The notes beneath the pieces were generated by a model. It saw only the letters and a list, made by a program, of their open reading frames with translations. It was not told the origin of the DNA and searched no databases. A stretch of DNA of 64,000 nt from Actinomycetota bacterium (GTDB lineage Bacteria > Actinomycetota > Coriobacteriia > Anaerosomatales > JAUXNU01): NCBI GenBank assembly GCA_030682655.1, contig JAUXNU010000187.1:1-64000 (forward strand), given 5' to 3'. A program made the translations under genes and the position numbers. Below, piece by piece: positions 1 to 64,000 of this stretch. Positions within the stretch are counted from its first letter, which is position 1, and each line of letters begins with the position of its first letter.

Positions 1-111
1 GGCGTCAGGGTCTCAGACGCCCAACTGGCGACAGTCAACCTCACCCGAGATGAGTTCCATCCCGAATGGAACTATGTGATCCATCCCCGCAACCGCTCAG
101 TTGTTGTTTGA
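1..111 (+). mobile_element. ISAzo13-type transposase, C-terminal fragment
   Basis: An open frame runs from the window edge to a TGA at 109-111 and encodes 36 residues. It contains the run FHPEWNYVIHP, which closely resembles the conserved C-terminal FHGEWNYTI-P ending I recall for ISAzo13/Rhodopirellula-type transposases. The N-terminal part lies outside the window, so whether the element is intact cannot be judged. No terminal inverted repeat is visible downstream in the 30 bases before the next gene. Identification rests on this short motif only. Confidence 0.6.
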
Positions 112-141
112 CGCTTCCTTAGGCGGCGTGCTGTCGAGCAC

Positions 142-552
142 GTGACGATCACTCCGCGAGAGATCGCAGATCTCTTGGCATTGTCCAAACGCGACATCAG
201 GGCCTCTGAGGCGATGCTCGACACCGACCTGGATTGGGCGTTCGCCATCGCCTACAACGGCGTCCTGCAGATGTCGATCGCATACATGAACCACCTCGGG
301 TATCGCCCCCGCGGCGAAGGCAAGCACTACAACACGTTCCAGTTCATGGAAGAGGCGTTGCCCGATGAAGCCCCGATGATCCGGCGGCTCCAGAAGCTGC
401 GTCGGAAGCGCAACACAACGATCTACGAGCAGTCCGGCCTCGTGAGCGAGAAGGAGGCCCAAGACGTGATCGAGTTCGCCTCCCGCTACTACACCTCCAT
501 CGAGGCGAAGCTTCCTCGCGAGATAACGGGGCAAGCGCCCAAGGAGGACTGA
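142..552 (+). CDS. HEPN-domain protein
   Basis: A 136-residue, all-helical HEPN-type protein. The first half resembles HEPN helices 1-2 (residues 8-50). The family's catalytic/recognition position appears as RKRNTTIYE (residues 88-96): Arg-Asn is followed by Tyr where RNase-type HEPN toxins have His, so RNase activity is doubtful. HEPN proteins usually pair with a MNT nucleotidyltransferase antitoxin, but none flanks this gene. The GTG start at 142 is the only plausible start; its ribosome-binding site is weak. It sits just behind a transposase remnant and may be a leftover of a mobile toxin-antitoxin or defence cassette. The HEPN call is fairly secure and the function is unknown. Confidence 0.7.
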   Translation: MTITPREIADLLALSKRDIRASEAMLDTDLDWAFAIAYNGVLQMSIAYMNHLGYRPRGEGKHYNTFQFMEEALPDEAPMIRRLQKLRRKRNTTIYEQSGLVSEKEAQDVIEFASRYYTSIEAKLPREITGQAPKED

Positions 553-624
553 CCACCAAGTGGACCGTCTACCTCCGAGTCTCCGCGAGACAACCGGCCG
601 AGGAAGTCCCCACCAAGCAGCTTC

Positions 625-981
625 CTACTCCCCCTTGCCCTCGCCCTCCCCAAACGCTCGTCGCAAGATCTCCTCGGCTTCGCTCGCGCACTGCGGACAG
701 CCGATCTCCGGCTGCTCGACGTCGATCGCATGGCGTTCGCACCAACACTCGAGTTTGATGCGACGCCTCGTGCCGACGAACCCCGTCGCGATCGTGATGC
801 GCAGACCGAGGTCGGGGTTGTCGTTGCGTAGCAGGATTCCCGGCACCGGGCAGCGCGCGCAGTCGTCTGGCCGCCACGACTGCGAGCCAGGCCCTGTGGG
901 AATACGGCACTCCTGGCGCGCGGCGCCACGCTGGAAGTCCTCGTAGTAGAAGCGGCACTCGGTGCCGGCAGGCGTGCGCAT
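625..981 (-). CDS. Cys-rich conserved protein of unknown function
   Basis: 118 residues starting at the ATG at 981, preceded by a modest CAGAGG site. The frame stays open further upstream, but family-like sequence begins at this Met. Seven cysteines occur in groups: one near the N-terminus, one in an RQEC context, a DDCARCPVP pair, CWC, and a C-terminal GCPQC pair. This spacing suggests one or two structural metal sites, probably zinc. I recall similar short Cys-rich proteins in Coriobacteriia and Chloroflexota genomes but cannot name a family. The acidic C-terminal tail is low complexity. No function is assigned. Confidence 0.6.
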   Translation of the reverse strand: MRTPAGTECRFYYEDFQRGAARQECRIPTGPGSQSWRPDDCARCPVPGILLRNDNPDLGLRITIATGFVGTRRRIKLECWCERHAIDVEQPEIGCPQCASEAEEILRRAFGEGEGKGE

Positions 982-1045
982 CGGCGGCCTCTGGGTCGAC
1001 TGCGGGGCTGAGCCTATCGTAACCCGCACGCGGGCGAGGTCGCGA

Positions 1046-2068
1046 CTACGCGGATGCGGGCGCTGCCGCGCCGCTGTCCTCGGCGAGGTGAACGTGGGGG
1101 CCAAACACGCGGTCGGCAACCCTCACGTACCACGCCGCGGCCTGGACCTGCACGATGTAGGCGCCGGCAAGCACAAGGGCGGCCTCGGGGCCGAAGGAGG
1201 CGATCGCGATGCCGAGCGCGATCGAGAGGTTGCGCATCACGCTCCCATAGACCGCGGCCACCGCGTCGGCACGTCCGAGGGCGAGTCGACCGGCGATGGT
1301 CGAGACGGCGAAAGCGACAAGGTAGAACAGCACCAGCGGCGCGGCGATCCGGAGCAACAGTCCGGGGTTCATGGCGATCATCTTGGCTTTCAGTCCGATC
1401 GCGAGAAACACGATCGCGAGCACGCCGACCGTCGAGAGACCGGGGAACGCGGGCGCGATGCGTTGCCTGAACGCCTGCTGGCCCACTCGACGCACGAGCA
1501 GCGTCCTGGTCGCGACGGCGGCGACCATCGGGACGAACACGACGAGCAAGACGTCGCGGGCCACCCCGATCACATCCACGTCGACCACCGCACCTGCAAG
1601 CACGTAGAGATACGCCGGTGCGAGCACCGACGCTGCGAGCAGGCCGATGACGGTCATCTTGACCGCGGCCGCGACGTTGCCCTTGGCCAGTCCGGTCCAC
1701 GAGATCGTCATACCGCTGGTGGGGAACAACCCGATGAGAACCATGCCCACGAACAAGCCGGGGTCTCCGCCGAAGAACAGCTTCGCGAGCCCCCAGGCGA
1801 TGGCGGGAGCGGCGATGAAGTTCATCGCCATCGCGATGCCGACCGCCTTGCCGTCCTTCAGGCTGAACGTTTCGGACAGGCGAAAGTTCACGAGCATCGG
1901 GTAGACCATGAGCATGGTCACGGGGAGAATCAGGGACTTCAGGGGCGAGAGGTCGGCTACGATGCCGACGCCAAGCCCGAGAGCCATCGAGAGCGGGATG
2001 AGCACCGAGAGGTGCTTGGGAAGACCCGCGAGCGCACGGAGGGCGGGACTGTGTGTGGCCGAGGACAT
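1046..2068 (-). CDS. bile acid:Na+ symporter / Acr3-superfamily transporter
   Basis: 340 residues with about ten hydrophobic helices and almost no extramembrane domain, as in the BASS/Acr3 fold. Half-repeat signatures are visible: LIGLFPTSGMTISWT near residue 115, and a polar MRNLSIALGIAI break near residue 280, where these carriers bind Na+ or substrate. Substrate could be an organic anion, arsenite or similar; the sequence does not decide. The ATG at 2068 is preceded by GGAAGGA; an in-frame extension to 2263 runs through the promoter region and is rejected. The gene is divergent from the efflux operon at 2298 and shares its control region. Confidence 0.75.
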   Translation of the reverse strand: MSSATHSPALRALAGLPKHLSVLIPLSMALGLGVGIVADLSPLKSLILPVTMLMVYPMLVNFRLSETFSLKDGKAVGIAMAMNFIAAPAIAWGLAKLFFGGDPGLFVGMVLIGLFPTSGMTISWTGLAKGNVAAAVKMTVIGLLAASVLAPAYLYVLAGAVVDVDVIGVARDVLLVVFVPMVAAVATRTLLVRRVGQQAFRQRIAPAFPGLSTVGVLAIVFLAIGLKAKMIAMNPGLLLRIAAPLVLFYLVAFAVSTIAGRLALGRADAVAAVYGSVMRNLSIALGIAIASFGPEAALVLAGAYIVQVQAAAWYVRVADRVFGPHVHLAEDSGAAAPASA

Positions 2069-2133
2069 ACGAATCCTTCCGAACACGCCAGCACGGACAC
2101 TGCCGACAGGGCTGGTTGGTTGGTCGGATGTGG

Positions 2134-2154
2134 CGCGGAGCGGTTTACTCCGCG
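2134..2154 (-). other. stem-loop in the leader of the BASS/Acr3 transporter gene
   Basis: Perfect 7-bp inverted repeat CGCGGAG/CTCCGCG with a 7-nt loop, lying between the proposed minus promoter (2169-2198) and the ATG at 2068. It may be an attenuator or simply RNA structure. No T-tract follows and no known riboswitch core is recognised. Confidence 0.35.
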
Positions 2155-2168
2155 ATACCCTTGGGGGT

Positions 2169-2198
2169 ATTCTACCGCGCATGTGTGCCCTTTCGCAA
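2169..2198 (-). promoter_or_regulatory. promoter for the BASS/Acr3-like transporter gene
   Basis: On the minus strand, TTGCGA (2198-2193) and TAGAAT (2174-2169) are spaced by 18 bp. This predicts a start about 95 nt upstream of the ATG at 2068. Confidence 0.45.
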
Positions 2199-2220
2199 GG
2201 GTGACTTCGGTGCAGGACTC

Positions 2221-2248
2221 TTGACAGGCCTCGGGAAAGTACTACGAT
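2221..2248 (+). promoter_or_regulatory. sigma70-type promoter of the efflux operon
   Basis: Consensus -35 TTGACA (2221-2226) and -10 TACGAT (2243-2248), spaced by 16 bp. The predicted start is near 2255, immediately before the palindromic operator at 2264-2283. This makes it the likely repressed promoter for the operon starting at 2298. Confidence 0.6.
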
Positions 2249-2263
2249 GCGCAGAGGACTCAT

Positions 2264-2283
2264 GTTAGTGAGTGATAACTAAC
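2264..2283 (+). promoter_or_regulatory. palindromic operator, probable TetR-family site
   Basis: Inverted repeat GTTAGT/ACTAAC with 8 bp between the arms and extra matched positions inside, which is the layout of TetR-family operators. It lies just after the predicted start of transcription and before the first gene. The last gene of the operon (8619) encodes a TetR regulator, so autoregulation is the simplest reading. Assignment of the site to that protein is inference. Confidence 0.6.
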
Positions 2284-2297
2284 CCCCGACGGAGTGC

Positions 2298-3476
2298 ATG
2301 GGTGATAGCGTGAGGCGTTTCCTGATCGCAGTGCTGATCCTGACCGCTCTCGCAGCGGGCGGCTGTGCGTCCACGTCTGCCAACGAGCTCGTTCTCACCG
2401 GGCGCGTCGTTGATGACACCGCGATGATCGCCGTTCCTTTCCTCCCCGGCTCGACACCCGACCTCGAGGTCGGCTTCGAGACGACCGGGAGCGCCGGAGT
2501 CGCCAGTGGCTCGATGGGTGCAGCCGCAGCCGGCGGAATCACGGCAACGGGGCGGGCGACCTCGTGGGCGCGCGTCGACTCCGTCTCTGTCGGCGTGGGC
2601 GACAAGCTCAACGCAGGGGACACGATAGCGACGATCGATGACGCGGCTCTGCGCCACGCGTACGCTTCGGCCCAAGCCGACGCCAAGCGCGCACGAGCCA
2701 ATCTCTCCGTGGTCGACGATCTCATCGGCGCAGTCACAGAGGGACGCTCCGAGCTCACCTCCAAGACCGTCGAGATCCAGACCACGATCGCCGACCTCAC
2801 CGTGCAACGTGCCGACATCGCTGCCAAGCTTGACGCGGCCAAACAGGCGGCCTCGGCACCCACGACCGGGACCGTGCCGCCGAGCGCGACCAGCCCGGCC
2901 GCGCTCGTCGTGCAGCTCGAAGTCGCACTTCTCCAGATCGACGCCGGTATCGAGCAGGCCAACAAGGCCCTCGAAGCACTGGCCGAGACGCAGGTCGACC
3001 TCGACACGACCAAGACCGCGCTGCAGTATGCGCGGGACGCGTCCCGCGCGGTAGTCGATGCACTGGACATCGCCGTCCGCATCGCCGAGACATACCTCGG
3101 CCGCACGAAGATCGTCGCATCGGGTCCTTGTACGGTGCTCGAGATCGCAGGAGCGGGTGAAGTACTCGCTCAGGGCGCGCCGCTTGCGACAGTTAGGATG
3201 TCGTCCGAGATTCTGCTCGAGACCTACGTGACCGCCGACCAACGCGCGGGACTCGCGCCCGGGGTGCAGGCGCACGTCTTCGCGGACTCCAAACCCGGGA
3301 TGGCCTACGCCGCGCACGTAGCCGGCGTTGAGAACGAGTATGAGTTCGTTCCGACAGTCTTCGCGACCAAGATCATCCATCTGACCAGGGGCTTCCGGGT
3401 CACCGTCGAGCTCGACGATGAAGTGACGCTCCCGCATGGCACCCCGGTCGACGTCACGATACGCAAGGGATTGTAG
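2298..3476 (+). CDS. HlyD/YbhG-like membrane-fusion lipoprotein
   Basis: 392 residues. The N-terminus carries a lipoprotein signal with lipobox LAAGGC (Cys at residue 23), so the mature protein should be lipid-anchored outside the membrane. A biotinyl-lipoyl-like half-domain (about 85-115, ending in NAGDTIATIDDAAL) is followed by a long coiled coil (about 115-265), the second lipoyl half (about 270-300), then a beta-barrel domain. This is the domain order of periplasmic adaptor subunits of ABC pumps. The ATG at 2298 starts the operon behind the promoter and operator. It probably cooperates with the next adaptor and the ABC genes to export hydrophobic or toxic substrates. Confidence 0.8.
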   Translation: MGDSVRRFLIAVLILTALAAGGCASTSANELVLTGRVVDDTAMIAVPFLPGSTPDLEVGFETTGSAGVASGSMGAAAAGGITATGRATSWARVDSVSVGVGDKLNAGDTIATIDDAALRHAYASAQADAKRARANLSVVDDLIGAVTEGRSELTSKTVEIQTTIADLTVQRADIAAKLDAAKQAASAPTTGTVPPSATSPAALVVQLEVALLQIDAGIEQANKALEALAETQVDLDTTKTALQYARDASRAVVDALDIAVRIAETYLGRTKIVASGPCTVLEIAGAGEVLAQGAPLATVRMSSEILLETYVTADQRAGLAPGVQAHVFADSKPGMAYAAHVAGVENEYEFVPTVFATKIIHLTRGFRVTVELDDEVTLPHGTPVDVTIRKGL

Positions 3477-3537
3477 GTATTCCGGACGCGAGCGAGCGCG
3501 CGGGGCGCGCCGGCAGAGCAGGAACGGAGCTGAGGGC

Positions 3538-4314
3538 ATGGCAAAGAGAATCATCCTGGTGGTCGTGATCGTGGCGGTGCTCGCCGCGGGCGGCTGGTGG
3601 GCGTGGACGACCTACGGCGACACCGAGGCCCCCGAAGACGCCTTCCTTGGCGGGAGCGGAACGGTGGAAGCCGATGAGGTCACGGTCTCTTCGGTCATCG
3701 CAGGTCGCATCGAGAGCGTGACGGCCACCGAAGGAGCGGAGGTCGCATCGGGAACGGTGCTCTTCTCGCTCGACAGTGCAGTGCTCGACCTTCAGGTCCA
3801 GCAGGCCGAGGCGGGCGTGCGGGGTGCGGAGGCGGCACTCTCGAAAGTGAAGGCCGACGACGGCACCAAAGCCGAGGTCAACCAGGCGAAGGCCCGGGTG
3901 GACCAAGCCAAGGCCGCGCTCGAGATGGCGCGTGCGCAGGCGGGGTACGCACAGGTAGAAGCCGCTGTGTCGGGTGTGATCACCCAGGTCACGGCCTCGG
4001 CAGGTGAGAATGCGGCACCTGGCAAGACGCTCGCCAAGATCGCCGACCTCAAGAGGTTGCACGTGAGCGTCTACATATCCGAGACCGAGATCGGGCAGAT
4101 CAAGCTCGACCAGTGGGCGACCGTCACGACCGACTCCTCGTCGCGCGAGTTCGATGCACGCGTCACCTACATCGCATCGCAAGCCGAGTTCACGCCATCG
4201 AACATCGAGACCAAGGACCAGCGCGTCAAGCTTGTGTACGAGGTGCGCCTCGACATCCCCGACTCCGGCGACGTTCTCAAGCCGGGCATGCCCGTCGACG
4301 TGAGATTCAAGTGA
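3538..4314 (+). CDS. HlyD/YbhG-family membrane-fusion protein
   Basis: 258 residues. One N-terminal TM anchor (about 4-21) precedes a lipoyl-like half (EADEVTVSSVIAGRIESV), a short hairpin coiled coil (about 80-140), the second lipoyl half and a beta-barrel ending in LKPGMPVDVRFK, a motif typical of YbhG/HlyD adaptors. The ATG at 3538 has a GGAGCTGAGGG ribosome site. It is 61 nt from the preceding adaptor and its stop overlaps the GTG of the ABC ATPase (GTGA), so the two are translationally coupled. E. coli ybhG similarly precedes ybhF. Having two adaptors in one operon is unusual. Confidence 0.85.
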   Translation: MAKRIILVVVIVAVLAAGGWWAWTTYGDTEAPEDAFLGGSGTVEADEVTVSSVIAGRIESVTATEGAEVASGTVLFSLDSAVLDLQVQQAEAGVRGAEAALSKVKADDGTKAEVNQAKARVDQAKAALEMARAQAGYAQVEAAVSGVITQVTASAGENAAPGKTLAKIADLKRLHVSVYISETEIGQIKLDQWATVTTDSSSREFDARVTYIASQAEFTPSNIETKDQRVKLVYEVRLDIPDSGDVLKPGMPVDVRFK

Positions 4315-5291
4315 CCGAGCTCGCCCTCGACATCCGGAAGGTCTCGCACCGCTTCGGGCACGACGTGCTCGCGGTCGATGACGTTTCGTTCCAGGTCGAA
4401 GCCGGCGAGGTGTTCGGGCTGGTAGGTCCAGACGGAGCCGGCAAGTCCACGCTCATCCGCATGCTTGCGACCGTGCTCATGCCCTCGCACGGCGACGCGG
4501 AGGTCTTCGGCCACTCTGTCTGCAAGGACGCCGGCGGAGTGAAGCCCCGCATCGGATACATGTCGCAGCAGTTCTCGCTCTACCCCGACCTGACTGTCCG
4601 CGAGAACCTCGCATTCTTCGCCAACCTGCGTGGCGTACCGCGGGGCGAGGTCGCTTCGCGCTCCAAACGCCTGCTGGAGTTCGCCGGGCTCACCGAGTTC
4701 GCGAAGCGGCAAGCGCAGTACCTTTCCGGTGGCATGAAGCAGAAGCTCGCGCTCGCCGTCACGCTGATCCACGAGCCCGACCTGCTCTTTCTCGACGAAC
4801 CGACGACCGGCGTCGACCCTGTCTCCCGACGCGAGTTCTGGCGCATCATCGCCGGCCTGCACCAGCAGGGCATCACGGTCTTCGTGGCGACTCCATACAT
4901 GGACGAAGCCGAGCGTTGCTCCCACGTCGCCTTCATGGAGGGCGGCAGGATACTCTTCCGCGACACGCCGGCGGGGCTCAAGGCGAGCGTGCCGGGCACT
5001 CTCTACGAACTCGTTGTCTCCGATCAGCGACACGCTGTCAGGCAGCTTGCCGAGGAGCCCTGGACGCTGGCGTCCACCGTCTACGGCGACGTCGTGCGAA
5101 CGGTCGTCGGCAACGGCGGGCCGGGAGCTGAGGGTGTTCGCGACGCACTCTCCTTGGCGGGTATCGGTGTCGAGAGCATCGCGCCGGCGCGTGTCGACAT
5201 GGAGGCGACCTTCGCCTTCCTCGCCGAGGAAACACGCAAGGCGAACATCGAGACTGCTGCCGCCCGGGAGCGCGAGGAGGCGGTCACGTGA
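4311..5291 (+). CDS. ABC transporter ATPase (first half of a split YbhF)
   Basis: 326 residues. Walker A GPDGAGKST (39-47), signature LSGGM (about 138-142) and Walker B LLFLDEPTTGVDP (about 157-169) are all intact. This matches the N-terminal nucleotide-binding domain of E. coli YbhF. In YbhF two such domains are fused; here the second is a separate gene at 7561, beyond the two permeases. The GTG start overlaps the stop of the adaptor gene by the GTGA arrangement, and its own stop overlaps the next gene the same way. It should power an export complex formed with the permeases at 5288 and 6430. Confidence 0.85.
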   Translation: MTELALDIRKVSHRFGHDVLAVDDVSFQVEAGEVFGLVGPDGAGKSTLIRMLATVLMPSHGDAEVFGHSVCKDAGGVKPRIGYMSQQFSLYPDLTVRENLAFFANLRGVPRGEVASRSKRLLEFAGLTEFAKRQAQYLSGGMKQKLALAVTLIHEPDLLFLDEPTTGVDPVSRREFWRIIAGLHQQGITVFVATPYMDEAERCSHVAFMEGGRILFRDTPAGLKASVPGTLYELVVSDQRHAVRQLAEEPWTLASTVYGDVVRTVVGNGGPGAEGVRDALSLAGIGVESIAPARVDMEATFAFLAEETRKANIETAAAREREEAVT

Positions 5292-6430
5292 GGGAGACGA
5301 TACGCCGCATCCTCGCCATCGGGCGCAAGGAGTTCATCCACATCCGTCGCGACCCGCGGATGCTCTTTGCGGTGCTTGCGATGCCACTGATCCAGCTACT
5401 CCTGTTCGCCTACGCGATCAGCTTCGACGTGAACAACGTGCCCACGGTGCTGCTTGACGGCGACCGGACCACCGCAAGTCGCAAGTATCTCGCGGCCTAC
5501 GAGCAGAGCGATTTCTTCCATGTGGTCGAGCGCGTCGACTCGATGGACGCCGTTGATTCCGCATTCGACCGGTCCATGGCGCGCATCGCAATCATGGTTC
5601 GCCCCGGTTTCGGCGAGGCCATCTCGCGCGGCGAGAAGGGCGAGGTCTCGGTGCTCGTCGACGGTTCAGAACCGAATTCCGCGCAGCTCGGGCAGACGTA
5701 TGCCGTCGCGCTCAACCAGAAGCTCGGGCGAGAGGTTACCTTCGACTGGCTCGAGCGCCAGGGTGTGGACCCGACCCAGGGAGGACGCATCGAGCCGCGC
5801 ATCCGCACCTGGTACAACCCTGAACGCAAGTCCGCAGACTTCCTCATCCCCGGCCTGCTCGTGGTCATCATCATGATCGTCACCGTGCAGCAGACAGCGG
5901 TCACGCTTGTGAAGGAGAAGGAGCAGGGGACCTTCGAACAGATCGTGGTGTCCCCTATCCGGCGCGGCGAGCTGATGGTCGGCAAGGTCGCACCATGGGT
6001 GGTGCTGGCGTTCGCCGACATGATCGGCGTCTCGCTCGTGGGCATGTTCGTCTTTGGCGTGCCCCTGCGTGGCGACGTGCTCGTACTCGTCGCGAGTACC
6101 TTCCTGTTCGTCCTGTGCTCGCTGGCCATCGGCCTGCTCGTGTCGGCGCGCGCCTCCAGCGTCGAGGTCGCGAACCTCGTCGCGCTGCTCATCAGCTTCC
6201 TGCCGGGCTTCATGCTTTCCGACTTCGCGTTCCCACTCAACAGCATCCCGCGCTTCCTGCAGTACGTGTCCTACATCTTCCCCGGGCGCTACATGGTGAC
6301 CATCTCGCGCTCGGTGTTCCTGAAGGGCGCGGGCTTTGACGTTCTGTGGCCGCAGATCGGCGCCCTCGCGCTCTATGCGATCGTCTCACTCACGCTCGCG
6401 TCACTGCTGTACTCAAGGAGGGCGCGCTAG
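5288..6430 (+). CDS. ABC-2 family permease, YbhS-like
   Basis: 380 residues with the ABC-2 permease layout. There is one N-terminal TM (about 24-41), a large extracytoplasmic domain (about 45-175), then five TM helices with the KEKEQGTFEQIVVSPIRRGE element (about 215) characteristic of this family. It starts at GTG 5288 in a 4-bp overlap with the ATPase, and its stop overlaps the start of the second permease. With the 6430 gene it probably forms the heterodimeric YbhS/YbhR-type channel. Confidence 0.85.
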   Translation: MRETIRRILAIGRKEFIHIRRDPRMLFAVLAMPLIQLLLFAYAISFDVNNVPTVLLDGDRTTASRKYLAAYEQSDFFHVVERVDSMDAVDSAFDRSMARIAIMVRPGFGEAISRGEKGEVSVLVDGSEPNSAQLGQTYAVALNQKLGREVTFDWLERQGVDPTQGGRIEPRIRTWYNPERKSADFLIPGLLVVIIMIVTVQQTAVTLVKEKEQGTFEQIVVSPIRRGELMVGKVAPWVVLAFADMIGVSLVGMFVFGVPLRGDVLVLVASTFLFVLCSLAIGLLVSARASSVEVANLVALLISFLPGFMLSDFAFPLNSIPRFLQYVSYIFPGRYMVTISRSVFLKGAGFDVLWPQIGALALYAIVSLTLASLLYSRRAR

Positions 6431-7551
6431 TGTCCGGACGACGCATACGTCTGCTCATGTGGAAGGAACTCCTCCAACTCCGCCGCGACCGCATGCTTCT
6501 ACCGCTTATCTTCATCATGCCGGTGCTCCAGCTCATCATGTTCGGCTACGTCGTGGGCTCGGACGTTCGCAACATTCCCACCGCGATCGTCGATCAGGAC
6601 CAGTCGGCGGTCTCGCGAGACCTATCCTCGGCGTTTGAGAACACCGGCTACTTCACGATCCTCGAACGACCTGCCGATGAGAGGGCGCTTCGGCCCCTGA
6701 TGGACGGCAACCATGTTCAGGTCGCAGTACTCATTCCTCCGGGACTCCAGGCCGCACTCGAACGCGGGGAGCAGGTGCCTCTCGAGATCGTGGTGGACGG
6801 CGCTGACAGCAAGACCGCGTCAGTGGCCTCGGGATACGCCGCCCAGGTTCTCGCCGACTTCTCGCAACGCCGACTCGAAGAGTCGGGGCTCATGCCAGAC
6901 GCCGCGGGAATCGACGCGCGGGTGCGCGTGCTGTTCAACCCCACGCTTCGCGCGGTCAACGCGATGATTCCCGGACTCGTCGCGACGATTCTGCTGATCT
7001 CGATCGGCGCGATCATGAGCCAGGCGGTCGTGCGCGAGCGCGAGCAGGGCACACTCGAGCAGATGTTCGTCACGCCGATCACCCGCAGCGAGTACCTCAT
7101 CGGCAAGATCATGCCCTACATCGGCCTGGCCACGATCCAGATCACCGTCGTCATGGTCGTGGGCATCTACTGGTTCCGCGTGCCGTTCAACGGCAACCTG
7201 CTCGTGATCGGTGCGGGACTGATTCTGTTCCTGTTCAGCGCAATCGGTCAGTCTCTGCTGATCTCGACGGTCTCGCACACGCGGCACCAGGCACAGCAGA
7301 TGAATATGTTCATCCTGATTCCTACGATGGTACTGTCCGGCTTCATCTTCCCGCTCGAGTCGATGCCCCCGGCCGTCGTGCCCATCACGTATCTCATCCC
7401 CCTGCGCTACGTGGTCGTCGTGCTGCGCTCCAGCTTCATGAAGGGCACGGGGTTCGCCGCGTTGTGGCCGCAGTACGCGGCAATGGCCGTCTTCGGACTC
7501 GTGATCTTCGCACTGGCCCTCACCCGGTTCCAGAAGCGGCTGACGGACTAG
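6430..7551 (+). CDS. ABC-2 family permease, YbhR-like
   Basis: 373 residues with the same architecture as the preceding permease: one N-terminal TM, a large extracytoplasmic domain and a C-terminal TM bundle with VREREQGTLEQMFVTPITRSE. The start is GTG 6430, sharing one base with the TAG of the upstream gene. An in-frame ATG at 6346 lies inside that gene and is rejected. The next ATPase begins 9 bp downstream after an AGGAGGCG site. The paired permeases mirror E. coli ybhS-ybhR. Confidence 0.85.
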   Translation: MSGRRIRLLMWKELLQLRRDRMLLPLIFIMPVLQLIMFGYVVGSDVRNIPTAIVDQDQSAVSRDLSSAFENTGYFTILERPADERALRPLMDGNHVQVAVLIPPGLQAALERGEQVPLEIVVDGADSKTASVASGYAAQVLADFSQRRLEESGLMPDAAGIDARVRVLFNPTLRAVNAMIPGLVATILLISIGAIMSQAVVREREQGTLEQMFVTPITRSEYLIGKIMPYIGLATIQITVVMVVGIYWFRVPFNGNLLVIGAGLILFLFSAIGQSLLISTVSHTRHQAQQMNMFILIPTMVLSGFIFPLESMPPAVVPITYLIPLRYVVVVLRSSFMKGTGFAALWPQYAAMAVFGLVIFALALTRFQKRLTD

Positions 7552-7560
7552 GAGGCGGCG

Positions 7561-8622
7561 ATGGACGCAGCGATCCAGGTACGCGGACTGACGAAGCGCT
7601 TCGGCGATTTCACAGCCGTCGACGCCATCGACCTCGATGTTGCGGCCGGCGAGATCTACGGGTTCCTCGGCCCGAACGGGTCGGGCAAGACAACCACGAT
7701 ACGGATGCTATGCGGCGTCATCACGCCAACGGGCGGCGAGGCGAGCGTGCTCGGCACCGACGTGTTGCGTGATCCGGAAGCCGTCAGGCGACGCATCGGC
7801 TACATGAGCCAGAAGTTCTCGCTGTTCCAGGACCTGACGGTCGGTGAGAACCTGCGGTTCTACTCGGGCGTGTACGACCTGTCGCCGGAGAAGTTCGCTG
7901 AGCGGCGAGCCTACGTGCTCGAGATGGCCGACCTGGTCGGGCGGGAGAACGAGCTGACGGCGAACCTCTCGGTGGGGTGGAAGCAGCGCCTGGCGCTAGG
8001 GTGCGCAACCATACACGAGCCGGAGCTCATCTTCCTGGATGAACCGACCTCCGGCGTCGACCCGACCGCCCGGCGGCACTTCTGGGACCTGCTGTACGAC
8101 CTGGCCGCGAGTGGCGTGACACTGTTCGTGACGACTCACTACATGGACGAGGCCGCACACTGCGGCAAGCTCGCCTTCATCTACCGAGGCAAGATCATCG
8201 CGAGCGGGTCTCCTCGGCAGATACGCGAGCTGATGACGGAGACAGTGCTCGAGGTCGAAGTCGACGACACCGAGCGGGCGCTCACGGTACTCGAGAAGGC
8301 CGAGGGCGTCCACGACGCGTACCTGAGCGGTGCGGCCCTGCACGCGAACGTATCGAGTGCAGCCGTCACCACGCGCGACGCCGTCGCGGAAGTCCTGCGG
8401 GCGGGGGGTCTCGATGTGCTCCACATCGCACCGGTGGACCCCACGATCGAGGACGTGTTCGTGCACCTTGTGACGGAACAGCGCATTGCCGAGCAGGCAA
8501 GGTCCCCAGCGGCGAGCGACCTCACGTCGCCGCTGGGATTCCTTCCTGCCGAGGAGCTTGCACCGCCGGAGACGGCCGAGGAGCCTGCGGACGAGACGCC
8601 GCAAGGGGACGGCCCGCCGTGA
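7561..8622 (+). CDS. ABC transporter ATPase (second half of a split YbhF)
   Basis: 353 residues. Walker A GPNGSGKTT (37-45) and Walker B LIFLDEPTSGVDP (about 155-167) are intact. The signature loop, however, reads LSVGW (about 136-140) instead of LSGGQ/M. The C-terminal NBD of YbhF has a similar degenerate signature, so this appears to be that domain as a separate polypeptide, giving one consensus and one degenerate ATP site. A C-terminal extension of about 50 residues is rich in Pro, Glu and Ala. Its stop overlaps the start of the TetR gene (GTGA). Confidence 0.85.
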   Translation: MDAAIQVRGLTKRFGDFTAVDAIDLDVAAGEIYGFLGPNGSGKTTTIRMLCGVITPTGGEASVLGTDVLRDPEAVRRRIGYMSQKFSLFQDLTVGENLRFYSGVYDLSPEKFAERRAYVLEMADLVGRENELTANLSVGWKQRLALGCATIHEPELIFLDEPTSGVDPTARRHFWDLLYDLAASGVTLFVTTHYMDEAAHCGKLAFIYRGKIIASGSPRQIRELMTETVLEVEVDDTERALTVLEKAEGVHDAYLSGAALHANVSSAAVTTRDAVAEVLRAGGLDVLHIAPVDPTIEDVFVHLVTEQRIAEQARSPAASDLTSPLGFLPAEELAPPETAEEPADETPQGDGPP

Positions 8623-9236
8623 CACACTCTTCCGATATCCGCTTCTTCCGCGAAGTGGTGCAAGGGCGGCGGGCGGACATCCTCGACGCCGCGCTGGCGG
8701 TGTTCTCGGAACGCGGCTACGACGCAGGGTCGCTACGCGAGATCGCGAACAGGGTGGGCGTGAGCGAGCCGGCCCTCTACCGGCACTTCGCAAGCAAGGA
8801 GGCCCTCTTCGTCGCAATCATCGAGGGCTTCGCCGAGCGACTCCGGGGCGAGGCGAATGCACTCCTGGACTCGGCGCGCGCACCTGTCCTGCGAGACCAG
8901 CTCATGGCCGTGTTCGCGCAGAGGCGCACGGCGATGGCAGTCTATGGCCCGGTGCTGCGAACGGTGCTCGCAGCGACCACCTACAACCCGACCTTCCTTG
9001 GCGCGTATCGAGCCAACATCGTGGAGCCCCTTTGCACGAGGCTCACGGGTACCACCGAGAGGATCGACGGCGAGTTCGACATCTCGTGCACGCCCACGCA
9101 GACCGCCGCTCGCGTTCGCGTGCTCATGGCGCTGTTCGTGGGCTACTTCGTCACGTCGATCGTGCTCGAGGACGAGGCCGACGAGGCCGTAGCCGAAGCC
9201 GTCATGCGCATCATGGGGTGGTCGGAGGCCGCCTGA
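8619..9236 (+). CDS. TetR-family repressor, CecR-like position
   Basis: 205 residues. The N-terminal helix-turn-helix covers about residues 18-65, with the TetR recognition segment VSEPALYRHFASKEALF; the remainder is the all-helical ligand-binding and dimer domain. The GTG start overlaps the end of the ATPase gene, placing the regulator last in the efflux operon. E. coli has a TetR regulator (CecR/YbiH) linked to ybhGFSR, which supports an operon-specific role. The palindrome at 2264-2283 is its most likely operator. The ligand is unknown. Confidence 0.85.
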   Translation: MTHSSDIRFFREVVQGRRADILDAALAVFSERGYDAGSLREIANRVGVSEPALYRHFASKEALFVAIIEGFAERLRGEANALLDSARAPVLRDQLMAVFAQRRTAMAVYGPVLRTVLAATTYNPTFLGAYRANIVEPLCTRLTGTTERIDGEFDISCTPTQTAARVRVLMALFVGYFVTSIVLEDEADEAVAEAVMRIMGWSEAA

Positions 9237-9245
9237 CGGACGTAC

Positions 9246-10625
9246 CTACGCGCGAGAGCGCCGGCACGCCCGTGCGGCAACAAGGCCACTCGCACTCGAT
9301 TGTATGAGCCCGCGCGTGACCCCCGCGCCGTCGCCGATCGCGTACAAACCCGACACCTGCGTCATCAGGCTCGCGTCGACATCAAGTCGCGACGAGTAGA
9401 ACTTCACCTCCACGCCGTAGAGCAGAGTGCTCGGTGACGCGATTCCCGGGACCAGTTTGTCCAACGCGTCGATGAACTCGAGGATGTCCACGAGATGGCG
9501 ATATGGCAGCACGCAGGCCAGATCTCCCGGCGTGGCCCGCGGCATCGTAGGCACCACCACCGACTGTGCGATGCGGCTTGCCGTCGAGCGCCGCCCTGCC
9601 TTCAGATCGCCGAGCCGCTGAATGATGATCCCTTCGCCAAGGAGATTCGCAAGCCGCGCGATCGAGCGCCCGTAGGTGATAGGTTCGCGGAACGGACGCG
9701 TGAAGCTCTGGCTCACAAGCACTGCGAAGTTGGTGTAGGCGGTCTTCTCATTGGCATATGAGTGTCCGTTGACGGTGACAACGTCGCCATAGGACTCGGT
9801 CGTGACCTCGCCGTACGGATTCATGCAGAACGTGCGCACCCGGTCGCCGAAGGCACGCGAGTAGTAGAGGAGCTTGGCCTCGTACAGAGCGTCGGTGAGC
9901 GGTTCCATCACCGACGCCGGCGCCTCCACGCGGACCCCGATATCCACCGCGTTGTTCGACAGGCCGATGCCGAGAGATCCCGCTTGCGCCGCGAGCCAAT
10001 CGGCTCCCTCTCGCCCCGGTGCCGCTATCACCGTGTCCGCCTTGATCACGGTCCCGTCAGCGAGCTCGACTCCCTCGACGTGCCCGGCATCTGCAAGAAT
10101 CCGCGCGACCATGCAGTCTGTACGGATCTCGACTCCTCGCTCCACCAGGTGAGCGCGCATCGCATCGAGCACCTTCGGAGAGCGATCGGAGCCAAGGTGC
10201 CGGATGCGCATCGGAACCAGTTGCATATCCGCAAGTGCTGCGTGGCGCTGAAGGTCCGCAGCGACATCCGGATCGGGATCGTAGACGTGGGCGTCTGCGC
10301 CGAACTCGAGCCACAGGGCGTCGGCGTCTTCGATGAGTTGGTCGAGGGATGCGTTGCCGACGAACTCCCCGAGCCAGCCGCCAACCTCTCCGGTGAGCGT
10401 GAGCTTGCCGTCGGAGAACGCTCCCGCGCCACCCCAGCCGGTCATGATGTCGCAGGAGCGGCAGCCGACGCACGCAGTGTCCCGCGCGGGGCAACGGCGC
10501 TTGGAGATATCGTGGCCTTTCTCAACGACCAGCACGTCGAGCGAGTCCGCAGTCGCCAGCTCGAGGGCAGCGAAGATGCCCGCCGGGCCCGCCCCGACCA
10601 CGACCACGTCGTAGCTCCTACTCAC
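9246..10625 (-). CDS. FAD-dependent dehydrogenase (COG2509-type)
   Basis: 459 residues. The N-terminal dinucleotide-binding motif GAGPAG (11-16) and the C-terminal FAD contact YAIGDGAGVTRGL mark a Rossmann-type flavoprotein. A Cys cluster, C-P-(x)6-C-x2-C-x2-C (about residues 45-58), precedes GWGGAGAFSDGKL; this combination is typical of the COG2509/YhiN-like uncharacterised dehydrogenases and may bind a metal or cluster. Physiological substrate is not known. The ATG at 10625 has an upstream GGGAGGTTC site. The gene is divergent from the glutaredoxin gene at 10766 with a 140-bp spacer. Confidence 0.8.
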   Translation of the reverse strand: MSRSYDVVVVGAGPAGIFAALELATADSLDVLVVEKGHDISKRRCPARDTACVGCRSCDIMTGWGGAGAFSDGKLTLTGEVGGWLGEFVGNASLDQLIEDADALWLEFGADAHVYDPDPDVAADLQRHAALADMQLVPMRIRHLGSDRSPKVLDAMRAHLVERGVEIRTDCMVARILADAGHVEGVELADGTVIKADTVIAAPGREGADWLAAQAGSLGIGLSNNAVDIGVRVEAPASVMEPLTDALYEAKLLYYSRAFGDRVRTFCMNPYGEVTTESYGDVVTVNGHSYANEKTAYTNFAVLVSQSFTRPFREPITYGRSIARLANLLGEGIIIQRLGDLKAGRRSTASRIAQSVVVPTMPRATPGDLACVLPYRHLVDILEFIDALDKLVPGIASPSTLLYGVEVKFYSSRLDVDASLMTQVSGLYAIGDGAGVTRGLIQSSASGLVAARACRRSRA

Positions 10626-10765
10626 ATGAACCTCCCGGTAGCGTGCGCTGCCTTGCCTGGTAGCCGTCGTTCCATTGGAGAAGATACCATTCGGGCGGTG
10701 TTAGGCCACGGCTTCTGCCCTTGGGGGAACAAACACAGGGAGACGACCCCTGCTTGGAGGAATGC

Positions 10766-11020
10766 GTGGACCAGCAGAAACGCGTGAAGCTCTACACCTC
10801 CCCGACGTGCTCCTGGTGCCGCGCGGCAAAGGCATACATGATCGACAACGGCATCGAATTCACCGAGGCCGACATCATCAGCGACCCCGGCGCTCGCAAG
10901 GAGATGGTCCTCATGACCGGCCAGTACGGGGTTCCCGTAATCCGCGCCGGAAACGGAGTCGTTGTGGGCTGGAACGAAGCCGAGTTTCGACGGCTCATGG
11001 AGCTCCAACCCAAGAACTAG
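10766..11020 (+). CDS. glutaredoxin-family protein
   Basis: 84 residues with the active-site motif CSWC near residue 15, a conserved GVPVI turn (cis-Pro) and a GWNEAEF segment. This is the full length of a mini-glutaredoxin/NrdH-like protein. The GTG at 10766 is chosen because it follows a strong TTGGAGGA site by 5 nt; the open frame upstream has no such site. It probably acts as a small cytoplasmic dithiol reductant. Partner unknown; no ribonucleotide reductase is nearby. Confidence 0.85.
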   Translation: MDQQKRVKLYTSPTCSWCRAAKAYMIDNGIEFTEADIISDPGARKEMVLMTGQYGVPVIRAGNGVVVGWNEAEFRRLMELQPKN

Positions 11021-11043
11021 GCGCCCCTGGCTCACCTGTCGGC

Positions 11044-12423
11044 CTAGGTATCCTCGCGAGTGTGACTCTCGAACTTCGTATAGCGATCGAGGAACGTCAG
11101 CGTCGCGTGTCCGGTGGGCCCATTGCGGTGCTTCGCGATTATGATCTCGGCTGTGCCGAGCGCGGGGCGGCGATCCTCGCCCTCCTCGGCCCTGGCATCC
11201 GTTACGCGGTCGATGAACATGACGACGTCGGCATCTTGCTCGATCGCGCCCGACTCTCGCAGGTCCGAGAGCTGCGGGCGCTTGCCGGCACGCTGCTCGA
11301 CGGCACGCGAGAGCTGAGACAGGGCGACAACGGGAACCTCCAGCTCCTTGGCCAGGATCTTGAGGCCCCGGCTGATGTCAGCGATCTCGGTCTGCCGGTT
11401 CTCGTAACGGCGGCTGTGCGGCTGCATGAGCTGCAGGTAGTCCACGACCACAAGGCCGTTTGGCTTGTTGCGCAGTAGGCGTCGGGCCTTCGCTCGGACC
11501 TCGAGAATGGTGGTTGCCGGCGAGTCGTCGACGTGGAAGTCGAGGTCGCCGATTCGACCCATCGCGCTGGCGATCGCGGTCCAGTCCTCCTCGCGAATGT
11601 TTCCCGTGCGAACGCTTTGGGACGAGATTCGGGCCTCGGAACACAGAATGCGCTGGATGAGCTGCTCGGCAGCCATCTCGAGACTGAACAGCGCAACCGA
11701 TGTGCCGGCCTTCGCTGCGTTGATGGCCATGTTGAGCGCGAGCGCCGTCTTGCCGACGGAGGGACGCGCTGCAAGGATGATGAGGTCTCCCCTGTGAAGA
11801 CCGGCGAGAATGCGATCCAGATCCGCGAACCCGGTGGTCACGCCGGTGATGTGCTGCTGCTGCTCGGCGAGCTTCTCGAGGTGCTCGAATGTCACGCCGA
11901 GTAGCTCGTCCATCTTTCGGAAGCTGCTGGCGACTCTCTTGCTGGTGACCTGGAAGATCGCCCGTTCGGCTTCCTCGACTACCTGGCGGAGATCGTCCGG
12001 CGCGTCGTAGCCCATCGCAACGATCTTGGTTGCGGCGGTGATGAGATCGCGAAGCATGGATGTCCGGCGCACGATCTCCGCGTAGCGTGGTGCGTTGGCA
12101 GCGGTCGGGACGACACCCGTGATGTCGAGCAGGTACGCCTTGCCCCCCGCCTGCTCTAGGTCACCTGCAGCATCGAGGCGGTCCGCCACGCTAACCTGAT
12201 CGACTGGCTGCCCCGAGTTGAATAGGTGCTCAACAGCACTGAAGACCCGCTGGTGGGCCGGGCGGTAGAAGTCCGTGGCGGACACCGTGCTCATGGCGAC
12301 TTCCACGGCTTCCGATGACAGGAACGTAGCGCCAAGGAGCGCCTGCTCCGCCTCCAGATTGTGCGGTGGAACCCGGTCGGCAAGACCTATCATGCCTGCC
12401 CGCCTGGTAGCCAGATCAACCAC
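11044..12423 (-). CDS. dnaB: replicative DNA helicase DnaB
   Basis: 459 residues, typical for bacterial DnaB. The N-terminal primase-interacting domain covers about 15-115, followed by a linker and a RecA-like core with Walker A ARPSVGKTA (about 214-222), Walker B VVDYLQLM and the C-terminal SQLSRAVEQR element. No intein or insertion is seen. The GTG at 12423 has GAGGA six bases upstream; the ATG at 12393 is a weaker alternative. It lies downstream of rplI in the conserved rpsF-ssb-rpsR-rplI-dnaB order, separated by 231 bp containing a hairpin. Confidence 0.95.
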   Translation of the reverse strand: MVDLATRRAGMIGLADRVPPHNLEAEQALLGATFLSSEAVEVAMSTVSATDFYRPAHQRVFSAVEHLFNSGQPVDQVSVADRLDAAGDLEQAGGKAYLLDITGVVPTAANAPRYAEIVRRTSMLRDLITAATKIVAMGYDAPDDLRQVVEEAERAIFQVTSKRVASSFRKMDELLGVTFEHLEKLAEQQQHITGVTTGFADLDRILAGLHRGDLIILAARPSVGKTALALNMAINAAKAGTSVALFSLEMAAEQLIQRILCSEARISSQSVRTGNIREEDWTAIASAMGRIGDLDFHVDDSPATTILEVRAKARRLLRNKPNGLVVVDYLQLMQPHSRRYENRQTEIADISRGLKILAKELEVPVVALSQLSRAVEQRAGKRPQLSDLRESGAIEQDADVVMFIDRVTDARAEEGEDRRPALGTAEIIIAKHRNGPTGHATLTFLDRYTKFESHTREDT

Positions 12424-12544
12424 TGCCCGTCCTCATCCGCCCGTGAGAGCACCCGCCGCACCATGCAGCAGCACCCATACGGACTGGTCCTTGACGTGGC
12501 CGATGATAGCAGCGGTGTCTGACAAAGCAACGCGCCGCGGACCG

Positions 12545-12594
12545 TTGTCCACAGCGCATGAATGGTCTGTCCTGGGATTTCCAGAACATCCACA
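12545..12594 (+). other. DnaA-box-like sequences upstream of dnaB
   Basis: TTGTCCACA at 12545-12553 fits the actinobacterial DnaA-box consensus exactly. ACATCCACA at 12586-12594 matches 7 of 9 positions. Both lie in the gap between rplI and dnaB. Two boxes are too few to call an origin; they could be regulatory. Confidence 0.35.
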
Positions 12595-12617
12595 GATTGC
12601 GACAGAATCGGGCATGC

Positions 12618-12641
12618 GGACGCCGCCGTACGGCGGCGTCC
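12618..12641 (-). terminator. perfect 24-bp palindrome downstream of rplI
   Basis: A perfect palindrome with GGACGCCGCC arms around GTAC begins 14 bases after the rplI stop. It can fold into a 10-bp GC hairpin. No T-tract follows on the minus strand, so it is either a U-less terminator or an mRNA 3'-end stabiliser between rplI and dnaB. Confidence 0.5.
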
Positions 12642-12654
12642 CCGACCCGCTTGC

Positions 12655-13278
12655 CTACTCTTCGACCGAATCGTCCTCGGGGGCCTCAGCGGCTTCCCGG
12701 GTATCGGCTTCTTCGGCGCTCCAGGAATCGCCGGGTTCATCCGCCTCGGCATCTGCGTCCACAGTCTTGGCCTCTTCGGCCTCGATCTCTGCTTCAACGG
12801 CCTCGAGTGCCTCGAGCGTCGACTCAACCTGGCCCTCCGCCACAACACGCACGGTGACCTCGGCGTAGATGTCGCGGTATACCTGCACACTTACGACGTG
12901 CTCACCGAGCTCCTTGATGTGGCCGTGGACATCGATCTTACGACGATCGACATCTACGTCCAGTTGCTCCGCGATGGCGCCTTCGATCATGTGATTCGTG
13001 ATGGAGCCGTACAGTCGGCCTTCGTCGCCGACCTTGGCGCCGATCGTGACCTTCTTGCCCTGCAGAACGTCGGCGATCGCCTGGGCATCGCCCATGCGGG
13101 CGCCCTCGCGCTTGCGAATGTTGCCCTGGCGCGCTTCGAGCTGCTTCAGGTTGCCCGACGTCGCCTCCAAGGCGAGCTTGCGGGGGAACAGGTAGTTGAC
13201 AGCGAACCCGCGAGCGACCTCGATCACGTCGCCTTCACCGCCCCTGCCCTTGACTTCCTGCGTGAGTATGACCTTCAT
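12655..13278 (-). CDS. rplI: 50S ribosomal protein L9 with acidic tail
   Basis: 207 residues. Residues 1-148 form a standard L9: the N-terminal domain MKVILTQEVKGRGGEGDVIEV with AVNYLFPRKLA, a long connecting helix, and a C-terminal RNA-binding domain. The remaining roughly 58 residues are an extra Glu/Ala/Asp-rich, probably disordered tail, absent from the usual ~150-residue L9. The ATG at 13278 is fixed by the conserved N-terminus. It is the penultimate gene of the rpsF operon. Confidence 0.95.
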   Translation of the reverse strand: MKVILTQEVKGRGGEGDVIEVARGFAVNYLFPRKLALEATSGNLKQLEARQGNIRKREGARMGDAQAIADVLQGKKVTIGAKVGDEGRLYGSITNHMIEGAIAEQLDVDVDRRKIDVHGHIKELGEHVVSVQVYRDIYAEVTVRVVAEGQVESTLEALEAVEAEIEAEEAKTVDADAEADEPGDSWSAEEADTREAAEAPEDDSVEE

Positions 13279-13336
13279 TCTGGACTCCCTATCGTTCCTC
13301 AAGTCGCACGGCGACTCGTGAGAGAAATACCATCCT

Positions 13337-14287
13337 TCAGATTCCTGATGCCGGACCCGGAGCCTCGTCTGCCGCCTCATCGGACCGGGCTATCTTGCGC
13401 AGATTCGCCCTAAGATCGATCAACCCTATCATCGCGAGGCCGAGGAACAGCAACTCGACAAGAGCCACCGCTGCGTACACGAAGATCCGGCCAAGGGGAG
13501 CGACGTTTCCGCGACGCATCCAATCTGCGGTGACCGCCAGCCCCTGCCACACGAACAGCGGCCGCACGATCAAGAGCACGTTCAACCCTAGCGTCGTCAC
13601 TATCGCCGGGGTGTTCATTCGACCGACAGCGAGCAGAACAAGCGCTGCCGTCGGGGCGACCAACACCCACGGGCTGAGGTCGAAGCTGTCCAGCCGGGGA
13701 AGCCGCTGGGTCGAAACGCCGACACGTCGAGATGCCCATCCGATGGCCGTGACGATACCGACGGCCGAGATGATTCCAGTCACGGCGTAGTCAGCGGGCC
13801 ACGTCCGTGCCAGAAACTCCGCCAGAGCGCCGACCTGCTCGGCGACCACTTCCGATCCCGCTAGCGCGGCAGCCGCGGAGGCCGCCTGCGTCGTGGACTC
13901 GGCAATGAACTGCGTGAAGACCATCCCGGTCATTCGCGCGGCGAAGACATCTGCAGCAACGAACACCGCGGTCAGAACGAATGCCAGCGCCGCAGTGGTT
14001 CGCAGGGCCGAGCGCTTGCGCAGGCTGGAGGCCGCGACGAGAATCGCCGCCAGGGCAGGTGTCACCGCGATGGCTGCAGGGATGCCACCCAGGAACGAGA
14101 CCGCACCGGCCGCCGCGCTCGCGGTGAGAACTGCGGTCAGCGCACGCCCGTCAAACGCCATGGCCGCAAGCGCTGCGGCACAAAGCGGCAGCCCCACGTA
14201 TGGCATGTCGGGCGCGATCACGACTGCCGCAAGGCACACCACGATCGGCACGACCGGAACGCGTATCGCTGAGGGGCGCAACGTCAC
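13337..14287 (-). CDS. DUF2232 (YybS-like) membrane protein
   Basis: 316 residues with about eight hydrophobic segments, rich in Ala, Val and Leu. Position between rpsR and rplI and the C-terminal segment FVYAAVALVELLFLGLAMIGLIDL fit the DUF2232/YybS family, which occupies this slot in many Gram-positive genomes. It may be an energy-coupling-type membrane component or a cell-envelope protein; function is unproven. The start at 14287 is 8 bp after the rpsR stop, so the two are probably translated from one transcript. Confidence 0.75.
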   Translation of the reverse strand: MTLRPSAIRVPVVPIVVCLAAVVIAPDMPYVGLPLCAAALAAMAFDGRALTAVLTASAAAGAVSFLGGIPAAIAVTPALAAILVAASSLRKRSALRTTAALAFVLTAVFVAADVFAARMTGMVFTQFIAESTTQAASAAAALAGSEVVAEQVGALAEFLARTWPADYAVTGIISAVGIVTAIGWASRRVGVSTQRLPRLDSFDLSPWVLVAPTAALVLLAVGRMNTPAIVTTLGLNVLLIVRPLFVWQGLAVTADWMRRGNVAPLGRIFVYAAVALVELLFLGLAMIGLIDLRANLRKIARSDEAADEAPGPASGI

Positions 14288-14294
14288 GGTGTCT

Positions 14295-14555
14295 CTACCG
14301 CCTGCGGCCGTCCACGCGACCGCTCACCACGGGAATGGTGTACGGCACGAGGACCATCTCACGCGCACGCTTGACGGCAATGGAGAGTTGGTGCTGGTGC
14401 TGGGCGCAGTTGCCGGACACACGGCGCGGCTTGATCTTGCCGCGATCCGTCATGTACTTGCGCAGCATCTGCGCGTCTTTGTAGTCGATGTATTCGACCT
14501 TGTCCTTGCAGAACGCGCAGTACTTCCTGCGCGGCTTGCGAGCGTAATCGGACAT
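14295..14555 (-). CDS. rpsR: 30S ribosomal protein S18
   Basis: 86 residues, normal length. The CAFCKD motif (residues 13-18) and downstream Cys in VSGNCAQHQ mark a zinc-ribbon-type (C+) S18; the central YKDAQMLRKYMTDRGKI segment is conserved. S18 binds S6 on the 30S platform, and both are encoded in this operon with ssb between them. Confidence 0.97.
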   Translation of the reverse strand: MSDYARKPRRKYCAFCKDKVEYIDYKDAQMLRKYMTDRGKIKPRRVSGNCAQHQHQLSIAVKRAREMVLVPYTIPVVSGRVDGRRR

Positions 14556-14631
14556 CTCTTACCTCCCTTCGAGCCCCTCTGGGGCCGAATGAGTCGTTTC
14601 GCCCGGCGGGAGGAGGCCGCCGGACGGTCTG

Positions 14632-15042
14632 CTAGAACGGGATCTCTTCGTCGTCGATCGGCCCCGAGCTCGGTGCCGGGGCTTCGAAGCCACCGGGCTT
14701 CCCGCTGGAATCCCGAGAGCTCATGAACTCGATCTCGTCCACGATGACCTCGAGCTTGGAGCGCTTCTCGCCCTGCGGGTTCTCCCACGAACTCCACCGG
14801 AGCTTGCCCTCGATGGCCACCTTCGTGCCCTTTGAGAGATACCGGGAGACTGCCTCGCCGCGCGCGCCGAACATGGTCACGTCGACGAAGTTGGGTACGT
14901 CTTCCCACTGCTCCGTCTCTGGGTTCTTGCGACGGTCGTTCACGGCGACGCCAAGCTTGAGCACCGCCATCCCGCTGGATGTGGTGCGCAGCTCGGGATC
15001 GCGCGTTAGGTTCCCGGATATGACAACTCGATTGATACTCAT
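14632..15042 (-). CDS. ssb: single-stranded DNA-binding protein
   Basis: 136 residues. The OB fold spans about 1-105 (MSINRVVISGNLTRDPELR at the start). It is followed by a short, unusually compact Ser/Gly/Pro linker and the acidic tip DDEEIPF that recruits partner proteins. The ATG at 15042 is preceded by an AGAGGGTG site. It sits between rpsF and rpsR, the usual location of the housekeeping ssb. Confidence 0.96.
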   Translation of the reverse strand: MSINRVVISGNLTRDPELRTTSSGMAVLKLGVAVNDRRKNPETEQWEDVPNFVDVTMFGARGEAVSRYLSKGTKVAIEGKLRWSSWENPQGEKRSKLEVIVDEIEFMSSRDSSGKPGGFEAPAPSSGPIDDEEIPF

Positions 15043-15103
15043 CTGTAAACACCCTCTTCGTTGCTCGAATGGCGTGTGCGCCACCCGGCCCGGTCTCCGA
15101 AGA

Positions 15104-15397
15104 TCAGTCTCGATCCTCGCGATGCACGACCATGAACCGGATGACCGCATCGGTGATGCGCAGCACGCGGTCTATCTCGGCGATCGCACTGGGAGCAGCA
15201 TGGAAGTCGAGTACGACGTAGTCGCCCTCGGTGACGGACTCAACCTCGAACGCGAGCTTGCGCTTGCCCCAAGACTCGAGATTGTCCACGGTGCCCCCCT
15301 GGGCAGTCACGAGACCCTGGATCTTCTCCAGAACGGCCTCGCGCGCCTCATCATCGAGAGAGGGGGTTAGTAGAATCATGAGTTCGTAAGCCTTCAC
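15104..15397 (-). CDS. rpsF: 30S ribosomal protein S6
   Basis: 97 residues, full length, beginning MKAYELMILLTPSLDDE with the conserved LAFEVESVTEGDYVVLDF strand pair. First gene of the ribosome/replication operon. A strong AAAGGAGGTG site lies just before the start. The leader contains a promoter and a hairpin (separate entries), so S6:S18 autoregulation is possible. Confidence 0.96.
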   Translation of the reverse strand: MKAYELMILLTPSLDDEAREAVLEKIQGLVTAQGGTVDNLESWGKRKLAFEVESVTEGDYVVLDFHAAPSAIAEIDRVLRITDAVIRFMVVHREDRD

Positions 15398-15422
15398 GTA
15401 TTCACCTCCTTTGGGCTAAGTG

Positions 15423-15452
15423 GCTCCGGAACAGGAAGGCAGCGCCCGGAGC
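15423..15452 (-). promoter_or_regulatory. rpsF leader hairpin, candidate S6:S18 autoregulatory site
   Basis: Inverted repeat GCTCCGG (15423-15429) / CCGGAGC (15446-15452) lies between the predicted transcript start near 15463 and the rpsF ribosome site. S6:S18 complexes are known to bind a hairpin in rpsF leaders of many bacteria. I see the hairpin and CCG-containing loops but cannot confirm the consensus. Confidence 0.35.
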
Positions 15453-15469
15453 AGGAAATGAGCCTCCGA

Positions 15470-15498
15470 AGTGTATCACCGACCTACCGCGGCTGCAA
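15470..15498 (-). promoter_or_regulatory. promoter of the rpsF-ssb-rpsR-rplI-dnaB operon
   Basis: Minus-strand TTGCAG (15498-15493) and TACACT (15475-15470) are separated by exactly 17 bp. The -35 lies inside the 3' end of the LytM-like gene. The predicted start near 15463 leaves a leader of about 65 nt. Confidence 0.6.
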
Positions 15499-16417
15499 CA
15501 GCGTGGCCCCCAGGTCTGACACGGCCCTTCGGACTCTCGTAGAAACGGGAAAAGCAAATGGCAGAACCTGCTGCAGCCAGCGCGGCCAGCGAGCGACACA
15601 AGGCCGCAGCGAGCCCCGTTTGCCCGACCGGGCGGGCGGTCACTCCGAGATTCGGAGACCGCGTCGGCGCAGGTTCGCCGATGAACACTCCTTCATGAAC
15701 GGTGGAGCCAACCCCGAGCGAGCCGGCCGAGCGCGCAACCTCAACGCCGCGCGCTCCGACTACCTCCCCGGAGGCCCCCGCCTCCACGCCGCCCGAGTTC
15801 GCAAGCTCAGCTCCTCGTACCGCAACGGCCACTGATAGACCCGCACCCGCGCCGGCAGGCACCTCAGCGTCCGTCACGCCCGGGCTGACAACTCCAACCG
15901 CCATGTCCGCCGATGCACTCTGCTCCGGCACCGAGAGCGCGACGGGCGCGAGGAGCAGCGCGCCGGGGTCCTCGTAGAGCTCTCCTCGGCGCAGGCTAAC
16001 GTGAACGTGCGCTGCCTCACACGACGAGTCGCCGACTGCGGCGAGCATGCCCAAGGTACTGCCGCATTCGACTGTCTCTCCTGCGCGGACATCCAGCGAC
16101 GCCAGAGGCAACACCGTAAGCTTGCGTGCGTCGGGGAGCTCGATTGTCACCGCCAGAACCGATCCGCCCCCGGCGGAAGGGACGCGTCCCGCGAAGCTGA
16201 TGGTGCCCCCGGCGCATGCGAGTACCCGATCGCCCTCGGACCCGGCAATGTCGATGCCGCTGTGCGCGTACTCCTTGGCATCCCTCAGGTATGTGGAGCC
16301 GTATCCCAACACAACCGGCCGCTCTTCGGCAAACGGCCACGCGGAGGGAGTGGCGAATGCAGGTATGGCGTGCGCGAAGACGGCGCATAGCGCCATCCCG
16401 GCAAGGAACCGTATCAT
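15476..16417 (-). CDS. exported LytM/M23-like protein
   Basis: 313 residues. A signal peptide (about 1-22, cleavage near AFA) is followed by an M23-type beta domain (about 30-150). The metal-binding pattern appears as HSGID and AHVHVSL, fitting the H-x3-D and H-x-H zinc motifs of peptidoglycan endopeptidases, so activity is plausible. The second half (about 165-313) is Ala/Gly/Val-rich low complexity of unknown role, ending in a weak hydrophobic stretch. The ATG at 16417 is preceded by GAAGGGGTC. Envelope remodelling is the likely role. Confidence 0.75.
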   Translation of the reverse strand: MIRFLAGMALCAVFAHAIPAFATPSAWPFAEERPVVLGYGSTYLRDAKEYAHSGIDIAGSEGDRVLACAGGTISFAGRVPSAGGGSVLAVTIELPDARKLTVLPLASLDVRAGETVECGSTLGMLAAVGDSSCEAAHVHVSLRRGELYEDPGALLLAPVALSVPEQSASADMAVGVVSPGVTDAEVPAGAGAGLSVAVAVRGAELANSGGVEAGASGEVVGARGVEVARSAGSLGVGSTVHEGVFIGEPAPTRSPNLGVTARPVGQTGLAAALCRSLAALAAAGSAICFSRFYESPKGRVRPGGHAVAAAVGR

Positions 16418-16550
16418 GGCAGACCCCTTCTCTCATTTCGCACCGAGGAGAGCAAGGGGTGGTGGCGCGTCTCTACGAACGTGTGTTCGCTATCAGCGTC
16501 GCATCTCCTGCCTCCGGATGACAGAAGGCGGCAGAAACCGACGAGCGGCA

Positions 16551-16576
16551 TGAAGAAGAGCCGCCCACCGGACGGC
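16551..16576 (-). terminator. terminator downstream of tRNA-Gly
   Basis: On the minus strand a hairpin GCCGTCC/GGGCGGC (16576-16560) with a 3-nt loop is followed by TCTTCTTC. It begins 14 bases after the tRNA CCA end, which fits rho-independent termination of the tRNA transcript. Confidence 0.55.
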
Positions 16577-16589
16577 CCTTCGCACTTCT

Positions 16590-16665
16590 TGGAGCGGGCA
16601 ACGGGTCTCGAACCCGCGACCTACAGCTTGGGAAGCTGTCGCTCTACCAACTGAGCTATGCCCGC
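16590..16665 (-). tRNA. tRNA-Gly (anticodon CCC)
   Basis: A 76-nt cloverleaf is complete. The acceptor GCGGGCA/TGCCCGC, D-arm GCTC/GAGC, anticodon stem ACAGC/GCTGT with loop TTCCCAA, and T-arm GCGGG/CCCGT with loop TTCGAGA are all paired. The discriminator is T and the 3' CCA is encoded. The CCC anticodon reads GGG glycine codons, and the U discriminator fits bacterial tRNA-Gly. Confidence 0.97.
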
Positions 16666-16733
16666 GTCTTGCGCCCTTCGGCGCGTGATGGATTGTAGAC
16701 CAGCGCTCACAGAAGCGGCAAATCGGGGCACGC

Positions 16734-17297
16734 TCACTCGCCCGAGCGTCTGAACCACGCGAACGACAGCCCCGTGCCAAGAACCGAGAGGGCAGCCAGA
16801 TACCACTTCCAGTATTCGATAGGGTCATTGACGTGGTGGCCGGGAGTCACAACCTCCACCGCCGTCGCATGGATGTCCATGTCCCCGCCGTGCTCGGAGC
16901 ACGCAGCGTTGAAGACGCCCACGATGCGGACGGTGTCGCCTTCATGGTGATAGTCGCCGCAGATCTCGATCTTGCGCGCCATATCGGCCGGCACCCAGAA
17001 GGCCTGTCCCGTGTTGTACCCGCCCAGGGCGGCCCCCTCTTCCACGTTGCGTGCCTTGTAGGCGTCGTCATTGACGTGCACCCACGCGTGATCGCCACGG
17101 TACATGACCTCGCCGATCGCTTCGCCTTCGAACGTGATGGTCGTGCCGTCGAACTCATCGGCGCGCTCTACGAGTTCGGCGCTCAGCGGCGGGACGCCGT
17201 CTTGGGCATGCGCGGGTGCCGGCACGAGCGCAGCCGCAACGAGCGCGAGCAGCGCGACCCCGACGACCGTGCGTGTCCTTGGCCAGAACATGCTCAT
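16734..17297 (-). CDS. exported, membrane-anchored OB-fold-like protein in the Trk operon
   Basis: 187 residues. An N-terminal signal peptide ends near AHAQ (about 33), a compact beta-rich domain follows (about 40-155), and a C-terminal TM (about 160-180) ends with FRRSGE. The domain begins with a FDGTTITFEGEAIGEVM-type strand and has KIEICGDYHHEGDTVRIVGVF, resembling OB-fold proteins involved in exported metal or nucleic-acid binding; this is inference. It contains two Cys and an unusual HHxG/EHGGD-rich surface. The ATG at 17297 overlaps the trkH stop (ATGA), tying it to the K+ uptake operon. No role in K+ transport is known to me. Confidence 0.6.
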   Translation of the reverse strand: MSMFWPRTRTVVGVALLALVAAALVPAPAHAQDGVPPLSAELVERADEFDGTTITFEGEAIGEVMYRGDHAWVHVNDDAYKARNVEEGAALGGYNTGQAFWVPADMARKIEICGDYHHEGDTVRIVGVFNAACSEHGGDMDIHATAVEVVTPGHHVNDPIEYWKWYLAALSVLGTGLSFAWFRRSGE

Positions 17298-18796
17298 CGA
17301 CCCCTCACCACCGCGATGAGGTGTCCCGCCACAGCGAACACTGACATGAACTCGAGCCGCCCGAGCCACATCGCCAGGATGTAGGCGACCTTCATGTCCC
17401 AGGGCATCGCGGGACCCGTCACGCCGCACGAAAGACCGGTGTTGGAGGCGGCAGACACGCCCTCGAACAAGGCCTCGCTCAACGGGTACCCATGCATCAA
17501 GCCGAGGATCGTCATGAGCGCATACATCGTGATGTAGGCGACCGTGATGAGCAGCGCGAAGCGCACCACACCGTCCTCGAGTATCGTCGTGCGTATGTGA
17601 TGGTAACGCTCGTTGACAACCGCCGACGGCGGCATCATGACGCGACGCACCTCCCGGATCATCGCCTTGGTGATGATGCCGATACGCATACCCTTGATGC
17701 CGCCTGCGGTCGAACATGCGGATGCCCCGATCGCCATCGCGATCGTCGTGGCGACCATGCCGACCTCACCCCACTGCCGGACGAACGAGCGCGAGTAGAT
17801 TGTCGAGAATCCGGTCGTCGTGTGTCCCGATGCGAGCTGGTAGAACGTCTTGCGGAACAGCACCACCGCGTCCGAGTACACACCTGCCTTCGCCAGCGCG
17901 TAGGTCGCGAGAAGCGTCGTGAGCATGAGCGTGACGGTGAAGCTGACAATCTCGATGTTCCGCCTGATCTCGCGACGCTCGCCGGTCCACACGGCCCAGT
18001 GCAACGCGAAGTTGAACGAGCCAACGATGAAGACCACGACCGTGAGCGACTCATAGAGCAGCGAGTGGTAGTAGATCGTGTTGTACGACTGGGGCGCGAA
18101 CCCACCGGTGCTCCAGCCACCCATGAAGACCCAGATGCCGTGGAGCACCGCCCGCAGCGGCTCCTGGCCCAGGTAGAGGCCGGCACCCGCGAGGGCCGTC
18201 GCGCCGACAGCAAGCCACACGAAGCTCACAAGCCAGATCGCCCGTGCGGTGTGGACGACGTTTGGCAGCAAGCGCTCGTCCTTGCCCTCGCCGACATAGA
18301 GCGTGTACGCGCCCGCCGCACCGTTGAACAGGAACGTGAGCGCCACGACGATGATTCCTTGGCCCCCTGCCCAGGTGAGCAGGTGCCGCCACATGTTGAG
18401 CGCCGAGGATATATGGTCGAGGTCTTGAATGAGGTAGAGACCGGTGGTCGTGTATCCGCTCATCACATCGAACATCGCGTCGAGATAGCTGCCTTCGTGA
18501 CCCGACAGCCAGTGCGGAATCGCGCCGAGCAACGTCGCGAGGATCCAGGAACCCGAGGCGATCACGAGACCGTGGCTCCACGAGGGCTCCTTCTTGGTGC
18601 GGCAAAGCACCTGGAGCGCGAACCCCGGGATGAGACACGCCCCCATGCCGATCACGAAGTCGAGCGCAGAGTCCCACTCGCGCAGAAGCAGCGCGGTCAC
18701 GAGAGGGATGGCCATGAGCAGACCGACGCCTACGAGAATCTTGGCGGTGTACTTGCCGATGACCTTGTGGTCCTCGATGAGCGGCCGCAGCAGCAT
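17294..18796 (-). CDS. trkH: TrkH-family potassium channel subunit
   Basis: 500 residues with the four MPM repeats of Trk/Ktr channels. Selectivity-filter loops are recognisable in order: SGYTTTGLYL (about 111), GGWSTGGF (about 227), SGHTTTGFST (about 325) and ASNTGLSCG (about 455). An intramembrane-loop-type GASACSTAGGIKGMRIG segment follows repeat 3. It should form the K+-conducting dimer gated by the TrkA-type RCK proteins encoded upstream. Start ATG 18796 overlaps the stop of the 50-residue ORF by one base. Confidence 0.93.
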   Translation of the reverse strand: MLLRPLIEDHKVIGKYTAKILVGVGLLMAIPLVTALLLREWDSALDFVIGMGACLIPGFALQVLCRTKKEPSWSHGLVIASGSWILATLLGAIPHWLSGHEGSYLDAMFDVMSGYTTTGLYLIQDLDHISSALNMWRHLLTWAGGQGIIVVALTFLFNGAAGAYTLYVGEGKDERLLPNVVHTARAIWLVSFVWLAVGATALAGAGLYLGQEPLRAVLHGIWVFMGGWSTGGFAPQSYNTIYYHSLLYESLTVVVFIVGSFNFALHWAVWTGERREIRRNIEIVSFTVTLMLTTLLATYALAKAGVYSDAVVLFRKTFYQLASGHTTTGFSTIYSRSFVRQWGEVGMVATTIAMAIGASACSTAGGIKGMRIGIITKAMIREVRRVMMPPSAVVNERYHHIRTTILEDGVVRFALLITVAYITMYALMTILGLMHGYPLSEALFEGVSAASNTGLSCGVTGPAMPWDMKVAYILAMWLGRLEFMSVFAVAGHLIAVVRGR

Positions 18797-18948
18797 CAGC
18801 GAACCACCAGGAGCACCAGTGCCGCGAGAGCAAGTGCCGCGAGCGCGAGCGCGACTACAAACGCGCTCTCAACGAGCACGCCCACCAGGTACTGCCCCCA
18901 CCCACCCCGTGCTCCTAGGCGCGGGATCGGCTTGCGCTGCTGCGCCAT
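18796..18948 (-). CDS. 50-residue single-TM protein coupled to trkH
   Basis: A short frame from ATG 18948 to TGA 18798-18796 encodes 50 residues. A basic N-terminus (QQRKPIPR) and a Gly-rich turn are followed by one long Val/Ala/Leu helix (about 20-48) and a final Arg. Its TGA shares one base with the ATG of trkH (TGATG), and it begins 14 bp after the upstream RCK gene, so it is in the same transcript. Size and topology recall small channel-accessory peptides such as KdpF, but no sequence kinship is claimed. Conservation in relatives would show whether it is a true subunit. Confidence 0.6.
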   Translation of the reverse strand: MAQQRKPIPRLGARGGWGQYLVGVLVESAFVVALALAALALAALVLLVVR

Positions 18949-18962
18949 TGTGTCATCCGCCT

Positions 18963-19631
18963 CTACGAACCCGTGAGTGCCTTCTTGAGGGCCTTCTCGT
19001 GTTCGACAGCAGTGAACGCGATGACCACGTCCCCGGGCATGAGTTCGGTGTCACCGTGGACGGTCACGACATCGTCGTCGCCACGCACGAGTGCAACCAG
19101 CACGCAATCGACCGGTAGTGCCAGCTCCGCGATCTTCTTGTTGCACACGACACACCGGTCGGTCGGAAGCTCGATCTCAACGATCGCCATGTTGCCCTTG
19201 CGAAGGCTGGCGAGCGTGCGAATGTCGCCGACGGTGGCCTCTTCCTCGATCATCCGCGAAATGATGGTCGTGGATGAGATCGCCTCGATTCCCAAAGCGT
19301 TGAAGATGTGCTCGTTCTTGGGGTTGTTGACTCGTGCGATGGTCCGAGGAACGCCGAATGCGACCTTGGCGAGCTGACACGCCACGAGGTTGTCATCATC
19401 ATCGCCAGTGGATGCAACGAAGACATCAGCCCTTCCGACGCCCGCGTCCTCCTGGAACGAGGCGTCGCATCCGTCGCCGTGGATGAGGAGCACGTCGGAG
19501 GATAGCTCGGCGACAAGTTTGTCGATGATTCCTTCGCGCTTCTCGATGAGCGCCACGTCGTGGCCGTTCTCGAGCATGGTCCGTGCAAGATAGGAGGCGA
19601 CCTTGCCGCCGCCGTTGATGACGATGAACAC
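18963..19631 (-). CDS. TrkA-type RCK regulatory protein (second copy)
   Basis: 222 residues. RCK_N domain (about 1-125) has the nucleotide-binding turn INGGGKVASYLA and a conserved GDGCD; RCK_C domain spans about 140-220. The first glycine of the usual GxGxxG is shifted (NGGGKV), so nucleotide preference may differ from the first copy. It follows the other RCK gene by 3 bp. Two half-size RCK proteins may replace the fused double-domain TrkA of enterobacteria and gate TrkH. Confidence 0.9.
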   Translation of the reverse strand: MFIVINGGGKVASYLARTMLENGHDVALIEKREGIIDKLVAELSSDVLLIHGDGCDASFQEDAGVGRADVFVASTGDDDDNLVACQLAKVAFGVPRTIARVNNPKNEHIFNALGIEAISSTTIISRMIEEEATVGDIRTLASLRKGNMAIVEIELPTDRCVVCNKKIAELALPVDCVLVALVRGDDDVVTVHGDTELMPGDVVIAFTAVEHEKALKKALTGS

Positions 19632-19634
19632 GGC

Positions 19635-20276
19635 TCAGTCCTCCATGTAGCGTTCGATCTTGCCGAACGCCTCTTCTTTGATGGACGCGATCACGACGTC
19701 GCCGGTGTGCAAGATCGCGTCTGACTCGGGCACGAACATCGTGTCACCGCGGGAGATCGCACTTATCCTGAAACGCCTCGCGATCTCGATGTCGCCCACA
19801 CGCTTGCCGTCAACCGCGCGGGTCGCCTTGAACTGGATGATCTCGACATCGCCGAGAGAGCCGAGATGGTGGCCGTGGCCCGCCTTGATCTTGTCGAGCA
19901 GCGATTCGGCGACCAGCGTGGTGCCGCACACGTAGTCGAGCCCGAGCTGCTGGTATGTGCGCTCGCGAACCGGGTTGTAGAGGCGCGCCACCACGTGCTT
20001 GACCTCGAAGATCTTGCGCGCCACCTCGGCGGCCATGAGATTGGTGTTGTCGAGGTTGGTGACGGCGGCGAAAGCGTCACAGTCGCGGATGCCGGCCTCG
20101 GTGAGCACTTCCTCGTCGAAGCCGAGGCCCTTGAGGGTGACGCCGTTGAAGATGGTGCCTAGCCGCTTGAAGGCCTCTGCGTCCTTGTCGATGACGACCA
20201 CGTTGTGACCCTCGACCGACAGCAGGGTTGCCAGCTGAGAGCCGACTCTCCCGCACCCCACCACAATGACGTTCAT
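19635..20276 (-). CDS. trkA: TrkA-type RCK regulatory protein (first copy)
   Basis: 213 residues. The N-terminal Rossmann motif VVGCGRVGSQLA (GxGxxG) and acidic VVIDKD at the end of strand 2 indicate NAD(H) binding. An RCK_C ligand domain occupies about 130-213 and ends GKIERYMED. It is the first gene of the K+ uptake operon trkA-trkA2-smORF-trkH-OB protein. The ATG at 20276 is clear. Confidence 0.92.
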   Translation of the reverse strand: MNVIVVGCGRVGSQLATLLSVEGHNVVVIDKDAEAFKRLGTIFNGVTLKGLGFDEEVLTEAGIRDCDAFAAVTNLDNTNLMAAEVARKIFEVKHVVARLYNPVRERTYQQLGLDYVCGTTLVAESLLDKIKAGHGHHLGSLGDVEIIQFKATRAVDGKRVGDIEIARRFRISAISRGDTMFVPESDAILHTGDVVIASIKEEAFGKIERYMED

Positions 20277-20399
20277 GCGCCTGATGCGCCTCCATCCCGA
20301 CGCCAGTGTGCAGCCACACCGGCAATGATTATCGGACGCTACTCCTGCCCCCTACCACTGTCAACAGCGTGGGGTTTCGCGTGCAGGCTCCAATAACAC

Positions 20400-20433
20400 G
20401 GGCGCCGCCGGTCTACTCAGACCTGCGGCGCCC
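20400..20433 (-). terminator. terminator after the DUF5679-like gene
   Basis: A long hairpin with arms GGGCGCCGC (20400-20408) and GCGGCGCCC (20425-20433) contains an inner GGTCT/AGACC pairing. On the minus strand it follows the stop at 20454 by 20 bases and is followed by GTGTTATTG. Confidence 0.65.
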
Positions 20434-20453
20434 GAATCTCTCGCAAGATGGCG

Positions 20454-20600
20454 CTACTTGCCGATCTTGAAGATCTTTGTCCCGCACTCGGGGCAAATGC
20501 CCTGGGTTGCCGGACGACCGTTCTTCATCGTGATCGCCTGCGCATCCTTCATCTCACGCTTGGCCTTGCACTTGACGCAGTAGCCTTCCTTAGCTGCCAT
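20454..20600 (-). CDS. DUF5679-like zinc-ribbon miniprotein
   Basis: 48 residues. Two CxxC pairs, YCVKCKAK (residues 7-13) and ICPECG (35-40), form a rubredoxin-like zinc knuckle around a basic, Thr/Gly-containing core (TMKNGRPATQG). This layout matches the DUF5679 family, common in actinobacteria and Chloroflexota and of unknown function. The ATG at 20600 is preceded by a GAGGTGACG site, and a strong terminator follows, so it is a monocistronic unit. Confidence 0.75.
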   Translation of the reverse strand: MAAKEGYCVKCKAKREMKDAQAITMKNGRPATQGICPECGTKIFKIGK

Positions 20601-20721
20601 GCAACGTCACCTCCTCGATATCGGATTCCCCGCCGGGTCTGTGTCGAATCACGGTCCCGACGTTATTGCTCACATGAAGGCGGTGTGCCCACACGCAAGT
20701 TTACACGTCTTCAGCCGTTTG

Positions 20722-21387
20722 TCATGCCGAAGACCGTGCAAGTCTCGCGTCCACTACCCCCGCACCGACGGCAAGTGCTGCGGCTGCGAAGAGCAGGAGC
20801 CCCGCCCATGCGACGCCCGCAGCGACCCAGAAAGCCTCGGGAAAGAGCTGGACCAGCAACGTGTCGGCGGGAAAGGTCCACGTCCCGGTCTCGAAGAACA
20901 GGCCGTGGAAACCCGCGAAGAATCGATCGAAATCGAGTGCGGCGATTGCCGAGGCGAGCACCGTGCCGCTGACAGCAATGCCCGCCGCGGCCCTCAGGGC
21001 GCCCGTCACGACCCGCCACCGCCGGCTCACGAACGCCGCAAGCATCCAGACAGCCAGCAGCGCAGCGGACAGGCCTGTCGCAAGCCGCGTAGCTTCCATG
21101 ACGGCCCGCACATCGTCCAGATGTGCCGTGGCGGAAGCATCGAAGCCGGACCTGGCGCCGACGACCGCGGGAAGCGTCTGTCCGACCGAGCCGTCGGCCA
21201 CGTAGCGTCTGACCTCCTCGGCAGTCCGGACGGCGGTATCGCGATCGAGCCCGGCGAGAGCGGGGCCGTGCGTGGCCAACATCACCGTTCTGGTGAACCC
21301 GGGAGTGGTCAGAGCGATGACCGATACTCCGGCGATGAGAACCGCAAGCGCGAGGCCCACCGCCGCCTTCTCGAGGGCCTGCGTCAT
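20722..21387 (-). CDS. DUF1461 (TIGR01906-type) membrane protein
   Basis: 221 residues. Four TM helices are seen (about 8-28, 105-125, 130-150, 185-210) with an extracytoplasmic loop between the first two. The FHGLFFETGTWTFPADTLLVQLFPEAFW region matches the conserved FF..G.W.FP.DTLL..LFP..FW pattern of DUF1461. Function unknown. It is downstream of the diguanylate cyclase gene with a 12-bp gap, so the two are probably co-transcribed. Confidence 0.75.
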   Translation of the reverse strand: MTQALEKAAVGLALAVLIAGVSVIALTTPGFTRTVMLATHGPALAGLDRDTAVRTAEEVRRYVADGSVGQTLPAVVGARSGFDASATAHLDDVRAVMEATRLATGLSAALLAVWMLAAFVSRRWRVVTGALRAAAGIAVSGTVLASAIAALDFDRFFAGFHGLFFETGTWTFPADTLLVQLFPEAFWVAAGVAWAGLLLFAAAALAVGAGVVDARLARSSA

Positions 21388-21399
21388 CGTGGCACGTCC

Positions 21400-22614
21400 C
21401 TAGTCGAGGTCGGCCGCGAGTCTGGAGCAGTTGCCGCCAGCCGCCGCCGAGCTGTGAAGCGCACCGTCTGCCGCGTCGAGAAGCTCCTGCGTCGTTGACC
21501 CGTCACCGGGAAATGACGCCACGCCGATGCTCACCGTCACTCCGGCGTCGTTGACGCGAAGGCCTTCGACCGCCCGGCGAACATTCTCGGCGAACGCAAG
21601 TGCGTCCTCGGCTCCCGGGGTGCCCTGGCCGGAATCGGCCAGCACGACGGCGAACTCCTCGCCGCCGTAGCGGCTCGCGATGTTCGTTTCGCAGGGCGAG
21701 CCGTCCTGTCCCACCCTGATGCTCTCTGAAAGCGCGTCGGCAACCAATCGCAGCATTGCATCACCGCGCTCGATGCCCACAAGCCGGTTGAAATCCGCAA
21801 AGTGATCGATGTCGATGAGCATGACGTGAACCGGACGCGATGCCCTGGCGGCCCGGAGCAACTCGCTGGACAGGGCCCGGAGGAAGTAGTGCCGGTCGTA
21901 CAGGCCGGTCTTGTCATCGAGGATGGATGCCGCCGCCAGCTCGGCCTCTCGATTGCGGATCGACGCCGTCATCAGCGTGGCTACCGTCGCGGTTCCCGCG
22001 AGCACGGTGATCTGCCACATGTACCTAACGGCCACATATGTGCGATTCAGCTGAAGATTGCTTCCCCAGAACGGCACCGTGACATGTGGAATCACCTGGA
22101 GGTACTCGCCAAGGAGAAGCACTCCCAGCAACCCCCCGCAGAACCCCGCGATGAGCCATGTGTGCCAGCGCTTGGGAAGGATGAACGCCGCTTCGAGGAT
22201 GAATAGCGAGTACATGGCCCAGAACCACGAGTACACCCCACCGCTGAAGTACACGAGCACGGTCACGACCACCGCGTCGAACATGAGCTGCGCGTGATTG
22301 AGGAGGGCGATGTTGCCCAGGTGTCTGTACGTCAGCCAGTAGTAGGTGTTGTACACAAGCACGAACACCATGGCGAGCGCCGGCATGCGCATGTTGATCC
22401 ACAGGTCCGCAAGCGGAATCTCAAGCGCGTACGCCCACCCGCCAAGGAGAGAGAAGCCCGCGAGCGAGCCGACGAGTGCCCACCTCACGCGAATGACAAG
22501 CCCAACGCGACGCACGTTGGCCTGCAGTGCCTCTATGTCGAAGCGCGTCGGCTGTTCCCGCCACGAGATCATGACGCGACGGGCGAGCATCTTGGTGATG
22601 CGGCTCGGACTCAA
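21400..22614 (-). CDS. membrane-bound diguanylate cyclase (GGDEF)
   Basis: 404 residues. Six TM helices (about 40-205) form an uncharacterised membrane sensor, followed by a GGDEF domain (about 235-400). The signature is intact as RYGGEEF, with a DIDHF metal site and a modified DxKTGLYD start. No RxxD inhibitory site precedes GGEEF, so product inhibition is unlikely. The TTG at 22614 is preferred: GGGAGGT lies six bases upstream, whereas the internal ATG at 22590 lacks a site. The product should be cyclic di-GMP; no effector is obvious in the window. Confidence 0.85.
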   Translation of the reverse strand: MSPSRITKMLARRVMISWREQPTRFDIEALQANVRRVGLVIRVRWALVGSLAGFSLLGGWAYALEIPLADLWINMRMPALAMVFVLVYNTYYWLTYRHLGNIALLNHAQLMFDAVVVTVLVYFSGGVYSWFWAMYSLFILEAAFILPKRWHTWLIAGFCGGLLGVLLLGEYLQVIPHVTVPFWGSNLQLNRTYVAVRYMWQITVLAGTATVATLMTASIRNREAELAAASILDDKTGLYDRHYFLRALSSELLRAARASRPVHVMLIDIDHFADFNRLVGIERGDAMLRLVADALSESIRVGQDGSPCETNIASRYGGEEFAVVLADSGQGTPGAEDALAFAENVRRAVEGLRVNDAGVTVSIGVASFPGDGSTTQELLDAADGALHSSAAAGGNCSRLAADLD

Positions 22615-22819
22615 GCACCGACCTCCCGGGCATTTGCGTCGTCGCCCGGTGACCGCGACGGCGCAGAGGTGAGTCGAAGTGTACCGTCCCTCTTCTGCGC
22701 GCAGCAAACGCGTTCCTGCCTCGAGCTGGTGCGCGAACGGCTGACGGCAGCTGAGGCTCGGCCAATGGAAGACCTCGAGGGGGAGTCCGCGAGCTCCCGT
22801 TCCAGCATCACGAAGCGGG

Positions 22820-22825
22820 TATACT
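22820..22825 (+). promoter_or_regulatory. -10 element of the CcmF-like gene promoter
   Basis: TATACT is 28 bp before the GTG at 22853, predicting a short leader with the GGAAGGAGG ribosome site. No good -35 is seen. Confidence 0.4.
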
Positions 22826-22852
22826 TGCCGCGTCGCAACTGGAAGGAGGATC

Positions 22853-23863
22853 GTGGACGCCGCCGGGACACACGCGCTCATCGACGATCTCGTGCGTTCC
22901 TTCGCGTCCCAGACACGCCCGATCGAGTGGATACTGCTCGCAGCTGCCATCGCACTCGCTGTCGTAGCAGTCGTTCCCGCGACCCGCGCCCGTCTGTCCG
23001 GAGCCGTCGCACTGATGGCGCTGCTGCTCGCCGGCGGTGAGGGCGCGCTCATGTGGTTCCACTACCGTCTCTACGAACTCGCGATCGTCGTGAGCCCCGA
23101 CACCGGCGCGATCACCGGACGGGTCGCCGCGCCGTTGTGGATCGAATCCGAGAAGCTGTACGTCTGGGCTCTCGTGCTCGCATGCATGCTGGTGCTCGCC
23201 CGTCGCCACCGCAAGGAGTTGCTCCCTGGCGGCGCGTTCGTGCTGGCGCTGCTGGTGGCCGGCGCCGTCCTATGGAGTCACCCGTTCACACAGCCGCTGC
23301 CGAGCTTCCTTGGCCAGTACCAGGGGTACCTGCAGGCGACGGCTTCGGGCAACGTCGAGGCCACGCGGGCGGCATTCGAGGGGATGGAAGGCGCGCGGCA
23401 ATTCTACTACAACACCTGGTACATGTGGGTGCATCCACCGCTGTTGTTCCTGAGCTACGGCGCCTTCGTGATGTCGTTCGTGGCGACCGTCGCCATGATC
23501 CGCACGCGGTACTCGGCGTTCGAGACCACCGCATACCGCTGGGCGCGCTTCGGGTACCTGCCTCTCACAGCCGGGATGCTCCTGGGGTTCCCGTGGGCGA
23601 TCATGTCGTGGCAGGGAGAGTCGTGGTGGTGGTCGGGCAAGGTCAACATGTCGATCATGATGTGGCTGCTCTACGCAGCGCTGCTGCACGCGCGGCTCTA
23701 CCTGCGCCGACGCGGGATGTGGCGGCTCGTCGCGGCGGTTGCGGTGCTCTCCTTCGTCGTGCTCGTGCTCACCTACCTCGCAACCTACATCGTGCCCGGA
23801 GCTCACAGCTACGCCCTCGCCCCGATGCCTGCCAAGGAGGTGGCGTCATGGGTGGCGGCGTAG
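22853..23863 (+). CDS. CcmF/CcsA-type cytochrome c assembly protein
   Basis: 336 residues with about nine TM helices. The segment WYMWVHPPLLFLSYGAFV (about 186-203) matches the HPPmLY-GY motif of CcmF/NrfE. SWQGESWWWSGKVN (about 255-268) is a divergent WWD haem-handling domain; the usual WDPVEN appears as WSGKVN. It is much shorter than full CcmF (about 650 residues). It probably handles haem for c-type cytochromes such as those encoded at 54668 and 27693. The GTG at 22853 follows GGAAGGAGG. It overlaps the next gene by 16 bp. Confidence 0.75.
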   Translation: MDAAGTHALIDDLVRSFASQTRPIEWILLAAAIALAVVAVVPATRARLSGAVALMALLLAGGEGALMWFHYRLYELAIVVSPDTGAITGRVAAPLWIESEKLYVWALVLACMLVLARRHRKELLPGGAFVLALLVAGAVLWSHPFTQPLPSFLGQYQGYLQATASGNVEATRAAFEGMEGARQFYYNTWYMWVHPPLLFLSYGAFVMSFVATVAMIRTRYSAFETTAYRWARFGYLPLTAGMLLGFPWAIMSWQGESWWWSGKVNMSIMMWLLYAALLHARLYLRRRGMWRLVAAVAVLSFVVLVLTYLATYIVPGAHSYALAPMPAKEVASWVAA

Positions 23864-24465
23864 CCCGGCGAGGCTGGGACTACTGGCTCACGGTGGCGAC
23901 CGTGGTTCTCCTTGGCGGGCTGGGACTGCAGTCGTTTGTCGGCACGCTGTACGTGTGGTGGGCGCAGCAAGCGGTGTTGGGATGGGAACAAGCGGGATAC
24001 GCCGGCTTCGTAGCCACGATGAACGCGATAGCAGCACCGCAGGTGGTGCTGCTCGTGGTCGCGATGGGGCTTTGCGTGCCGAAGCGGATCTTCTCACGAC
24101 TGGCTCTCGTGGCCGTCTCGGCCGTGATGCTTGGCGCCGGGTTCGCGGTCGGGGTGGCAACCGGCTCTGCGACCACCGGCCTTGCGGCGTATCTGGCGCT
24201 TGCGGCCCTCATCCAGGTCGCCGTGGTCGCGATGACGATCGCCGGAGCTCGCGCGCCTTCGTATCTCACCGAGGGCCGACTCACCAAGACGGGATCGGGG
24301 CTGCTGCACCTGGGCTTCATCGTCTTCGCGTACGTTGTGGTCGCCCTGCAGCGCTCAACATTCATGCTGCCGGTGTTCTGGGCAGCGGCTGCGCTCACGC
24401 TCGGTGGCACAACGCTGTCGTTCTACGCGGACCGTCTCGCCTGGAGGCCGCGACGCGCTCGCTAG
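23848..24465 (+). CDS. six-TM partner of the CcmF-like protein
   Basis: 205 residues with six predicted TM helices and few soluble residues. The fifth helix begins LLHLGFIVFAYVV, recalling the HLG motif of CcmF C-terminal parts, so this could be the second half of a split CcmF; that is inference. The ATG at 23848 lies within the end of the preceding gene behind AAGGAGG, indicating tight coupling. The gene ends with a basic tail and converges on the M28 peptidase gene with a 4-bp overlap. Confidence 0.5.
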   Translation: MGGGVARRGWDYWLTVATVVLLGGLGLQSFVGTLYVWWAQQAVLGWEQAGYAGFVATMNAIAAPQVVLLVVAMGLCVPKRIFSRLALVAVSAVMLGAGFAVGVATGSATTGLAAYLALAALIQVAVVAMTIAGARAPSYLTEGRLTKTGSGLLHLGFIVFAYVVVALQRSTFMLPVFWAAAALTLGGTTLSFYADRLAWRPRRAR

Positions 24466-26240
24466 AGCTCGCGGACGATGCCCGTCACCAGTGACACGGC
24501 GTTCTCGATGTTCTCGACCTGCACGTTCTCGACGGTGTCGGTCTTCCAGTGCCAGTTCGGCAGCCGCCCGTTGACGTCGAACGCCATCACACTCATCGCC
24601 TTGAACTTGCGCGCAAGGGCCGGCGTGGCATCGGTGGAAAGCCCCTTGTAGGCGCGGCCCTTCACGAGAATCTGCTCATCGCGCGAGACCTTGCGCGCGG
24701 TGCTCACAAGCCGCCTGTCGCTCGGGTAGCGTCGCGCCATTCCCTCGCTCGTGACCCAGTACAGGGTCCCGGTACCGATGTTGTCGAGGTTGATGATGAA
24801 CGAGCCGCGTAAGTCCTCGGCATGCTCCCTCAAGAAGGCGCGCATGCCCCAGGTGCCGGCCTCCTCGGCGCCGGTCGCCACGAACCAGACCTCCTTCTCG
24901 GCCAAGGACCGGTCGAAGGACTCCGTCACGCGCTTGCGAATGCGCTGTGCTTCGTTGGAGGCGAAGTCCGGGTCGCCGATCGGGTCGTCACCGGCCCAGC
25001 CTCCCTTGAAGCCGACTTCGTCGTCCTCGTCCTCGGCGAAGTTGTCCCAGTTGCCGATCTTGCGACCCTCCTGGCGAACGTCGTAGTCCTTGTTGACACC
25101 AAGCCATCCGCTCACGCCGGGCTCACGGTCCTTGGCGCGCACGCGAGACCACAGGCCGCGGCGCTCGTGCGGCGCATCCGGCTCGGGCTGAGGTTCCGGA
25201 TCCGGCCCAGAAGCGGGTGCTCCCTCATCGTCGGGCTCGTCCCGCGAGACGTCCCGCGAAGGCGCACGCTCGGGTCCCCGTTCGGCCACCTTCGCGGGAC
25301 TGACCGCATCGAACTCGATCGTGTCGAACTCGAAGGTCGCCTGACCCTTCTGCGCGGGCGCCGTCTCGGCCCACGTGAAATCGTCGGGAAGCTCGGTGAG
25401 TACCTCTTCGGGCGTCTCCGCCGGGGAGTATGCGAGTAGCCCGCCCTCGTCGAGATCGTCGTTGGGCGGTTCCGGAAGCGGCTTCGTGCGAATGGGCTGC
25501 GTCACTCCGAAGACATCGACCTCGGCCTCCGGCACGATGGCCTCGAGTATCCCGAGGAGCGCCGCTACACCCGAGGCGTTGTCGTTCGCCCCGTCGGTTG
25601 CACGCATGAACAGCTCGCGGTGCACGTTGATGAGCAGCGGGATCACCAGGTAGGCCGAGGCGGCAAGCGTCGCGTACCACAGCCAGGGGCCGGCGGCATT
25701 GGTGAACGGCAGCGCGTTGGCAAGAACGAGCGCCGGCACGAGGAACGTGCACCACTTCATCAGCCCGAACGTGGCTGCAAAGTTCTTCACCATGCCCGGC
25801 GAGAAGGCGAGCGAGGAGCGCGCAGAATCGTAGTGCGCCACCACGATGATCCGGCGGAGGCGTTCTCCTCGGCGGGCCTTTGGAACGTGACGCGCGATGA
25901 CATTCTGGCTCGGGCCCTTGGGCATAAGACCCGACAGCCCCCAACGTGTGTCGAGGTCCATCCACATAGTGAGCGCGACGAGAGCAGCTACGGCGAAGGC
26001 GGGCCACATGGCGACCGTCCAGTACGACGCAACAGCCGCGGCGATGGTGAGCGTGTGGTAGATCACGTAGGCCCATGCGTACGTGCGCGGGCATTCGAAA
26101 TCCTGGCGCGAGACATCGAGTCCGCGGCCGCGCATCACGTCCTCGATATAGTCGGCAGCTTGTGCCTCGGCGTCGGTCGTTGCCGGACGCGGCCCTATCC
26201 GCCCGGCGAGCTCCTGCAAGTGCTGCGCAACCTCTGCCAT
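24462..26240 (-). CDS. membrane M28-family metallopeptidase with large insertion
   Basis: 592 residues. Zinc ligands of M28 aminopeptidases are in order: His136 in AHYDSA, Asp230 in GANDNASG, Glu469-Glu470 in GAEEAG, Asp in NLDNIG (about 499), and His near 565 in NWHWKTDT. Two TM pairs (about 55-93 and 165-213) interrupt the N-terminal half. Between Asp230 and Glu469, where most M28 enzymes have some 30-40 residues, there is an acidic, Pro-rich stretch of about 200 residues (250-455). The ATG at 26240 follows CAGGAGGACC. Substrate unknown; probably a membrane-anchored aminopeptidase facing one side. Confidence 0.75.
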   Translation of the reverse strand: MAEVAQHLQELAGRIGPRPATTDAEAQAADYIEDVMRGRGLDVSRQDFECPRTYAWAYVIYHTLTIAAAVASYWTVAMWPAFAVAALVALTMWMDLDTRWGLSGLMPKGPSQNVIARHVPKARRGERLRRIIVVAHYDSARSSLAFSPGMVKNFAATFGLMKWCTFLVPALVLANALPFTNAAGPWLWYATLAASAYLVIPLLINVHRELFMRATDGANDNASGVAALLGILEAIVPEAEVDVFGVTQPIRTKPLPEPPNDDLDEGGLLAYSPAETPEEVLTELPDDFTWAETAPAQKGQATFEFDTIEFDAVSPAKVAERGPERAPSRDVSRDEPDDEGAPASGPDPEPQPEPDAPHERRGLWSRVRAKDREPGVSGWLGVNKDYDVRQEGRKIGNWDNFAEDEDDEVGFKGGWAGDDPIGDPDFASNEAQRIRKRVTESFDRSLAEKEVWFVATGAEEAGTWGMRAFLREHAEDLRGSFIINLDNIGTGTLYWVTSEGMARRYPSDRRLVSTARKVSRDEQILVKGRAYKGLSTDATPALARKFKAMSVMAFDVNGRLPNWHWKTDTVENVQVENIENAVSLVTGIVREL

Positions 26241-26337
26241 CGGTCCTCCTGTGCGCTGCTCGCTGCGACCGCTCCTGGTTCGCCCTCCATGATAGTCCAC
26301 TAGCCAAGGAGCCGCGCCCCGAGATTTGCAGGCGCTC

Positions 26338-26934
26338 CTAGCTCTGGCGCCCCTCGATCGCGGCGAGCAGGATGGCCGCAGCGATGCCGAGCCGACGATC
26401 AAAGACTCCCCCGGAGTCCATCGAGAAGTCGACGGCGAGCTTGTAGACGAAGGGATTGAAGTTCTGGTCCATGTTCGCGACCTTGGTGCCCTCGGCGTTC
26501 GGGAAGAACACGTCGTAGCGCTGGGGCACGAGCCCTGAGAGGAAGCGGCGTATGAGCGCCAGGCCCATGCTGTCCTCGATGAGCGTGCCGATCTGAGCGT
26601 CGTTCGCGTCGAGAATCTGCCATTCGTCGCGCAGGAGCGAACGCCCGCCCATGCGGCGAAGCGCTCCGATCTTTTCGCCCCCGGTCGAGGAGTCGGTGAC
26701 GTCGTACGCCGCCGAGAAGTCCATGATCTGGCGTGCCTGGATGGACAGCAGCTCGGTCGTCTTGGACTCATCCGTGAACACACGGATGTCTTCCTTGAGC
26801 TTGAAGGCCTTCTGCTCGCTGAAGGCAACGACGGTGCCCCCGGTGTCGTAGACGTGGAACGCCCCGCCCGCGAGCTTGAGAATCTTGCGACGAACCAGGT
26901 AGCTGGATGCAGTGAAGCGACCGTGTGCGACCAT
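26338..26934 (-). CDS. LURP-one-related (tubby-like C-terminal) protein
   Basis: 198 residues. The pattern of repeated beta strands with a late C-terminal helix (DRRLGIAAAILLAAIE), and the segments VRRKILKLAGGAFHVYD and LLSIQARQIMDFSAAYDV, fit the LURP-one/scramblase-like fold, which sits at membranes in other organisms. Its role in bacteria is unclear. The ATG at 26934 is preferred because GAGGAGG lies seven bases upstream; an in-frame ATG at 26973 has none. It is 97 bp upstream of the M28 gene on the same strand. Confidence 0.65.
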   Translation of the reverse strand: MVAHGRFTASSYLVRRKILKLAGGAFHVYDTGGTVVAFSEQKAFKLKEDIRVFTDESKTTELLSIQARQIMDFSAAYDVTDSSTGGEKIGALRRMGGRSLLRDEWQILDANDAQIGTLIEDSMGLALIRRFLSGLVPQRYDVFFPNAEGTKVANMDQNFNPFVYKLAVDFSMDSGGVFDRRLGIAAAILLAAIEGRQS

Positions 26935-27122
26935 GTGGGTCCTCCTCAGCGGGGAAACCGGTGTCGTCGCCATGATGCCATAGTCTTGTCGCGCCGCCCG
27001 ACCGAGTTGAGGCTTAGACCACGAGGGACAGGCGCGCGTGCTCCCACCCCTTGAAGGCGCACGCTCAGAGGACTAGCTTGTCCTCATCGAGAGGGTGCGT
27101 CATCGGAATGGGGGGATTCCTG

Positions 27123-27688
27123 ATGAAGCGGTGGCGTATGTCAGGCGCGTGCGCAGTGCTCCTCGGTGTCGTGTTGGCGATCTGCCTCGGTGGGTGCGCG
27201 TCAAACTCGGCTGAACCTGAGCCCGAGCCGGTAACTGGGTCATCGATGGAGACAACACCGACGGTGGAGGCCCCGGCTCCAGCGAGCGACCTCTATCCGA
27301 CCGCTGCGTCGACGGCGAACTTCACCGTATACGAGCCCACCTACATCCCGGACGGGTTCGTCCTCCTGGAGGACGAGAGGAAGGTCGCGGCCGGTCTTGT
27401 CGGGATCAGCTACGGTCGCGGCGACGACAGACTGCTCGTGCTGCAAGGGGTGTGGGACCTCGGCGGCGATGCTGGCAAGGAAACATCGACCGACGCAACC
27501 TTCGGCGATATGAACGCAAGCGTCATCGAGGGGGGAGGTACCAATGGGAGTCCCCCGCGTACGGCAACGAGGCAACCGTCGTCCTGGCTCCATCTCCGGC
27601 GACTTTCACGAACTACGCCGTCCTCGCCGTGGGAGTCGACAGATCCGAGGTCATCGCCGTCGCCAAAGGAATGACCCCGGTCGACTAG
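27123..27688 (+). pseudogene. frameshifted DUF4367-like lipoprotein
   Basis: The ATG at 27123 opens a lipoprotein with signal and lipobox ICLGGC. A Thr/Pro-rich linker precedes a domain beginning YEPTYIPDGFVLLEDE, typical of DUF4367-like exported domains. At 27531-27536 (six G) the frame shifts. The original frame continues into nonsense (HLRRLSRTTPSSP) to a stop at 27674, while the +1 frame gives sensible sequence (RYQWESPAYGNEATVVLAP through GMTPVD) to 27688. One added G, or two lost, would restore it. It could be a true pseudogene, a phase-variable gene or a homopolymer sequencing error. Confidence 0.6.
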
Positions 27689-27692
27689 AGAC

Positions 27693-28001
27693 CTACCGCC
27701 CCATGTTCTCCGGCATCCCGCCGGCGTGGCAGCCGACGCACTGATTCATGCGGTATGTCGCATGCTGCTGCACCAGCTCGGGATCGTCGCTGTGGCACAC
27801 GCAACCGGGAATCTGCACCGCGAGCGGGCTGTTCGGGTCCGGCGCGGGCACGTCGGCCGCAATCGCCCCGGCCGACGCTACGGCACCCGCCGCAGGCCCG
27901 CTGGGGGCCTGCGGCGTGCCGAATGCGTACAGATAGCCGCCCGTCGCAAGCAGGAGCGCAAGCACTGCGAGCCCGCCGATGAGTATGCGGCGCTTCCGCA
28001 T
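27693..28001 (-). CDS. small membrane-anchored c-type cytochrome
   Basis: 102 residues. One N-terminal TM (about 6-26) anchors an Ala/Pro-rich linker and a short haem region. That region has a canonical CVGCH (CxxCH, about 88-92) and, 20 residues earlier, CVCH, which resembles a contracted haem site. The ATG at 28001 lies 3 bp after the hcp stop. It therefore belongs to the hcp transcript and may pass electrons to or from the nitrosative-stress system; that is inference from position. Confidence 0.7.
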   Translation of the reverse strand: MRKRRILIGGLAVLALLLATGGYLYAFGTPQAPSGPAAGAVASAGAIAADVPAPDPNSPLAVQIPGCVCHSDDPELVQQHATYRMNQCVGCHAGGMPENMGR

Positions 28002-28003
28002 AG

Positions 28004-29650
28004 CTACGCGGCCTGCCCGTCACCAAGGATGGCTGCGAGGTCCTCGGCAGCGGTCTCGGCGATCGGCCGAATCGAGAAGTTGTCGACGAGCACCTGAAGC
28101 ACGTTCGGAGTGATGAACGCGGGCAGCGTTGGCCCGAGGCGGATGTCGGTGATACCGAGGTGCAGCAGTGTCAGCAGGATGGCGACGGCCTTCTGCTCGT
28201 ACCACGACAGGATCATCGAGAGCGGCAGCTCGTTCACTCCCACTTCGAACGCGTCTGCCAGCGCGACGGCGATCTTGATGGCGCTGTAGGCGTCGTTGCA
28301 TTGCCCGACGTCGAGCAAGCGCGGGATGCCGCCGATATCGCCGAGCTGCTTGTCAAAGAAGCGGAACTTGCCGCACGCGAGCGTCAGCACGACCGTGTCG
28401 GCCGGCGCCTGCTCGACGAAATCGGAGTAGTAGCTGCGGCCCGGCTTGGCGCCGTCACAGCCGCCGACCAGGAAGAAGTGCTTGATCGCGCCGGACTTCA
28501 CGGCCTCGATGACGGTCGGAGCCACGCCAAGGACGGCGTTGCGGCCGAACCCGACCATGACCGCGCCGCCGTCGGTCTCCTCGGCGAATCCCGGAAGGGC
28601 GAGGGCACGCTCGATCACGGGACCGAACTCGCCGTTCGGTACGTGCGTCGTGCCCGGCCAGCCGACGTTGCCGGTCGTGAAGACGTTCTCGGTGTAGGAG
28701 TCGACCGGCGCCTGGATGCAGTTCGTCGTGAACAGGATAGCGCCGGGGAAGTCGGTGAACTCCTTGCGCTGGTTCTGCCAGGCGGTTCCGTAGTGCCCAT
28801 AGAAGTTCGTGTACTTCTTGAGTTCCGGATAGCCGTGCGCGGGCAGCATCTCGCCATGCGTGTAGACGTCGATGCCCGTGCCCTGCGTCTGCTCGAGCAG
28901 CTCCTTCAGATCGTGCAGGTCGTGACCGGTGACGACGATCGCATGACCGGCGCGGTGACCGAGCGGGACCTCGGTGGGCACCGGATGGCCGTACTCTCCC
29001 GTGTGCGCCGCATCGAGCAGCTCCATCGTGCGCAGATTGATCTCGCCGGCCTTGAGTGCGAGCGCGACCCACTCGTCTGCCCCGAGCGTGGGATCGACGA
29101 GAGCTGCGAACGCGTCGTAGACGAAGCCCTCGACCGCCGGGTCGTACTGGCCAAAGACACGTGCGTGGTCGGCGTAGGCGCAGATGCCCTTCACACCGTA
29201 GATCGTGACCTGCATGAGTGAGGCGATGTCGTCGATGGCGGAGTGCTTCGAGAAGTGACCGATCGCCTCGGCCTGCGCGATGAGGGCATCGAGATCGGCT
29301 GCGGGAACGAAGTCGAGCGACGGGTCGGTGTTCGCGGGGCCGAGCCCGGCGGCTTCGGCGGCGGCACGAACGCGGGCAATGTGCGTGTCGAACTCCCGAA
29401 CCACGCTTGCGAGCATGTCGTTGTCGAAGTCCACGTTGGTGACGGTGTGGAAGACGGCACGGCTGGCGAAGGTGTCGACCTCGTCGCTCACGAACCCACC
29501 CTTGCGAGCGGCCTGAGCCCACAAGGACAGGGCGATCATGCGGTCGAGTATCAGATCCTGAAGCGCGGCAGTCTCCGGCTTCTTGCCGCAGACGCCGGAC
29601 ACGGTGCAGGCGACGCCCTTTGCGGTCTGTTCACACTGGTTGCAGAACAT
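28004..29650 (-). CDS. hcp: hybrid-cluster protein (class I)
   Basis: 548 residues, full length. N-terminal cysteines C3, C6, C15 and C21 have the CX2CX8CX5C spacing of class I Hcp from anaerobes and bind the cubane cluster. Hybrid-cluster ligands are visible in GHDLHDL, TTNCIQAP, VGGCDG and TLACGKFRF contexts. Hcp is known as a high-affinity NO reductase and hydroxylamine reductase in vitro. Upstream lie a ferredoxin and a YgbA-family gene, downstream a small cytochrome. Expression is probably controlled by the divergent Crp/Fnr regulator at 30712. Confidence 0.95.
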   Translation of the reverse strand: MFCNQCEQTAKGVACTVSGVCGKKPETAALQDLILDRMIALSLWAQAARKGGFVSDEVDTFASRAVFHTVTNVDFDNDMLASVVREFDTHIARVRAAAEAAGLGPANTDPSLDFVPAADLDALIAQAEAIGHFSKHSAIDDIASLMQVTIYGVKGICAYADHARVFGQYDPAVEGFVYDAFAALVDPTLGADEWVALALKAGEINLRTMELLDAAHTGEYGHPVPTEVPLGHRAGHAIVVTGHDLHDLKELLEQTQGTGIDVYTHGEMLPAHGYPELKKYTNFYGHYGTAWQNQRKEFTDFPGAILFTTNCIQAPVDSYTENVFTTGNVGWPGTTHVPNGEFGPVIERALALPGFAEETDGGAVMVGFGRNAVLGVAPTVIEAVKSGAIKHFFLVGGCDGAKPGRSYYSDFVEQAPADTVVLTLACGKFRFFDKQLGDIGGIPRLLDVGQCNDAYSAIKIAVALADAFEVGVNELPLSMILSWYEQKAVAILLTLLHLGITDIRLGPTLPAFITPNVLQVLVDNFSIRPIAETAAEDLAAILGDGQAA

Positions 29651-29786
29651 CTTGGTTCCTCTCCGTCTCGATGATTGGTCTGTGTCATCGGTTGACGCGT
29701 GCCGTGGGCCGGAGGCCGTCCCTTTCGCAGGACCGTCGCCGGGAGGCGGCGGTCCGAGGACAAAGGCCGAAGGTCCGCGGCACGCT

Positions 29787-30176
29787 CTACCCGTGTATCA
29801 GTTGCGGCAGGCACCGGATGCAGACCCAGGTGCTGTCGCCCTTGTACCGCACGGGAAGCAGCGGCGCTGCGTCCTCGGAAGACCCGCACACGTAGCAGTG
29901 CTGTGCGATGTAGGTCGCCTTCTTCTCGGCGATGATCGGCTCGGCGGCTGCGTGGTCGAAGGGCACGGTCTCGCGCGTCTCGATGGTGAGCGCGCCGGTC
30001 GGGCATACGCCGAGGCAGAAGCCCGCTCCGTCGCAGAGTTCCTCGCGGATGACCTTGGCCTTGCCGTCGACGATCTGGATCGCTCCCTCGGCGCACGGGC
30101 TCACGCACACGCCGCAGCCGTTGCACAGTTCCTCGTCGATGCGGACGATCTGCCTGGTGATGGTCTCGGTGCTCAT
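29787..30176 (-). CDS. ferredoxin-like protein with zinc-ribbon-like tail
   Basis: 129 residues. The first 4Fe-4S motif is complete (C18, C21, C24, C28). The second lacks one ligand: C48, Ala51, C54, C58, so it can hold a 3Fe-4S cluster at best or use another ligand. Two further pairs, C94/C97 and C119/C122, form a zinc-ribbon or rubredoxin-like site. It overlaps the end of the YgbA gene (ATGA) and precedes hcp by 136 bp. It is the obvious electron donor candidate for Hcp; that role is inferred. Confidence 0.85.
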   Translation of the reverse strand: MSTETITRQIVRIDEELCNGCGVCVSPCAEGAIQIVDGKAKVIREELCDGAGFCLGVCPTGALTIETRETVPFDHAAAEPIIAEKKATYIAQHCYVCGSSEDAAPLLPVRYKGDSTWVCIRCLPQLIHG

Positions 30177-30586
30177 GATGTCTCTCCCTGCTTCTTGTGG
30201 CGTCGCCCCTCGAGCAGGTGCTTGACGGAGTCGACCGCATGGCCGTGCAGGACGGAACGGGGTCCCGAGTAGCGCATGACGTTACGCATGAACTCGCGCA
30301 TCTCGGGCTGATAGCAGTGCGTGTCGCAGTGACTACAGAACGGCTTGGGGTCCTTGGGGCAGAACGCCCGGCGCTTTTCGGCGTAGTCGAGCAGCTCGGC
30401 GCATGTTCGGCAGACGACTGGCGCCCGGCGACCATAGACACCGAGCACGGCACCTTCACTCGCGAGTGGAGCGCGCCGCGCGCCGTCGTGATTGCCCTTG
30501 CAGTAGATCACGGCGAAATCGCCGAGGAGTCGCGTGTCCTTCACGACCTCGGGGTCCCTCATCTTCTCTGCGAACCGCTCGCTCAT
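30173..30586 (-). CDS. ygbA: YgbA-family (nitrous-oxide-stimulated promoter) protein
   Basis: 137 residues. The conserved run CPKDPKPFCSHCDTHCYQP (about 86-104) and RNVMRYSGPR with a following HAVDSVKHLL segment identify the YgbA_NO family. E. coli ygbA is part of the NsrR (NO-sensing) regulon and appears to help recovery from nitrosative stress. The four close Cys and a second CRTC pair suggest a metal or Fe-S site. It is the first gene of the ygbA-fdx-hcp-cytochrome unit, which supports a shared NO-protection role. Confidence 0.88.
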   Translation of the reverse strand: MSERFAEKMRDPEVVKDTRLLGDFAVIYCKGNHDGARRAPLASEGAVLGVYGRRAPVVCRTCAELLDYAEKRRAFCPKDPKPFCSHCDTHCYQPEMREFMRNVMRYSGPRSVLHGHAVDSVKHLLEGRRHKKQGETS

Positions 30587-30644
30587 GTGTCGCCTTTCGC
30601 GATCCGGACTGCACCCACACTACGTACCCGCTCACTGCCGCACC

Positions 30645-30658
30645 TTGACGTGCGTCAA
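30645..30658 (+). promoter_or_regulatory. Crp/Fnr-type binding box between ygbA and its regulator
   Basis: The palindrome TTGAC-GTGC-GTCAA matches the Fnr/DNR/HcpR-type consensus TTGAT-N4-ATCAA except at the inner base of each arm. It lies between two divergent genes, 59 bp before the ygbA start and 54 bp before the regulator start, suitable for control of both. Confidence 0.7.
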
Positions 30659-30711
30659 TTCCGGGAAGAATCTTGATGAGCTTCGCCCGTATTCCCGCCA
30701 AGGAGCCGCCC

Positions 30712-31428
30712 ATGCCCGCGCCCAAGGACATCCGCCCGGACCTCTGGGCCGCTCTCCGCACCTGTCGTCTCTGGCACGGCGCAAGTGACCGAGGCGTCGA
30801 GAAGCTCGCCCGCACTGCGACCGTGCGGGACATGGAGCGCGGGGAGATGATCGCCGCCGAGGGCGACCTGGCCGACGGCTTCGGCGTGCTCGTGTCGGGC
30901 CGGGCGCGCGTATTCTACCTCGGCGCCGACGGCAAGCAGATCACCTTCGAGGAACTCGGCACCGGTGACGCCCCGGCCGCGGTCGCCGCACTCGGCGGTG
31001 GACGTTTCCCCGCCAACATCGAGGCCACGACAGCGGGCACCATTGCGTGGATGCCGCGCGAGTCGCTCTACGCCCTCCTGGCCGAGGAGCCCACTGTCGC
31101 CCGGACGCTGGTGGCGATGCTCGCAAGCAAGGTCGTCAACTTCACTGCCGTCGTGCAGACTCTCGCGCTTGATGTGCCGTCGCGCCTCGCGCGCTACCTG
31201 TTCCAGCGGGCGCTCGCGGTGGGCGAGACCACGCCCGAAGGCCTCCGCGTGGACCTCGGGATGACGAAGAGCGAGTTGGCCGCCGCCCTAGGCACGGTGC
31301 CCGAGACGCTTTCGCGCGCGCTCGCGCGGCTGCGCGACGATGACGTTCTCGACGTGCAGGGACGCGTGGTCGTGGTGTATGACGTGGGAGCCCTCGCGCG
31401 AATGGGATCGGGCTACGAGGAGGGGTAG
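30712..31428 (+). CDS. Crp/Fnr-family regulator (DNR/HcpR-like)
   Basis: 238 residues. A cyclic-nucleotide-like sensor domain (about 15-130), a dimer helix, and a C-terminal winged HTH with KSELAAALGTVPETLSRALARL, close to the Fnr/Crp recognition helix. It lacks the N-terminal Cys cluster of Fnr, so it is not an O2-type Fe-S sensor; haem or direct ligand sensing of NO, as in DNR/HcpR, is likely. The ATG at 30712 has AAGGAG six bases upstream; the earlier in-frame ATGs do not. It is divergent from ygbA-fdx-hcp. Confidence 0.85.
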   Translation: MPAPKDIRPDLWAALRTCRLWHGASDRGVEKLARTATVRDMERGEMIAAEGDLADGFGVLVSGRARVFYLGADGKQITFEELGTGDAPAAVAALGGGRFPANIEATTAGTIAWMPRESLYALLAEEPTVARTLVAMLASKVVNFTAVVQTLALDVPSRLARYLFQRALAVGETTPEGLRVDLGMTKSELAAALGTVPETLSRALARLRDDDVLDVQGRVVVVYDVGALARMGSGYEEG

Positions 31429-31448
31429 GGCCGTCCTTCCGCAACTCC

Positions 31449-32252
31449 CTACACGACGTCCCGCTTCCGGAATGCGTACATCCCCACCGCGAAGAACAGA
31501 ACCGTCGCGATGCCAAAGACGAGCCACGTCCCCGTACCCAGCACGAGGTCGTCGATGACCTTGTTGGGCTGCCAGTAGTGGAACATGGAGAAGTTCACCA
31601 GCCAGTCCGCCTTGTCGGCGATGTTGCCCAGGATGTCTGCCAGGTACATCGCAACGAGCACGCCCAGGCTGACAGCTATCGTCCGCCCCTTGCCCGACGA
31701 CATCGCCGAAATGGCGAACGCGAAGCTGCCGATGGCCAGCGTGATAAGCATCCCGGCCACAAACAGCAGCCCCATCGCATCGAGCGGGATATCGACGTCG
31801 TGCAGGAAGCCAGGTAGGTAGATGGTGGCAACCGTCACGAAGTTCAGTACCAGCGCGTAGAGCACCATCGCGAGGTATCGGGTCAGCGCCACCGTAGTGC
31901 GCGAAACAGGCTGGGAGAGAGTGGCCTCCATCGTTCCGTCTTCGACCGCCCCGCCCAGATCGCCCGCGATGAAGGTGATGACCGCCGCGCCCACGATGAA
32001 CACCCATATAAGACTCAGATACTCGATGCTCAGGAACCCGCCAAGGGTAGTGAACTCGAGTCCCGCCCCACCGAAGGCCGCCATCATTTCCTCGGTGAAG
32101 ACGTCCTCGGCCATCTGAATGTAGCCGGGGTTAGCTTCGATGAGCGGGAAGAAGGCTACGATCATCCAGCCGTAGGCGGCAAGACCGATCGCATACCACA
32201 TGAGGGAGACGCGGCGAAGCTGAAGAGACGCTCTGAGAATCGTCCAGTTCAT
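31449..32252 (-). CDS. ABC-2-type transporter permease
   Basis: 267 residues with six TM helices. Features include an N-terminal LRRVSLMWYAIGLAAYGWMIV segment and GDLGGAVEDGTMEATLSQPVSRTTVALTRYLA, the conserved cytoplasmic element of ABC-2 permeases for antibiotic, lipid or Na+ export. The ATG at 32252 shares one base with the TGA of the ATPase gene. The pair forms an exporter of unknown substrate. Confidence 0.8.
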   Translation of the reverse strand: MNWTILRASLQLRRVSLMWYAIGLAAYGWMIVAFFPLIEANPGYIQMAEDVFTEEMMAAFGGAGLEFTTLGGFLSIEYLSLIWVFIVGAAVITFIAGDLGGAVEDGTMEATLSQPVSRTTVALTRYLAMVLYALVLNFVTVATIYLPGFLHDVDIPLDAMGLLFVAGMLITLAIGSFAFAISAMSSGKGRTIAVSLGVLVAMYLADILGNIADKADWLVNFSMFHYWQPNKVIDDLVLGTGTWLVFGIATVLFFAVGMYAFRKRDVV

Positions 32253-33160
32253 CACTGACCCACCTCCCCTTCGATGTGGCCGTAGTACTCGAGGAAGATC
32301 TCCTCGAGCGAGGCGTGCTCGATCTGGATGTCCTTGATCGGCTGCTCGAGCAGCTTTCGGAGCGCGCCGTCCAAATCGCTGGAGAGCTTGGCAACGACTA
32401 CGTTGTCCGCCGTACGCTCCGCACTCACCGCACCCGGGATGCCCATGAGCATCGAATCGGGGACCGGGTCGACGTACGTGACCTCCGCAGTCCTGAGCGC
32501 CTTGTCCAGAAGCGTCTCGACGGACTCCTCGGCAACGACAGCGCCTGCGCGGATGATGGCCACCCGCTCGCACACGCGCTCGACCTCGGAGAGGATGTGG
32601 CTCGAGAGGAAGAGGGTCGCGCCGGCCCGGGTGCGCTCCTCGACGATATCGAAGACGACCTGCTGGTTGAGCGGATCGAGGCCTGAGGTCGGTTCATCGA
32701 GAATGAGCAGTTCAGGGTCGTGCATGAGCGCGATGACGAGGGCCAGCTTCTGCTTGTTGCCCTTCGACAACTCTGTGACCCTGCGGCTCGGATCGAACTG
32801 CAAGCGCTCGCAAAGCTGCTTCTCCGACGGACCGCGTCCGCCCCGCAGCCCGGCCACATAGTCGATCATCCACTGGCCGGTCTGCTTCTCGAACAGCTTG
32901 ACGTCGCCCGCGACATACCCGATGCGGCGGCGAAGCTCGCGACCGTCAACGCCGACTTCCTCATCGAACAGATACGCCTTGCCCCCGGTGGGGCGAAGCA
33001 TCGAGAGCAGACACCGAATGGTCGTGGTCTTCCCCGCGCCGTTCGGACCAAGGAAGCCGTAGACCTGCCCCGGCCGAACCTCGAAGGAGAGACCTTCGAT
33101 GCCACGAGACTTGCCATAGTACTTGGTCAGCCCGTCGCAGCGGATGACCGTCTTGCTCAT
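32252..33160 (-). CDS. ABC transporter ATPase
   Basis: 302 residues. Walker A GPNGAGKTT (about 38-46), signature LSKGNKQ (about 133) and Walker B LLILDEPTSGLDP (about 152-164) are intact; the signature has Lys in place of Gly. This CcmA/BcrA-type ATPase has an extra C-terminal domain (about 225-302) common in antibiotic and bacteriocin exporters. Its stop overlaps the permease start, so the two are co-translated. Confidence 0.88.
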   Translation of the reverse strand: MSKTVIRCDGLTKYYGKSRGIEGLSFEVRPGQVYGFLGPNGAGKTTTIRCLLSMLRPTGGKAYLFDEEVGVDGRELRRRIGYVAGDVKLFEKQTGQWMIDYVAGLRGGRGPSEKQLCERLQFDPSRRVTELSKGNKQKLALVIALMHDPELLILDEPTSGLDPLNQQVVFDIVEERTRAGATLFLSSHILSEVERVCERVAIIRAGAVVAEESVETLLDKALRTAEVTYVDPVPDSMLMGIPGAVSAERTADNVVVAKLSSDLDGALRKLLEQPIKDIQIEHASLEEIFLEYYGHIEGEVGQ

Positions 33161-33329
33161 GGTTCTGCCTCCACTCTGATGCGAGCCGTCGCAAGTTCGC
33201 TCGCCCGGGTGTCATCCAGAGCATAGCCCGTCGGCCAATGATTGTCTGACGCCCGATCTGACTCCTCGGCCGGTCGCGCACGCCCTCCGGTCGATCCCCC
33301 GGCAGAGAAGCCGTCCTGCCGAAACCTTC

Positions 33330-33767
33330 TCACGCACGTTGTCGATGGAACCGCCCGTACGTCGCCCCCAGTGGAATCGCAAAGATCACAAGCATCGCCG
33401 CGTTCAAGATCGCGTTCTGCCAGAAGCCGGACCACAGCGAGAACGCCGTGTCCGGAACGAACCAGGCAATCAGCGATGCGGTGATCATGTTCCAGGCCGC
33501 CGTCTCCATCCGGCGAAACGGGCCGTGGAGCACGAACAGCAACAAGACCGCCCATCCAACCATGACCGATCCCATGACCGCGCCCATGAAAGCCGTGTAG
33601 GCTGCTTCGTCAGCGTTGAGGGCAGCTGCCCCGCGAGGCGCGAAGTACAGCGACTCGAACACGTTCTGCATTGGGCCGGCAAGCAACACGAGGACCAGGC
33701 CGAACGCGAGAACCACCACGGCGGCGGCCACCAGCCAACGCCCCCAGAAGTCCATGCTGTGTTCCAT
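33330..33767 (-). CDS. four-TM membrane protein, unknown function
   Basis: 145 residues with four predicted TM helices (about 8-28, 55-78, 87-107, 115-135) and a short extracytoplasmic loop after the first. No family is recognised. The ATG at 33767 is placed by GGAGGGTGC; an upstream extension is rejected. It stands alone between the ABC transporter and the Flp pilin region. Confidence 0.6.
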   Translation of the reverse strand: MEHSMDFWGRWLVAAAVVVLAFGLVLVLLAGPMQNVFESLYFAPRGAAALNADEAAYTAFMGAVMGSVMVGWAVLLLFVLHGPFRRMETAAWNMITASLIAWFVPDTAFSLWSGFWQNAILNAAMLVIFAIPLGATYGRFHRQRA

Positions 33768-34007
33768 GCACCCTCCAATCGCGCCAGACCGCGTACGTGG
33801 CTCCCGAAGCGCAACGCTCCACAAGTCAGCATATTCCTGTAACCGACTCCTATCCGATGAAACGGATGTTCGCGGTCAAGGGGGGTCGACCGGAGGACTC
33901 CATCGTCCAATCGTAGGAAAGGGGTCTGAAAACGCGCCGTGCCGACCCGTATCACCTGCGATGCGGGGTAACATGACTTCGTGGCACTGGGAAAGGAGCC
34001 GTGGGCC

Positions 34008-34175
34008 ATGCGTGCAAGAAGATGGCTTCGAACCGCTATCGCGAGCGAGCGTGGCGCGACAGCCGTCGAGTACGCAATCATGGCGTCGCTCATAGGTGCC
34101 GTGGTGGCCGGCATCGTGCTCACAATCGGCCAGCACGTCCTGAGGATGTTCGGTCTGCTCGATGGCGCATTCTAG
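34008..34175 (+). CDS. Flp/Fap-type pilin
   Basis: 55 residues. The class III prepilin motif is clear: after a basic leader, cleavage Gly16 is followed by ATAVEY with Glu at +5, then one hydrophobic helix (about 22-45) and a short polar end. The size and motif are typical of Flp pilins assembled by Tad systems. The ATG at 34008 follows AAAGGAG by 9 bases. No TadV peptidase, CpaF ATPase or TadB/C gene lies in this window, so the machinery must be elsewhere or absent. Confidence 0.88.
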   Translation: MRARRWLRTAIASERGATAVEYAIMASLIGAVVAGIVLTIGQHVLRMFGLLDGAF

Positions 34176-34222
34176 TCGTTGAAGCCCGTCAGCCCTGAAC
34201 ATCGGCTATGCAAGCGACTCCA

Positions 34223-34591
34223 TCAGTCCTTGCCCACGAGCTTACGAACGAGCTTGACCAGGGTGGCCCCTTCAAACGGCTTGGTGTAGTACTCGTCGAT
34301 GTTTGCGGCCCCCGGCACCGCCTGCTCGCCGACACCGAGCGCTGTGAGCATGAGGATTGGGATGTGCCGGGTCTCCGGATTCCCCTTCAGTCGACTCGCG
34401 ACCTCCCTGCCGTCCATCCCCGGCATCATCACGTCGAGGACTACAACGTCCGGGGACTCGCTCGCCACCTTCTCGAGCGCCTCCTCGCCACAATTCGCCG
34501 TCACAACGTCGAAGCCAGCGTTTGTGAGTTTGACTTTCGCCAGGTTCGCGATGGCCGGCTCGTCATCTACGACCAGCACCTTCTTCGCCAC
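34223..34591 (-). CDS. CheY-like single-domain response regulator
   Basis: 122 residues, one receiver domain only. Acidic pocket DDE (residues 9-11), phospho-Asp in VVLDVMMPGMDG (about 53), Thr in MLTAL and Lys in YYTKPF (about 104) are all present, so it should be phosphorylatable. There is no output domain. It follows the VanW, seven-TM, coiled-coil and kinase-like genes on the same strand, with a 226-bp gap. It could serve that kinase-like protein or a distant one. Confidence 0.9.
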   Translation of the reverse strand: MAKKVLVVDDEPAIANLAKVKLTNAGFDVVTANCGEEALEKVASESPDVVVLDVMMPGMDGREVASRLKGNPETRHIPILMLTALGVGEQAVPGAANIDEYYTKPFEGATLVKLVRKLVGKD

Positions 34592-34817
34592 AGGGCACCC
34601 CCCAATGCTCCCGCCGGGACACGATGGCCACCGGCTCCTTCACTTCTTGTGAATGAAGGAGAACTGTAACGCCAGCATATCACCCGGAGGACACAAACTT
34701 GGAACGAGAATCCTCGGTGGACGGCAGATTCTCGATACCCGTGTCCGCAGCTACCGAAGCCGCCTCAACATGGGCCGTGCATTGCCTGACTCAGCTGCGG
34801 CACGAGCCCGGGACAAT

Positions 34818-35657
34818 CTACTCCGTGCTTGGTGGCAGGAACGGTTCATACATCATTCGCGCGCTATTCGCGGCTACCAACTCCTCCCGGGTGTCACCTG
34901 CCGTATGTGTCTCGATCCGCCATAGCTCGTTGTGCCGAACGTGGACGCCAGGCCCCTCGTGAGTCACGCGATGTCCTCGCTCCTCGATTCGAAACCGATG
35001 CCGTATGGGCGCTGGCGCCGTCCACTCTCCGACAAGGTCCGTTTCCGTGAGCCTGATGGACAGCCTATGTCGCACCGGCGTGTCGTTCTGAATCTGCAGA
35101 TCCAGGACCGGCCATGCACAAGTTGCCCCGCTGCCGAACGGTTGAGTGCGCCCCACGTCCGGAAACACATCGTAGCTATGCTTCCAGCGTTCAACGACCG
35201 ACAGTGGTGTGTGCAACGTCATCCAATACAGCAGATTGGTCATCTGGCACAGCCCGCCGCCAACGCCAACAGCGATACGTCCGTGTTTGAGAACCATGCC
35301 GTCCACGAACCCACGGCGGCGAGAGGGTTTCCCGACCTCCCGCCAGAACGAAAGCCGCATGCCGGGTTCAAGGACGATTCCGTCCAGCCGCTCCGCAGCG
35401 ATGCGCAGGTTCACGACCTTGTTGCGCTGCAGCCGCTCGTCCAGTCCAGACAGCGAACGGTAGAGAGGTGTCGAGTGCCCTGCGATGATGTACCCACCGG
35501 GGTTCGAGCCGCGATGGACGGCGAAGTTGAGTTCGCGGTGACGCCAGTGAATCTCGCGGCGGACGCGACGAACCGACGGACCAAGGATAACCCGCGCGAC
35601 TGCCAGCGCCCCGACCCTCACGTCCACTTGCGAAGCTCCGAATGTCCCTCTGGTCAC
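34818..35657 (-). CDS. VanW-family protein
   Basis: 279 residues. The VanW domain spans about 70-200, with RIAAERLDGIVLEPGMRLSFWREVGKPSRRRGFVDG and the conserved VGGGLCQMTNLLYW. It is named after a gene in some vancomycin-resistance clusters, but VanW itself is not needed for resistance and its biochemical role is unknown. No other van genes are present. The short (20-bp) gap to the seven-TM gene suggests co-transcription. Confidence 0.82.
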   Translation of the reverse strand: MTRGTFGASQVDVRVGALAVARVILGPSVRRVRREIHWRHRELNFAVHRGSNPGGYIIAGHSTPLYRSLSGLDERLQRNKVVNLRIAAERLDGIVLEPGMRLSFWREVGKPSRRRGFVDGMVLKHGRIAVGVGGGLCQMTNLLYWMTLHTPLSVVERWKHSYDVFPDVGRTQPFGSGATCAWPVLDLQIQNDTPVRHRLSIRLTETDLVGEWTAPAPIRHRFRIEERGHRVTHEGPGVHVRHNELWRIETHTAGDTREELVAANSARMMYEPFLPPSTE

Positions 35658-35677
35658 GACTCCCCCAGGCGCCTCGG

Positions 35678-36433
35678 TCAGCCCAAAGCCGGATCCGCGC
35701 CCCGCTCACCATCTCTGCGGGCCCTGATCGCCTGCGCGCCCTTCTCAAGCGTGCTCGCCATGAGGAAGCCCGCGAGCAGGATCGCGCTGGCAACCATCTC
35801 GGCAGGATACAGCCCGGCGGTCGTCCCCACACGCGCCATCGAGCCCGCTCCCGCGATGAGCAGCGTGCCCAGGAATATCAGCACGTTTGCCCATGCGCGG
35901 TAGCGATACGCCTTCTTTGGCCAGAACTTGAAGACCGACCAGGCGGACCCGCCGAGCAACAGCAACGATCCAGGGATGTTGAAGGGCAGCGACATGAGCC
36001 GCGGGAACGACCCGCTCGCCCCGAGCGCCGTGCCGCCGACCGTGATGCCGGCGACAAGGTTCTCGGTGACGAGCTGCGTCGTGAACGTCCCGTAGAGGAA
36101 GATCGCCAGACACACCAGGTTGAACGCGAGGTACGCATCGCCCCAGATGCGCTTCTTGGTGATCAGGTACAGCGTCCCGTTGCCAAGGAACCCGACGAGT
36201 GACGCGGCGAGCACGATGTAGACACGATAGACGGTCGCGTTCCACCCGCCGCCGTACTCCGAGACAGCCTCGAAGACCGCAGCAAGGGCGTAGAACAGGA
36301 ATCCGATCGCCCACATGAGCTGGTGCGGCTTGCGACGCTTTAGCCACTGCGCGACGAGCAGCGCGACGTACACGAACCCGAGCGCCGCCGTCATGGCCGG
36401 CCAGATCCAGCTCGACCAGAACTCCGCGTCCAT
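35678..36433 (-). CDS. seven-TM membrane protein, unknown function
   Basis: 251 residues with seven evenly spaced TM helices and very short loops; the C-terminus is a charged tail rich in Arg and Glu. The topology resembles sensory 7TM proteins, but no conserved signature is recognised. The ATG at 36433 has GGGAG six bases upstream and is preferred to the ATG at 36439. It lies 50 bp after the coiled-coil gene and 20 bp before vanW on the same strand. Confidence 0.6.
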   Translation of the reverse strand: MDAEFWSSWIWPAMTAALGFVYVALLVAQWLKRRKPHQLMWAIGFLFYALAAVFEAVSEYGGGWNATVYRVYIVLAASLVGFLGNGTLYLITKKRIWGDAYLAFNLVCLAIFLYGTFTTQLVTENLVAGITVGGTALGASGSFPRLMSLPFNIPGSLLLLGGSAWSVFKFWPKKAYRYRAWANVLIFLGTLLIAGAGSMARVGTTAGLYPAEMVASAILLAGFLMASTLEKGAQAIRARRDGERGADPALG

Positions 36434-36483
36434 GCGCATCTCCCATCGTCGTGCCCGACCGCACCGGCCGGGATAGCCTCGGC

Positions 36484-37452
36484 CTAGTCCGTCAATGCCT
36501 TGAGGTCGGCGTCTGCCTCAGCAGCCTTGTCCCGTGCGTCGAAGTACTTGTCGGTCGCCTCGCCCGCCATCGAGTCGTACGTGGTCGCAACGACGTCCGA
36601 CGGCGGCCCGGGCAGCCTCTTCGCGCGCTCGGCGAGTTTCTTCTCGGCTTCGTTGAACTTGTCGCTGTAGCTGTTCGCTTCTGCGGTCTTGCCGGCAAGG
36701 TACGTGTCGTCAGCCTTGACCGAAAGCGCTATCGAGGCGAGCTTGGAATCGACATAGTCGATGTAGGGCTGCATGTCGGCTTCGGGAAGCGCGGCCTGAA
36801 CGATCTTGAGCTGCGCCTTCGCGGCGCCCAGCTTGTCCTGGGCCTGCTTGCTCAGCTTCTTGGCGTTCTCTACAGCATTCTTGTTGAGCTTGTTGTACTG
36901 CGCGACGGCGTCATCAGAGAGTTTCTCCGCATCCACGATGAGCGTCCAGGTTTCGGCTGCAGGGCCGACTGCACCTGCCGCCTTCACTGTTGCTTTCAGG
37001 ATCGGCAGCGCGAGTTCGAGCATCTCCATGCGCGCAGACGCCGAGGCCCGAAGTGCCCTGGCGCGTGGCTGGTTCTCCTCGGCCAGATCGGGAAGCGCCT
37101 CATCGATGAGCATGACCGCCCTGTCTAGATCCGCCGCCGCGCCCGGGGCGTCGGTCGCGAGCTGCGAAGCCAGGCCTCCGCTCGCCGCGTCGATCTCCGA
37201 ACGCACGACCTCGTCGGTGTCGAGCACGACTTGGTCGGCATTCTCCACCAGCTTCGTCGCCTCGGCCAGCTTGCTGTCGGCCTCGCCGCGCGCGGTGAGC
37301 GTCCGGTACCCTATCATCCCTCCCACGCCAAGGACGACGAGCGCGAGCACGATGAGGCCCCACACCAGCCAGCGACGGCGACTCCGACGCTTCGGGCGGG
37401 GCTGCTCGGCGGGCTGCTGCGGAGCCGCTTCCTGGGTAGTCTCCTCGGTCAT
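36484..37452 (-). CDS. membrane-anchored coiled-coil protein next to the kinase-like gene
   Basis: 322 residues. A Pro/Gln/Arg-rich N-terminus and one TM (about 28-49) precede an almost entirely helical, Ala/Lys/Asp-rich extracytoplasmic domain (about 50-322), probably a long coiled-coil or helical bundle. No family is recognised. The ATG at 37452 overlaps the stop of the kinase-like gene (ATGA). Position makes it a candidate extracellular sensor or partner for that protein. Confidence 0.6.
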   Translation of the reverse strand: MTEETTQEAAPQQPAEQPRPKRRSRRRWLVWGLIVLALVVLGVGGMIGYRTLTARGEADSKLAEATKLVENADQVVLDTDEVVRSEIDAASGGLASQLATDAPGAAADLDRAVMLIDEALPDLAEENQPRARALRASASARMEMLELALPILKATVKAAGAVGPAAETWTLIVDAEKLSDDAVAQYNKLNKNAVENAKKLSKQAQDKLGAAKAQLKIVQAALPEADMQPYIDYVDSKLASIALSVKADDTYLAGKTAEANSYSDKFNEAEKKLAERAKRLPGPPSDVVATTYDSMAGEATDKYFDARDKAAEADADLKALTD

Positions 37453-38972
37453 GCTGGTCCTCCCTTGTAGTGGGCAAGCGGCAGACTGATGGTGAATGTG
37501 CTGCCGTGTCCCGGCGTGCTTGCTGCGCTCACCGAACCGCCGTGAGCCTCCACGATCATCCTTGTGAGGTAGAGCCCGATGCCGGCGCCCGGATACTCTC
37601 TATTGATGCCCATGTCCGTCCGGTAGAACGGCTCGAAGACGTTCGGCAGTTCGGCGGGCTCGATCCCGATGCCGACATCGCTCACTTCGATGGTCGCCAT
37701 GCCGTCGCGCGGGCCGACGGTGACCGCCACATCCCCACCATGAGAGTACTTGACCGCGTTGGACAACAGGTGGGTGAGGGCTTGCGTCATGCGCCGGCGG
37801 TCCAGCGGGAGCGCGCCCAGGCTCGAGTCGAAGTCGATCACGAACCGGCGGGAAGTCGCTCCGTCCTCGAAGTGTGCTACAAGATCGGCAACCATGCCTG
37901 TGAGGTCGACCGGCTCAACTTCGATCTCAAGTCGGTTGTCGTGGAGCTCGGACACGAGCACGAGCTCGTCGACGAGCTTAGCCATCGCGCTCGCACGCTC
38001 CTCCAGACCCTTGATCGTCCGGGAGCGGCGGATAGGGTCATCCAGGATCTCGGGGCGAGCGAGCAGCTGGGCGAACCCGGTGAGCGCGGTGAGCGGGCCC
38101 TTGAGCTCCTGAGACACAACAGAGACGAAGTCCTCCTTCATGCGGTCCCGGCCGATTCTCTGATCGAGTTGGTGGGCAAGCGACAGCACCCCGGACGGAT
38201 TTCCGTCGGCATCGCTCGTTGGAATGATGGTCACCTGCTGGATGAACGTGGATCCATCCCGGCGCAGCGCCACCGACTGCCGCGAGACCACTCGGCCCAC
38301 GGAGGCGATGCTCCTCAAGTCCTGGATCGCACGCAGCCGCATGTCCTCCGGAACGTGAGGCATCGTCCGCCCAACGACCTCCGAGAGCGGCCATCCATAC
38401 AGGTACTCGGCTCCCCCGTTCCACTGCAGCACGTGCCCGTCGAGGTCGATGGCCTTGATCGCCTCCGAGGAGTGCTCGATCACCCGCTCGAGCAGGCCGT
38501 CGGCGCCCTGGAGGCTCGCGACCCTGTGGGCCAGCTGCTCGCACTCTCGAAGTGCCGCTACCGATGAGCCGACCTTCGCACCCAAGAAGGCCAGTACCGC
38601 GTCGCCGGGTATGCCAGCCTCTTCCGCTAAGATCGCGACTCCCAAGCCGTAGGTGATGCCCTTGGCAGTCCAGGGGATGACAAGCACGACCGGTCCATCA
38701 AAGGGCGGCCTTGCGCCCTCGATCCGGGTCACGACCTGCTGCTCCGCCGCCACGCGAAGTCCCTCGATCTCCCCGACCACTACGGGTGCGGGTATGCCGC
38801 TTCCCATAGGCGCGCTCGCTCGAATCCTCAGCACGACACCGTCGAGAGTGCCCGCGTAGACCCTCGTCGCGGCCAGGGCATCACGAAGCCCGGTCGCGGT
38901 GCGTTCGAGAACGGACGTCTCGGATGCTTGCGCTTCGGCAGCTGTAAGGTTCTGTGCCCTGTTGTCGCCCAA
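37449..38972 (-). CDS. PAS histidine-kinase-like protein lacking the phosphoacceptor His
   Basis: 507 residues. A GAF-like N-terminal domain (about 15-150), a PAS domain (about 170-280, with WNGGAEYLYGW), then HisKA and HATPase regions. The ATPase N box (LLSNAVKYS), G1 (VSDVGIGIEP) and G2 (GAGIGLYL) are intact. The HisKA motif, however, reads VSQELKGPLT: codon CAG encodes Gln288 where the phosphorylated His should be. It may bind ATP without autophosphorylating. No TM is predicted. The TTG at 38972 is chosen for GGAGG eight bases upstream; ATG 39002 is an alternative. The coiled-coil gene overlaps its end. Confidence 0.8.
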   Translation of the reverse strand: MGDNRAQNLTAAEAQASETSVLERTATGLRDALAATRVYAGTLDGVVLRIRASAPMGSGIPAPVVVGEIEGLRVAAEQQVVTRIEGARPPFDGPVVLVIPWTAKGITYGLGVAILAEEAGIPGDAVLAFLGAKVGSSVAALRECEQLAHRVASLQGADGLLERVIEHSSEAIKAIDLDGHVLQWNGGAEYLYGWPLSEVVGRTMPHVPEDMRLRAIQDLRSIASVGRVVSRQSVALRRDGSTFIQQVTIIPTSDADGNPSGVLSLAHQLDQRIGRDRMKEDFVSVVSQELKGPLTALTGFAQLLARPEILDDPIRRSRTIKGLEERASAMAKLVDELVLVSELHDNRLEIEVEPVDLTGMVADLVAHFEDGATSRRFVIDFDSSLGALPLDRRRMTQALTHLLSNAVKYSHGGDVAVTVGPRDGMATIEVSDVGIGIEPAELPNVFEPFYRTDMGINREYPGAGIGLYLTRMIVEAHGGSVSAASTPGHGSTFTISLPLAHYKGGPA

Positions 38973-39123
38973 GTGAGGTTCCTCCACATCCCTGTATATC
39001 ATCGCGTCACTTTCCGAGAAACCCGCTTTCCTTGGCATGCAGATTGCTTTCGGTAGCCCTGAGAGCCATGCGACCCGCCCTCTCCTCCCCCCTCAGGGGC
39101 GGACCCCGCGGGCTCGATTTGAA

Positions 39124-39160
39124 CGAGGCGCGTCCCCCCACGCGCCTCGTTTCCTTCTGT
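39124..39160 (+). terminator. rho-independent terminator with no known upstream gene
   Basis: Hairpin CGAGGCGCG (39124-39132) / CGCGCCTCG (39141-39149), loop TCCCCCCA, then TTTCCTTCT. It is on the plus strand inside the 256-bp gap between divergent genes, so it would end a plus-strand transcript arising within or just before this gap. No coding frame is evident upstream. Confidence 0.5.
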
Positions 39161-39228
39161 CCGGACTCCTCCTGGCTCCATTGCGGCATTCACCGCTTAT
39201 GCGGGACTGGCTCCTCGGCTAGAATCGG

Positions 39229-40224
39229 ATGACGACCCGGACCGGGAGCATGCCCGTGGCAGACGCCGCAGAACGACTCGTCAACCTTGCCCTGTACCTC
39301 GCTGCCGCACGGGAGCCGGTGAGTGCTGCGCGCGTACGGGCGGACGTCGAGGGCTACCCTGCCGATCAGGACGCCGAGGCCTTCCTGCGCATGTTCGAAC
39401 GCGACAAGGACGAGCTGCGCGCAGCGGGCCTGGCAATCCAGGCAGACCCGGAGGGACGGTATCTGCTCGACACCGACCAAACGTACTCGGCCGAGGTGGA
39501 GCTGTCCGCGGCGGAGTTTGCCGCCGTTCGCGCGGCTGTAGCAGCGCTGGCCGAGGACCCCGGGTTCCCGTTCGCCGCAGACCTGCGCCTCGCGCTTGCC
39601 AAGATCGTGACAGCCGGGGATGCGCCCGGCGCACCTGCGCGCGCACGTCTCGCCGACGAGATGCCGGAGCAGCAGGGTCGCGTCGTCGCCGACCTGGCAA
39701 TAGCACTGTCCTCGTCGAAGCGCGTGACCTTCACGTACACGAACTCCCTCGCGCGCACCGCTGCCCGGGAGGTTGAGCCGCTGGGGCTGTTCGCCCGCGA
39801 AGGCCGCTGGTATCTCGTCGCTCGTGATACCGCAGCCGACGATATACGCACGTTCGCCCTCGCGCGCATGGCCGACGTGAGCGTGAATACGTCGCGCCCC
39901 AAGTCCCCGGATTTCGAACGTCCGGCCGATTTCGACGTGAGCTCCTATATACGCCTACCGTTCCAATTCGGCACCGATTCTGTCTCTGCCGCCGTACGCT
40001 TCGGATCTGACACGGCCTGGCGAGCGCCTGGGCTAGCAGCCGGTCAAGGCAGGCTCGTTCCGCAGCCGGACGGCTCGGTACTCTGGAGTATCCAGGCTCG
40101 CGACGGCCGTCGGCTCCAGCGCTGGGTCGTCGAGAATGGCCCGGGGATCGCACTTGAGGCGCCTGCGTCCCTTGCCGGGGACGCGCAAGCACGTCTCCGA
40201 GAGGTGGCGAGCCTTCATGGCTAG
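39229..40224 (+). CDS. PafB-like WYL-domain transcriptional regulator
   Basis: 331 residues. N-terminal winged-HTH (about 10-75), a linker, and a WYL domain (about 155-240, with GRWYLVARD and RTFALARM) followed by the WCX C-terminal extension. In mycobacteria PafB and PafC form a DNA-damage-responsive activator that switches on with ssDNA. The next gene, overlapping by 8 bp, encodes a second WYL protein, as in the pafBC operon. The start is uncertain: ATG 39229 or 39250, neither with a good ribosome site; TAGAAT at 39220-39225 may give a leaderless mRNA. Confidence 0.8.
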   Translation: MTTRTGSMPVADAAERLVNLALYLAAAREPVSAARVRADVEGYPADQDAEAFLRMFERDKDELRAAGLAIQADPEGRYLLDTDQTYSAEVELSAAEFAAVRAAVAALAEDPGFPFAADLRLALAKIVTAGDAPGAPARARLADEMPEQQGRVVADLAIALSSSKRVTFTYTNSLARTAAREVEPLGLFAREGRWYLVARDTAADDIRTFALARMADVSVNTSRPKSPDFERPADFDVSSYIRLPFQFGTDSVSAAVRFGSDTAWRAPGLAAGQGRLVPQPDGSVLWSIQARDGRRLQRWVVENGPGIALEAPASLAGDAQARLREVASLHG

Positions 40225-41167
40225 GGGCTCCTCGGCCGATCGTGCACGCCGTTTGCTCGCGCTCCTGCGCCATCTCACCCCCGGCCAGTCGATACCTCTC
40301 GCAAGGCTCGCCGCCCTGATCGGCGCCTCTCCGGATGAGATCGCCGACGACATCGAGGTGCTGTCGCTTTGCGGCGTCGCCCCCTACATGCCCGACGACC
40401 TCATCGCGGTCTACGTCGAGGACGGCGAGGCGCACGTGTGGGCCCCGCTGCCGGCGCTCGATCGGGCCGTGCGACTCTCCGCGAGCGAGGCGCGGGCCCT
40501 CGCCGCGGCTCTCCAGGCCGCCGGTTTCTCTCCCGACGACCCGCTCACCTCCCGGCTTCTGGCCGCCTCATCGACCGGCTTCGATGCCGAGGAGCTCGCG
40601 CACCTTGTGCGTTCGGCGGTGTCCCAGGGTCAGGGCGGCGTGTACTCCACGCTCGCGCTGGCCGTGGAACGCGGCGATGTCGTCCGCATCACATACCGCT
40701 CGACCGGTTCCGAGACCGAGACGGAGCGAGATATCGAGCCGCTCTCGATGCTCAACGATCGCGGCGCATGGTACGTTTCCGCACGTTGCCGCCGTGCCGG
40801 CGCCCTGCGCACCTTCCGCCTCGATCGAATCCACACCGCATCGTCCACCGACGAGCACTTCGAGCGACCGCGCGACGCGAAGGCCTCGTCCTTGGCGTTC
40901 GTCCCAGACGGTCTCCCAGTCGCGACCTTGCGCTTCGCGTCCGCCAAGGAGTTCTCCGCCCGCGACTGGCCTGGCGCCCGCGTGATCGCCGCGGACAGCG
41001 ACTCCGCGACCGTCGAAGTCCCCTTCGGCGGCACCGCCTGGATCGCGCGGATGGTGGCCGCACGCCTCGGCGCGGTCGAAGTCCTCGGCCCGCCCGAGAT
41101 CCGCGCAGCAGTCCGCGAGGTCGCCCTCCACGAAGCCGATGCGCTGGCACTCGCCACCAAGCCCTGA
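40217..41167 (+). CDS. PafC-like WYL-domain transcriptional regulator
   Basis: 316 residues with the same layout as its partner: N-terminal HTH (about 8-65), WYL domain (about 150-235, with GAWYVSARCRR and RTFRLDRI) and C-terminal extension. The ATG at 40217 lies 8 bp before the end of the pafB-like gene with GAGGTGG upstream, indicating translational coupling. Together they probably form a heterodimeric DNA-damage regulator; the nearby dinG- and addAB-like genes are possible targets (inference). Confidence 0.8.
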   Translation: MARGSSADRARRLLALLRHLTPGQSIPLARLAALIGASPDEIADDIEVLSLCGVAPYMPDDLIAVYVEDGEAHVWAPLPALDRAVRLSASEARALAAALQAAGFSPDDPLTSRLLAASSTGFDAEELAHLVRSAVSQGQGGVYSTLALAVERGDVVRITYRSTGSETETERDIEPLSMLNDRGAWYVSARCRRAGALRTFRLDRIHTASSTDEHFERPRDAKASSLAFVPDGLPVATLRFASAKEFSARDWPGARVIAADSDSATVEVPFGGTAWIARMVAARLGAVEVLGPPEIRAAVREVALHEADALALATKP

Positions 41168-41189
41168 CCCCTGACCGCATGGAGGCACA

Positions 41190-41567
41190 ATGCCGCTCGT
41201 TCGCATCGACATCATCGGCCCCAAGCCGCCCGAGTATCGCCGTGCCCTGCTCGCAGGCGCGCGCGATGCGGTCGTCTCGGCACTCGGCGTGCCTTCGCAG
41301 CGTGTGACGGTCCGCCTGCTCGAGACACCCGCCGAGGACGTGTACCTGCACGAATGCCGCACGGAGTTCTTCACCCATGTCGAGGTGCTTCTATATGAGG
41401 GGCGCACTCCCGAGCAGAAGACCGGGCTCGTGGCCGCGCTGCGCGACCACTTCGCCAAGGACCCCGGTATCAAGCCGTGCGAGGTGGCCGTCGGCTTCTG
41501 CGACGCATCGACGGTAGACCTGGACGTGCTTCCCGGCGAGGCCACAGTGCGCCCGTCGATCCACTAG
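41190..41567 (+). CDS. tautomerase-superfamily protein
   Basis: 125 residues. The N-terminus MPLVRIDIIG places Pro as residue 1 after Met removal, the catalytic base of 4-oxalocrotonate tautomerase/MIF-superfamily enzymes. The length corresponds to two beta-alpha-beta units, between 4-OT (about 62) and larger members. Substrate unknown. An AGGCACA site precedes the ATG. It converges with the dinG-like gene, overlapping its last 4 bp. Confidence 0.75.
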   Translation: MPLVRIDIIGPKPPEYRRALLAGARDAVVSALGVPSQRVTVRLLETPAEDVYLHECRTEFFTHVEVLLYEGRTPEQKTGLVAALRDHFAKDPGIKPCEVAVGFCDASTVDLDVLPGEATVRPSIH

Positions 41568-44482
41568 GACCCGCGCATCCCGTCCCGTTGGCTTCGCCCG
41601 AACCGCCGTGCGATCTCGGACACGATTTCCTCGGCAGGCAGCACCTCTATGTCGCGCACGGGCAGCGATTCGATGAAGTCGCGGCCATACGCCTGGCGAA
41701 CCACACGCACGTCCGCGACCACTAGGCAGCCGACATCGGTGCTCGAACGGATGAGTCGGCCTGCGGCCTGCTTCAGCTCGATGACGGCCTCCGGCAGAGT
41801 GTAGCGACGCCAGGCCACACGACCCTCGCGCGCTTCGCGCTCCTCGGCCAGCGGATCGGTGGGACGACCGAACGGCAGCTTGGGCACGACCACGCAGCGC
41901 AGAGTATCTCCCTTGGCGTCGAAACCCTCCCAGAACGACTTCGTGGCAAAGAGCGACAAGCTCTCATCGGCGATGAACTCGTCCCGAAGCCGCTTGGCCG
42001 ACACGCCGCGACCCTGCACGAGCAGCGGCACGCCCTCGCGATCGAGGCGCGGCTCGAGTGCGCGGTACAGGCGCTCCATGTCTCGCCGGTTGGTGAACAG
42101 GGTGAGCGTGGAGCCGCCCATCGCCAGGTGCACCTGCTCGAGCAGTGACTCGAGGGCCGGCAGGTACTGCGAGTCGCGCGGCTCGGGCAGGTCGGAGGCG
42201 ACGAACACCGCCATCTGTCGTTCGAAGTCGTAGCTCGACTCCAGTCGCAGCGCCGCCCATGCGTCATCGGGCAGCCGGCCAAGCCCCACCGCTCGGGCGA
42301 AGTGCGAGAAGTCGTCGCCGGTGGCGATCGTCGCCGACGTGAACACGACCGACTTGGTGCGCGGGTACAGCTCCTCGGCAAGCGCCTCGCCTATGTCGAG
42401 CCGCGAAGCCACGAGCTTCTCCGGGTTGGTGTTCCGCCGCCGGTCGAGCGTGGCCGAGTAGACGTACTCGTCGGCCTCCCCGTCGAGCACCATCTCGAGC
42501 CCCAGCTTCTGGTCGGCCAGACGCGACAGCAGGCCGATGAGGTCGGCCCGAGGGTCGGTGTAGCCCGTGCTCTCGGCCTCGAGCAGCAGCACCAGCTTGC
42601 GACCGTGCTCAATAGCGGCTTCGAGCCTGCGAACAAGCGAGCCTCCCACACCTGCGACGGTGCCCCACGCGCCGGACTCGCGCAGCTCGCGGGTCACACG
42701 CAGGTCGCACATGTCGTAGCCGCTTTCACGTACCGTCTCTCCGAGGTCCTTCACGAAGTCGAAGAGCGAGTCGGCGAGGGTGGTCCCCGTCGTCGCTTCG
42801 TGCTCCAGTTTGGCTATCTCGCCAAGGACCGCGTCCTGGTGCTCGGCCGGCTGGTTCCTGAGCGTGCGCCGCAGGTTCTCGAGCAGACCACCGCGCCCCT
42901 TCGAGACCAGCGTGCCGAGTGCCGCGGACAACTCGACGTGGCTCGCACCGAAGGTGAGCTGCTTGCGTGCCTCGGACTCGGCCGAGTGCGCCTCGTCCAC
43001 TATCCAGTGGCGTATCGGGGGCAGAATGCCACCCGACGCGACAACATCGCGGAAGAGCAGGGCGTGGTTGGTTACCACGATGTGTGCGCTTGCGGCGCGT
43101 CTGCGTACGCCGTGCAGGTAGCACAGATGCGGGTAGAAGCGACAGCGTTTGTGGGTGCAGTCCGCAATCGACGCCGCCAGCGCCGCCCTCGTTTCGCGCC
43201 GCCAGTGGATGTTTGTCGAGTCGAGATCGCCCCACGAAGTCTGGGCGACCCACGTGAGCAACGCCGCCGCGGTCACGATCGCCATCTCATCAGCGGTGTC
43301 GTCGAGTTCGGCGGCGAACCTCTCGAGTTTGCGAAGGCACGCGTAGTGCTCGTAGCCCTTCAGCGACACGTAGCGCAGCTCGCCCTCCAGCGCGCGGCAC
43401 AGCGCGGGCAACTCCGAGTAGATGAGCTGGTCCATGAGCGAGTTCGTCTTGGTCGCGACACCGACGCCAACGCCGTTGCGCAGGGCGAAGCGCGCGGCCG
43501 GTACCAGGTACGCGATCGACTTGCCCACGCCAGTGCCCGCCTCGATTGCGGCATGCGTCCCGCTCGCGAACGCCTCGGTCACCGCCGTCGCCATAGCCGC
43601 CTGCTCGTCGCGCCGCTCGAACTCCGGGTACATGCGTCCCGCTAGCCCCTCGAGAGCGAACTCCGCCACGACCTCGTCGATCGGCGGGCACGCGCACTCG
43701 ATCTCCTCGGCATCGAAGAGCGCGTCGGCGCGATCGGCCGAGACCGTGCGGCGCCTCGACTCCTTCAGGTCGAATGCCGAGGCCCGAGCCCCCGCCGCGA
43801 TATGTGCGATCACCAGACGCAGCGGCCACGCAGCGCTGGGCGCAAGGTGGCTGATGCGAGCGGCGAGTCCGGCGGGAAGCGCGGCCAGGCCGCACAGCAT
43901 CACGCGCCACAGGAACGCCAAGGCCTCGACATCGTCGGTGGCCCGGTGCGACGGCAGCGGAGCGTCGAAAGCCGTCGCGAGGTCGGAGAGGCGATGGCTG
44001 CGCAACCGTGGCAGCGAGATGACGGCGAGCTGCAGCGAGTCGATCCACGCGCCGGAGAATCGACTCGCGCCCGCAGCCGCCTCGAGGAACTTCCGGTCGA
44101 AGCCGACATTGTGCGCAACGATGTCGCGACCGGCCACGAACTCGGCGACGTCGAGCGCGGCGGCCTCTGGAGAGGGTGCGCCCTCGACCATGCCGCCGTC
44201 TATGCCGGTCAGCTTGGTGATCTCAGGCGGGATCTCCCTGCCCGGGTTCACGAAGGTCGAGAAGCGCGCGACGATCTCGGGGCCTCGCGCGATGGCTGCC
44301 GCGACCTCGATGATCGCGTCGCGCTCCACGTCGAAGCCGGTGGTCTCGATGTCTACGAACGCGATCTCTTCCTCGAAGCCGAAGACCGTGTCACGGGCGC
44401 GCGCAGCGAAGACCGCGTACTCCTCGGCCACGTCGGAATCGGTGCCCGGAACCAGGAACCGGGAAAGCGCGTCGCTGTCCAT
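41564..44482 (-). CDS. DinG-family helicase with DEDDh exonuclease domain
   Basis: 972 residues. The N-terminal DEDDh exonuclease (about 40-200) starts with FVDIETTGFD and has HNVGFDRKFLE. The DinG/XPD-type helicase carries Walker A GTGVGKS (about 320), four Fe-S Cys around CTHKRCRFYPHLC (about 440-452) and VDEAH (about 495). C-terminal motifs include GFDAKGD and a QAAGRLIRS motif VI. This exonuclease-helicase fusion is known in Gram-positive bacteria and probably acts in DNA repair. The ATG at 44482 or 44488 is the start; no strong ribosome site. Confidence 0.9.
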   Translation of the reverse strand: MDSDALSRFLVPGTDSDVAEEYAVFAARARDTVFGFEEEIAFVDIETTGFDVERDAIIEVAAAIARGPEIVARFSTFVNPGREIPPEITKLTGIDGGMVEGAPSPEAAALDVAEFVAGRDIVAHNVGFDRKFLEAAAGASRFSGAWIDSLQLAVISLPRLRSHRLSDLATAFDAPLPSHRATDDVEALAFLWRVMLCGLAALPAGLAARISHLAPSAAWPLRLVIAHIAAGARASAFDLKESRRRTVSADRADALFDAEEIECACPPIDEVVAEFALEGLAGRMYPEFERRDEQAAMATAVTEAFASGTHAAIEAGTGVGKSIAYLVPAARFALRNGVGVGVATKTNSLMDQLIYSELPALCRALEGELRYVSLKGYEHYACLRKLERFAAELDDTADEMAIVTAAALLTWVAQTSWGDLDSTNIHWRRETRAALAASIADCTHKRCRFYPHLCYLHGVRRRAASAHIVVTNHALLFRDVVASGGILPPIRHWIVDEAHSAESEARKQLTFGASHVELSAALGTLVSKGRGGLLENLRRTLRNQPAEHQDAVLGEIAKLEHEATTGTTLADSLFDFVKDLGETVRESGYDMCDLRVTRELRESGAWGTVAGVGGSLVRRLEAAIEHGRKLVLLLEAESTGYTDPRADLIGLLSRLADQKLGLEMVLDGEADEYVYSATLDRRRNTNPEKLVASRLDIGEALAEELYPRTKSVVFTSATIATGDDFSHFARAVGLGRLPDDAWAALRLESSYDFERQMAVFVASDLPEPRDSQYLPALESLLEQVHLAMGGSTLTLFTNRRDMERLYRALEPRLDREGVPLLVQGRGVSAKRLRDEFIADESLSLFATKSFWEGFDAKGDTLRCVVVPKLPFGRPTDPLAEEREAREGRVAWRRYTLPEAVIELKQAAGRLIRSSTDVGCLVVADVRVVRQAYGRDFIESLPVRDIEVLPAEEIVSEIARRFGRSQRDGMRGS

Positions 44483-44525
44483 CCGCACAGACTAGCACGC
44501 GACAACGACAGGCCGAGGAAGAACA

Positions 44526-44551
44526 CGGCGCCCCGGTTTCCCGGGACGCCG
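44526..44551 (-). terminator. terminator after the NTF2-like protein gene
   Basis: GC-rich hairpin CGGCGCCCCGG / CCGGGACGCCG with one mismatch. On the minus strand it follows the stop at 44595 by 43 bases and is followed by TGTTCTTCCTC. Confidence 0.5.
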
Positions 44552-44594
44552 CGCGTCGAATCTGGCTGTTTGGCGCGTGTGCGCCGGGGTCGAC

Positions 44595-45149
44595 CTACTG
44601 GCCGCCGCCCATCGTACGGGACTGGCACAGCCACGAACCGTCGTCGCCCTTGACGAAGGCCCAAGTGTACGGAAATGCCATGCCCTGGGCCTGCTGCGTG
44701 CCGACGACCGATATGGAGTCGCCCGACTCGACCTGCGGGGAGACCTCGAATCCGGTGATGCCGTAGCCGCTCAGCGTAGACTCGAAGCCCGCCTCGTCGC
44801 CGTAGTAGGCCTGGGTCGCAGTCGGGAGCAGCTTGAAGGCATCGGCGTACTTGCCGTCCGAGCACAGCTGGTAGTAGGCCTTGACGTACTCCTCGGGAGT
44901 CTGGTCCTTGGCGACCTTCGGCGCGGTCTTGGGATCGAAGTCCACCGCAGGCGCGGTGCCGCCCGGAGGCATGCCGGGGGTCGAGGTGGCGCTGGCCGAG
45001 CCGTCGGCAGCAGGCGCGCCGTCGGTGGAGGTCACCGCCGGCGAGGGGCCGCTGTTGTTCTGCCAGATGAGAATGCCCACGATAGCCGCGAGCAGCGCCG
45101 CGACAACTACAAGCAGAATCATGATCTGCTTCTGTGAGATAGCCGACAT
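44595..45149 (-). CDS. membrane-anchored protein with C-terminal NTF2-like domain
   Basis: 184 residues. An N-terminal TM (about 8-28) is followed by a Ser/Pro/Gly-rich linker (about 32-70) and a globular domain (about 80-184). That domain's helix EEYVKAYYQLCSDGKYADAFKLLP and closing strand WAFVKGDDGSWLC resemble DUF4878/NTF2-type ligand-binding domains, a tentative assignment. The ATG at 45149 follows GAAAGGAAAC. It is a separate transcription unit with its own promoter and terminator. Confidence 0.55.
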   Translation of the reverse strand: MSAISQKQIMILLVVVAALLAAIVGILIWQNNSGPSPAVTSTDGAPAADGSASATSTPGMPPGGTAPAVDFDPKTAPKVAKDQTPEEYVKAYYQLCSDGKYADAFKLLPTATQAYYGDEAGFESTLSGYGITGFEVSPQVESGDSISVVGTQQAQGMAFPYTWAFVKGDDGSWLCQSRTMGGGQ

Positions 45150-45200
45150 TTGGTGTTTCCTTTCGAGTAGCTTGCCTGAACGGCGCTTACGCGCCCGCAC

Positions 45201-45230
45201 ATCGTACAGCCCGTAGGACGTGCAACGCAA
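45201..45230 (-). promoter_or_regulatory. promoter of the NTF2-like protein gene
   Basis: Minus-strand TTGCGT (45230-45225) and TACGAT (45206-45201) with 18-bp spacing, about 52 bp before the ATG at 45149. Confidence 0.4.
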
Positions 45231-45344
45231 CGCACCGGTTCTCGCGACCCTGCGTAGCGAATGCCACGCCAAGGACTTGCTCCGCCTCACGCCCGGGCCA
45301 AACGCCTCATCGATGCGATCTGGCACCGCCACAGAATCCTGCCC

Positions 45345-45509
45345 TTACGCTGCGGGTTTCCGCTCTTGCCGCCGGGGACCACACGACTCGCGGCACATCG
45401 AGCATGCGCCCGTGCATCCGGTCAGCTTGAGCGCGTTGCAGCGGGGGCACCTGACGTCGGTCGAGGGGGACGCGAGGCCACACGCGGGACAAGCCGTCGT
45501 CGATGCCAT
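45345..45509 (-). CDS. 54-residue Cys-rich protein directly after feoB
   Basis: Starts with ATG at 45509, the base after the feoB stop codon, and ends at TAA 45345. Nine cysteines: a zinc-ribbon pair set (CPACG at 7-10, CPRCN at 21-24) and then CTGACSMCRESC (32-43). There is no TM, so it is not the known FeoB-associated membrane Cys-rich protein. Being coupled to feoB suggests a role in Fe2+ uptake, perhaps Fe or Zn binding on the cytoplasmic side. I recognise no family; it is assigned by position and composition only. Confidence 0.6.
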   Translation of the reverse strand: MASTTACPACGLASPSTDVRCPRCNALKLTGCTGACSMCRESCGPRRQERKPAA

Positions 45510-47390
45510 CTATGCCGCCCCCAGCGCGCGCGCGAGCAGGCCGCCCACGAGGAACGCAAGACCGACGGAGCCCGCAAACAGCCCGGCGAGGTAGCGCCAA
45601 CCGCGTTCCTTGGCGATGACCATGACGCTGGCGATGCACGGCACGAACAGCGTGATCGTGACCATGGCCACGAGAAGTTGGGCGCTCGACAGGCTCATAG
45701 AGAAGAACCCGGCCGCCCCGAAGTCGCGACGCACGAAGCCCATGACGAATGCGGTGGCCGCCTCCTTCGGCAAACCGAGCCAACCCACCGTGAGCGGCAC
45801 CAGCGCATTCTGTATCCACGCAAGCGCGCCTGTCACGTCAAGCAGTGAGATGAGCAGTGCGCCGATCACGAAGAACATCGCGACCTCGCGCATGAAGTGC
45901 CACACCTTGGTGACCGTCTTGCGAACGACGTTCTCGGCACGCGGGGTCCGGAGGCTCGGCAGGTCGATCAGCAGGTCCGTCGACACGCCTGGCGTCAAGC
46001 GGTCGAGCGCCGTTCCCACCAGTGCGAATATGCCAAGGAGTGTCCCGAAGTACGCGGCGGCATACAGCGGGCCGACTCCGGCCATGAGGGCGACGATAAC
46101 GGCGATCTGCGCCGAGCATGGCACGGCGATCGCCATGAGTGCCGTCGCGATGAACCGCTCACGCTTGCTTCCGAGGATGCGTGTTGTGAGCGTTCCCATC
46201 GTCACGCAGCCGAGTCCGAGGATGAGCGGAATCACCGCGCGGCCGTTGAGACCGATCGCGGTAAGAGAACGGTCAGCCAGCGCGGCTATCCTTGGCAGGT
46301 ACCCCGAGTCCTCGAGGAAGGACAGGAGGAGGTAGAAGCCCGTCACCAACGGAAGAATCACGCCGATGAGGTAGGTCGGAGTCATCGTGAGTACGCCAAA
46401 CTCGCCCGCGAGAACTGTGTAGACTGGCGACCCTTGTGCCGCGACAGAGCCCACGACATTGCGGACCAGCGGCTCCCAGTAGCCCTGCATGAGCGTCTCT
46501 TCGAGCACGCCGACGAGACCGCCGGCCACCCATTCACCCAAGACCACATACATGCCCCACAGAAGCAGGCCAAGGAGCGGCAGGCCCGTCGCGGGGTGCA
46601 TCATGGCGCGGGACAGTCGCGCGGGGAAACGTACGCCCTGCGTCGTCTCGGTGAGCACGTGCCCGACGATATCGTTGACACGATCGCGTCTGCGCATGTA
46701 GATGGCGTCGCGCTCCTCGCCGGGCTCAAGACCGTGACGCACAGCCACGACCTCGTCGCTCTCGAGCACGAGCAGGGCTTCCGCGCGCGTCCCCACACGC
46801 GCAGCCATGAGCACGAGCTGCTCTTCGAGCTCCAGATCCCCGCGGCCTGTGCGCGCAGCAGCTAGCGCCTTCGTGAGCGCCTCGATGCCCGCGCCCTTCA
46901 CGGCCACGGTCTCGATGACGGGCACGCCGAGAAGGTCCTCGAGCAGGTCACGGTCGATGGCGACCCCGCTTGCCCGCGCCTCGTCGGCCATGTTGAGCGC
47001 AACGACCATCCGCTTGCCCATGTCCACGAGCTGGAGCGTGAGAAAGAGGTCCCTCTCGGGGTGAACCGCGTCCACCACGTTCACTACGATATCCGCATCG
47101 AGGATGATATCGCGCGCCACACGCTCCTCGTCGTTGAAGGAAGAGACCCCGTAGACTCCGGGCGTGTCGATCAGATCGCGGTCACCAATGACCCCGCGGG
47201 TCAGCTCCACCGTTGTCCCGGGGTAGTTCGACACGTCGACATAGAGCCCGGTAAGGGCGTTGAACACGACTGACTTGCCGACATTGGGATTGCCGACGAG
47301 CACGACCTGCTCAACGCCCTCCCGGGCGACCAGCGAGTTCGGCCCGTGGCAGTGGGGTGCGGTTTGCGGAGCCACGACCGACGAAGTCAC
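45510..47390 (-). CDS. feoB: ferrous iron transporter FeoB
   Basis: 626 residues. The G domain carries G1 GNPNVGKS (33-40), a switch I Thr in YPGTTV, G3 DTPG and G4 NMAD, followed by a helical domain. The membrane part holds the two Gate motifs with conserved Cys (near GLGCVTMG and PCSAQI) and about eight TM helices. It lacks the C-terminal SH3-like extension. The GTG at 47390 overlaps the feoA stop (GTGA). It is followed at once by a small Cys-rich gene. Confidence 0.95.
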   Translation of the reverse strand: MTSSVVAPQTAPHCHGPNSLVAREGVEQVVLVGNPNVGKSVVFNALTGLYVDVSNYPGTTVELTRGVIGDRDLIDTPGVYGVSSFNDEERVARDIILDADIVVNVVDAVHPERDLFLTLQLVDMGKRMVVALNMADEARASGVAIDRDLLEDLLGVPVIETVAVKGAGIEALTKALAAARTGRGDLELEEQLVLMAARVGTRAEALLVLESDEVVAVRHGLEPGEERDAIYMRRRDRVNDIVGHVLTETTQGVRFPARLSRAMMHPATGLPLLGLLLWGMYVVLGEWVAGGLVGVLEETLMQGYWEPLVRNVVGSVAAQGSPVYTVLAGEFGVLTMTPTYLIGVILPLVTGFYLLLSFLEDSGYLPRIAALADRSLTAIGLNGRAVIPLILGLGCVTMGTLTTRILGSKRERFIATALMAIAVPCSAQIAVIVALMAGVGPLYAAAYFGTLLGIFALVGTALDRLTPGVSTDLLIDLPSLRTPRAENVVRKTVTKVWHFMREVAMFFVIGALLISLLDVTGALAWIQNALVPLTVGWLGLPKEAATAFVMGFVRRDFGAAGFFSMSLSSAQLLVAMVTITLFVPCIASVMVIAKERGWRYLAGLFAGSVGLAFLVGGLLARALGAA

Positions 47391-47710
47391 TGCAGTCTCG
47401 CCCTCCGGATGTCTGCTGCGCCGACCTGGCGCACCCGGATGCGTTTCGCAAGTCCTCGGCCGATGGCTATCTCCTGGCGCCCACTCTCGATTACGACAGG
47501 CCCTGCGGGGATACGGGTGACGCACCTGACGCAGGAGCCCTGGCAGACGCCGAATCTCAGTGCATGCAACCGCGCGTGGTCGTCGGCAACCTCGATGATC
47601 TCGACCTCATCGCCCCGACGGACTCCGTCGAGAGCTATCTCTTCGCCTGGCCGGTGGTCTCTGACACGTCCGTGCCCGCGTCCACGCATCTGTGCGCCTG
47701 TGAAAAGCAT
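47387..47710 (-). CDS. feoA: ferrous iron transport protein FeoA
   Basis: 107 residues. The SH3-like FeoA fold is evident in the segments VRRGDEVEIIEV, LHALRFGVCQGSCVRC and GPVVIESGRQEIAIGRGLAKRIRV. A 25-residue N-terminal extension is unusual. The extra CQGSCVRC cysteines could bind metal. The ATG at 47710 has GAAGGAG six bases upstream. It is the first gene of feoA-feoB-Cys-rich protein, probably under the palindrome at 47738-47753. Confidence 0.88.
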   Translation of the reverse strand: MLFTGAQMRGRGHGRVRDHRPGEEIALDGVRRGDEVEIIEVADDHARLHALRFGVCQGSCVRCVTRIPAGPVVIESGRQEIAIGRGLAKRIRVRQVGAADIRRARLQ

Positions 47711-47737
47711 TTCGGACTCCTTCTGCTCCGTCTCGGC

Positions 47738-47753
47738 CTTAGTTTACACTAAG
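47738..47753 (-). promoter_or_regulatory. palindrome upstream of feoA, candidate DtxR/Fur-type box
   Basis: CTTAGT-TTAC-ACTAAG is a perfect 6-bp inverted repeat 28 bp before the feoA start. Half-sites TTAG/CTAA resemble the DtxR/IdeR iron box, but the spacing is shorter than the 19-bp IdeR consensus. Iron-dependent repression is likely from the gene's function; the exact regulator is uncertain. Confidence 0.45.
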
Positions 47754-47946
47754 CGCTACATGTTGTGGAAGCTATTCTCATGCCAAGGACTCCGGCCGTG
47801 GTCAACGCTTCGATGGGTCGAGCCGTCGTCGCGCCCACCGGCGGCGCATCTGGCGGCTCGTGTCTGCGACGACCGTCGCTAGACCTTCGTCGTACTCCTG
47901 TCCGCGGTTTCTCTCGCCCGGGCAGCCGCTATCGGGTATCATCCCG

Positions 47947-48060
47947 CCCGAAGGGGAGTAGCAGCCCGACGCAATGCCGCGTTGGGAGGCAGGCCGTCAT
48001 CACGGGAGCGCGATGTCCCCGGTCCTGCCATCGAGACACCTCGTGTGCGAGACCTTCAGG
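47947..48060 (+). ncRNA. yybP-ykoY-type Mn2+ riboswitch
   Basis: The leader contains the hallmark elements in order: P1 5' arm CCCGAAGG, then GGGGAGTAGC at 47953-47962, a GC hairpin (CCCGACGC / GCGTTGGG), CGTCATCACGG at 47995-48005, a short hairpin (ACAC / GTGT), and finally GAGACCTT at 48049-48056, which completes P1 with CCTTCAGG. The 5' GGGGAGTAGC and 3' GAGACCTT are the conserved Mn2+-binding loop and P1 elements of this class. It lies 38 nt before a P-type ATPase gene, one of the standard targets. Known members sense Mn2+ and usually raise expression. Confidence 0.85.
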
Positions 48061-48097
48061 AGCCTTTCCGCCCTGACAACGATGCACAGGAGGCAGC

Positions 48098-50776
48098 ATG
48101 TCCCCGAACTCCACCCCGCTTGCGCCCGAATCGGTTCCCCCGCAGTTTGTCGTCGAGAAGGCACACACTGTCGCCGTTAGCGACACGCTGTCTCATCTCG
48201 ACAGCGCGCCCGATGGACTGACCGACGACGAGGCGGCGGGCCGACTTGCGGAACTGGGCCCAAACACCCTCCCGGAAGGTGAGGTTCGCACCCTCCCGGG
48301 GATGATTCTCGACCAGTTCAAGGACTTCCTCATCCTGCTGCTTCTCGGTGCCGCAGTGATCTCGGGCATGCTCGGTGAGACCGCCGACACAATCGCGATT
48401 CTGGTCATCGTGGCCCTGAACGCAGTCATCGGCGTGGTTCAGGAGTACCGCGCCGAGCGTGCGATGGAGGCGTTGCGGGAGATGGCCGGTGAGACCGCTA
48501 CCGTGCGCCGCGGCGGTCGGGTCTTCGAGATCCCCGCGTCGCAGCTCACGGTTGGCGACGTGGTGCTGCTTGATGCAGGGCGTGTCGTTCCCGCAGATAT
48601 CCGGATCATCGAGTCCGCAGGTCTTCGTGCTGCCGAAGCCGCGCTCACCGGCGAGTCGCTCCCTGTGGAGAAGTCCGTCGATTCGGTCGCGGAAGCCGAG
48701 GTTCCTCTCGGCGATCGCACGAGCATGGCGTACAAGGGGACGCAAATCGTGCATGGCCGGGGCGCAGGCGTCGTCATCGCGGTCGGACTGTCGACCGAAC
48801 TCGGTAGGATTGCCCACCTCCTCGGCACGGCCGGCGACGTCAAGACGCCGCTGCAGAACCGACTCGCACAGTTCGGCAAGGGCCTCGGACTTGCCGCGAT
48901 AGGGCTCTGCACCATCGTGTTCGGCGTGGGAATCCTTCGCGGGGAAGATCCCCTCGTGATGTTCCTGACCGCCGTCAGCCTCGCGGTCGCCGCGGTTCCC
49001 GAAGCGCTGCCTGCGGTCGCTACAATCACCCTCGCGCTCGGGGCGCGCAAGCTCGTCAAGACCCACACGCTCGTCCGCAAGCTTCCGGCAGTGGAAACGC
49101 TCGGCTCGGTCACCTACATCTGCACCGACAAGACCGGCACCCTCACTCTAAACGAGATGACGGTCGAGCATGTCGCGGCAGGAGACGCCACGCCCGGCAC
49201 GCTTGGGAGCGGCGCCGAAGGCTGGGACTGGCTCGGCAGGGCTCTCGCTCTCTCCAACGATGTTGTCGGCGATGACGGCGCGCTCATCGGCGACCCCACC
49301 GAGATCGCCTTCTACCGCATCGCAGCCGCGTCCGGCTTCGACCCCGTGGCGCTCGACCAGAGCTTCCCGCGCTCGGCGGAGATACCCTTCGACTCCAACC
49401 GCAAGCTCATGACCACGGTGCATGCGTTGCCCGGCGGCGGATACGTGAGCTTCACGAAGGGTGCCGCCGAGGCGATCCTCGAGCGCTCTGTCAGCGCCCT
49501 TGGCGCCGAAGGCGTGGAGTCCGCTGTGGACCGTGTGGCGGCCAGCCAGCTCGTTGACGAGTGGTCCGCCCAGGGCTTGCGTGTCCTCGGCTTCGGTATG
49601 CGCAAGATGGACTCGCTGCCCGCGGACGGGGACTTCGCCACCCTGGAGAGCGACCTCGTCGTCATCGGCTACACCGGTCTGGTGGATCCCCCAAGAGCGG
49701 AGGCCGCCGAGGCGGTCGAAATCTGCAAGGCAGCCGGCATCGTACCGGTTATGATTACTGGAGACCACCCATCCACCGCACTCGCCATCGCAAAGCGTCT
49801 CGGAATCGCCGACGACCCCGAGCAGATGATGACCGGCGCCGAGCTCGAAGAGCTCGACCTTCACCACTTCGAGCAGCGCGTCGAAGATGTCCGCGTCTAC
49901 GCGCGCGTCGCCCCCGAGCAGAAGCTCAAGATCGTGCGCGCGCTCCAGGACCGCGGCGAGTACGTGGCTATGACGGGCGACGGCGTCAACGACGCGCCCG
50001 CACTCGCACGGGCCGACATCGGCGTGGCGATGGGCATCACGGGCACTGACGTGGCCAAGGAAGCCGCGGACATGGTGCTGCTGGATGACAACTTCTCGTC
50101 CATCGTGGACTCCGTCCGAGAAGGTCGGCGCATCTTCGACAACATCCGCAAGTTCATCAAGTACACGATGACCTCCAACTCCGGGGAGATCTGGGCAATC
50201 CTGCTCGCGCCCCTGGTGGGTCTGCCTGTGCCTTTGCTGCCCATTCACATTCTGTGGATCAACCTTGTGACGGATGGCCTTCCCGGCCTCGCACTCGCGT
50301 CCGAGCCGCACGAGAAGAACATCATGCAACGAGCTCCCCGTGCGCCCAGGGAGAGCATCTTCGCCGACGGGCTCGGAATCCACCTTGTCTGGGTGGGCCT
50401 GCTGATGGGCGGCGCATCGCTGTTCACGCAGGCGTTCGCCATCTCGACCGGCGACATGCACTGGCAGACCATGGTCTTCACCGTGCTCTGCCTCAGCCAG
50501 ATGGGACATGCCATGGCCATTCGGTCAGACCGTGAATCCTTGTTCCAGCAGGGGCTGCTGTCCAACAAGCCGTTGCTGGGCGCGGTCCTGCTCACCTTCG
50601 CCCTTCAGATGGCGACGATCTACGTACCGTTTCTTCGCCCGGTCTTCAAGACCGAGGCGCTCACGCTTGCGGAACTGCTGATCGCGCTTGGCATATCCAG
50701 CGTTGTGTTCTTCGCAGTCGAAATCGAGAAGGCCTGGAAGCGTCGCCGTGACGTGACGTTGGTAGCAGGCGTGTAG
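48098..50776 (+). CDS. P-type (P2) cation-transporting ATPase, probable Mn2+/Ca2+ exporter
   Basis: 892 residues. An N-terminal cation-ATPase domain (about 30-90) and TM pairs precede TGES (actuator domain), DKTGT with Asp344 as the phosphorylated residue, a nucleotide-binding domain, and TGDGVNDAPAL in the hinge, all intact. TM4 has PEALPAV, close to the Ca2+-type PEGLPA. It would usually be called a Ca2+-ATPase. The yybP-ykoY leader suggests Mn2+ export (compare lactococcal YoaB, which is riboswitch-controlled). The ATG at 48098 has an ACAGGAGG site. A hairpin follows its stop. Confidence 0.9.
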   Translation: MSPNSTPLAPESVPPQFVVEKAHTVAVSDTLSHLDSAPDGLTDDEAAGRLAELGPNTLPEGEVRTLPGMILDQFKDFLILLLLGAAVISGMLGETADTIAILVIVALNAVIGVVQEYRAERAMEALREMAGETATVRRGGRVFEIPASQLTVGDVVLLDAGRVVPADIRIIESAGLRAAEAALTGESLPVEKSVDSVAEAEVPLGDRTSMAYKGTQIVHGRGAGVVIAVGLSTELGRIAHLLGTAGDVKTPLQNRLAQFGKGLGLAAIGLCTIVFGVGILRGEDPLVMFLTAVSLAVAAVPEALPAVATITLALGARKLVKTHTLVRKLPAVETLGSVTYICTDKTGTLTLNEMTVEHVAAGDATPGTLGSGAEGWDWLGRALALSNDVVGDDGALIGDPTEIAFYRIAAASGFDPVALDQSFPRSAEIPFDSNRKLMTTVHALPGGGYVSFTKGAAEAILERSVSALGAEGVESAVDRVAASQLVDEWSAQGLRVLGFGMRKMDSLPADGDFATLESDLVVIGYTGLVDPPRAEAAEAVEICKAAGIVPVMITGDHPSTALAIAKRLGIADDPEQMMTGAELEELDLHHFEQRVEDVRVYARVAPEQKLKIVRALQDRGEYVAMTGDGVNDAPALARADIGVAMGITGTDVAKEAADMVLLDDNFSSIVDSVREGRRIFDNIRKFIKYTMTSNSGEIWAILLAPLVGLPVPLLPIHILWINLVTDGLPGLALASEPHEKNIMQRAPRAPRESIFADGLGIHLVWVGLLMGGASLFTQAFAISTGDMHWQTMVFTVLCLSQMGHAMAIRSDRESLFQQGLLSNKPLLGAVLLTFALQMATIYVPFLRPVFKTEALTLAELLIALGISSVVFFAVEIEKAWKRRRDVTLVAGV

Positions 50777-50811
50777 CGGCGGAGTGGCCGGCAAGCGGCC
50801 ACGGCGCCGCT
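50775..50811 (+). terminator. hairpin ending the P-type ATPase transcript
   Basis: Nested inverted repeats AGCGGCG (50775-50781) / CGCCGCT (50805-50811) and GTGGCCG (50784-50790) / CGGCCAC (50796-50802) start at the ATPase stop codon. No T-tract follows. Confidence 0.45.
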
Positions 50812-50815
50812 GGGC

Positions 50816-50821
50816 TATAAT
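50816..50821 (+). promoter_or_regulatory. TATAAT -10 element for the soluble histidine kinase
   Basis: A perfect TATAAT lies 5 bp after the ATPase terminator hairpin and 52-57 bp before the kinase start. No convincing -35 is seen, because the hairpin occupies that position. Confidence 0.5.
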
Positions 50822-50872
50822 CCCTGTGTCCGCCGCCCGGCTGCCCCAAGACGCACCGAAACGGACTTGCCT

Positions 50873-51562
50873 ATGCACGACGACACATCACGCACCGACC
50901 GTGAGTTCGCGGAGTCCCAGGCCCTCGTGGTACACGAACTGCGAGCCCCTCTGACCGTCGTGCGCGGCTACCTCGACCTTCTGCGTCGCCCCATGGGAGA
51001 CGCCGACCGGCTCAGGGCCATCGCGTCTGCTCAGCGCGCCACTGAGCGACTCGACACGATGCTCGATGACCTGCTGGCCACGATGGCCGGGCGCGATCTC
51101 TTCTCGCCCTACCAGACGGAGTTCGTGCCGCTCCGCTTCCTCGCCGAAGACATCGCCGAGGAACTCCGCCCCCTCGGTGACTACAGCATCTCCGTCACGG
51201 GCGAGAATTGCTCGGTCCTCGGCGAGCTGGGGCGACTGCGCCAGGCCATCTTCAACCTGGTCAGCAACGCCATGAAGCACACGCCGTCCGATGGCATGGT
51301 CGCCGTCATGATCACCTGCGACGCGAAGGAGGCCGTTCTGTCCGTCGAAGACGATGGGCCTGGTGTGTCGCCCGAGGACCGCGAGCGCATCTTCGGCCTA
51401 TTCGAGCGGGTCACGGCCGGGCGCAGCATGCCCGCCGGCCTCGGGTTGGGACTCCCGGTGGCACGCACGATCATCGAGGCGCACGGAGGCACCGTCGCGC
51501 TCGAGGATCCCGTGGAACTCGCCGGCGCTCGCTTCGTCGTGAGAATGCCGGTCGCGTACTAG
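50873..51562 (+). CDS. soluble histidine kinase without a sensor domain
   Basis: 229 residues. HisKA with VVHELRAPLTVVRGYL (about 20-35; His present) is followed directly by an HATPase domain with N box LVSNAMKHT, G1 SVEDDGPGVSP and G2 GLGLGLPVARTI. There is no TM, PAS or HAMP, so the input must come from a partner or the cytosol. The start is uncertain (TTG 50867 or ATG 50873) with no clear ribosome site. No response regulator is adjacent. Confidence 0.82.
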   Translation: MHDDTSRTDREFAESQALVVHELRAPLTVVRGYLDLLRRPMGDADRLRAIASAQRATERLDTMLDDLLATMAGRDLFSPYQTEFVPLRFLAEDIAEELRPLGDYSISVTGENCSVLGELGRLRQAIFNLVSNAMKHTPSDGMVAVMITCDAKEAVLSVEDDGPGVSPEDRERIFGLFERVTAGRSMPAGLGLGLPVARTIIEAHGGTVALEDPVELAGARFVVRMPVAY

Positions 51563-51581
51563 CGCGAACTGGCAGCGGCCC

Positions 51582-52526
51582 CTACGTTTCGAGCGCGAAG
51601 TCGACGAGCATCCTGCACAGTTCGGGGAACTCGATACCGGCTGCCCGCGCGGCATCCGGCAGAAGACTTGTCGCAGTCATGCCGGGGATAGTGTTGGTCT
51701 CGAGTAGATGAACCGTTCCGTCCTCGGTCACGATCGTGTCGGATCGCGACATCCCCCGGCATCCAAGCACCTCGTGCGCCTCCAGCGAGATACGCTGGCA
51801 TTCATCGCGCAGCTCCCGGGAGACTCGAGCCGGGATGATGTGGTTGCTCATGCCGGGCACGTACTTGGATTCATAGTCGTAGAACTCGTGCTCGGGCACG
51901 ATCTCCAGCGTGGGCAGTGCAAACGGGTCGTCATTGCCAAGGACGCCCACTGTCACCTCGACACCCGCGATGAACTCCTCAACGAGTACAACGTCGTCGT
52001 GCACGAACGCCTCTCCGATGGCTGCCGGCAGCTCCCCGGGTGTGTGGGCGATCGTGACGCCGATCGCCGACCCCTCATTGGCGGGCTTCACGACCGTCTT
52101 CGTGCCAAGGTCGGCGGTGATCGCCGCCTCGTCGTAGGGCCGCCCGCGCCGGAGCACGACATACGGTGGCGTCGGAATTCCGGAGTATGCGTAGACATGC
52201 TTGGACATCACCTTGTCCATCGCAAGTGCACTCGCCAACACGCCGGATCCCACGTACGGCATACCAAGGAGTTCCAGCAGGCCTTGCACCGTGCCGTCCT
52301 CGCCAAGACGACCGTGCAGACAGATGAAGACGACGCCGGCGCCCGAGCTGCGCAGTGAGTCGATGAAGTCCGGGTCGCCCGCGTCTATCTCGAGGATAAC
52401 GTGCCCGGTCTCCTGCAACGCGCGGGCAACCTGGGCTCCCGTGTTGAGTGAGACCTCGCGCTCCGCAGACCGCCCGCCCATCAGCACGGCAACCACCGGA
52501 CGACCGGTCTGGGGTGCCTTGGTCAT
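51582..52526 (-). CDS. ddl: D-alanine--D-alanine ligase
   Basis: 314 residues, normal for a Ddl. The ATP-grasp fold shows GGRSAEREVSL (start), GRLGEDGTVQGLLE, the flexible serine loop EGSAIGV and catalytic-side EFYDYESKY, and ends with LLETNTIPGMT. The Tyr in YDYE fits a D-Ala-D-Ala enzyme rather than the D-lactate-forming VanA type, so no intrinsic glycopeptide resistance is predicted. The ATG at 52526 follows GGTGGAGGACC. It makes the cytoplasmic peptidoglycan dipeptide precursor. Confidence 0.93.
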   Translation of the reverse strand: MTKAPQTGRPVVAVLMGGRSAEREVSLNTGAQVARALQETGHVILEIDAGDPDFIDSLRSSGAGVVFICLHGRLGEDGTVQGLLELLGMPYVGSGVLASALAMDKVMSKHVYAYSGIPTPPYVVLRRGRPYDEAAITADLGTKTVVKPANEGSAIGVTIAHTPGELPAAIGEAFVHDDVVLVEEFIAGVEVTVGVLGNDDPFALPTLEIVPEHEFYDYESKYVPGMSNHIIPARVSRELRDECQRISLEAHEVLGCRGMSRSDTIVTEDGTVHLLETNTIPGMTATSLLPDAARAAGIEFPELCRMLVDFALET

Positions 52527-52542
52527 GAGTTGGTCCTCCACC

Positions 52543-53025
52543 TCAGCCGAATGGTCCGATGAGCCCGAGTCTGAGCGCGTCCAGAACGTACAGAGCGCCC
52601 CACCACGCGACAACTCCCAACAGCGTGGAGATCGACCCCCGGACGAGTGCCGTGGTGAACAAGCCGCCTCGCCTTCCCACGCCCGCACGCAGCCAGACAG
52701 CAAGCCACACGATGATGCTGGCGAGCGGGCCCAGGAGCATGAGCACGAGTCCCGCGAGCACGACATAGGGGTAGACGATCTGTTCGACAGCCGGGACCGC
52801 ACCTTCCGCGGTGGAGATCTGAGTACCGGCGTATGCGACAAGTCCGATCCAGAGCACCCCGTACACCAGGAAAGGCCACCAGGGAATGCGCGGACGGGTC
52901 TCCGAGACGAGTTCCTCGGCCACCGCAGGCTCGGGCGCAGGCTCCTCGGCGATGTCGCTGTTCGCTGCGTCCTCGGGCGCAATCTCGGCGACTTCTGCGC
53001 CGGGTTCTTCGACAAGCTCGTCCAT
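52543..53025 (-). CDS. membrane protein with acidic N-terminus
   Basis: 160 residues. The first 45 are Glu/Ala/Pro-rich and probably disordered, followed by three TM helices (about 50-68, 82-108, 128-150). No family is recognised. It is 16 bp upstream of ddl on the same strand, so it is probably co-transcribed. Confidence 0.55.
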   Translation of the reverse strand: MDELVEEPGAEVAEIAPEDAANSDIAEEPAPEPAVAEELVSETRPRIPWWPFLVYGVLWIGLVAYAGTQISTAEGAVPAVEQIVYPYVVLAGLVLMLLGPLASIIVWLAVWLRAGVGRRGGLFTTALVRGSISTLLGVVAWWGALYVLDALRLGLIGPFG

Positions 53026-53245
53026 GTGTTCCCCTCCCGGTCGTCCACTGGCAGTCTACGCGAGCGGGTGCCCTGCCTCAACACGCTCGCGTACCGGAAA
53101 GCCCCTTGAATCGGCCTTGTGTGAGCCTCGCACGCACTGTGGTGCTTCTATGCATTCTGCGCGTGATTGACCACGGGTTCTGTCCGAAGGCGTACCATGG
53201 TTTCTCGAAGAAGAGACCGCCTCCCGCGAGCACGAGGTGACCGCG

Positions 53246-54604
53246 ATGCAAGATGAACCGACAACGCCCGAACCGTCCGGGGAGCCCGTCATCCCATCAG
53301 CTCCTGAGAATCAAGCGTGGCCCCCCGCGGAGCCCGCCCTCGAGGTCGCTCCGGCACCGGTGCCTCTGCCACTGGCCGAGACCGCATGGGCGCCGCCTCA
53401 GGAGCCCCCGCCCGCTGACGCCAAGGAACCCCGGCAATCGCCGTCGACGGGAGCCGTGATCGGCATTTCGCTCTTCACCGCTTTGATCGTCGCATCGGTC
53501 GTCGGAGGCGCTGCCGGACTCGGGGGCGCATGGCTGGCTACACACAGCGACCAGAAGACCCCCTCCACCGTACAGGTCATCCCCGCCGAAACCGACGAGC
53601 CTGTCATTGCCGCAGCCGCGGCCGCGTTGCCCACCGTGGTCAACATCGACGTAGCCGGGGTGACGGCAACGGCCGCCTCACCGGACTCGGGACTGCCTGG
53701 AGGACATCCCGGCGTTCCCGCGGTCTCGAACGGCTCCGGTGTCGCCTACAAGCGCACCGAGGACGGAGGGACCTACATCATCACCAACGCGCACGTTGTC
53801 GAGAACGGCGAGGATATCTCCGTGACGGATTCCGGTCGCGAGTACTACGACGGCGAGTTGGTCGGGTTCGACACTGAAACAGATATCGCCGTGGTGTCGG
53901 TCTCCGCCAAACTCCCGCTCATCGACATCGGGAACTCCCACGAGCTCTCGGTGGGGCAGCTGGTCGTCGCGATCGGTTCGCCGTACGGCCTCTCACAGTC
54001 TGTCAGCTCCGGAGTCGTCTCCGCCCTTGGCCGGGCGTTGACCGACTCGGTCGATGCGCCGGCAGGGATCTACCCGCTGATCGACGTCATTCAGACCGAC
54101 GCGGCGATAAACCCCGGCAACTCCGGCGGCGCTCTTGTCGACCGAGCTGGCCGCCTCGTGGGCGTCAACTCGGCGATCTACTCTGACACGGGAGCCAGCG
54201 CCGGCATCGGCTTCGCCATTCCCGTCGAGACTGCGGTTCGCGTCGCTGACCAGCTCATTCTATCCGGAACTGTCGATCATCCCTTCCTTGGCGTGCTTGG
54301 CCAGGACGTGGATTCCGTGCTTGCCAAGGAAGAGAAGCTGCCTGTGGCCGAGGGCGCGTTCGTTGTCGACGTGACAAAGGGCACCGAAGCGGAAAAGGCC
54401 GGGGTGAAGAAGGGCGATGTGATCGTGTCGCTCGACAGCGCCAAGATCCGCTCGATGAACGACCTCATCCTCGAAGTTCGGCGTCACGAAGTCGGCGATC
54501 GAGTAGTGATCGGCTTGTACCGAAAGGGCGAGCGAGCCGAACTCACGATGACAGTCGGAACGAAGCCGGCCAACATCGAGACACCTGCTGAGGAAGCCGA
54601 GTAG
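53246..54604 (+). CDS. HtrA/DegP-family serine protease with TM anchor
   Basis: 452 residues. A Pro/Glu-rich cytoplasmic N-terminus (about 1-60), one TM (about 64-92), a trypsin-like domain with catalytic triad His183 (TNAHVVENG), Asp213 (ETDIAVV) and Ser293 (NPGNSGGAL), and a single PDZ domain (about 340-440). This is the actinobacterial HtrA/PepD layout for extracytoplasmic protein quality control. Start ATG 53246 (or GTG 53237); an ACGAGG site precedes it. It converges with the cytochrome gene. Confidence 0.92.
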   Translation: MQDEPTTPEPSGEPVIPSAPENQAWPPAEPALEVAPAPVPLPLAETAWAPPQEPPPADAKEPRQSPSTGAVIGISLFTALIVASVVGGAAGLGGAWLATHSDQKTPSTVQVIPAETDEPVIAAAAAALPTVVNIDVAGVTATAASPDSGLPGGHPGVPAVSNGSGVAYKRTEDGGTYIITNAHVVENGEDISVTDSGREYYDGELVGFDTETDIAVVSVSAKLPLIDIGNSHELSVGQLVVAIGSPYGLSQSVSSGVVSALGRALTDSVDAPAGIYPLIDVIQTDAAINPGNSGGALVDRAGRLVGVNSAIYSDTGASAGIGFAIPVETAVRVADQLILSGTVDHPFLGVLGQDVDSVLAKEEKLPVAEGAFVVDVTKGTEAEKAGVKKGDVIVSLDSAKIRSMNDLILEVRRHEVGDRVVIGLYRKGERAELTMTVGTKPANIETPAEEAE

Positions 54605-54667
54605 CCGTACCCTGCACGGGCAAACGTACAGCGTGCCCCGGGCGGAGCCCTCGGTTCTTCCGGAGCG

Positions 54668-56023
54668 CTACCCTGCCGAACCCTTGCTGAAGCGAAGCAC
54701 CGCTAGCACGACGACGGACACGAAGGCAATCAGCCCCACTGCAACCACCCAGAGTGGCACCGTACCGCCCCCCTTGGTTCCGTCGCTCTCCGAGGCCGCC
54801 TGCTTGCGTGATTTCTCCGATCCGTACGCGGTCATCGCTGTCGAAGCCATCAGCGTTGTCGGGATCTCGACTCCCGCCGCTTCCGCCATCTCCTCGGGAG
54901 CGGACCGGTACGTCAGACGGGCTGTCACGGTGACGCTCCCGTCCTCGGGCATCAGAACATCGAATGTGTCCGTGACTGACTCCTTGGGCGGAATCCTGTC
55001 GTCCGAGGAGAACGCGACAGCCTCCCACAGCTCGGCGGGAGCGTTGCCCTTCTCGTCCTTGAGGACGCTGCCGAACTCATGCGTGCCGATGACGTTCTCC
55101 GCGCCACTGCTGTCCGTCGCGACGACCTCAAGCAGCATGCGCCGGATCTCTGTGAGACCGGTCGGGAGATAGTGCCCTGCTCCAGAGTTCGTGATGGTCA
55201 CCCTGCCCGGCTGCACGGTTCCGGGGGCGAAGATGTCCGGCAGCTCCATCTCTAGCGTTGCGGCCGCCTTGAGCCGCTCCTCGGCGCGCTCCGCATCGCC
55301 GAGCCCCACGTTGCCGCCCGCGAAAGTCATGATGTAGATGTGGTCGCGCTGTGGCCCGCCCGCTGCCGCGCTTCCCGGATACGGTTTGACGACACCTGGT
55401 CCTGGCGTCATGTGGCAGTCCTGGCAAACCGTGCCCTGCGCAGCGTAGGGGCCGTTCTTCCATTCGGTGTAGGTTGCCTCAAGGTGCATCCCGTTGCCCG
55501 GGTGGTTGACGTTGTGGCACATCCCGCAGAACTCCGCGGTCTCGTGGAACTGAGAGTAGACCGTCTTGTGGTACGGAGACTTCGCGTCCCTGAACTGCGC
55601 GCGTTTGGGCCCGTCGGGCTTGACCTTTAGAGATGTGTTCCCGAGTGGCTCGGAGGTGCCGATGACCTGGTGGCACAGATCGCAGGTCACTCCTTGGCGG
55701 GCCTGGGGCGGCATCTTGTCGGGCGCGCCGGACAAGCCGGCCATGACCGCGACCGCACCGTGGCAGGCCTCACAGAACGGACCGATCGCGCCGTCCGTGG
55801 CCTTGTTTGCCTCATCCAGCTTGTAGCGGTAGAGCGGGTCGATGAGAGCCTTCGCGTGCATCGACTCATTCCACGTCTCCATGAAGGCCGCGTGGCACCC
55901 GCAGTTCTCCACGGGCTCGAACTTGTCCACCGGCACCTTGGGTAGCGCAGCCGCTGAGGCCACGAACGCCAAGGCGACCATACACACCGCCACCACCGTG
56001 GCGACTCCGCGAAATCGTCTCAA
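54668..56023 (-). CDS. membrane-anchored multihaem c-type cytochrome
   Basis: 451 residues. Signal peptide (about 1-27), then a haem region (about 40-215) with four canonical CxxCH sites (CEACH, CDLCH, CGMCH, CQDCH) and one contracted site CGCH near the N-terminus. A beta-rich domain follows (about 230-400), then a C-terminal TM (about 425-445). The haem part resembles cytochrome c554-type multihaem proteins. It may serve as an extracytoplasmic electron carrier; the CcmF-like genes at 22853-24465 could help mature it. The TTG at 56023 is chosen for AGAGGGG six bases upstream; GTG 56047 is an alternative. Confidence 0.82.
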   Translation of the reverse strand: MRRFRGVATVVAVCMVALAFVASAAALPKVPVDKFEPVENCGCHAAFMETWNESMHAKALIDPLYRYKLDEANKATDGAIGPFCEACHGAVAVMAGLSGAPDKMPPQARQGVTCDLCHQVIGTSEPLGNTSLKVKPDGPKRAQFRDAKSPYHKTVYSQFHETAEFCGMCHNVNHPGNGMHLEATYTEWKNGPYAAQGTVCQDCHMTPGPGVVKPYPGSAAAGGPQRDHIYIMTFAGGNVGLGDAERAEERLKAAATLEMELPDIFAPGTVQPGRVTITNSGAGHYLPTGLTEIRRMLLEVVATDSSGAENVIGTHEFGSVLKDEKGNAPAELWEAVAFSSDDRIPPKESVTDTFDVLMPEDGSVTVTARLTYRSAPEEMAEAAGVEIPTTLMASTAMTAYGSEKSRKQAASESDGTKGGGTVPLWVVAVGLIAFVSVVVLAVLRFSKGSAG

Positions 56024-56182
56024 ACCATGCCCCTCTCGCTGGCGCACGCGCTCGAAGGTCTTGTACGCTTTGTACCCCTTGGCCGCGCGGTCAACTACCT
56101 CGCGACCGACGGCATTGGTTTCGGGGAATGATTAGACTCGCAACCATGGTACCTGCCCGATCGCCTGGAAAGGAGCTCTCTG

Positions 56183-56689
56183 ATGGTGGAGACCTATCGA
56201 TGCAAAGGCTGCGGCTACTTCCACGTCGGCCCCGCGCCCGAGCACTGCCCCGTGTGCGGTGCACCGCGCTCTGCGTTCGAATCGTACGCGGGCCCTGGCG
56301 ACCTCAGGAGCACGAAGACGCTCGACAACCTCAAGGCCGCATTCGCCGGCGAATCGCAGGCCAACCGGATGTACACGCTGTTCGCCCGCATCGCCGAACT
56401 GGAGGGTGCGCACGAGGCGCGCGCCGCCTTCGAACGCGCTGCTGCCGAGGAGACCGCGCACGCCCACGGCCATCTCGCATACATGAGCGGATTCGGCACC
56501 ACTGCCGAGAACCTCACGATCGCGGCGTCCGGTGAGGACTACGAGTGTACCGAGATGTACCCGAAGTTCGCGGAGGTCGCCGAGGAGGAGGGCTTTCCGG
56601 AGATCGCCTTCTACTTCCGGGCGGTAGGACGCTTCGAGAAGGAGCACCGCGAGGGCTACCGCAAGGCCACGGAAGTCCTCGGCAAGTAG
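56183..56689 (+). CDS. reverse rubrerythrin
   Basis: 168 residues. A rubredoxin-like domain is at the N-terminus (C7, C10, C22, C25) and a ferritin-like di-iron domain follows (about 40-165), with ExxH-type ligands ([16 protein letters not shown]). This is the reverse of classical rubrerythrin. Such proteins reduce H2O2 or O2 in anaerobes. The ATG at 56183 follows GGAAAGGAG. rlmN begins immediately downstream, so the two are probably co-transcribed. Confidence 0.9.
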
Positions 56690-56690
56690 C

Positions 56691-57746
56691 GTGGCGGAAC
56701 CGACCGCTTCGACAGACATCCTCTCCCTCGACGCCAAGGGAATCGCCGAGGCGCTTGCCGGGATCGGTGAACCGCGATATCGCGCGGGTCAGGTCATCAG
56801 GTGGCTCCACGGGCGCGGCGTGGGGTCTTACGACGAGATGACCGATCTGCCCGCCGCGCTTCGTGAACGCCTCGCCGCGACTCACCCGCTTCGGCGGGCG
56901 CAAGTGGACGCCCGCCAGGTCTCGGCAATCGACGACACTCGCAAGTACCTCGTACGCCTGTCCGATGGCGCTGAGGTGGAGTCCGTCGGTCTGCCCGCAG
57001 GCGACCGCCTCACGGTCTGCTTCTCGACCCAGGCCGGATGCGCCATGGGCTGCGCCTTCTGCGCAACCGGTCTCGGAGGACTTGTACGCAACCTCTCCGC
57101 CGGCGAGATGGCGGACCAGGTGCGCGTGGTTTCGCAGGACTTCGGCAGACGGGTCACCAACGCAGTCGCGATGGGCCAGGGCGAACCTTTCGCGAACTAC
57201 GACGCCGTACTGGGCGGTCTCCGGTTTCTCAACTCCACTGATGCGTTTGGCATCGGAGCCCGACACATCACGGTCTCTACCTGCGGTCTCCTTGGCGGGA
57301 TAGGCAGGTTGGCCCGCGAGCCGGAGCAGTTCACTCTCGCGGTATCGCTACATTCCGCGCGCCAGAACACGCGCGACAGGCTCATGCCCGGAATGCGGGG
57401 TGTTTCCCTCGCCGAGCTGCGCGAGACACTCGCCGACTACGCCGACATCAGCGGGCGACGCTTCTCGCTCGAATACGCCCTCATCGACGGGGTCAATGAC
57501 ACGGCCGAGGAGTTCGCTGCGCTGGCTTCTTGGTGTCGGGGACTCCTGTGTCATGTGAACCTCATCCCGGCGAACCCGGTCTCCGGCACCGGGCTTGCCC
57601 GCAGCGAGTCCGAACGCACGCACGAGGCTGTCCGGCTGCTCGATGCGGCAGGTGTCGACGTGTCGGTCCGAGCCGAGCGGGGCGCGGATATCGATGCGGC
57701 CTGTGGTCAGCTGCGTCAGCGAGCTAGCAAGACCCCGGCGGACTGA
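56691..57746 (+). CDS. rlmN: dual-specificity rRNA/tRNA methyltransferase RlmN
   Basis: 351 residues. The radical-SAM motif is CAMGCAFC. The GQGEP motif for SAM binding, a catalytic Cys in VSTCGL, and the second conserved Cys in the C-terminal region fit RlmN. It methylates A2503 of 23S rRNA and A37 of some tRNAs. The GTG at 56691 starts one base after the rubrerythrin stop. Its end overlaps the addA-like gene on the opposite strand by 23 bp. Confidence 0.92.
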   Translation: MAEPTASTDILSLDAKGIAEALAGIGEPRYRAGQVIRWLHGRGVGSYDEMTDLPAALRERLAATHPLRRAQVDARQVSAIDDTRKYLVRLSDGAEVESVGLPAGDRLTVCFSTQAGCAMGCAFCATGLGGLVRNLSAGEMADQVRVVSQDFGRRVTNAVAMGQGEPFANYDAVLGGLRFLNSTDAFGIGARHITVSTCGLLGGIGRLAREPEQFTLAVSLHSARQNTRDRLMPGMRGVSLAELRETLADYADISGRRFSLEYALIDGVNDTAEEFAALASWCRGLLCHVNLIPANPVSGTGLARSESERTHEAVRLLDAAGVDVSVRAERGADIDAACGQLRQRASKTPAD

Positions 57747-60700
57747 CTACGCACAGGCCACTCATGCCCGCCGGGCAGCGCTGGCACGCGCCAGGGTCGT
57801 AAGCATCACGAGGTTCGTATGAGTGTGCCGCGATGCGATCGTACAGCACCACGATCTCACTCTCTATTCGACCTGCTTCCGCAGCCACGAACTCGAAACG
57901 GATCTCCTGAGGGCACGCATCGGAGGCGATAACCTCCGGGCGCGAGAACACGACGTGTACCAGGCTCGCTCCGTCCACTATCGCAGCAAGCGCGTAGCAC
58001 TCCGCCTGCAGGCGATAGCGTTCCCGCAGCTCATCCGGGTTGCCTGACGTCCCCGTCTTGTAGTCGACGATCAGGGCCTCCCCAGCGGTCTTCGAGTAGA
58101 GGTCGATCACGCCCCCCAGGCTGAACCGGTCTTCCGCCAGACGAATCGAGAACGGCGCCTCGCGACGAACGACATCCCCGCTCCATGCCTCCCTGGCCGT
58201 TGCCGAGCGCACAAAGGACCCCGCCGCATCCACGAGACATCCATACTCGGACTCTCCGAGCTCGAACTGCCTGGCGATTGCGCGCATGCGCTCTGCGTCG
58301 GGGAGACCCGGCCCCGAGAGCTGCAAGACCGAGTGGACCGCCGATCCGAACCCGCGCGGATCCGACGCTCCTTCGGACACCACCTCGGCCGCGGGCACGC
58401 CAAGGATGCTTTCGTAGTAGAAGCGCCGGCCACAGCGCTTGAGTCCGTCGAGGTGCGAATACGAGACCTGCCCGGGTGTCACATCCACCAATCTCGTAGA
58501 CGGCAGAGGCTGTCCGCATCTGGGCGGTGCTCCACCAGCGGGTGACCCTCCCGCGGAAGCGACTTCCGCGAGCTCGGGTTGCCCGGCATCGAGGACGCGG
58601 ACGCGACACGATTCTGAGCTATCCAACGCAACCACCTCGTCGGACTCGCCGGCAACGGGCACGCCGACCTCGAGCAGTCGTGCGAGTTTGAGCAGGTCGT
58701 TCAGGGCACGAGGAGGGCTCTTGGGGCTCAGCTTGTACGAACCGCTCACCAGCAGGGCATCGCGCGCCCGGGTGAAAGCCACGTAGAGGACGCGATTCTC
58801 CTCGGCGCGCTCCGCCTCCTTGTGCGACTCGGCGATCTCCCGGAACCAGGTAGTGTGCGAGAAGTTCAGGCCGCTGCGATTCAGACGATCCCCCGGTGCC
58901 CGCACCGCAAGCCGCAGGCCGTCGTCATGCGTCTCGAGCCTCGATATCTCGGCGCCATGACTGCAACTGGCTCCGAGATCGACCACGGCGACCACGGGGA
59001 ACTCAAGTCCCTTCGACGCATGAACGCTCATGATGCGGACCGCGCGTGAGTGGTCGTCAGCAACCGTCACAGGTGCCTCAGCCTCACCGAAACGCTCCTT
59101 GGCGTCGAGCCACGCTGCAAAACCCGCAGGGCCGGTTTGCCCGTTCGCCTCGAAGGCGTCGGCCTGCCTGATGACCTTGAGGACGTTGGCCAACGCATCG
59201 CGTCCGGTGTTCCCGCGCGACAGGAGTAGCACGTCAAGCCCGGTTTCCTCGACGAGCCGCACAAGAACCTCACCCAGCCGCAAAGCGCCGACACGCCGAC
59301 GCGCCGAGTCTATCGCTGCAATGAGGCACGAGGCCGCTGCCACGTCAGCATTCGCGAGGTCTGCGACTTGTCTGGACAGTCCCGCCCACAACGAAAAGCG
59401 CCCGCCCGCCGTGCGCGACTTGCCGAGGAGCGCGAGCGCATCGTCGGAAACGCCGATGTCCGATGCGAGCACGCGGCCGAAAGCCTCGTCGTCATTGGGG
59501 TTCGCGACGACCCGCACGAGCGCTCGCATGAGTGCAACCTCTGCAAGCTCGAAGAAACGCGAACCGCCGACGATGACCGCTGTGAGCCCGACCTGCGAGA
59601 GCGCGTCGGCGTAGACGTGAGCATAGCGGTACCTGCGCACAAGAACCGCCATGTCGCCGGGATCGATGCCCGCGGCTGCAAGCTCACCGAGCCGGGTGGC
59701 GACCTCCTCGGCCTCGCGTCTCCTGCCGCCCTCACCGTCGCTGCGCGTAGAGTCGACGAAGGTCGCTTCCACCCTCGGCCTTCCATCGAGCGGGTGCAGC
59801 GGCCGCGCCGCATCAGGCGCCCGGAGTCGCATGAGGTCGTCTCCGAAGTACTCATCCGATCCGAACACGTCGTTCACGAAGCCAAGGATGTCCGGATGCG
59901 AGCGGTAGTTCGTGTCGAGTTCGACTACCAGAGCATCTCGGGATCTCATCTCCTCGGCGTGATGTTGGTAGACGTCGACATCGGCGCCGCGGAACCGGTA
60001 GATCGACTGCTTCTCGTCGCCAACGGTGCACAGGTTCCCGTGACCGAGTGCGCGTACGAGTCGCAGCTGCAGGGCATCAGTGTCCTGAAACTCATCGATC
60101 ATCACGAGCTTGAACTGCTCGGCATACCGGGCTGCGATATCGGCGCGCCGCTCAAGGAGTTCCACCGCCCTCGTCTGCAGATCGTCGAAGTCGAGCATCC
60201 CGGCATCTGCCTTGAGCTGTGCATACCGCGCCGAGAAGCCTGCCACGAGTCTCCCCAGGACGGCCGCGTGGGGCGCGGCGAGCGCGGCGGCCACGCGGCC
60301 TACGAGACGCTCGCGGGCAGCCTTGAGCTCGGCATGCGCGTCGGAAAGCCCCTTCGTGTTGGATTTGAACAGGGAGTGTTCCTCGAGCAGGTTCATGCAC
60401 GCCTCGAGGCGTTCGCCATCGGAGAGGACCGTACTGCAGATGCCGGCGCACGCTTCGCGCTGATGCGTGCAAAGCGCGAGGTAGTCCATGACCCCTGCGG
60501 CGTTCCCGACGTACTCACTGCACGCGTCGGCACCGCTCTCGATGAGTTCGAGCAGCTCGCGAACGACCTCGTCGGCGCTCGGTGCCGGCTCGAGCAGAAG
60601 ATCGTCCGCGCCGAGACCGCGTGTCGCAAGCTCGCGTGCTGTCTGCTGCACCGAGGAGAACACGCGGTCGAATCCGAAGATGTCGAACAGGACAGCTGCG

Positions 60701-61149
60701 GCCGGATCGCCTTCGAGCAAGTCGCGCGCGCCGCCTTCGAATGCCTCTACCCGAAGCGCTCCTGCCTGCACCGTGTCCACTATCCCGAACAGGGGGTCGA
60801 GACCAGCCTCCAGGGCGTGGCGCTTGAGTATTCGGCTGCACAGCCCGTGAATGGTCGATATCCAGCCCCCATCGAGCTCGCGCGCCTCTGCGCGCAGTCC
60901 GCGCGCCCGAAGTGCGGCCCTCACCCGTTCGACAAGCTCGCCAGCGGCCTTGTCTGTGAACGTGATCGCCACCACCTCATCAGGTGACACGCCGCTCCAG
61001 CCGGCCACCGCCCCCGGGACGATCGCATTGATGAAGCGCTCCGTCAGCATCCGAGTCTTGCCCGAACCGGCGCCGGCACTTACGAGCACCGGTCCGTCCA
61101 ACGTCAAGGCAGCCGTGTTCTGCTCATCGTTGAGAGGTGCCGTTGTCAT
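57724..61149 (-). CDS. UvrD-type helicase-nuclease, AddA/AdnA-like
   Basis: 1141 residues. Superfamily 1 helicase motifs are intact: GAGSGKT (motif I, about 30), MIDEFQDTD (motif II), GDEKQSIYRFRGAD (motif III) and YVAFTRARDAL (motif VI). The C-terminal PD-(D/E)XK nuclease shows IVDYKTG (about 1045). A Cys in LKRCGRRFYYE (about 975) and three in CQRCPAGMSGLC at the extreme C-terminus form a 4Fe-4S-type nuclease motif, which classical AddA lacks. The ATG at 61149 overlaps the stop of the AddB-like gene (ATGA). They probably form an end-resection complex. Confidence 0.88.
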   Translation of the reverse strand: MTTAPLNDEQNTAALTLDGPVLVSAGAGSGKTRMLTERFINAIVPGAVAGWSGVSPDEVVAITFTDKAAGELVERVRAALRARGLRAEARELDGGWISTIHGLCSRILKRHALEAGLDPLFGIVDTVQAGALRVEAFEGGARDLLEGDPAAAVLFDIFGFDRVFSSVQQTARELATRGLGADDLLLEPAPSADEVVRELLELIESGADACSEYVGNAAGVMDYLALCTHQREACAGICSTVLSDGERLEACMNLLEEHSLFKSNTKGLSDAHAELKAARERLVGRVAAALAAPHAAVLGRLVAGFSARYAQLKADAGMLDFDDLQTRAVELLERRADIAARYAEQFKLVMIDEFQDTDALQLRLVRALGHGNLCTVGDEKQSIYRFRGADVDVYQHHAEEMRSRDALVVELDTNYRSHPDILGFVNDVFGSDEYFGDDLMRLRAPDAARPLHPLDGRPRVEATFVDSTRSDGEGGRRREAEEVATRLGELAAAGIDPGDMAVLVRRYRYAHVYADALSQVGLTAVIVGGSRFFELAEVALMRALVRVVANPNDDEAFGRVLASDIGVSDDALALLGKSRTAGGRFSLWAGLSRQVADLANADVAAASCLIAAIDSARRRVGALRLGEVLVRLVEETGLDVLLLSRGNTGRDALANVLKVIRQADAFEANGQTGPAGFAAWLDAKERFGEAEAPVTVADDHSRAVRIMSVHASKGLEFPVVAVVDLGASCSHGAEISRLETHDDGLRLAVRAPGDRLNRSGLNFSHTTWFREIAESHKEAERAEENRVLYVAFTRARDALLVSGSYKLSPKSPPRALNDLLKLARLLEVGVPVAGESDEVVALDSSESCRVRVLDAGQPELAEVASAGGSPAGGAPPRCGQPLPSTRLVDVTPGQVSYSHLDGLKRCGRRFYYESILGVPAAEVVSEGASDPRGFGSAVHSVLQLSGPGLPDAERMRAIARQFELGESEYGCLVDAAGSFVRSATAREAWSGDVVRREAPFSIRLAEDRFSLGGVIDLYSKTAGEALIVDYKTGTSGNPDELRERYRLQAECYALAAIVDGASLVHVVFSRPEVIASDACPQEIRFEFVAAEAGRIESEIVVLYDRIAAHSYEPRDAYDPGACQRCPAGMSGLCVVSPPGSC

Positions 61150-63962
61150 CGTCCGGCCCCCTCGCATCCGGCCGCGATCGGACAGAACCCGCACGCGTTC
61201 GCAGTCTTCGGCTTGCGGGGGATGCGCCCGCCCCCGATACCTGCAGCCGCTTGCGCAACGCGCTCCTCGGCGCCTTGGATGAGCCGCTCCACGTCGCCCT
61301 GCTCCAGCGCGTCGGCCTTGTGGCCGTGGTCGAGTCCTCTGGTGAGCCGCTGTGGCACCCACAGGCCCCTCATCGCATGCGACCGGAGCGAGCGGTACAC
61401 GGACGCCGCAATCGGCTTGTCGAAGGTCCGGGTCGCTGCAACCGCGTAAACGACAGCCTGGACGAGCCCGCGCTTCTCGAAATCATCGTGCCCATGCACT
61501 GTCGGCGACGACTTGTAGTCCATCACGACGAGCGCGTTGTCAGACGCGTCGATGCGGTCGACGGTTCCTGCAAGCTCAACCCCGCCGAACGTGAAGGGCT
61601 CGCGGCTCTCCTGGCCAAAGCCCCATTCCTGCACCACAGGCACGAATCCCGGGAGCACGTGGGCATCGTCCTCGACGATTCCCCATGCACGAGACAGGGC
61701 CGCCTTGACGGCGAATTCCTCTGCAAGGTCGGAGGGGGCTGGACGGCTGGACGCGACTGCTTCGCCGACCTCGTCCAGCAGCCAGCGTACCCGCTCCAAG
61801 GACTCGAGCGTGACCCGGGGCTCACCCGTCTCTCCGTGGAGTCGACGATAGAACTCCGCCAGAATGTCGTGGGTCCGCGTCCCGATCTCGCGTACGTCGA
61901 TGCTTGTGTCGATCTCGCGCGGTCGCACGACGCGCTGGTAGAACCAGCGATACGGGCATTGGAGGTAGGCCTCTATCTCGGTAACGCTGAACGGGCCCCT
62001 CCCGGCCATGCTTGCGAGAGACTCGGGTGCGGTCAGCTCACCCCGGCTGGGGCCCGCATAGCCAATGCGCCGGGCCGCCTCGCGGATCTCGCGGCGCCCT
62101 TGCGTGTATGCCGGGATGTACGCCGCAATGTCGGCGGCACTCTTCCTACGGACGTCAAGCCCGGGCGGCAGAGTCTCCTTCCCCGCGGCGTCCTCGGCGC
62201 GGTAGAGATCCATGGCCTCGTCCCAAAGAACACTCGCGCGAAGTGGGGTGCCCGCATCGTCGGCCATCTGCCTCACCAACACAAGTCGGCGTCGGGCTCG
62301 CGTAGTGGTCGCGTAGAACAGTAGCCGCTCGAGCGCTCCTCGCTGTACGGATGATCCCCCGTAGGCTCTCCGCAGCTCCTCCGCAATGGAGTCCCGGGTA
62401 TCAACGGGCGACTCTAGCGCGGTCAAGCCGCCGAGGACGACTGTGTCGAATCGTCGCGACCGAATCCGGCGCGCCTCGGTCACCTGCACGTGGCCTGGAC
62501 TCTCAGTCGAGACAATCGACACATACACAGCACCCAGCGCCCGCCGCAGGTCTCGGGCACCAAACGGGTTGCCCTCCATGGACGCCATCTCCTCGACGAC
62601 TCCCACGAACTGGCGCACTGCTGCCGCGTCGATTGTCGCGTCTGCGCCCTCACGTGCTCCATCTCGCGCACTCGCGAAGAGCGCAAATGCCAATTTCTGC
62701 CACTTCTCAACGCTGGGTGGCGCGACCTGCTGCTGGGCGGCACTTCGCGCAGCGGCTACACTGGCTGCCGTGCGGCCTCCCATCTCCTCGATCGACTTGC
62801 AGAGCCCGGGTCCGGCGGTCACGCATCGTCGTCTCCACTCCACATCAAGTCGAGCAGTTTCGTGGGGATCGGCGTCACTATATGGACCCAGCAGGAAGGC
62901 CATTGCCTCCTCCCGGCCTCCCGCTCCGGTTGCCAGGTCGATCAGCGAGCACACCGAACGCCCGAACGGAGTCTCGGCCAGCGGTTGAACGAAGTCCATC
63001 TCGTACGGCACGCCCTCCGTTTGTAGCGCGGCCTCGATTGCCACATGCCTGCCCGCCACGTCCGGAAACGCCACGACGATGCGCCCGGGCTCGACTCCCC
63101 CGGCGATCTCCCCCGCCACAACCTCGGCAACGAGCGCACACTCCCCCATCCCACCAGTGGCCTCGCCAAAGACGACCTCGCCATCCGCTCCGTGAGGCAC
63201 CGGACCACCGACGTACAGTCTTGCCTCGAACAGGTCGAGCTCGCGAGTCCCTTCGCCCACGTCCAGGTGCAGGTGAACCGCTCCCGCCCCTACAAGCCGC
63301 GACACAAGGCCGTCGAGAGCTAGGGTGGCAGCGAACCCTTCTTCCCACGTCAACGCCAGCGCCACTTCTGTATGGTTCGCCAGCCCCAAGAGGAACCCGG
63401 CATGTGCCTCCGAGAGATCTGCGAATCTGTTGACGCCGACGGCACCGAGTCCGGGGATCTCCTTGGCAGACAGAAGGGCTAGCGTCTGCACGAACTCCAC
63501 GAGACCGAGTTCGCCGACGAGGTCCCGGTATCTCGCGACGATCTTGCGAACCCCCGGTGTGCCGCACACTGCAACCGCTGGCCCCGTATCATCCGCAGCA
63601 CCCCCGGAGGCAACGAGCGACGCGATGAGCCTGGCGAATCCTGGTGCTTTTGTTGACGGACCGACCGCGTCGGCACAGGCCATGACCGCGCGTTCCACCA
63701 GTGCTTCCCGACCCGCCCGGCCAACGATGCGCCTGCCGTCTCCGTGCAGACGCCAAAGCTCCTGCGCCCACGCGTCAAGCGTCGTGATGCGCAGCCCGAC
63801 CGGAGCACGCGAGGACAGCTCTGCCGTCGCACGGCGCACGTCGGGACGCGTGGGCAGAAGCAGAACGGGCGATTCCCCCGCCTCTAGCGAGGCGACCACC
63901 CGCGAATGGATCTCGCCCGTCTTGCCGGCGTTCGCCCGGCCGGTAATCAGCGTCAGCAGCAT
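61146..63962 (-). CDS. AddB-like PD-(D/E)XK nuclease/helicase-like subunit
   Basis: 938 residues. The N-terminus has a P-loop GRANAGKT (about 8-15), as in AddB, followed by a helicase-like region without clear UvrD motifs II-VI. The C-terminal nuclease has YLQCPYRWFYQR (first Fe-S Cys, about 665), a VVMDYKSS active-site segment and a closing ACGFCPIAAGC with the other three cluster Cys. The ATG at 63962 follows GAGGGGAG and the gene is fully contained. Together with the AddA-like protein it should process double-strand breaks for recombination. Confidence 0.85.
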   Translation of the reverse strand: MLLTLITGRANAGKTGEIHSRVVASLEAGESPVLLLPTRPDVRRATAELSSRAPVGLRITTLDAWAQELWRLHGDGRRIVGRAGREALVERAVMACADAVGPSTKAPGFARLIASLVASGGAADDTGPAVAVCGTPGVRKIVARYRDLVGELGLVEFVQTLALLSAKEIPGLGAVGVNRFADLSEAHAGFLLGLANHTEVALALTWEEGFAATLALDGLVSRLVGAGAVHLHLDVGEGTRELDLFEARLYVGGPVPHGADGEVVFGEATGGMGECALVAEVVAGEIAGGVEPGRIVVAFPDVAGRHVAIEAALQTEGVPYEMDFVQPLAETPFGRSVCSLIDLATGAGGREEAMAFLLGPYSDADPHETARLDVEWRRRCVTAGPGLCKSIEEMGGRTAASVAAARSAAQQQVAPPSVEKWQKLAFALFASARDGAREGADATIDAAAVRQFVGVVEEMASMEGNPFGARDLRRALGAVYVSIVSTESPGHVQVTEARRIRSRRFDTVVLGGLTALESPVDTRDSIAEELRRAYGGSSVQRGALERLLFYATTTRARRRLVLVRQMADDAGTPLRASVLWDEAMDLYRAEDAAGKETLPPGLDVRRKSAADIAAYIPAYTQGRREIREAARRIGYAGPSRGELTAPESLASMAGRGPFSVTEIEAYLQCPYRWFYQRVVRPREIDTSIDVREIGTRTHDILAEFYRRLHGETGEPRVTLESLERVRWLLDEVGEAVASSRPAPSDLAEEFAVKAALSRAWGIVEDDAHVLPGFVPVVQEWGFGQESREPFTFGGVELAGTVDRIDASDNALVVMDYKSSPTVHGHDDFEKRGLVQAVVYAVAATRTFDKPIAASVYRSLRSHAMRGLWVPQRLTRGLDHGHKADALEQGDVERLIQGAEERVAQAAAGIGGGRIPRKPKTANACGFCPIAAGCEGAGR

Positions 63963-64000
63963 CTGGTCTCCCCTCTCAGGGAACCAGCGTGGCATACCGG

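Follow-up and report, generated by a model that had tools for sequence, protein, structure and literature searches.

The leader of a P-type ATPase gene in the 64,000-nt stretch of DNA analysed here (the window) raises the question of what its RNA senses and whether this tells which ion the pump moves. The original prediction had read the leader as a Mn2+ riboswitch of the yybP-ykoY type located 38 nt before an intact P2-type ATPase, and had reassigned the pump from a Ca2+ pump to a probable Mn2+ exporter. The hallmark elements were all located, namely GGGGAGTAGC (47953-47962), GTCATCACGG (47996-48005) and GAGACCTT (48049-48056), and the ATPase is indeed encoded by a single open reading frame of 892 amino acids with complete P2-ATPase domains. 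The spacing had to be corrected, as 41 nt separate GAGACCTT from the ATG (48098-48100). Judged from the sequence, the 5' leader of this P2A-type ATPase gene very probably contains a Mn2+-sensing ON riboswitch of the yybP-ykoY type. The type as such is known; what is new is this member, located before an ATPase that probably exports Mn (or Mn/Ca). The locus is composed of the following parts:

47937-47942, plus strand: probable -10 element TATCAT, with similar boxes in orthologues
47948-48060, plus strand: yybP-ykoY (Mn2+) riboswitch aptamer, based on the match to model R1, fold and covariation (see below)
47950-47954, plus strand: 5' strand GAAGG of the switch helix P1.1, pairing with CCUUC at 48053-48057
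47953-47962, plus strand: GGGGAGUAGC, comprising the end of P1.1, loop L1 and the start of P1.2, conserved in the alignments
47965-47986, plus strand: P2 hairpin CCCGACGC/GCGUUGGG, with changes on both sides in 7 of 8 pairs among 29 sequences
47988-48029, plus strand: P3 (GGCAGG+CCG / CGG+CCUGCC) with P3.1 (48004-48007/48016-48019), covarying
47997-48003, plus strand: L3 of 7 nt, UCAUCAC, with A47999 aligned to the Mn-sensing A41 (L. lactis) and A48 (X. oryzae)
48032-48043, plus strand: P4 hairpin CGAG/CUCG, covarying, whose 3' side (48039-48042) can pair with the Shine-Dalgarno sequence instead
48049-48057, plus strand: GAGACCUUC, the 3' side of L1 and the 3' strand of P1.1, from sequence and alignment
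48056-48076, plus strand: hairpin UUCAGG...CCUGA overlapping P1.1, without a U tract, present in most orthologues
48088-48093, plus strand: Shine-Dalgarno sequence AGGAGG, with 48039-48042 as predicted partner when P4 and P1 are open
48098-50776, plus strand: P2A-type cation-transporting ATPase of 892 amino acids, intact open reading frame with complete Pfam domains

The check that had been proposed together with the riboswitch, a search with the Rfam model RF00080, gave no match at the gathering cut-off. The Rfam scan of the 64-kb window returned tRNA only, and the most permissive RF00080 search of the leader alone reached 5.8 bits against a cut-off of 45. This result speaks for a chance match, i.e. 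a leader that contains the conserved words only and is no functional riboswitch. However, RF00080 assigned just 41.6 bits, less than its own cut-off, to the experimentally known mntP riboswitch of E. coli and did not find the one of E. coli alx. Since the model fails with both of these, its non-match is no refutation of the aptamer in the window, and we rejected this argument. In the Rfam 15 copy of RF00080 the 5' strand of P1 is unpaired in the consensus, and the model may need revision. It exceeded its cut-off in none of 61 genomes (that of the window and 60 of the order) and thus misses the whole order, so that regulon surveys using RF00080 alone will under-count.

Model R1 was trained on five Bacillota aptamers (L104, L106-L109), the mntP aptamer of E. 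coli and two aptamers from GDT1 leaders of the same order (L001, L002), with an architecture taken from crystal structures (P1.1, P1.2, P3, the 7-nt L3 and P3.1). ATPase leaders of the window's clade were absent from the training set, which makes the search of the window a held-out test. R1 matched positions 47948-48059 (37.0 bits, E 8e-8), and the second-best match within the 64 kb had 11.4 bits. The ATPase leader was also the only match found across the 2.9-Mb genome; a second riboswitch was not found there, and the GDT1 and TerC genes of this genome lack the motif. At E <= 0.01, R1 had matches in at least 33 of the 61 genomes of the order, in a run that scored only part of the candidates and missed the window's own genome.

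Single-sequence folding resulted in nearly identical helices for the window and for sequences from Bacillota, Deltaproteobacteria and GDT1 leaders, with exceptions such as L105. The predicted fold and the covariation both support a four-way junction of P1-P4 in which L3 separates P3 from P3.1, as is typical of the class. For the main covariation test, 29 leaders of the order were aligned with plain MAFFT, without fitting to the structure. In this alignment 88.9% of the cells pair, and changes on both sides occur in 21 of 34 pairs (11.3 in shuffled alignments). There are 75 double-change cells compared to 27.6 after shuffling (0 of 500 shuffles as high), and the covariation score is 0.209 versus 0.106, with slid-partner controls reaching at most 0.107. 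The switch helix itself covaries (GAAGG/CCUUC, AAAGG/CCUUU, AGAGG/CCUCU), and 98.5% and 100% of the cells are paired in P3 and P3.1, respectively. Aligning 50 sequences to R1 gave 96.1% paired cells and a score of 0.429, values that lean to the structure since this alignment is fitted to it. In three further MAFFT alignments (A2-A4) the L3 of one group is shifted by three bases relative to that of another, and no conclusions were drawn from them. With the held-out match, the strong covariation and the conserved place before the orthologues, a mere chance match is refuted in practice and appears highly improbable.

The nucleotides expected at the metal site are present as well. L1 (GGGGAGUAG) is closed by the P1.1 helix, as in members of the RF00080 class, and A47957 within it is the counterpart of the A-minor residue A10 of L. 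lactis (residue role according to PMC6754395). In crystal structures the Mn-sensing adenosine is the third nucleotide of L3 (UCA41 in L. lactis, ACA48 in X. oryzae; PMC6754395). The C and the A of L3 are invariant in our alignment, and the Mn-sensing A is found at position 47999; the UCA of the window is identical to U39-C40-A41 of L. lactis (PMC6754395, PMC9190785). The yoaB riboswitch of L. lactis (PDB 4Y1I) also shares the architecture, the P-type ATPase target and P1.1 as switch helix. It differs in using an intrinsic terminator, which the window lacks, and the window has GC-rich P2 and P4 helices of its own clade. The L3 of E. coli alx, read from the sequence as UCAUUAC, is one base apart from UCAUCAC. 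Unlike the riboswitch in the window, those of E. coli alx and mntP control the TerC and MntP exporters, and alx is also pH-responsive (PMC9603457).

The position of the aptamer is conserved. It precedes the ATPase gene at the same place in 9 of 9 closest relatives (L020-L028, 70-78% identity), which are Actinobacteria MAGs, one of them named Anaerosomatales. Within the order, the copies fall into several groups. The first comprises orthologues of the window's ATPase (at least 65% identity) without a U tract, and the second another group of ATPases (about 42-46% identity), often with a terminator that uses the 3' strand of P1.1. In further groups the aptamer is located before GDT1 (GDT1/MneA) genes or before genes for a Zn-ribbon protein and TerC; UPF0016/GDT1 and TerC are among the known Mn exporter families (PMC9334652). 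Together with the held-out model, the Mn-site nucleotides and the covariation, the nine orthologues and the occurrence before GDT1 and TerC genes give good support to the riboswitch assignment. Among ATPase homologues from other phyla, R1 matched upstream of L043, L058, L070, L083, L040, L042 and L067 and weakly upstream of L074; for most of the remaining ones no R1 aptamer was found upstream.

Some neighbourhoods deserve mention. One contig (C16 of G050) contains two Mn riboswitches approximately 5 kb apart, before GDT1 (L001/L111) and before the ATPase (L017/L028). A gene for a small protein with a Zn_ribbon_TFIIB domain (PF13453) is situated between Mn riboswitch and ATPase in L040, L042, L067, L155 and L171, and between Mn riboswitch and TerC in L004/L126. 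It is possible that this protein is an accessory of Mn handling. In the window, FeoA/FeoB genes (45510-47710, minus strand) are divergent from the riboswitch-ATPase unit. A divergent feo arrangement was also observed with the second ATPase group (L016, L132), and L020, L021 and L027 have feoA close to the ATPase. Possibly, ferrous-type uptake is linked with Mn efflux.

Which ion the pump transports is less evident from the protein itself. Pfam detects N- and C-terminal cation ATPase domains, the E1-E2 ATPase domain and the P domain, as expected of the P2A type, and the open reading frame contains DKTGTLT. The best profile scores were 688 bits for the PMR1-type TIGR01522 (cut-off 798) and 594 bits for the SERCA-type TIGR01116 (cut-off 703), hence neither of these two curated Ca-ATPase equivalog cut-offs was reached. 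The nearest solved structures, also of the P2A family, are LMCA1 (lmo0841), a Ca-ATPase of Listeria, and SPCA1, the Golgi pump for Ca and Mn. LMCA1 differs from the window's ATPase in having A and R instead of the site-I-like Glu of TM5 and the Gln of TM8. At the positions taken as the ion sites by SERCA numbering, all ten riboswitch-bearing Actinobacterial orthologues possess V-A-V-E, N/E, N-T-D and Q. Compared to 63 homologues without a found riboswitch, these residues carry no Mn signature, the sole difference being V/I. We therefore rejected them as a Mn marker. Since they are alike with and without the riboswitch, the protein sequence cannot tell whether Mn or Ca is transported; the evidence comes from the riboswitch.

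There are precedents for P-type ATPases as targets of this riboswitch class, as had been stated in the original prediction: YoaB of L. lactis and CD2503 of C. difficile are encoded behind yybP-ykoY elements, and in L. lactis YoaB confers protection against Mn2+ (PMC11477304). PMC11434433, which cites Martin 2019, describes MgtA of S. pneumoniae as a Mn2+/Ca2+ ATPase controlled by a riboswitch that senses Mn/Ca. By this description, mgtA (formerly caxP) resembles our locus as a riboswitch-controlled ATPase once named a Ca pump, although it belongs to a different phylum. The latter precedent, the two nearest structures and the non-discriminating ion-site residues would also fit a real riboswitch in front of a pump that mainly moves Ca2+, or both ions, with Mn2+ as signal or minor substrate. 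We regard this as rather unlikely, because the aptamer class controls Mn-export genes, the same RNA heads GDT1 and TerC genes here, and YoaB guards its host against Mn2+. The best reading is that the pump is a Mn/Ca-type exporter induced by Mn2+, and Mn2+ is presumably transported. The step from Ca2+ pump to probable Mn2+ exporter is thus reasonable in the light of YoaB and MgtA. However, it is no clean reassignment, since no curated Ca-ATPase equivalog cut-off was reached in the first place, the residues do not discriminate and the S. pneumoniae precedent is itself Mn2+/Ca2+. Even so, the pump, which would otherwise be annotated just as a cation or calcium ATPase, can now be given a likely metal.

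With regard to the output of the riboswitch, the platform in the window has no intrinsic terminator according to a terminator scan, and we rejected termination of this kind. A sigma-70 consensus scan found no full two-box promoter. The orthologues possess boxes (TATAGT, TACGAT, TACCAT) at about the same distance 5' of P1.1 as TATCAT in the window, and with a conserved -10-like box directly 5' of P1.1 the transcript should start with the aptamer. The hairpin overlapping the 3' strand of P1.1 occurs with differing sequence in most orthologues (mean z -1.6). In the window, the predicted probability that the Shine-Dalgarno sequence pairs with the 3' part of the aptamer is 0.83, compared to 0.17 with shuffled linkers (0 of 100 as high). 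Opening of the start region is predicted to cost 10.2 kcal/mol in the free leader and 6.8 kcal/mol with P1 formed, a difference of +3.4 kcal/mol that 1 of 40 shuffles reached. Over 15 orthologues this difference averages -0.06 kcal/mol, no better than with shuffled linkers (p 0.53). Therefore, we propose translational control for the window and not as a feature of the clade; sequestration of the Shine-Dalgarno sequence as a conserved orthologue feature was rejected for want of thermodynamic support. Pairing of the Shine-Dalgarno sequence with the 3' strand of P1.1 (CCUUC) was likewise discarded, its predicted probability being about 0 in the window; it is predicted in L021, L023 and L138.

Known members of the yybP-ykoY class act as ON switches, with P1.1 being stabilised by Mn2+ (PMC11087558), and we infer Mn2+ binding and the same direction for this aptamer. 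Transcription would start at the aptamer, Mg2+ and Mn2+ would dock L1 on L3 with N7 of A47999 touching Mn2+, and P1.1 would be stabilised. Without Mn2+, P1.1, P1.2 and P4 would open, and the freed 3' strands could form the hairpin 48056-48076 overlapping P1.1 and a helix of 48039-48049 with 48083-48093 over the ribosome-binding site. With Mn2+, the pump would be made and would remove excess Mn2+, perhaps Ca2+ too. Control would accordingly be exerted at the translational level in this model, and Rho may contribute. Rho-dependent termination in place of hiding the ribosome-binding site is the main rival. The E. coli mntP gene is partly controlled by Rho (PMC11647493), and both the missing intrinsic terminator and the inconsistent opening energies over the orthologues would agree with it; the short, GC-rich linker and the strong predicted pairing of the window's own Shine-Dalgarno sequence argue against it, and on balance it seems somewhat unlikely. 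Beyond translational control in the window, one could speculate that the ATPase orthologues of the order share a terminator-less platform with the 3' side of P4 and the P1.2 strand as anti-Shine-Dalgarno sequence, so that arms of the four-way junction and not just P1.1 would act as the switch, and that a large Mn regulon is invisible to the current Rfam model. This extension is doubtful.

R1-type Mn riboswitches were also observed before other kinds of genes in Nitrospirota. In L151, L161, L167-L170, L172 and L173 the riboswitch precedes a gene for an M48 (HtpX-like) membrane protease, an assignment made by Pfam for the L151 protein, whose sequence start is shared by the other loci. In many of these leaders a hairpin overlaps the P1.1 strand, in several cases with a U tract. 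In L154 and L158 the riboswitch is followed by a gene for a beta-carbonic anhydrase (PF00484) and then a Band_7 (HflK-like) gene, an arrangement that L174 possibly shares. Among the papers listed in our literature search, none links yybP-ykoY with HtpX or carbonic anhydrase. Finally, the Mn riboswitch is located before a UPF0182 gene in L152 (similarly in L157) and before the gene of a CitMHS-family transporter in L164.
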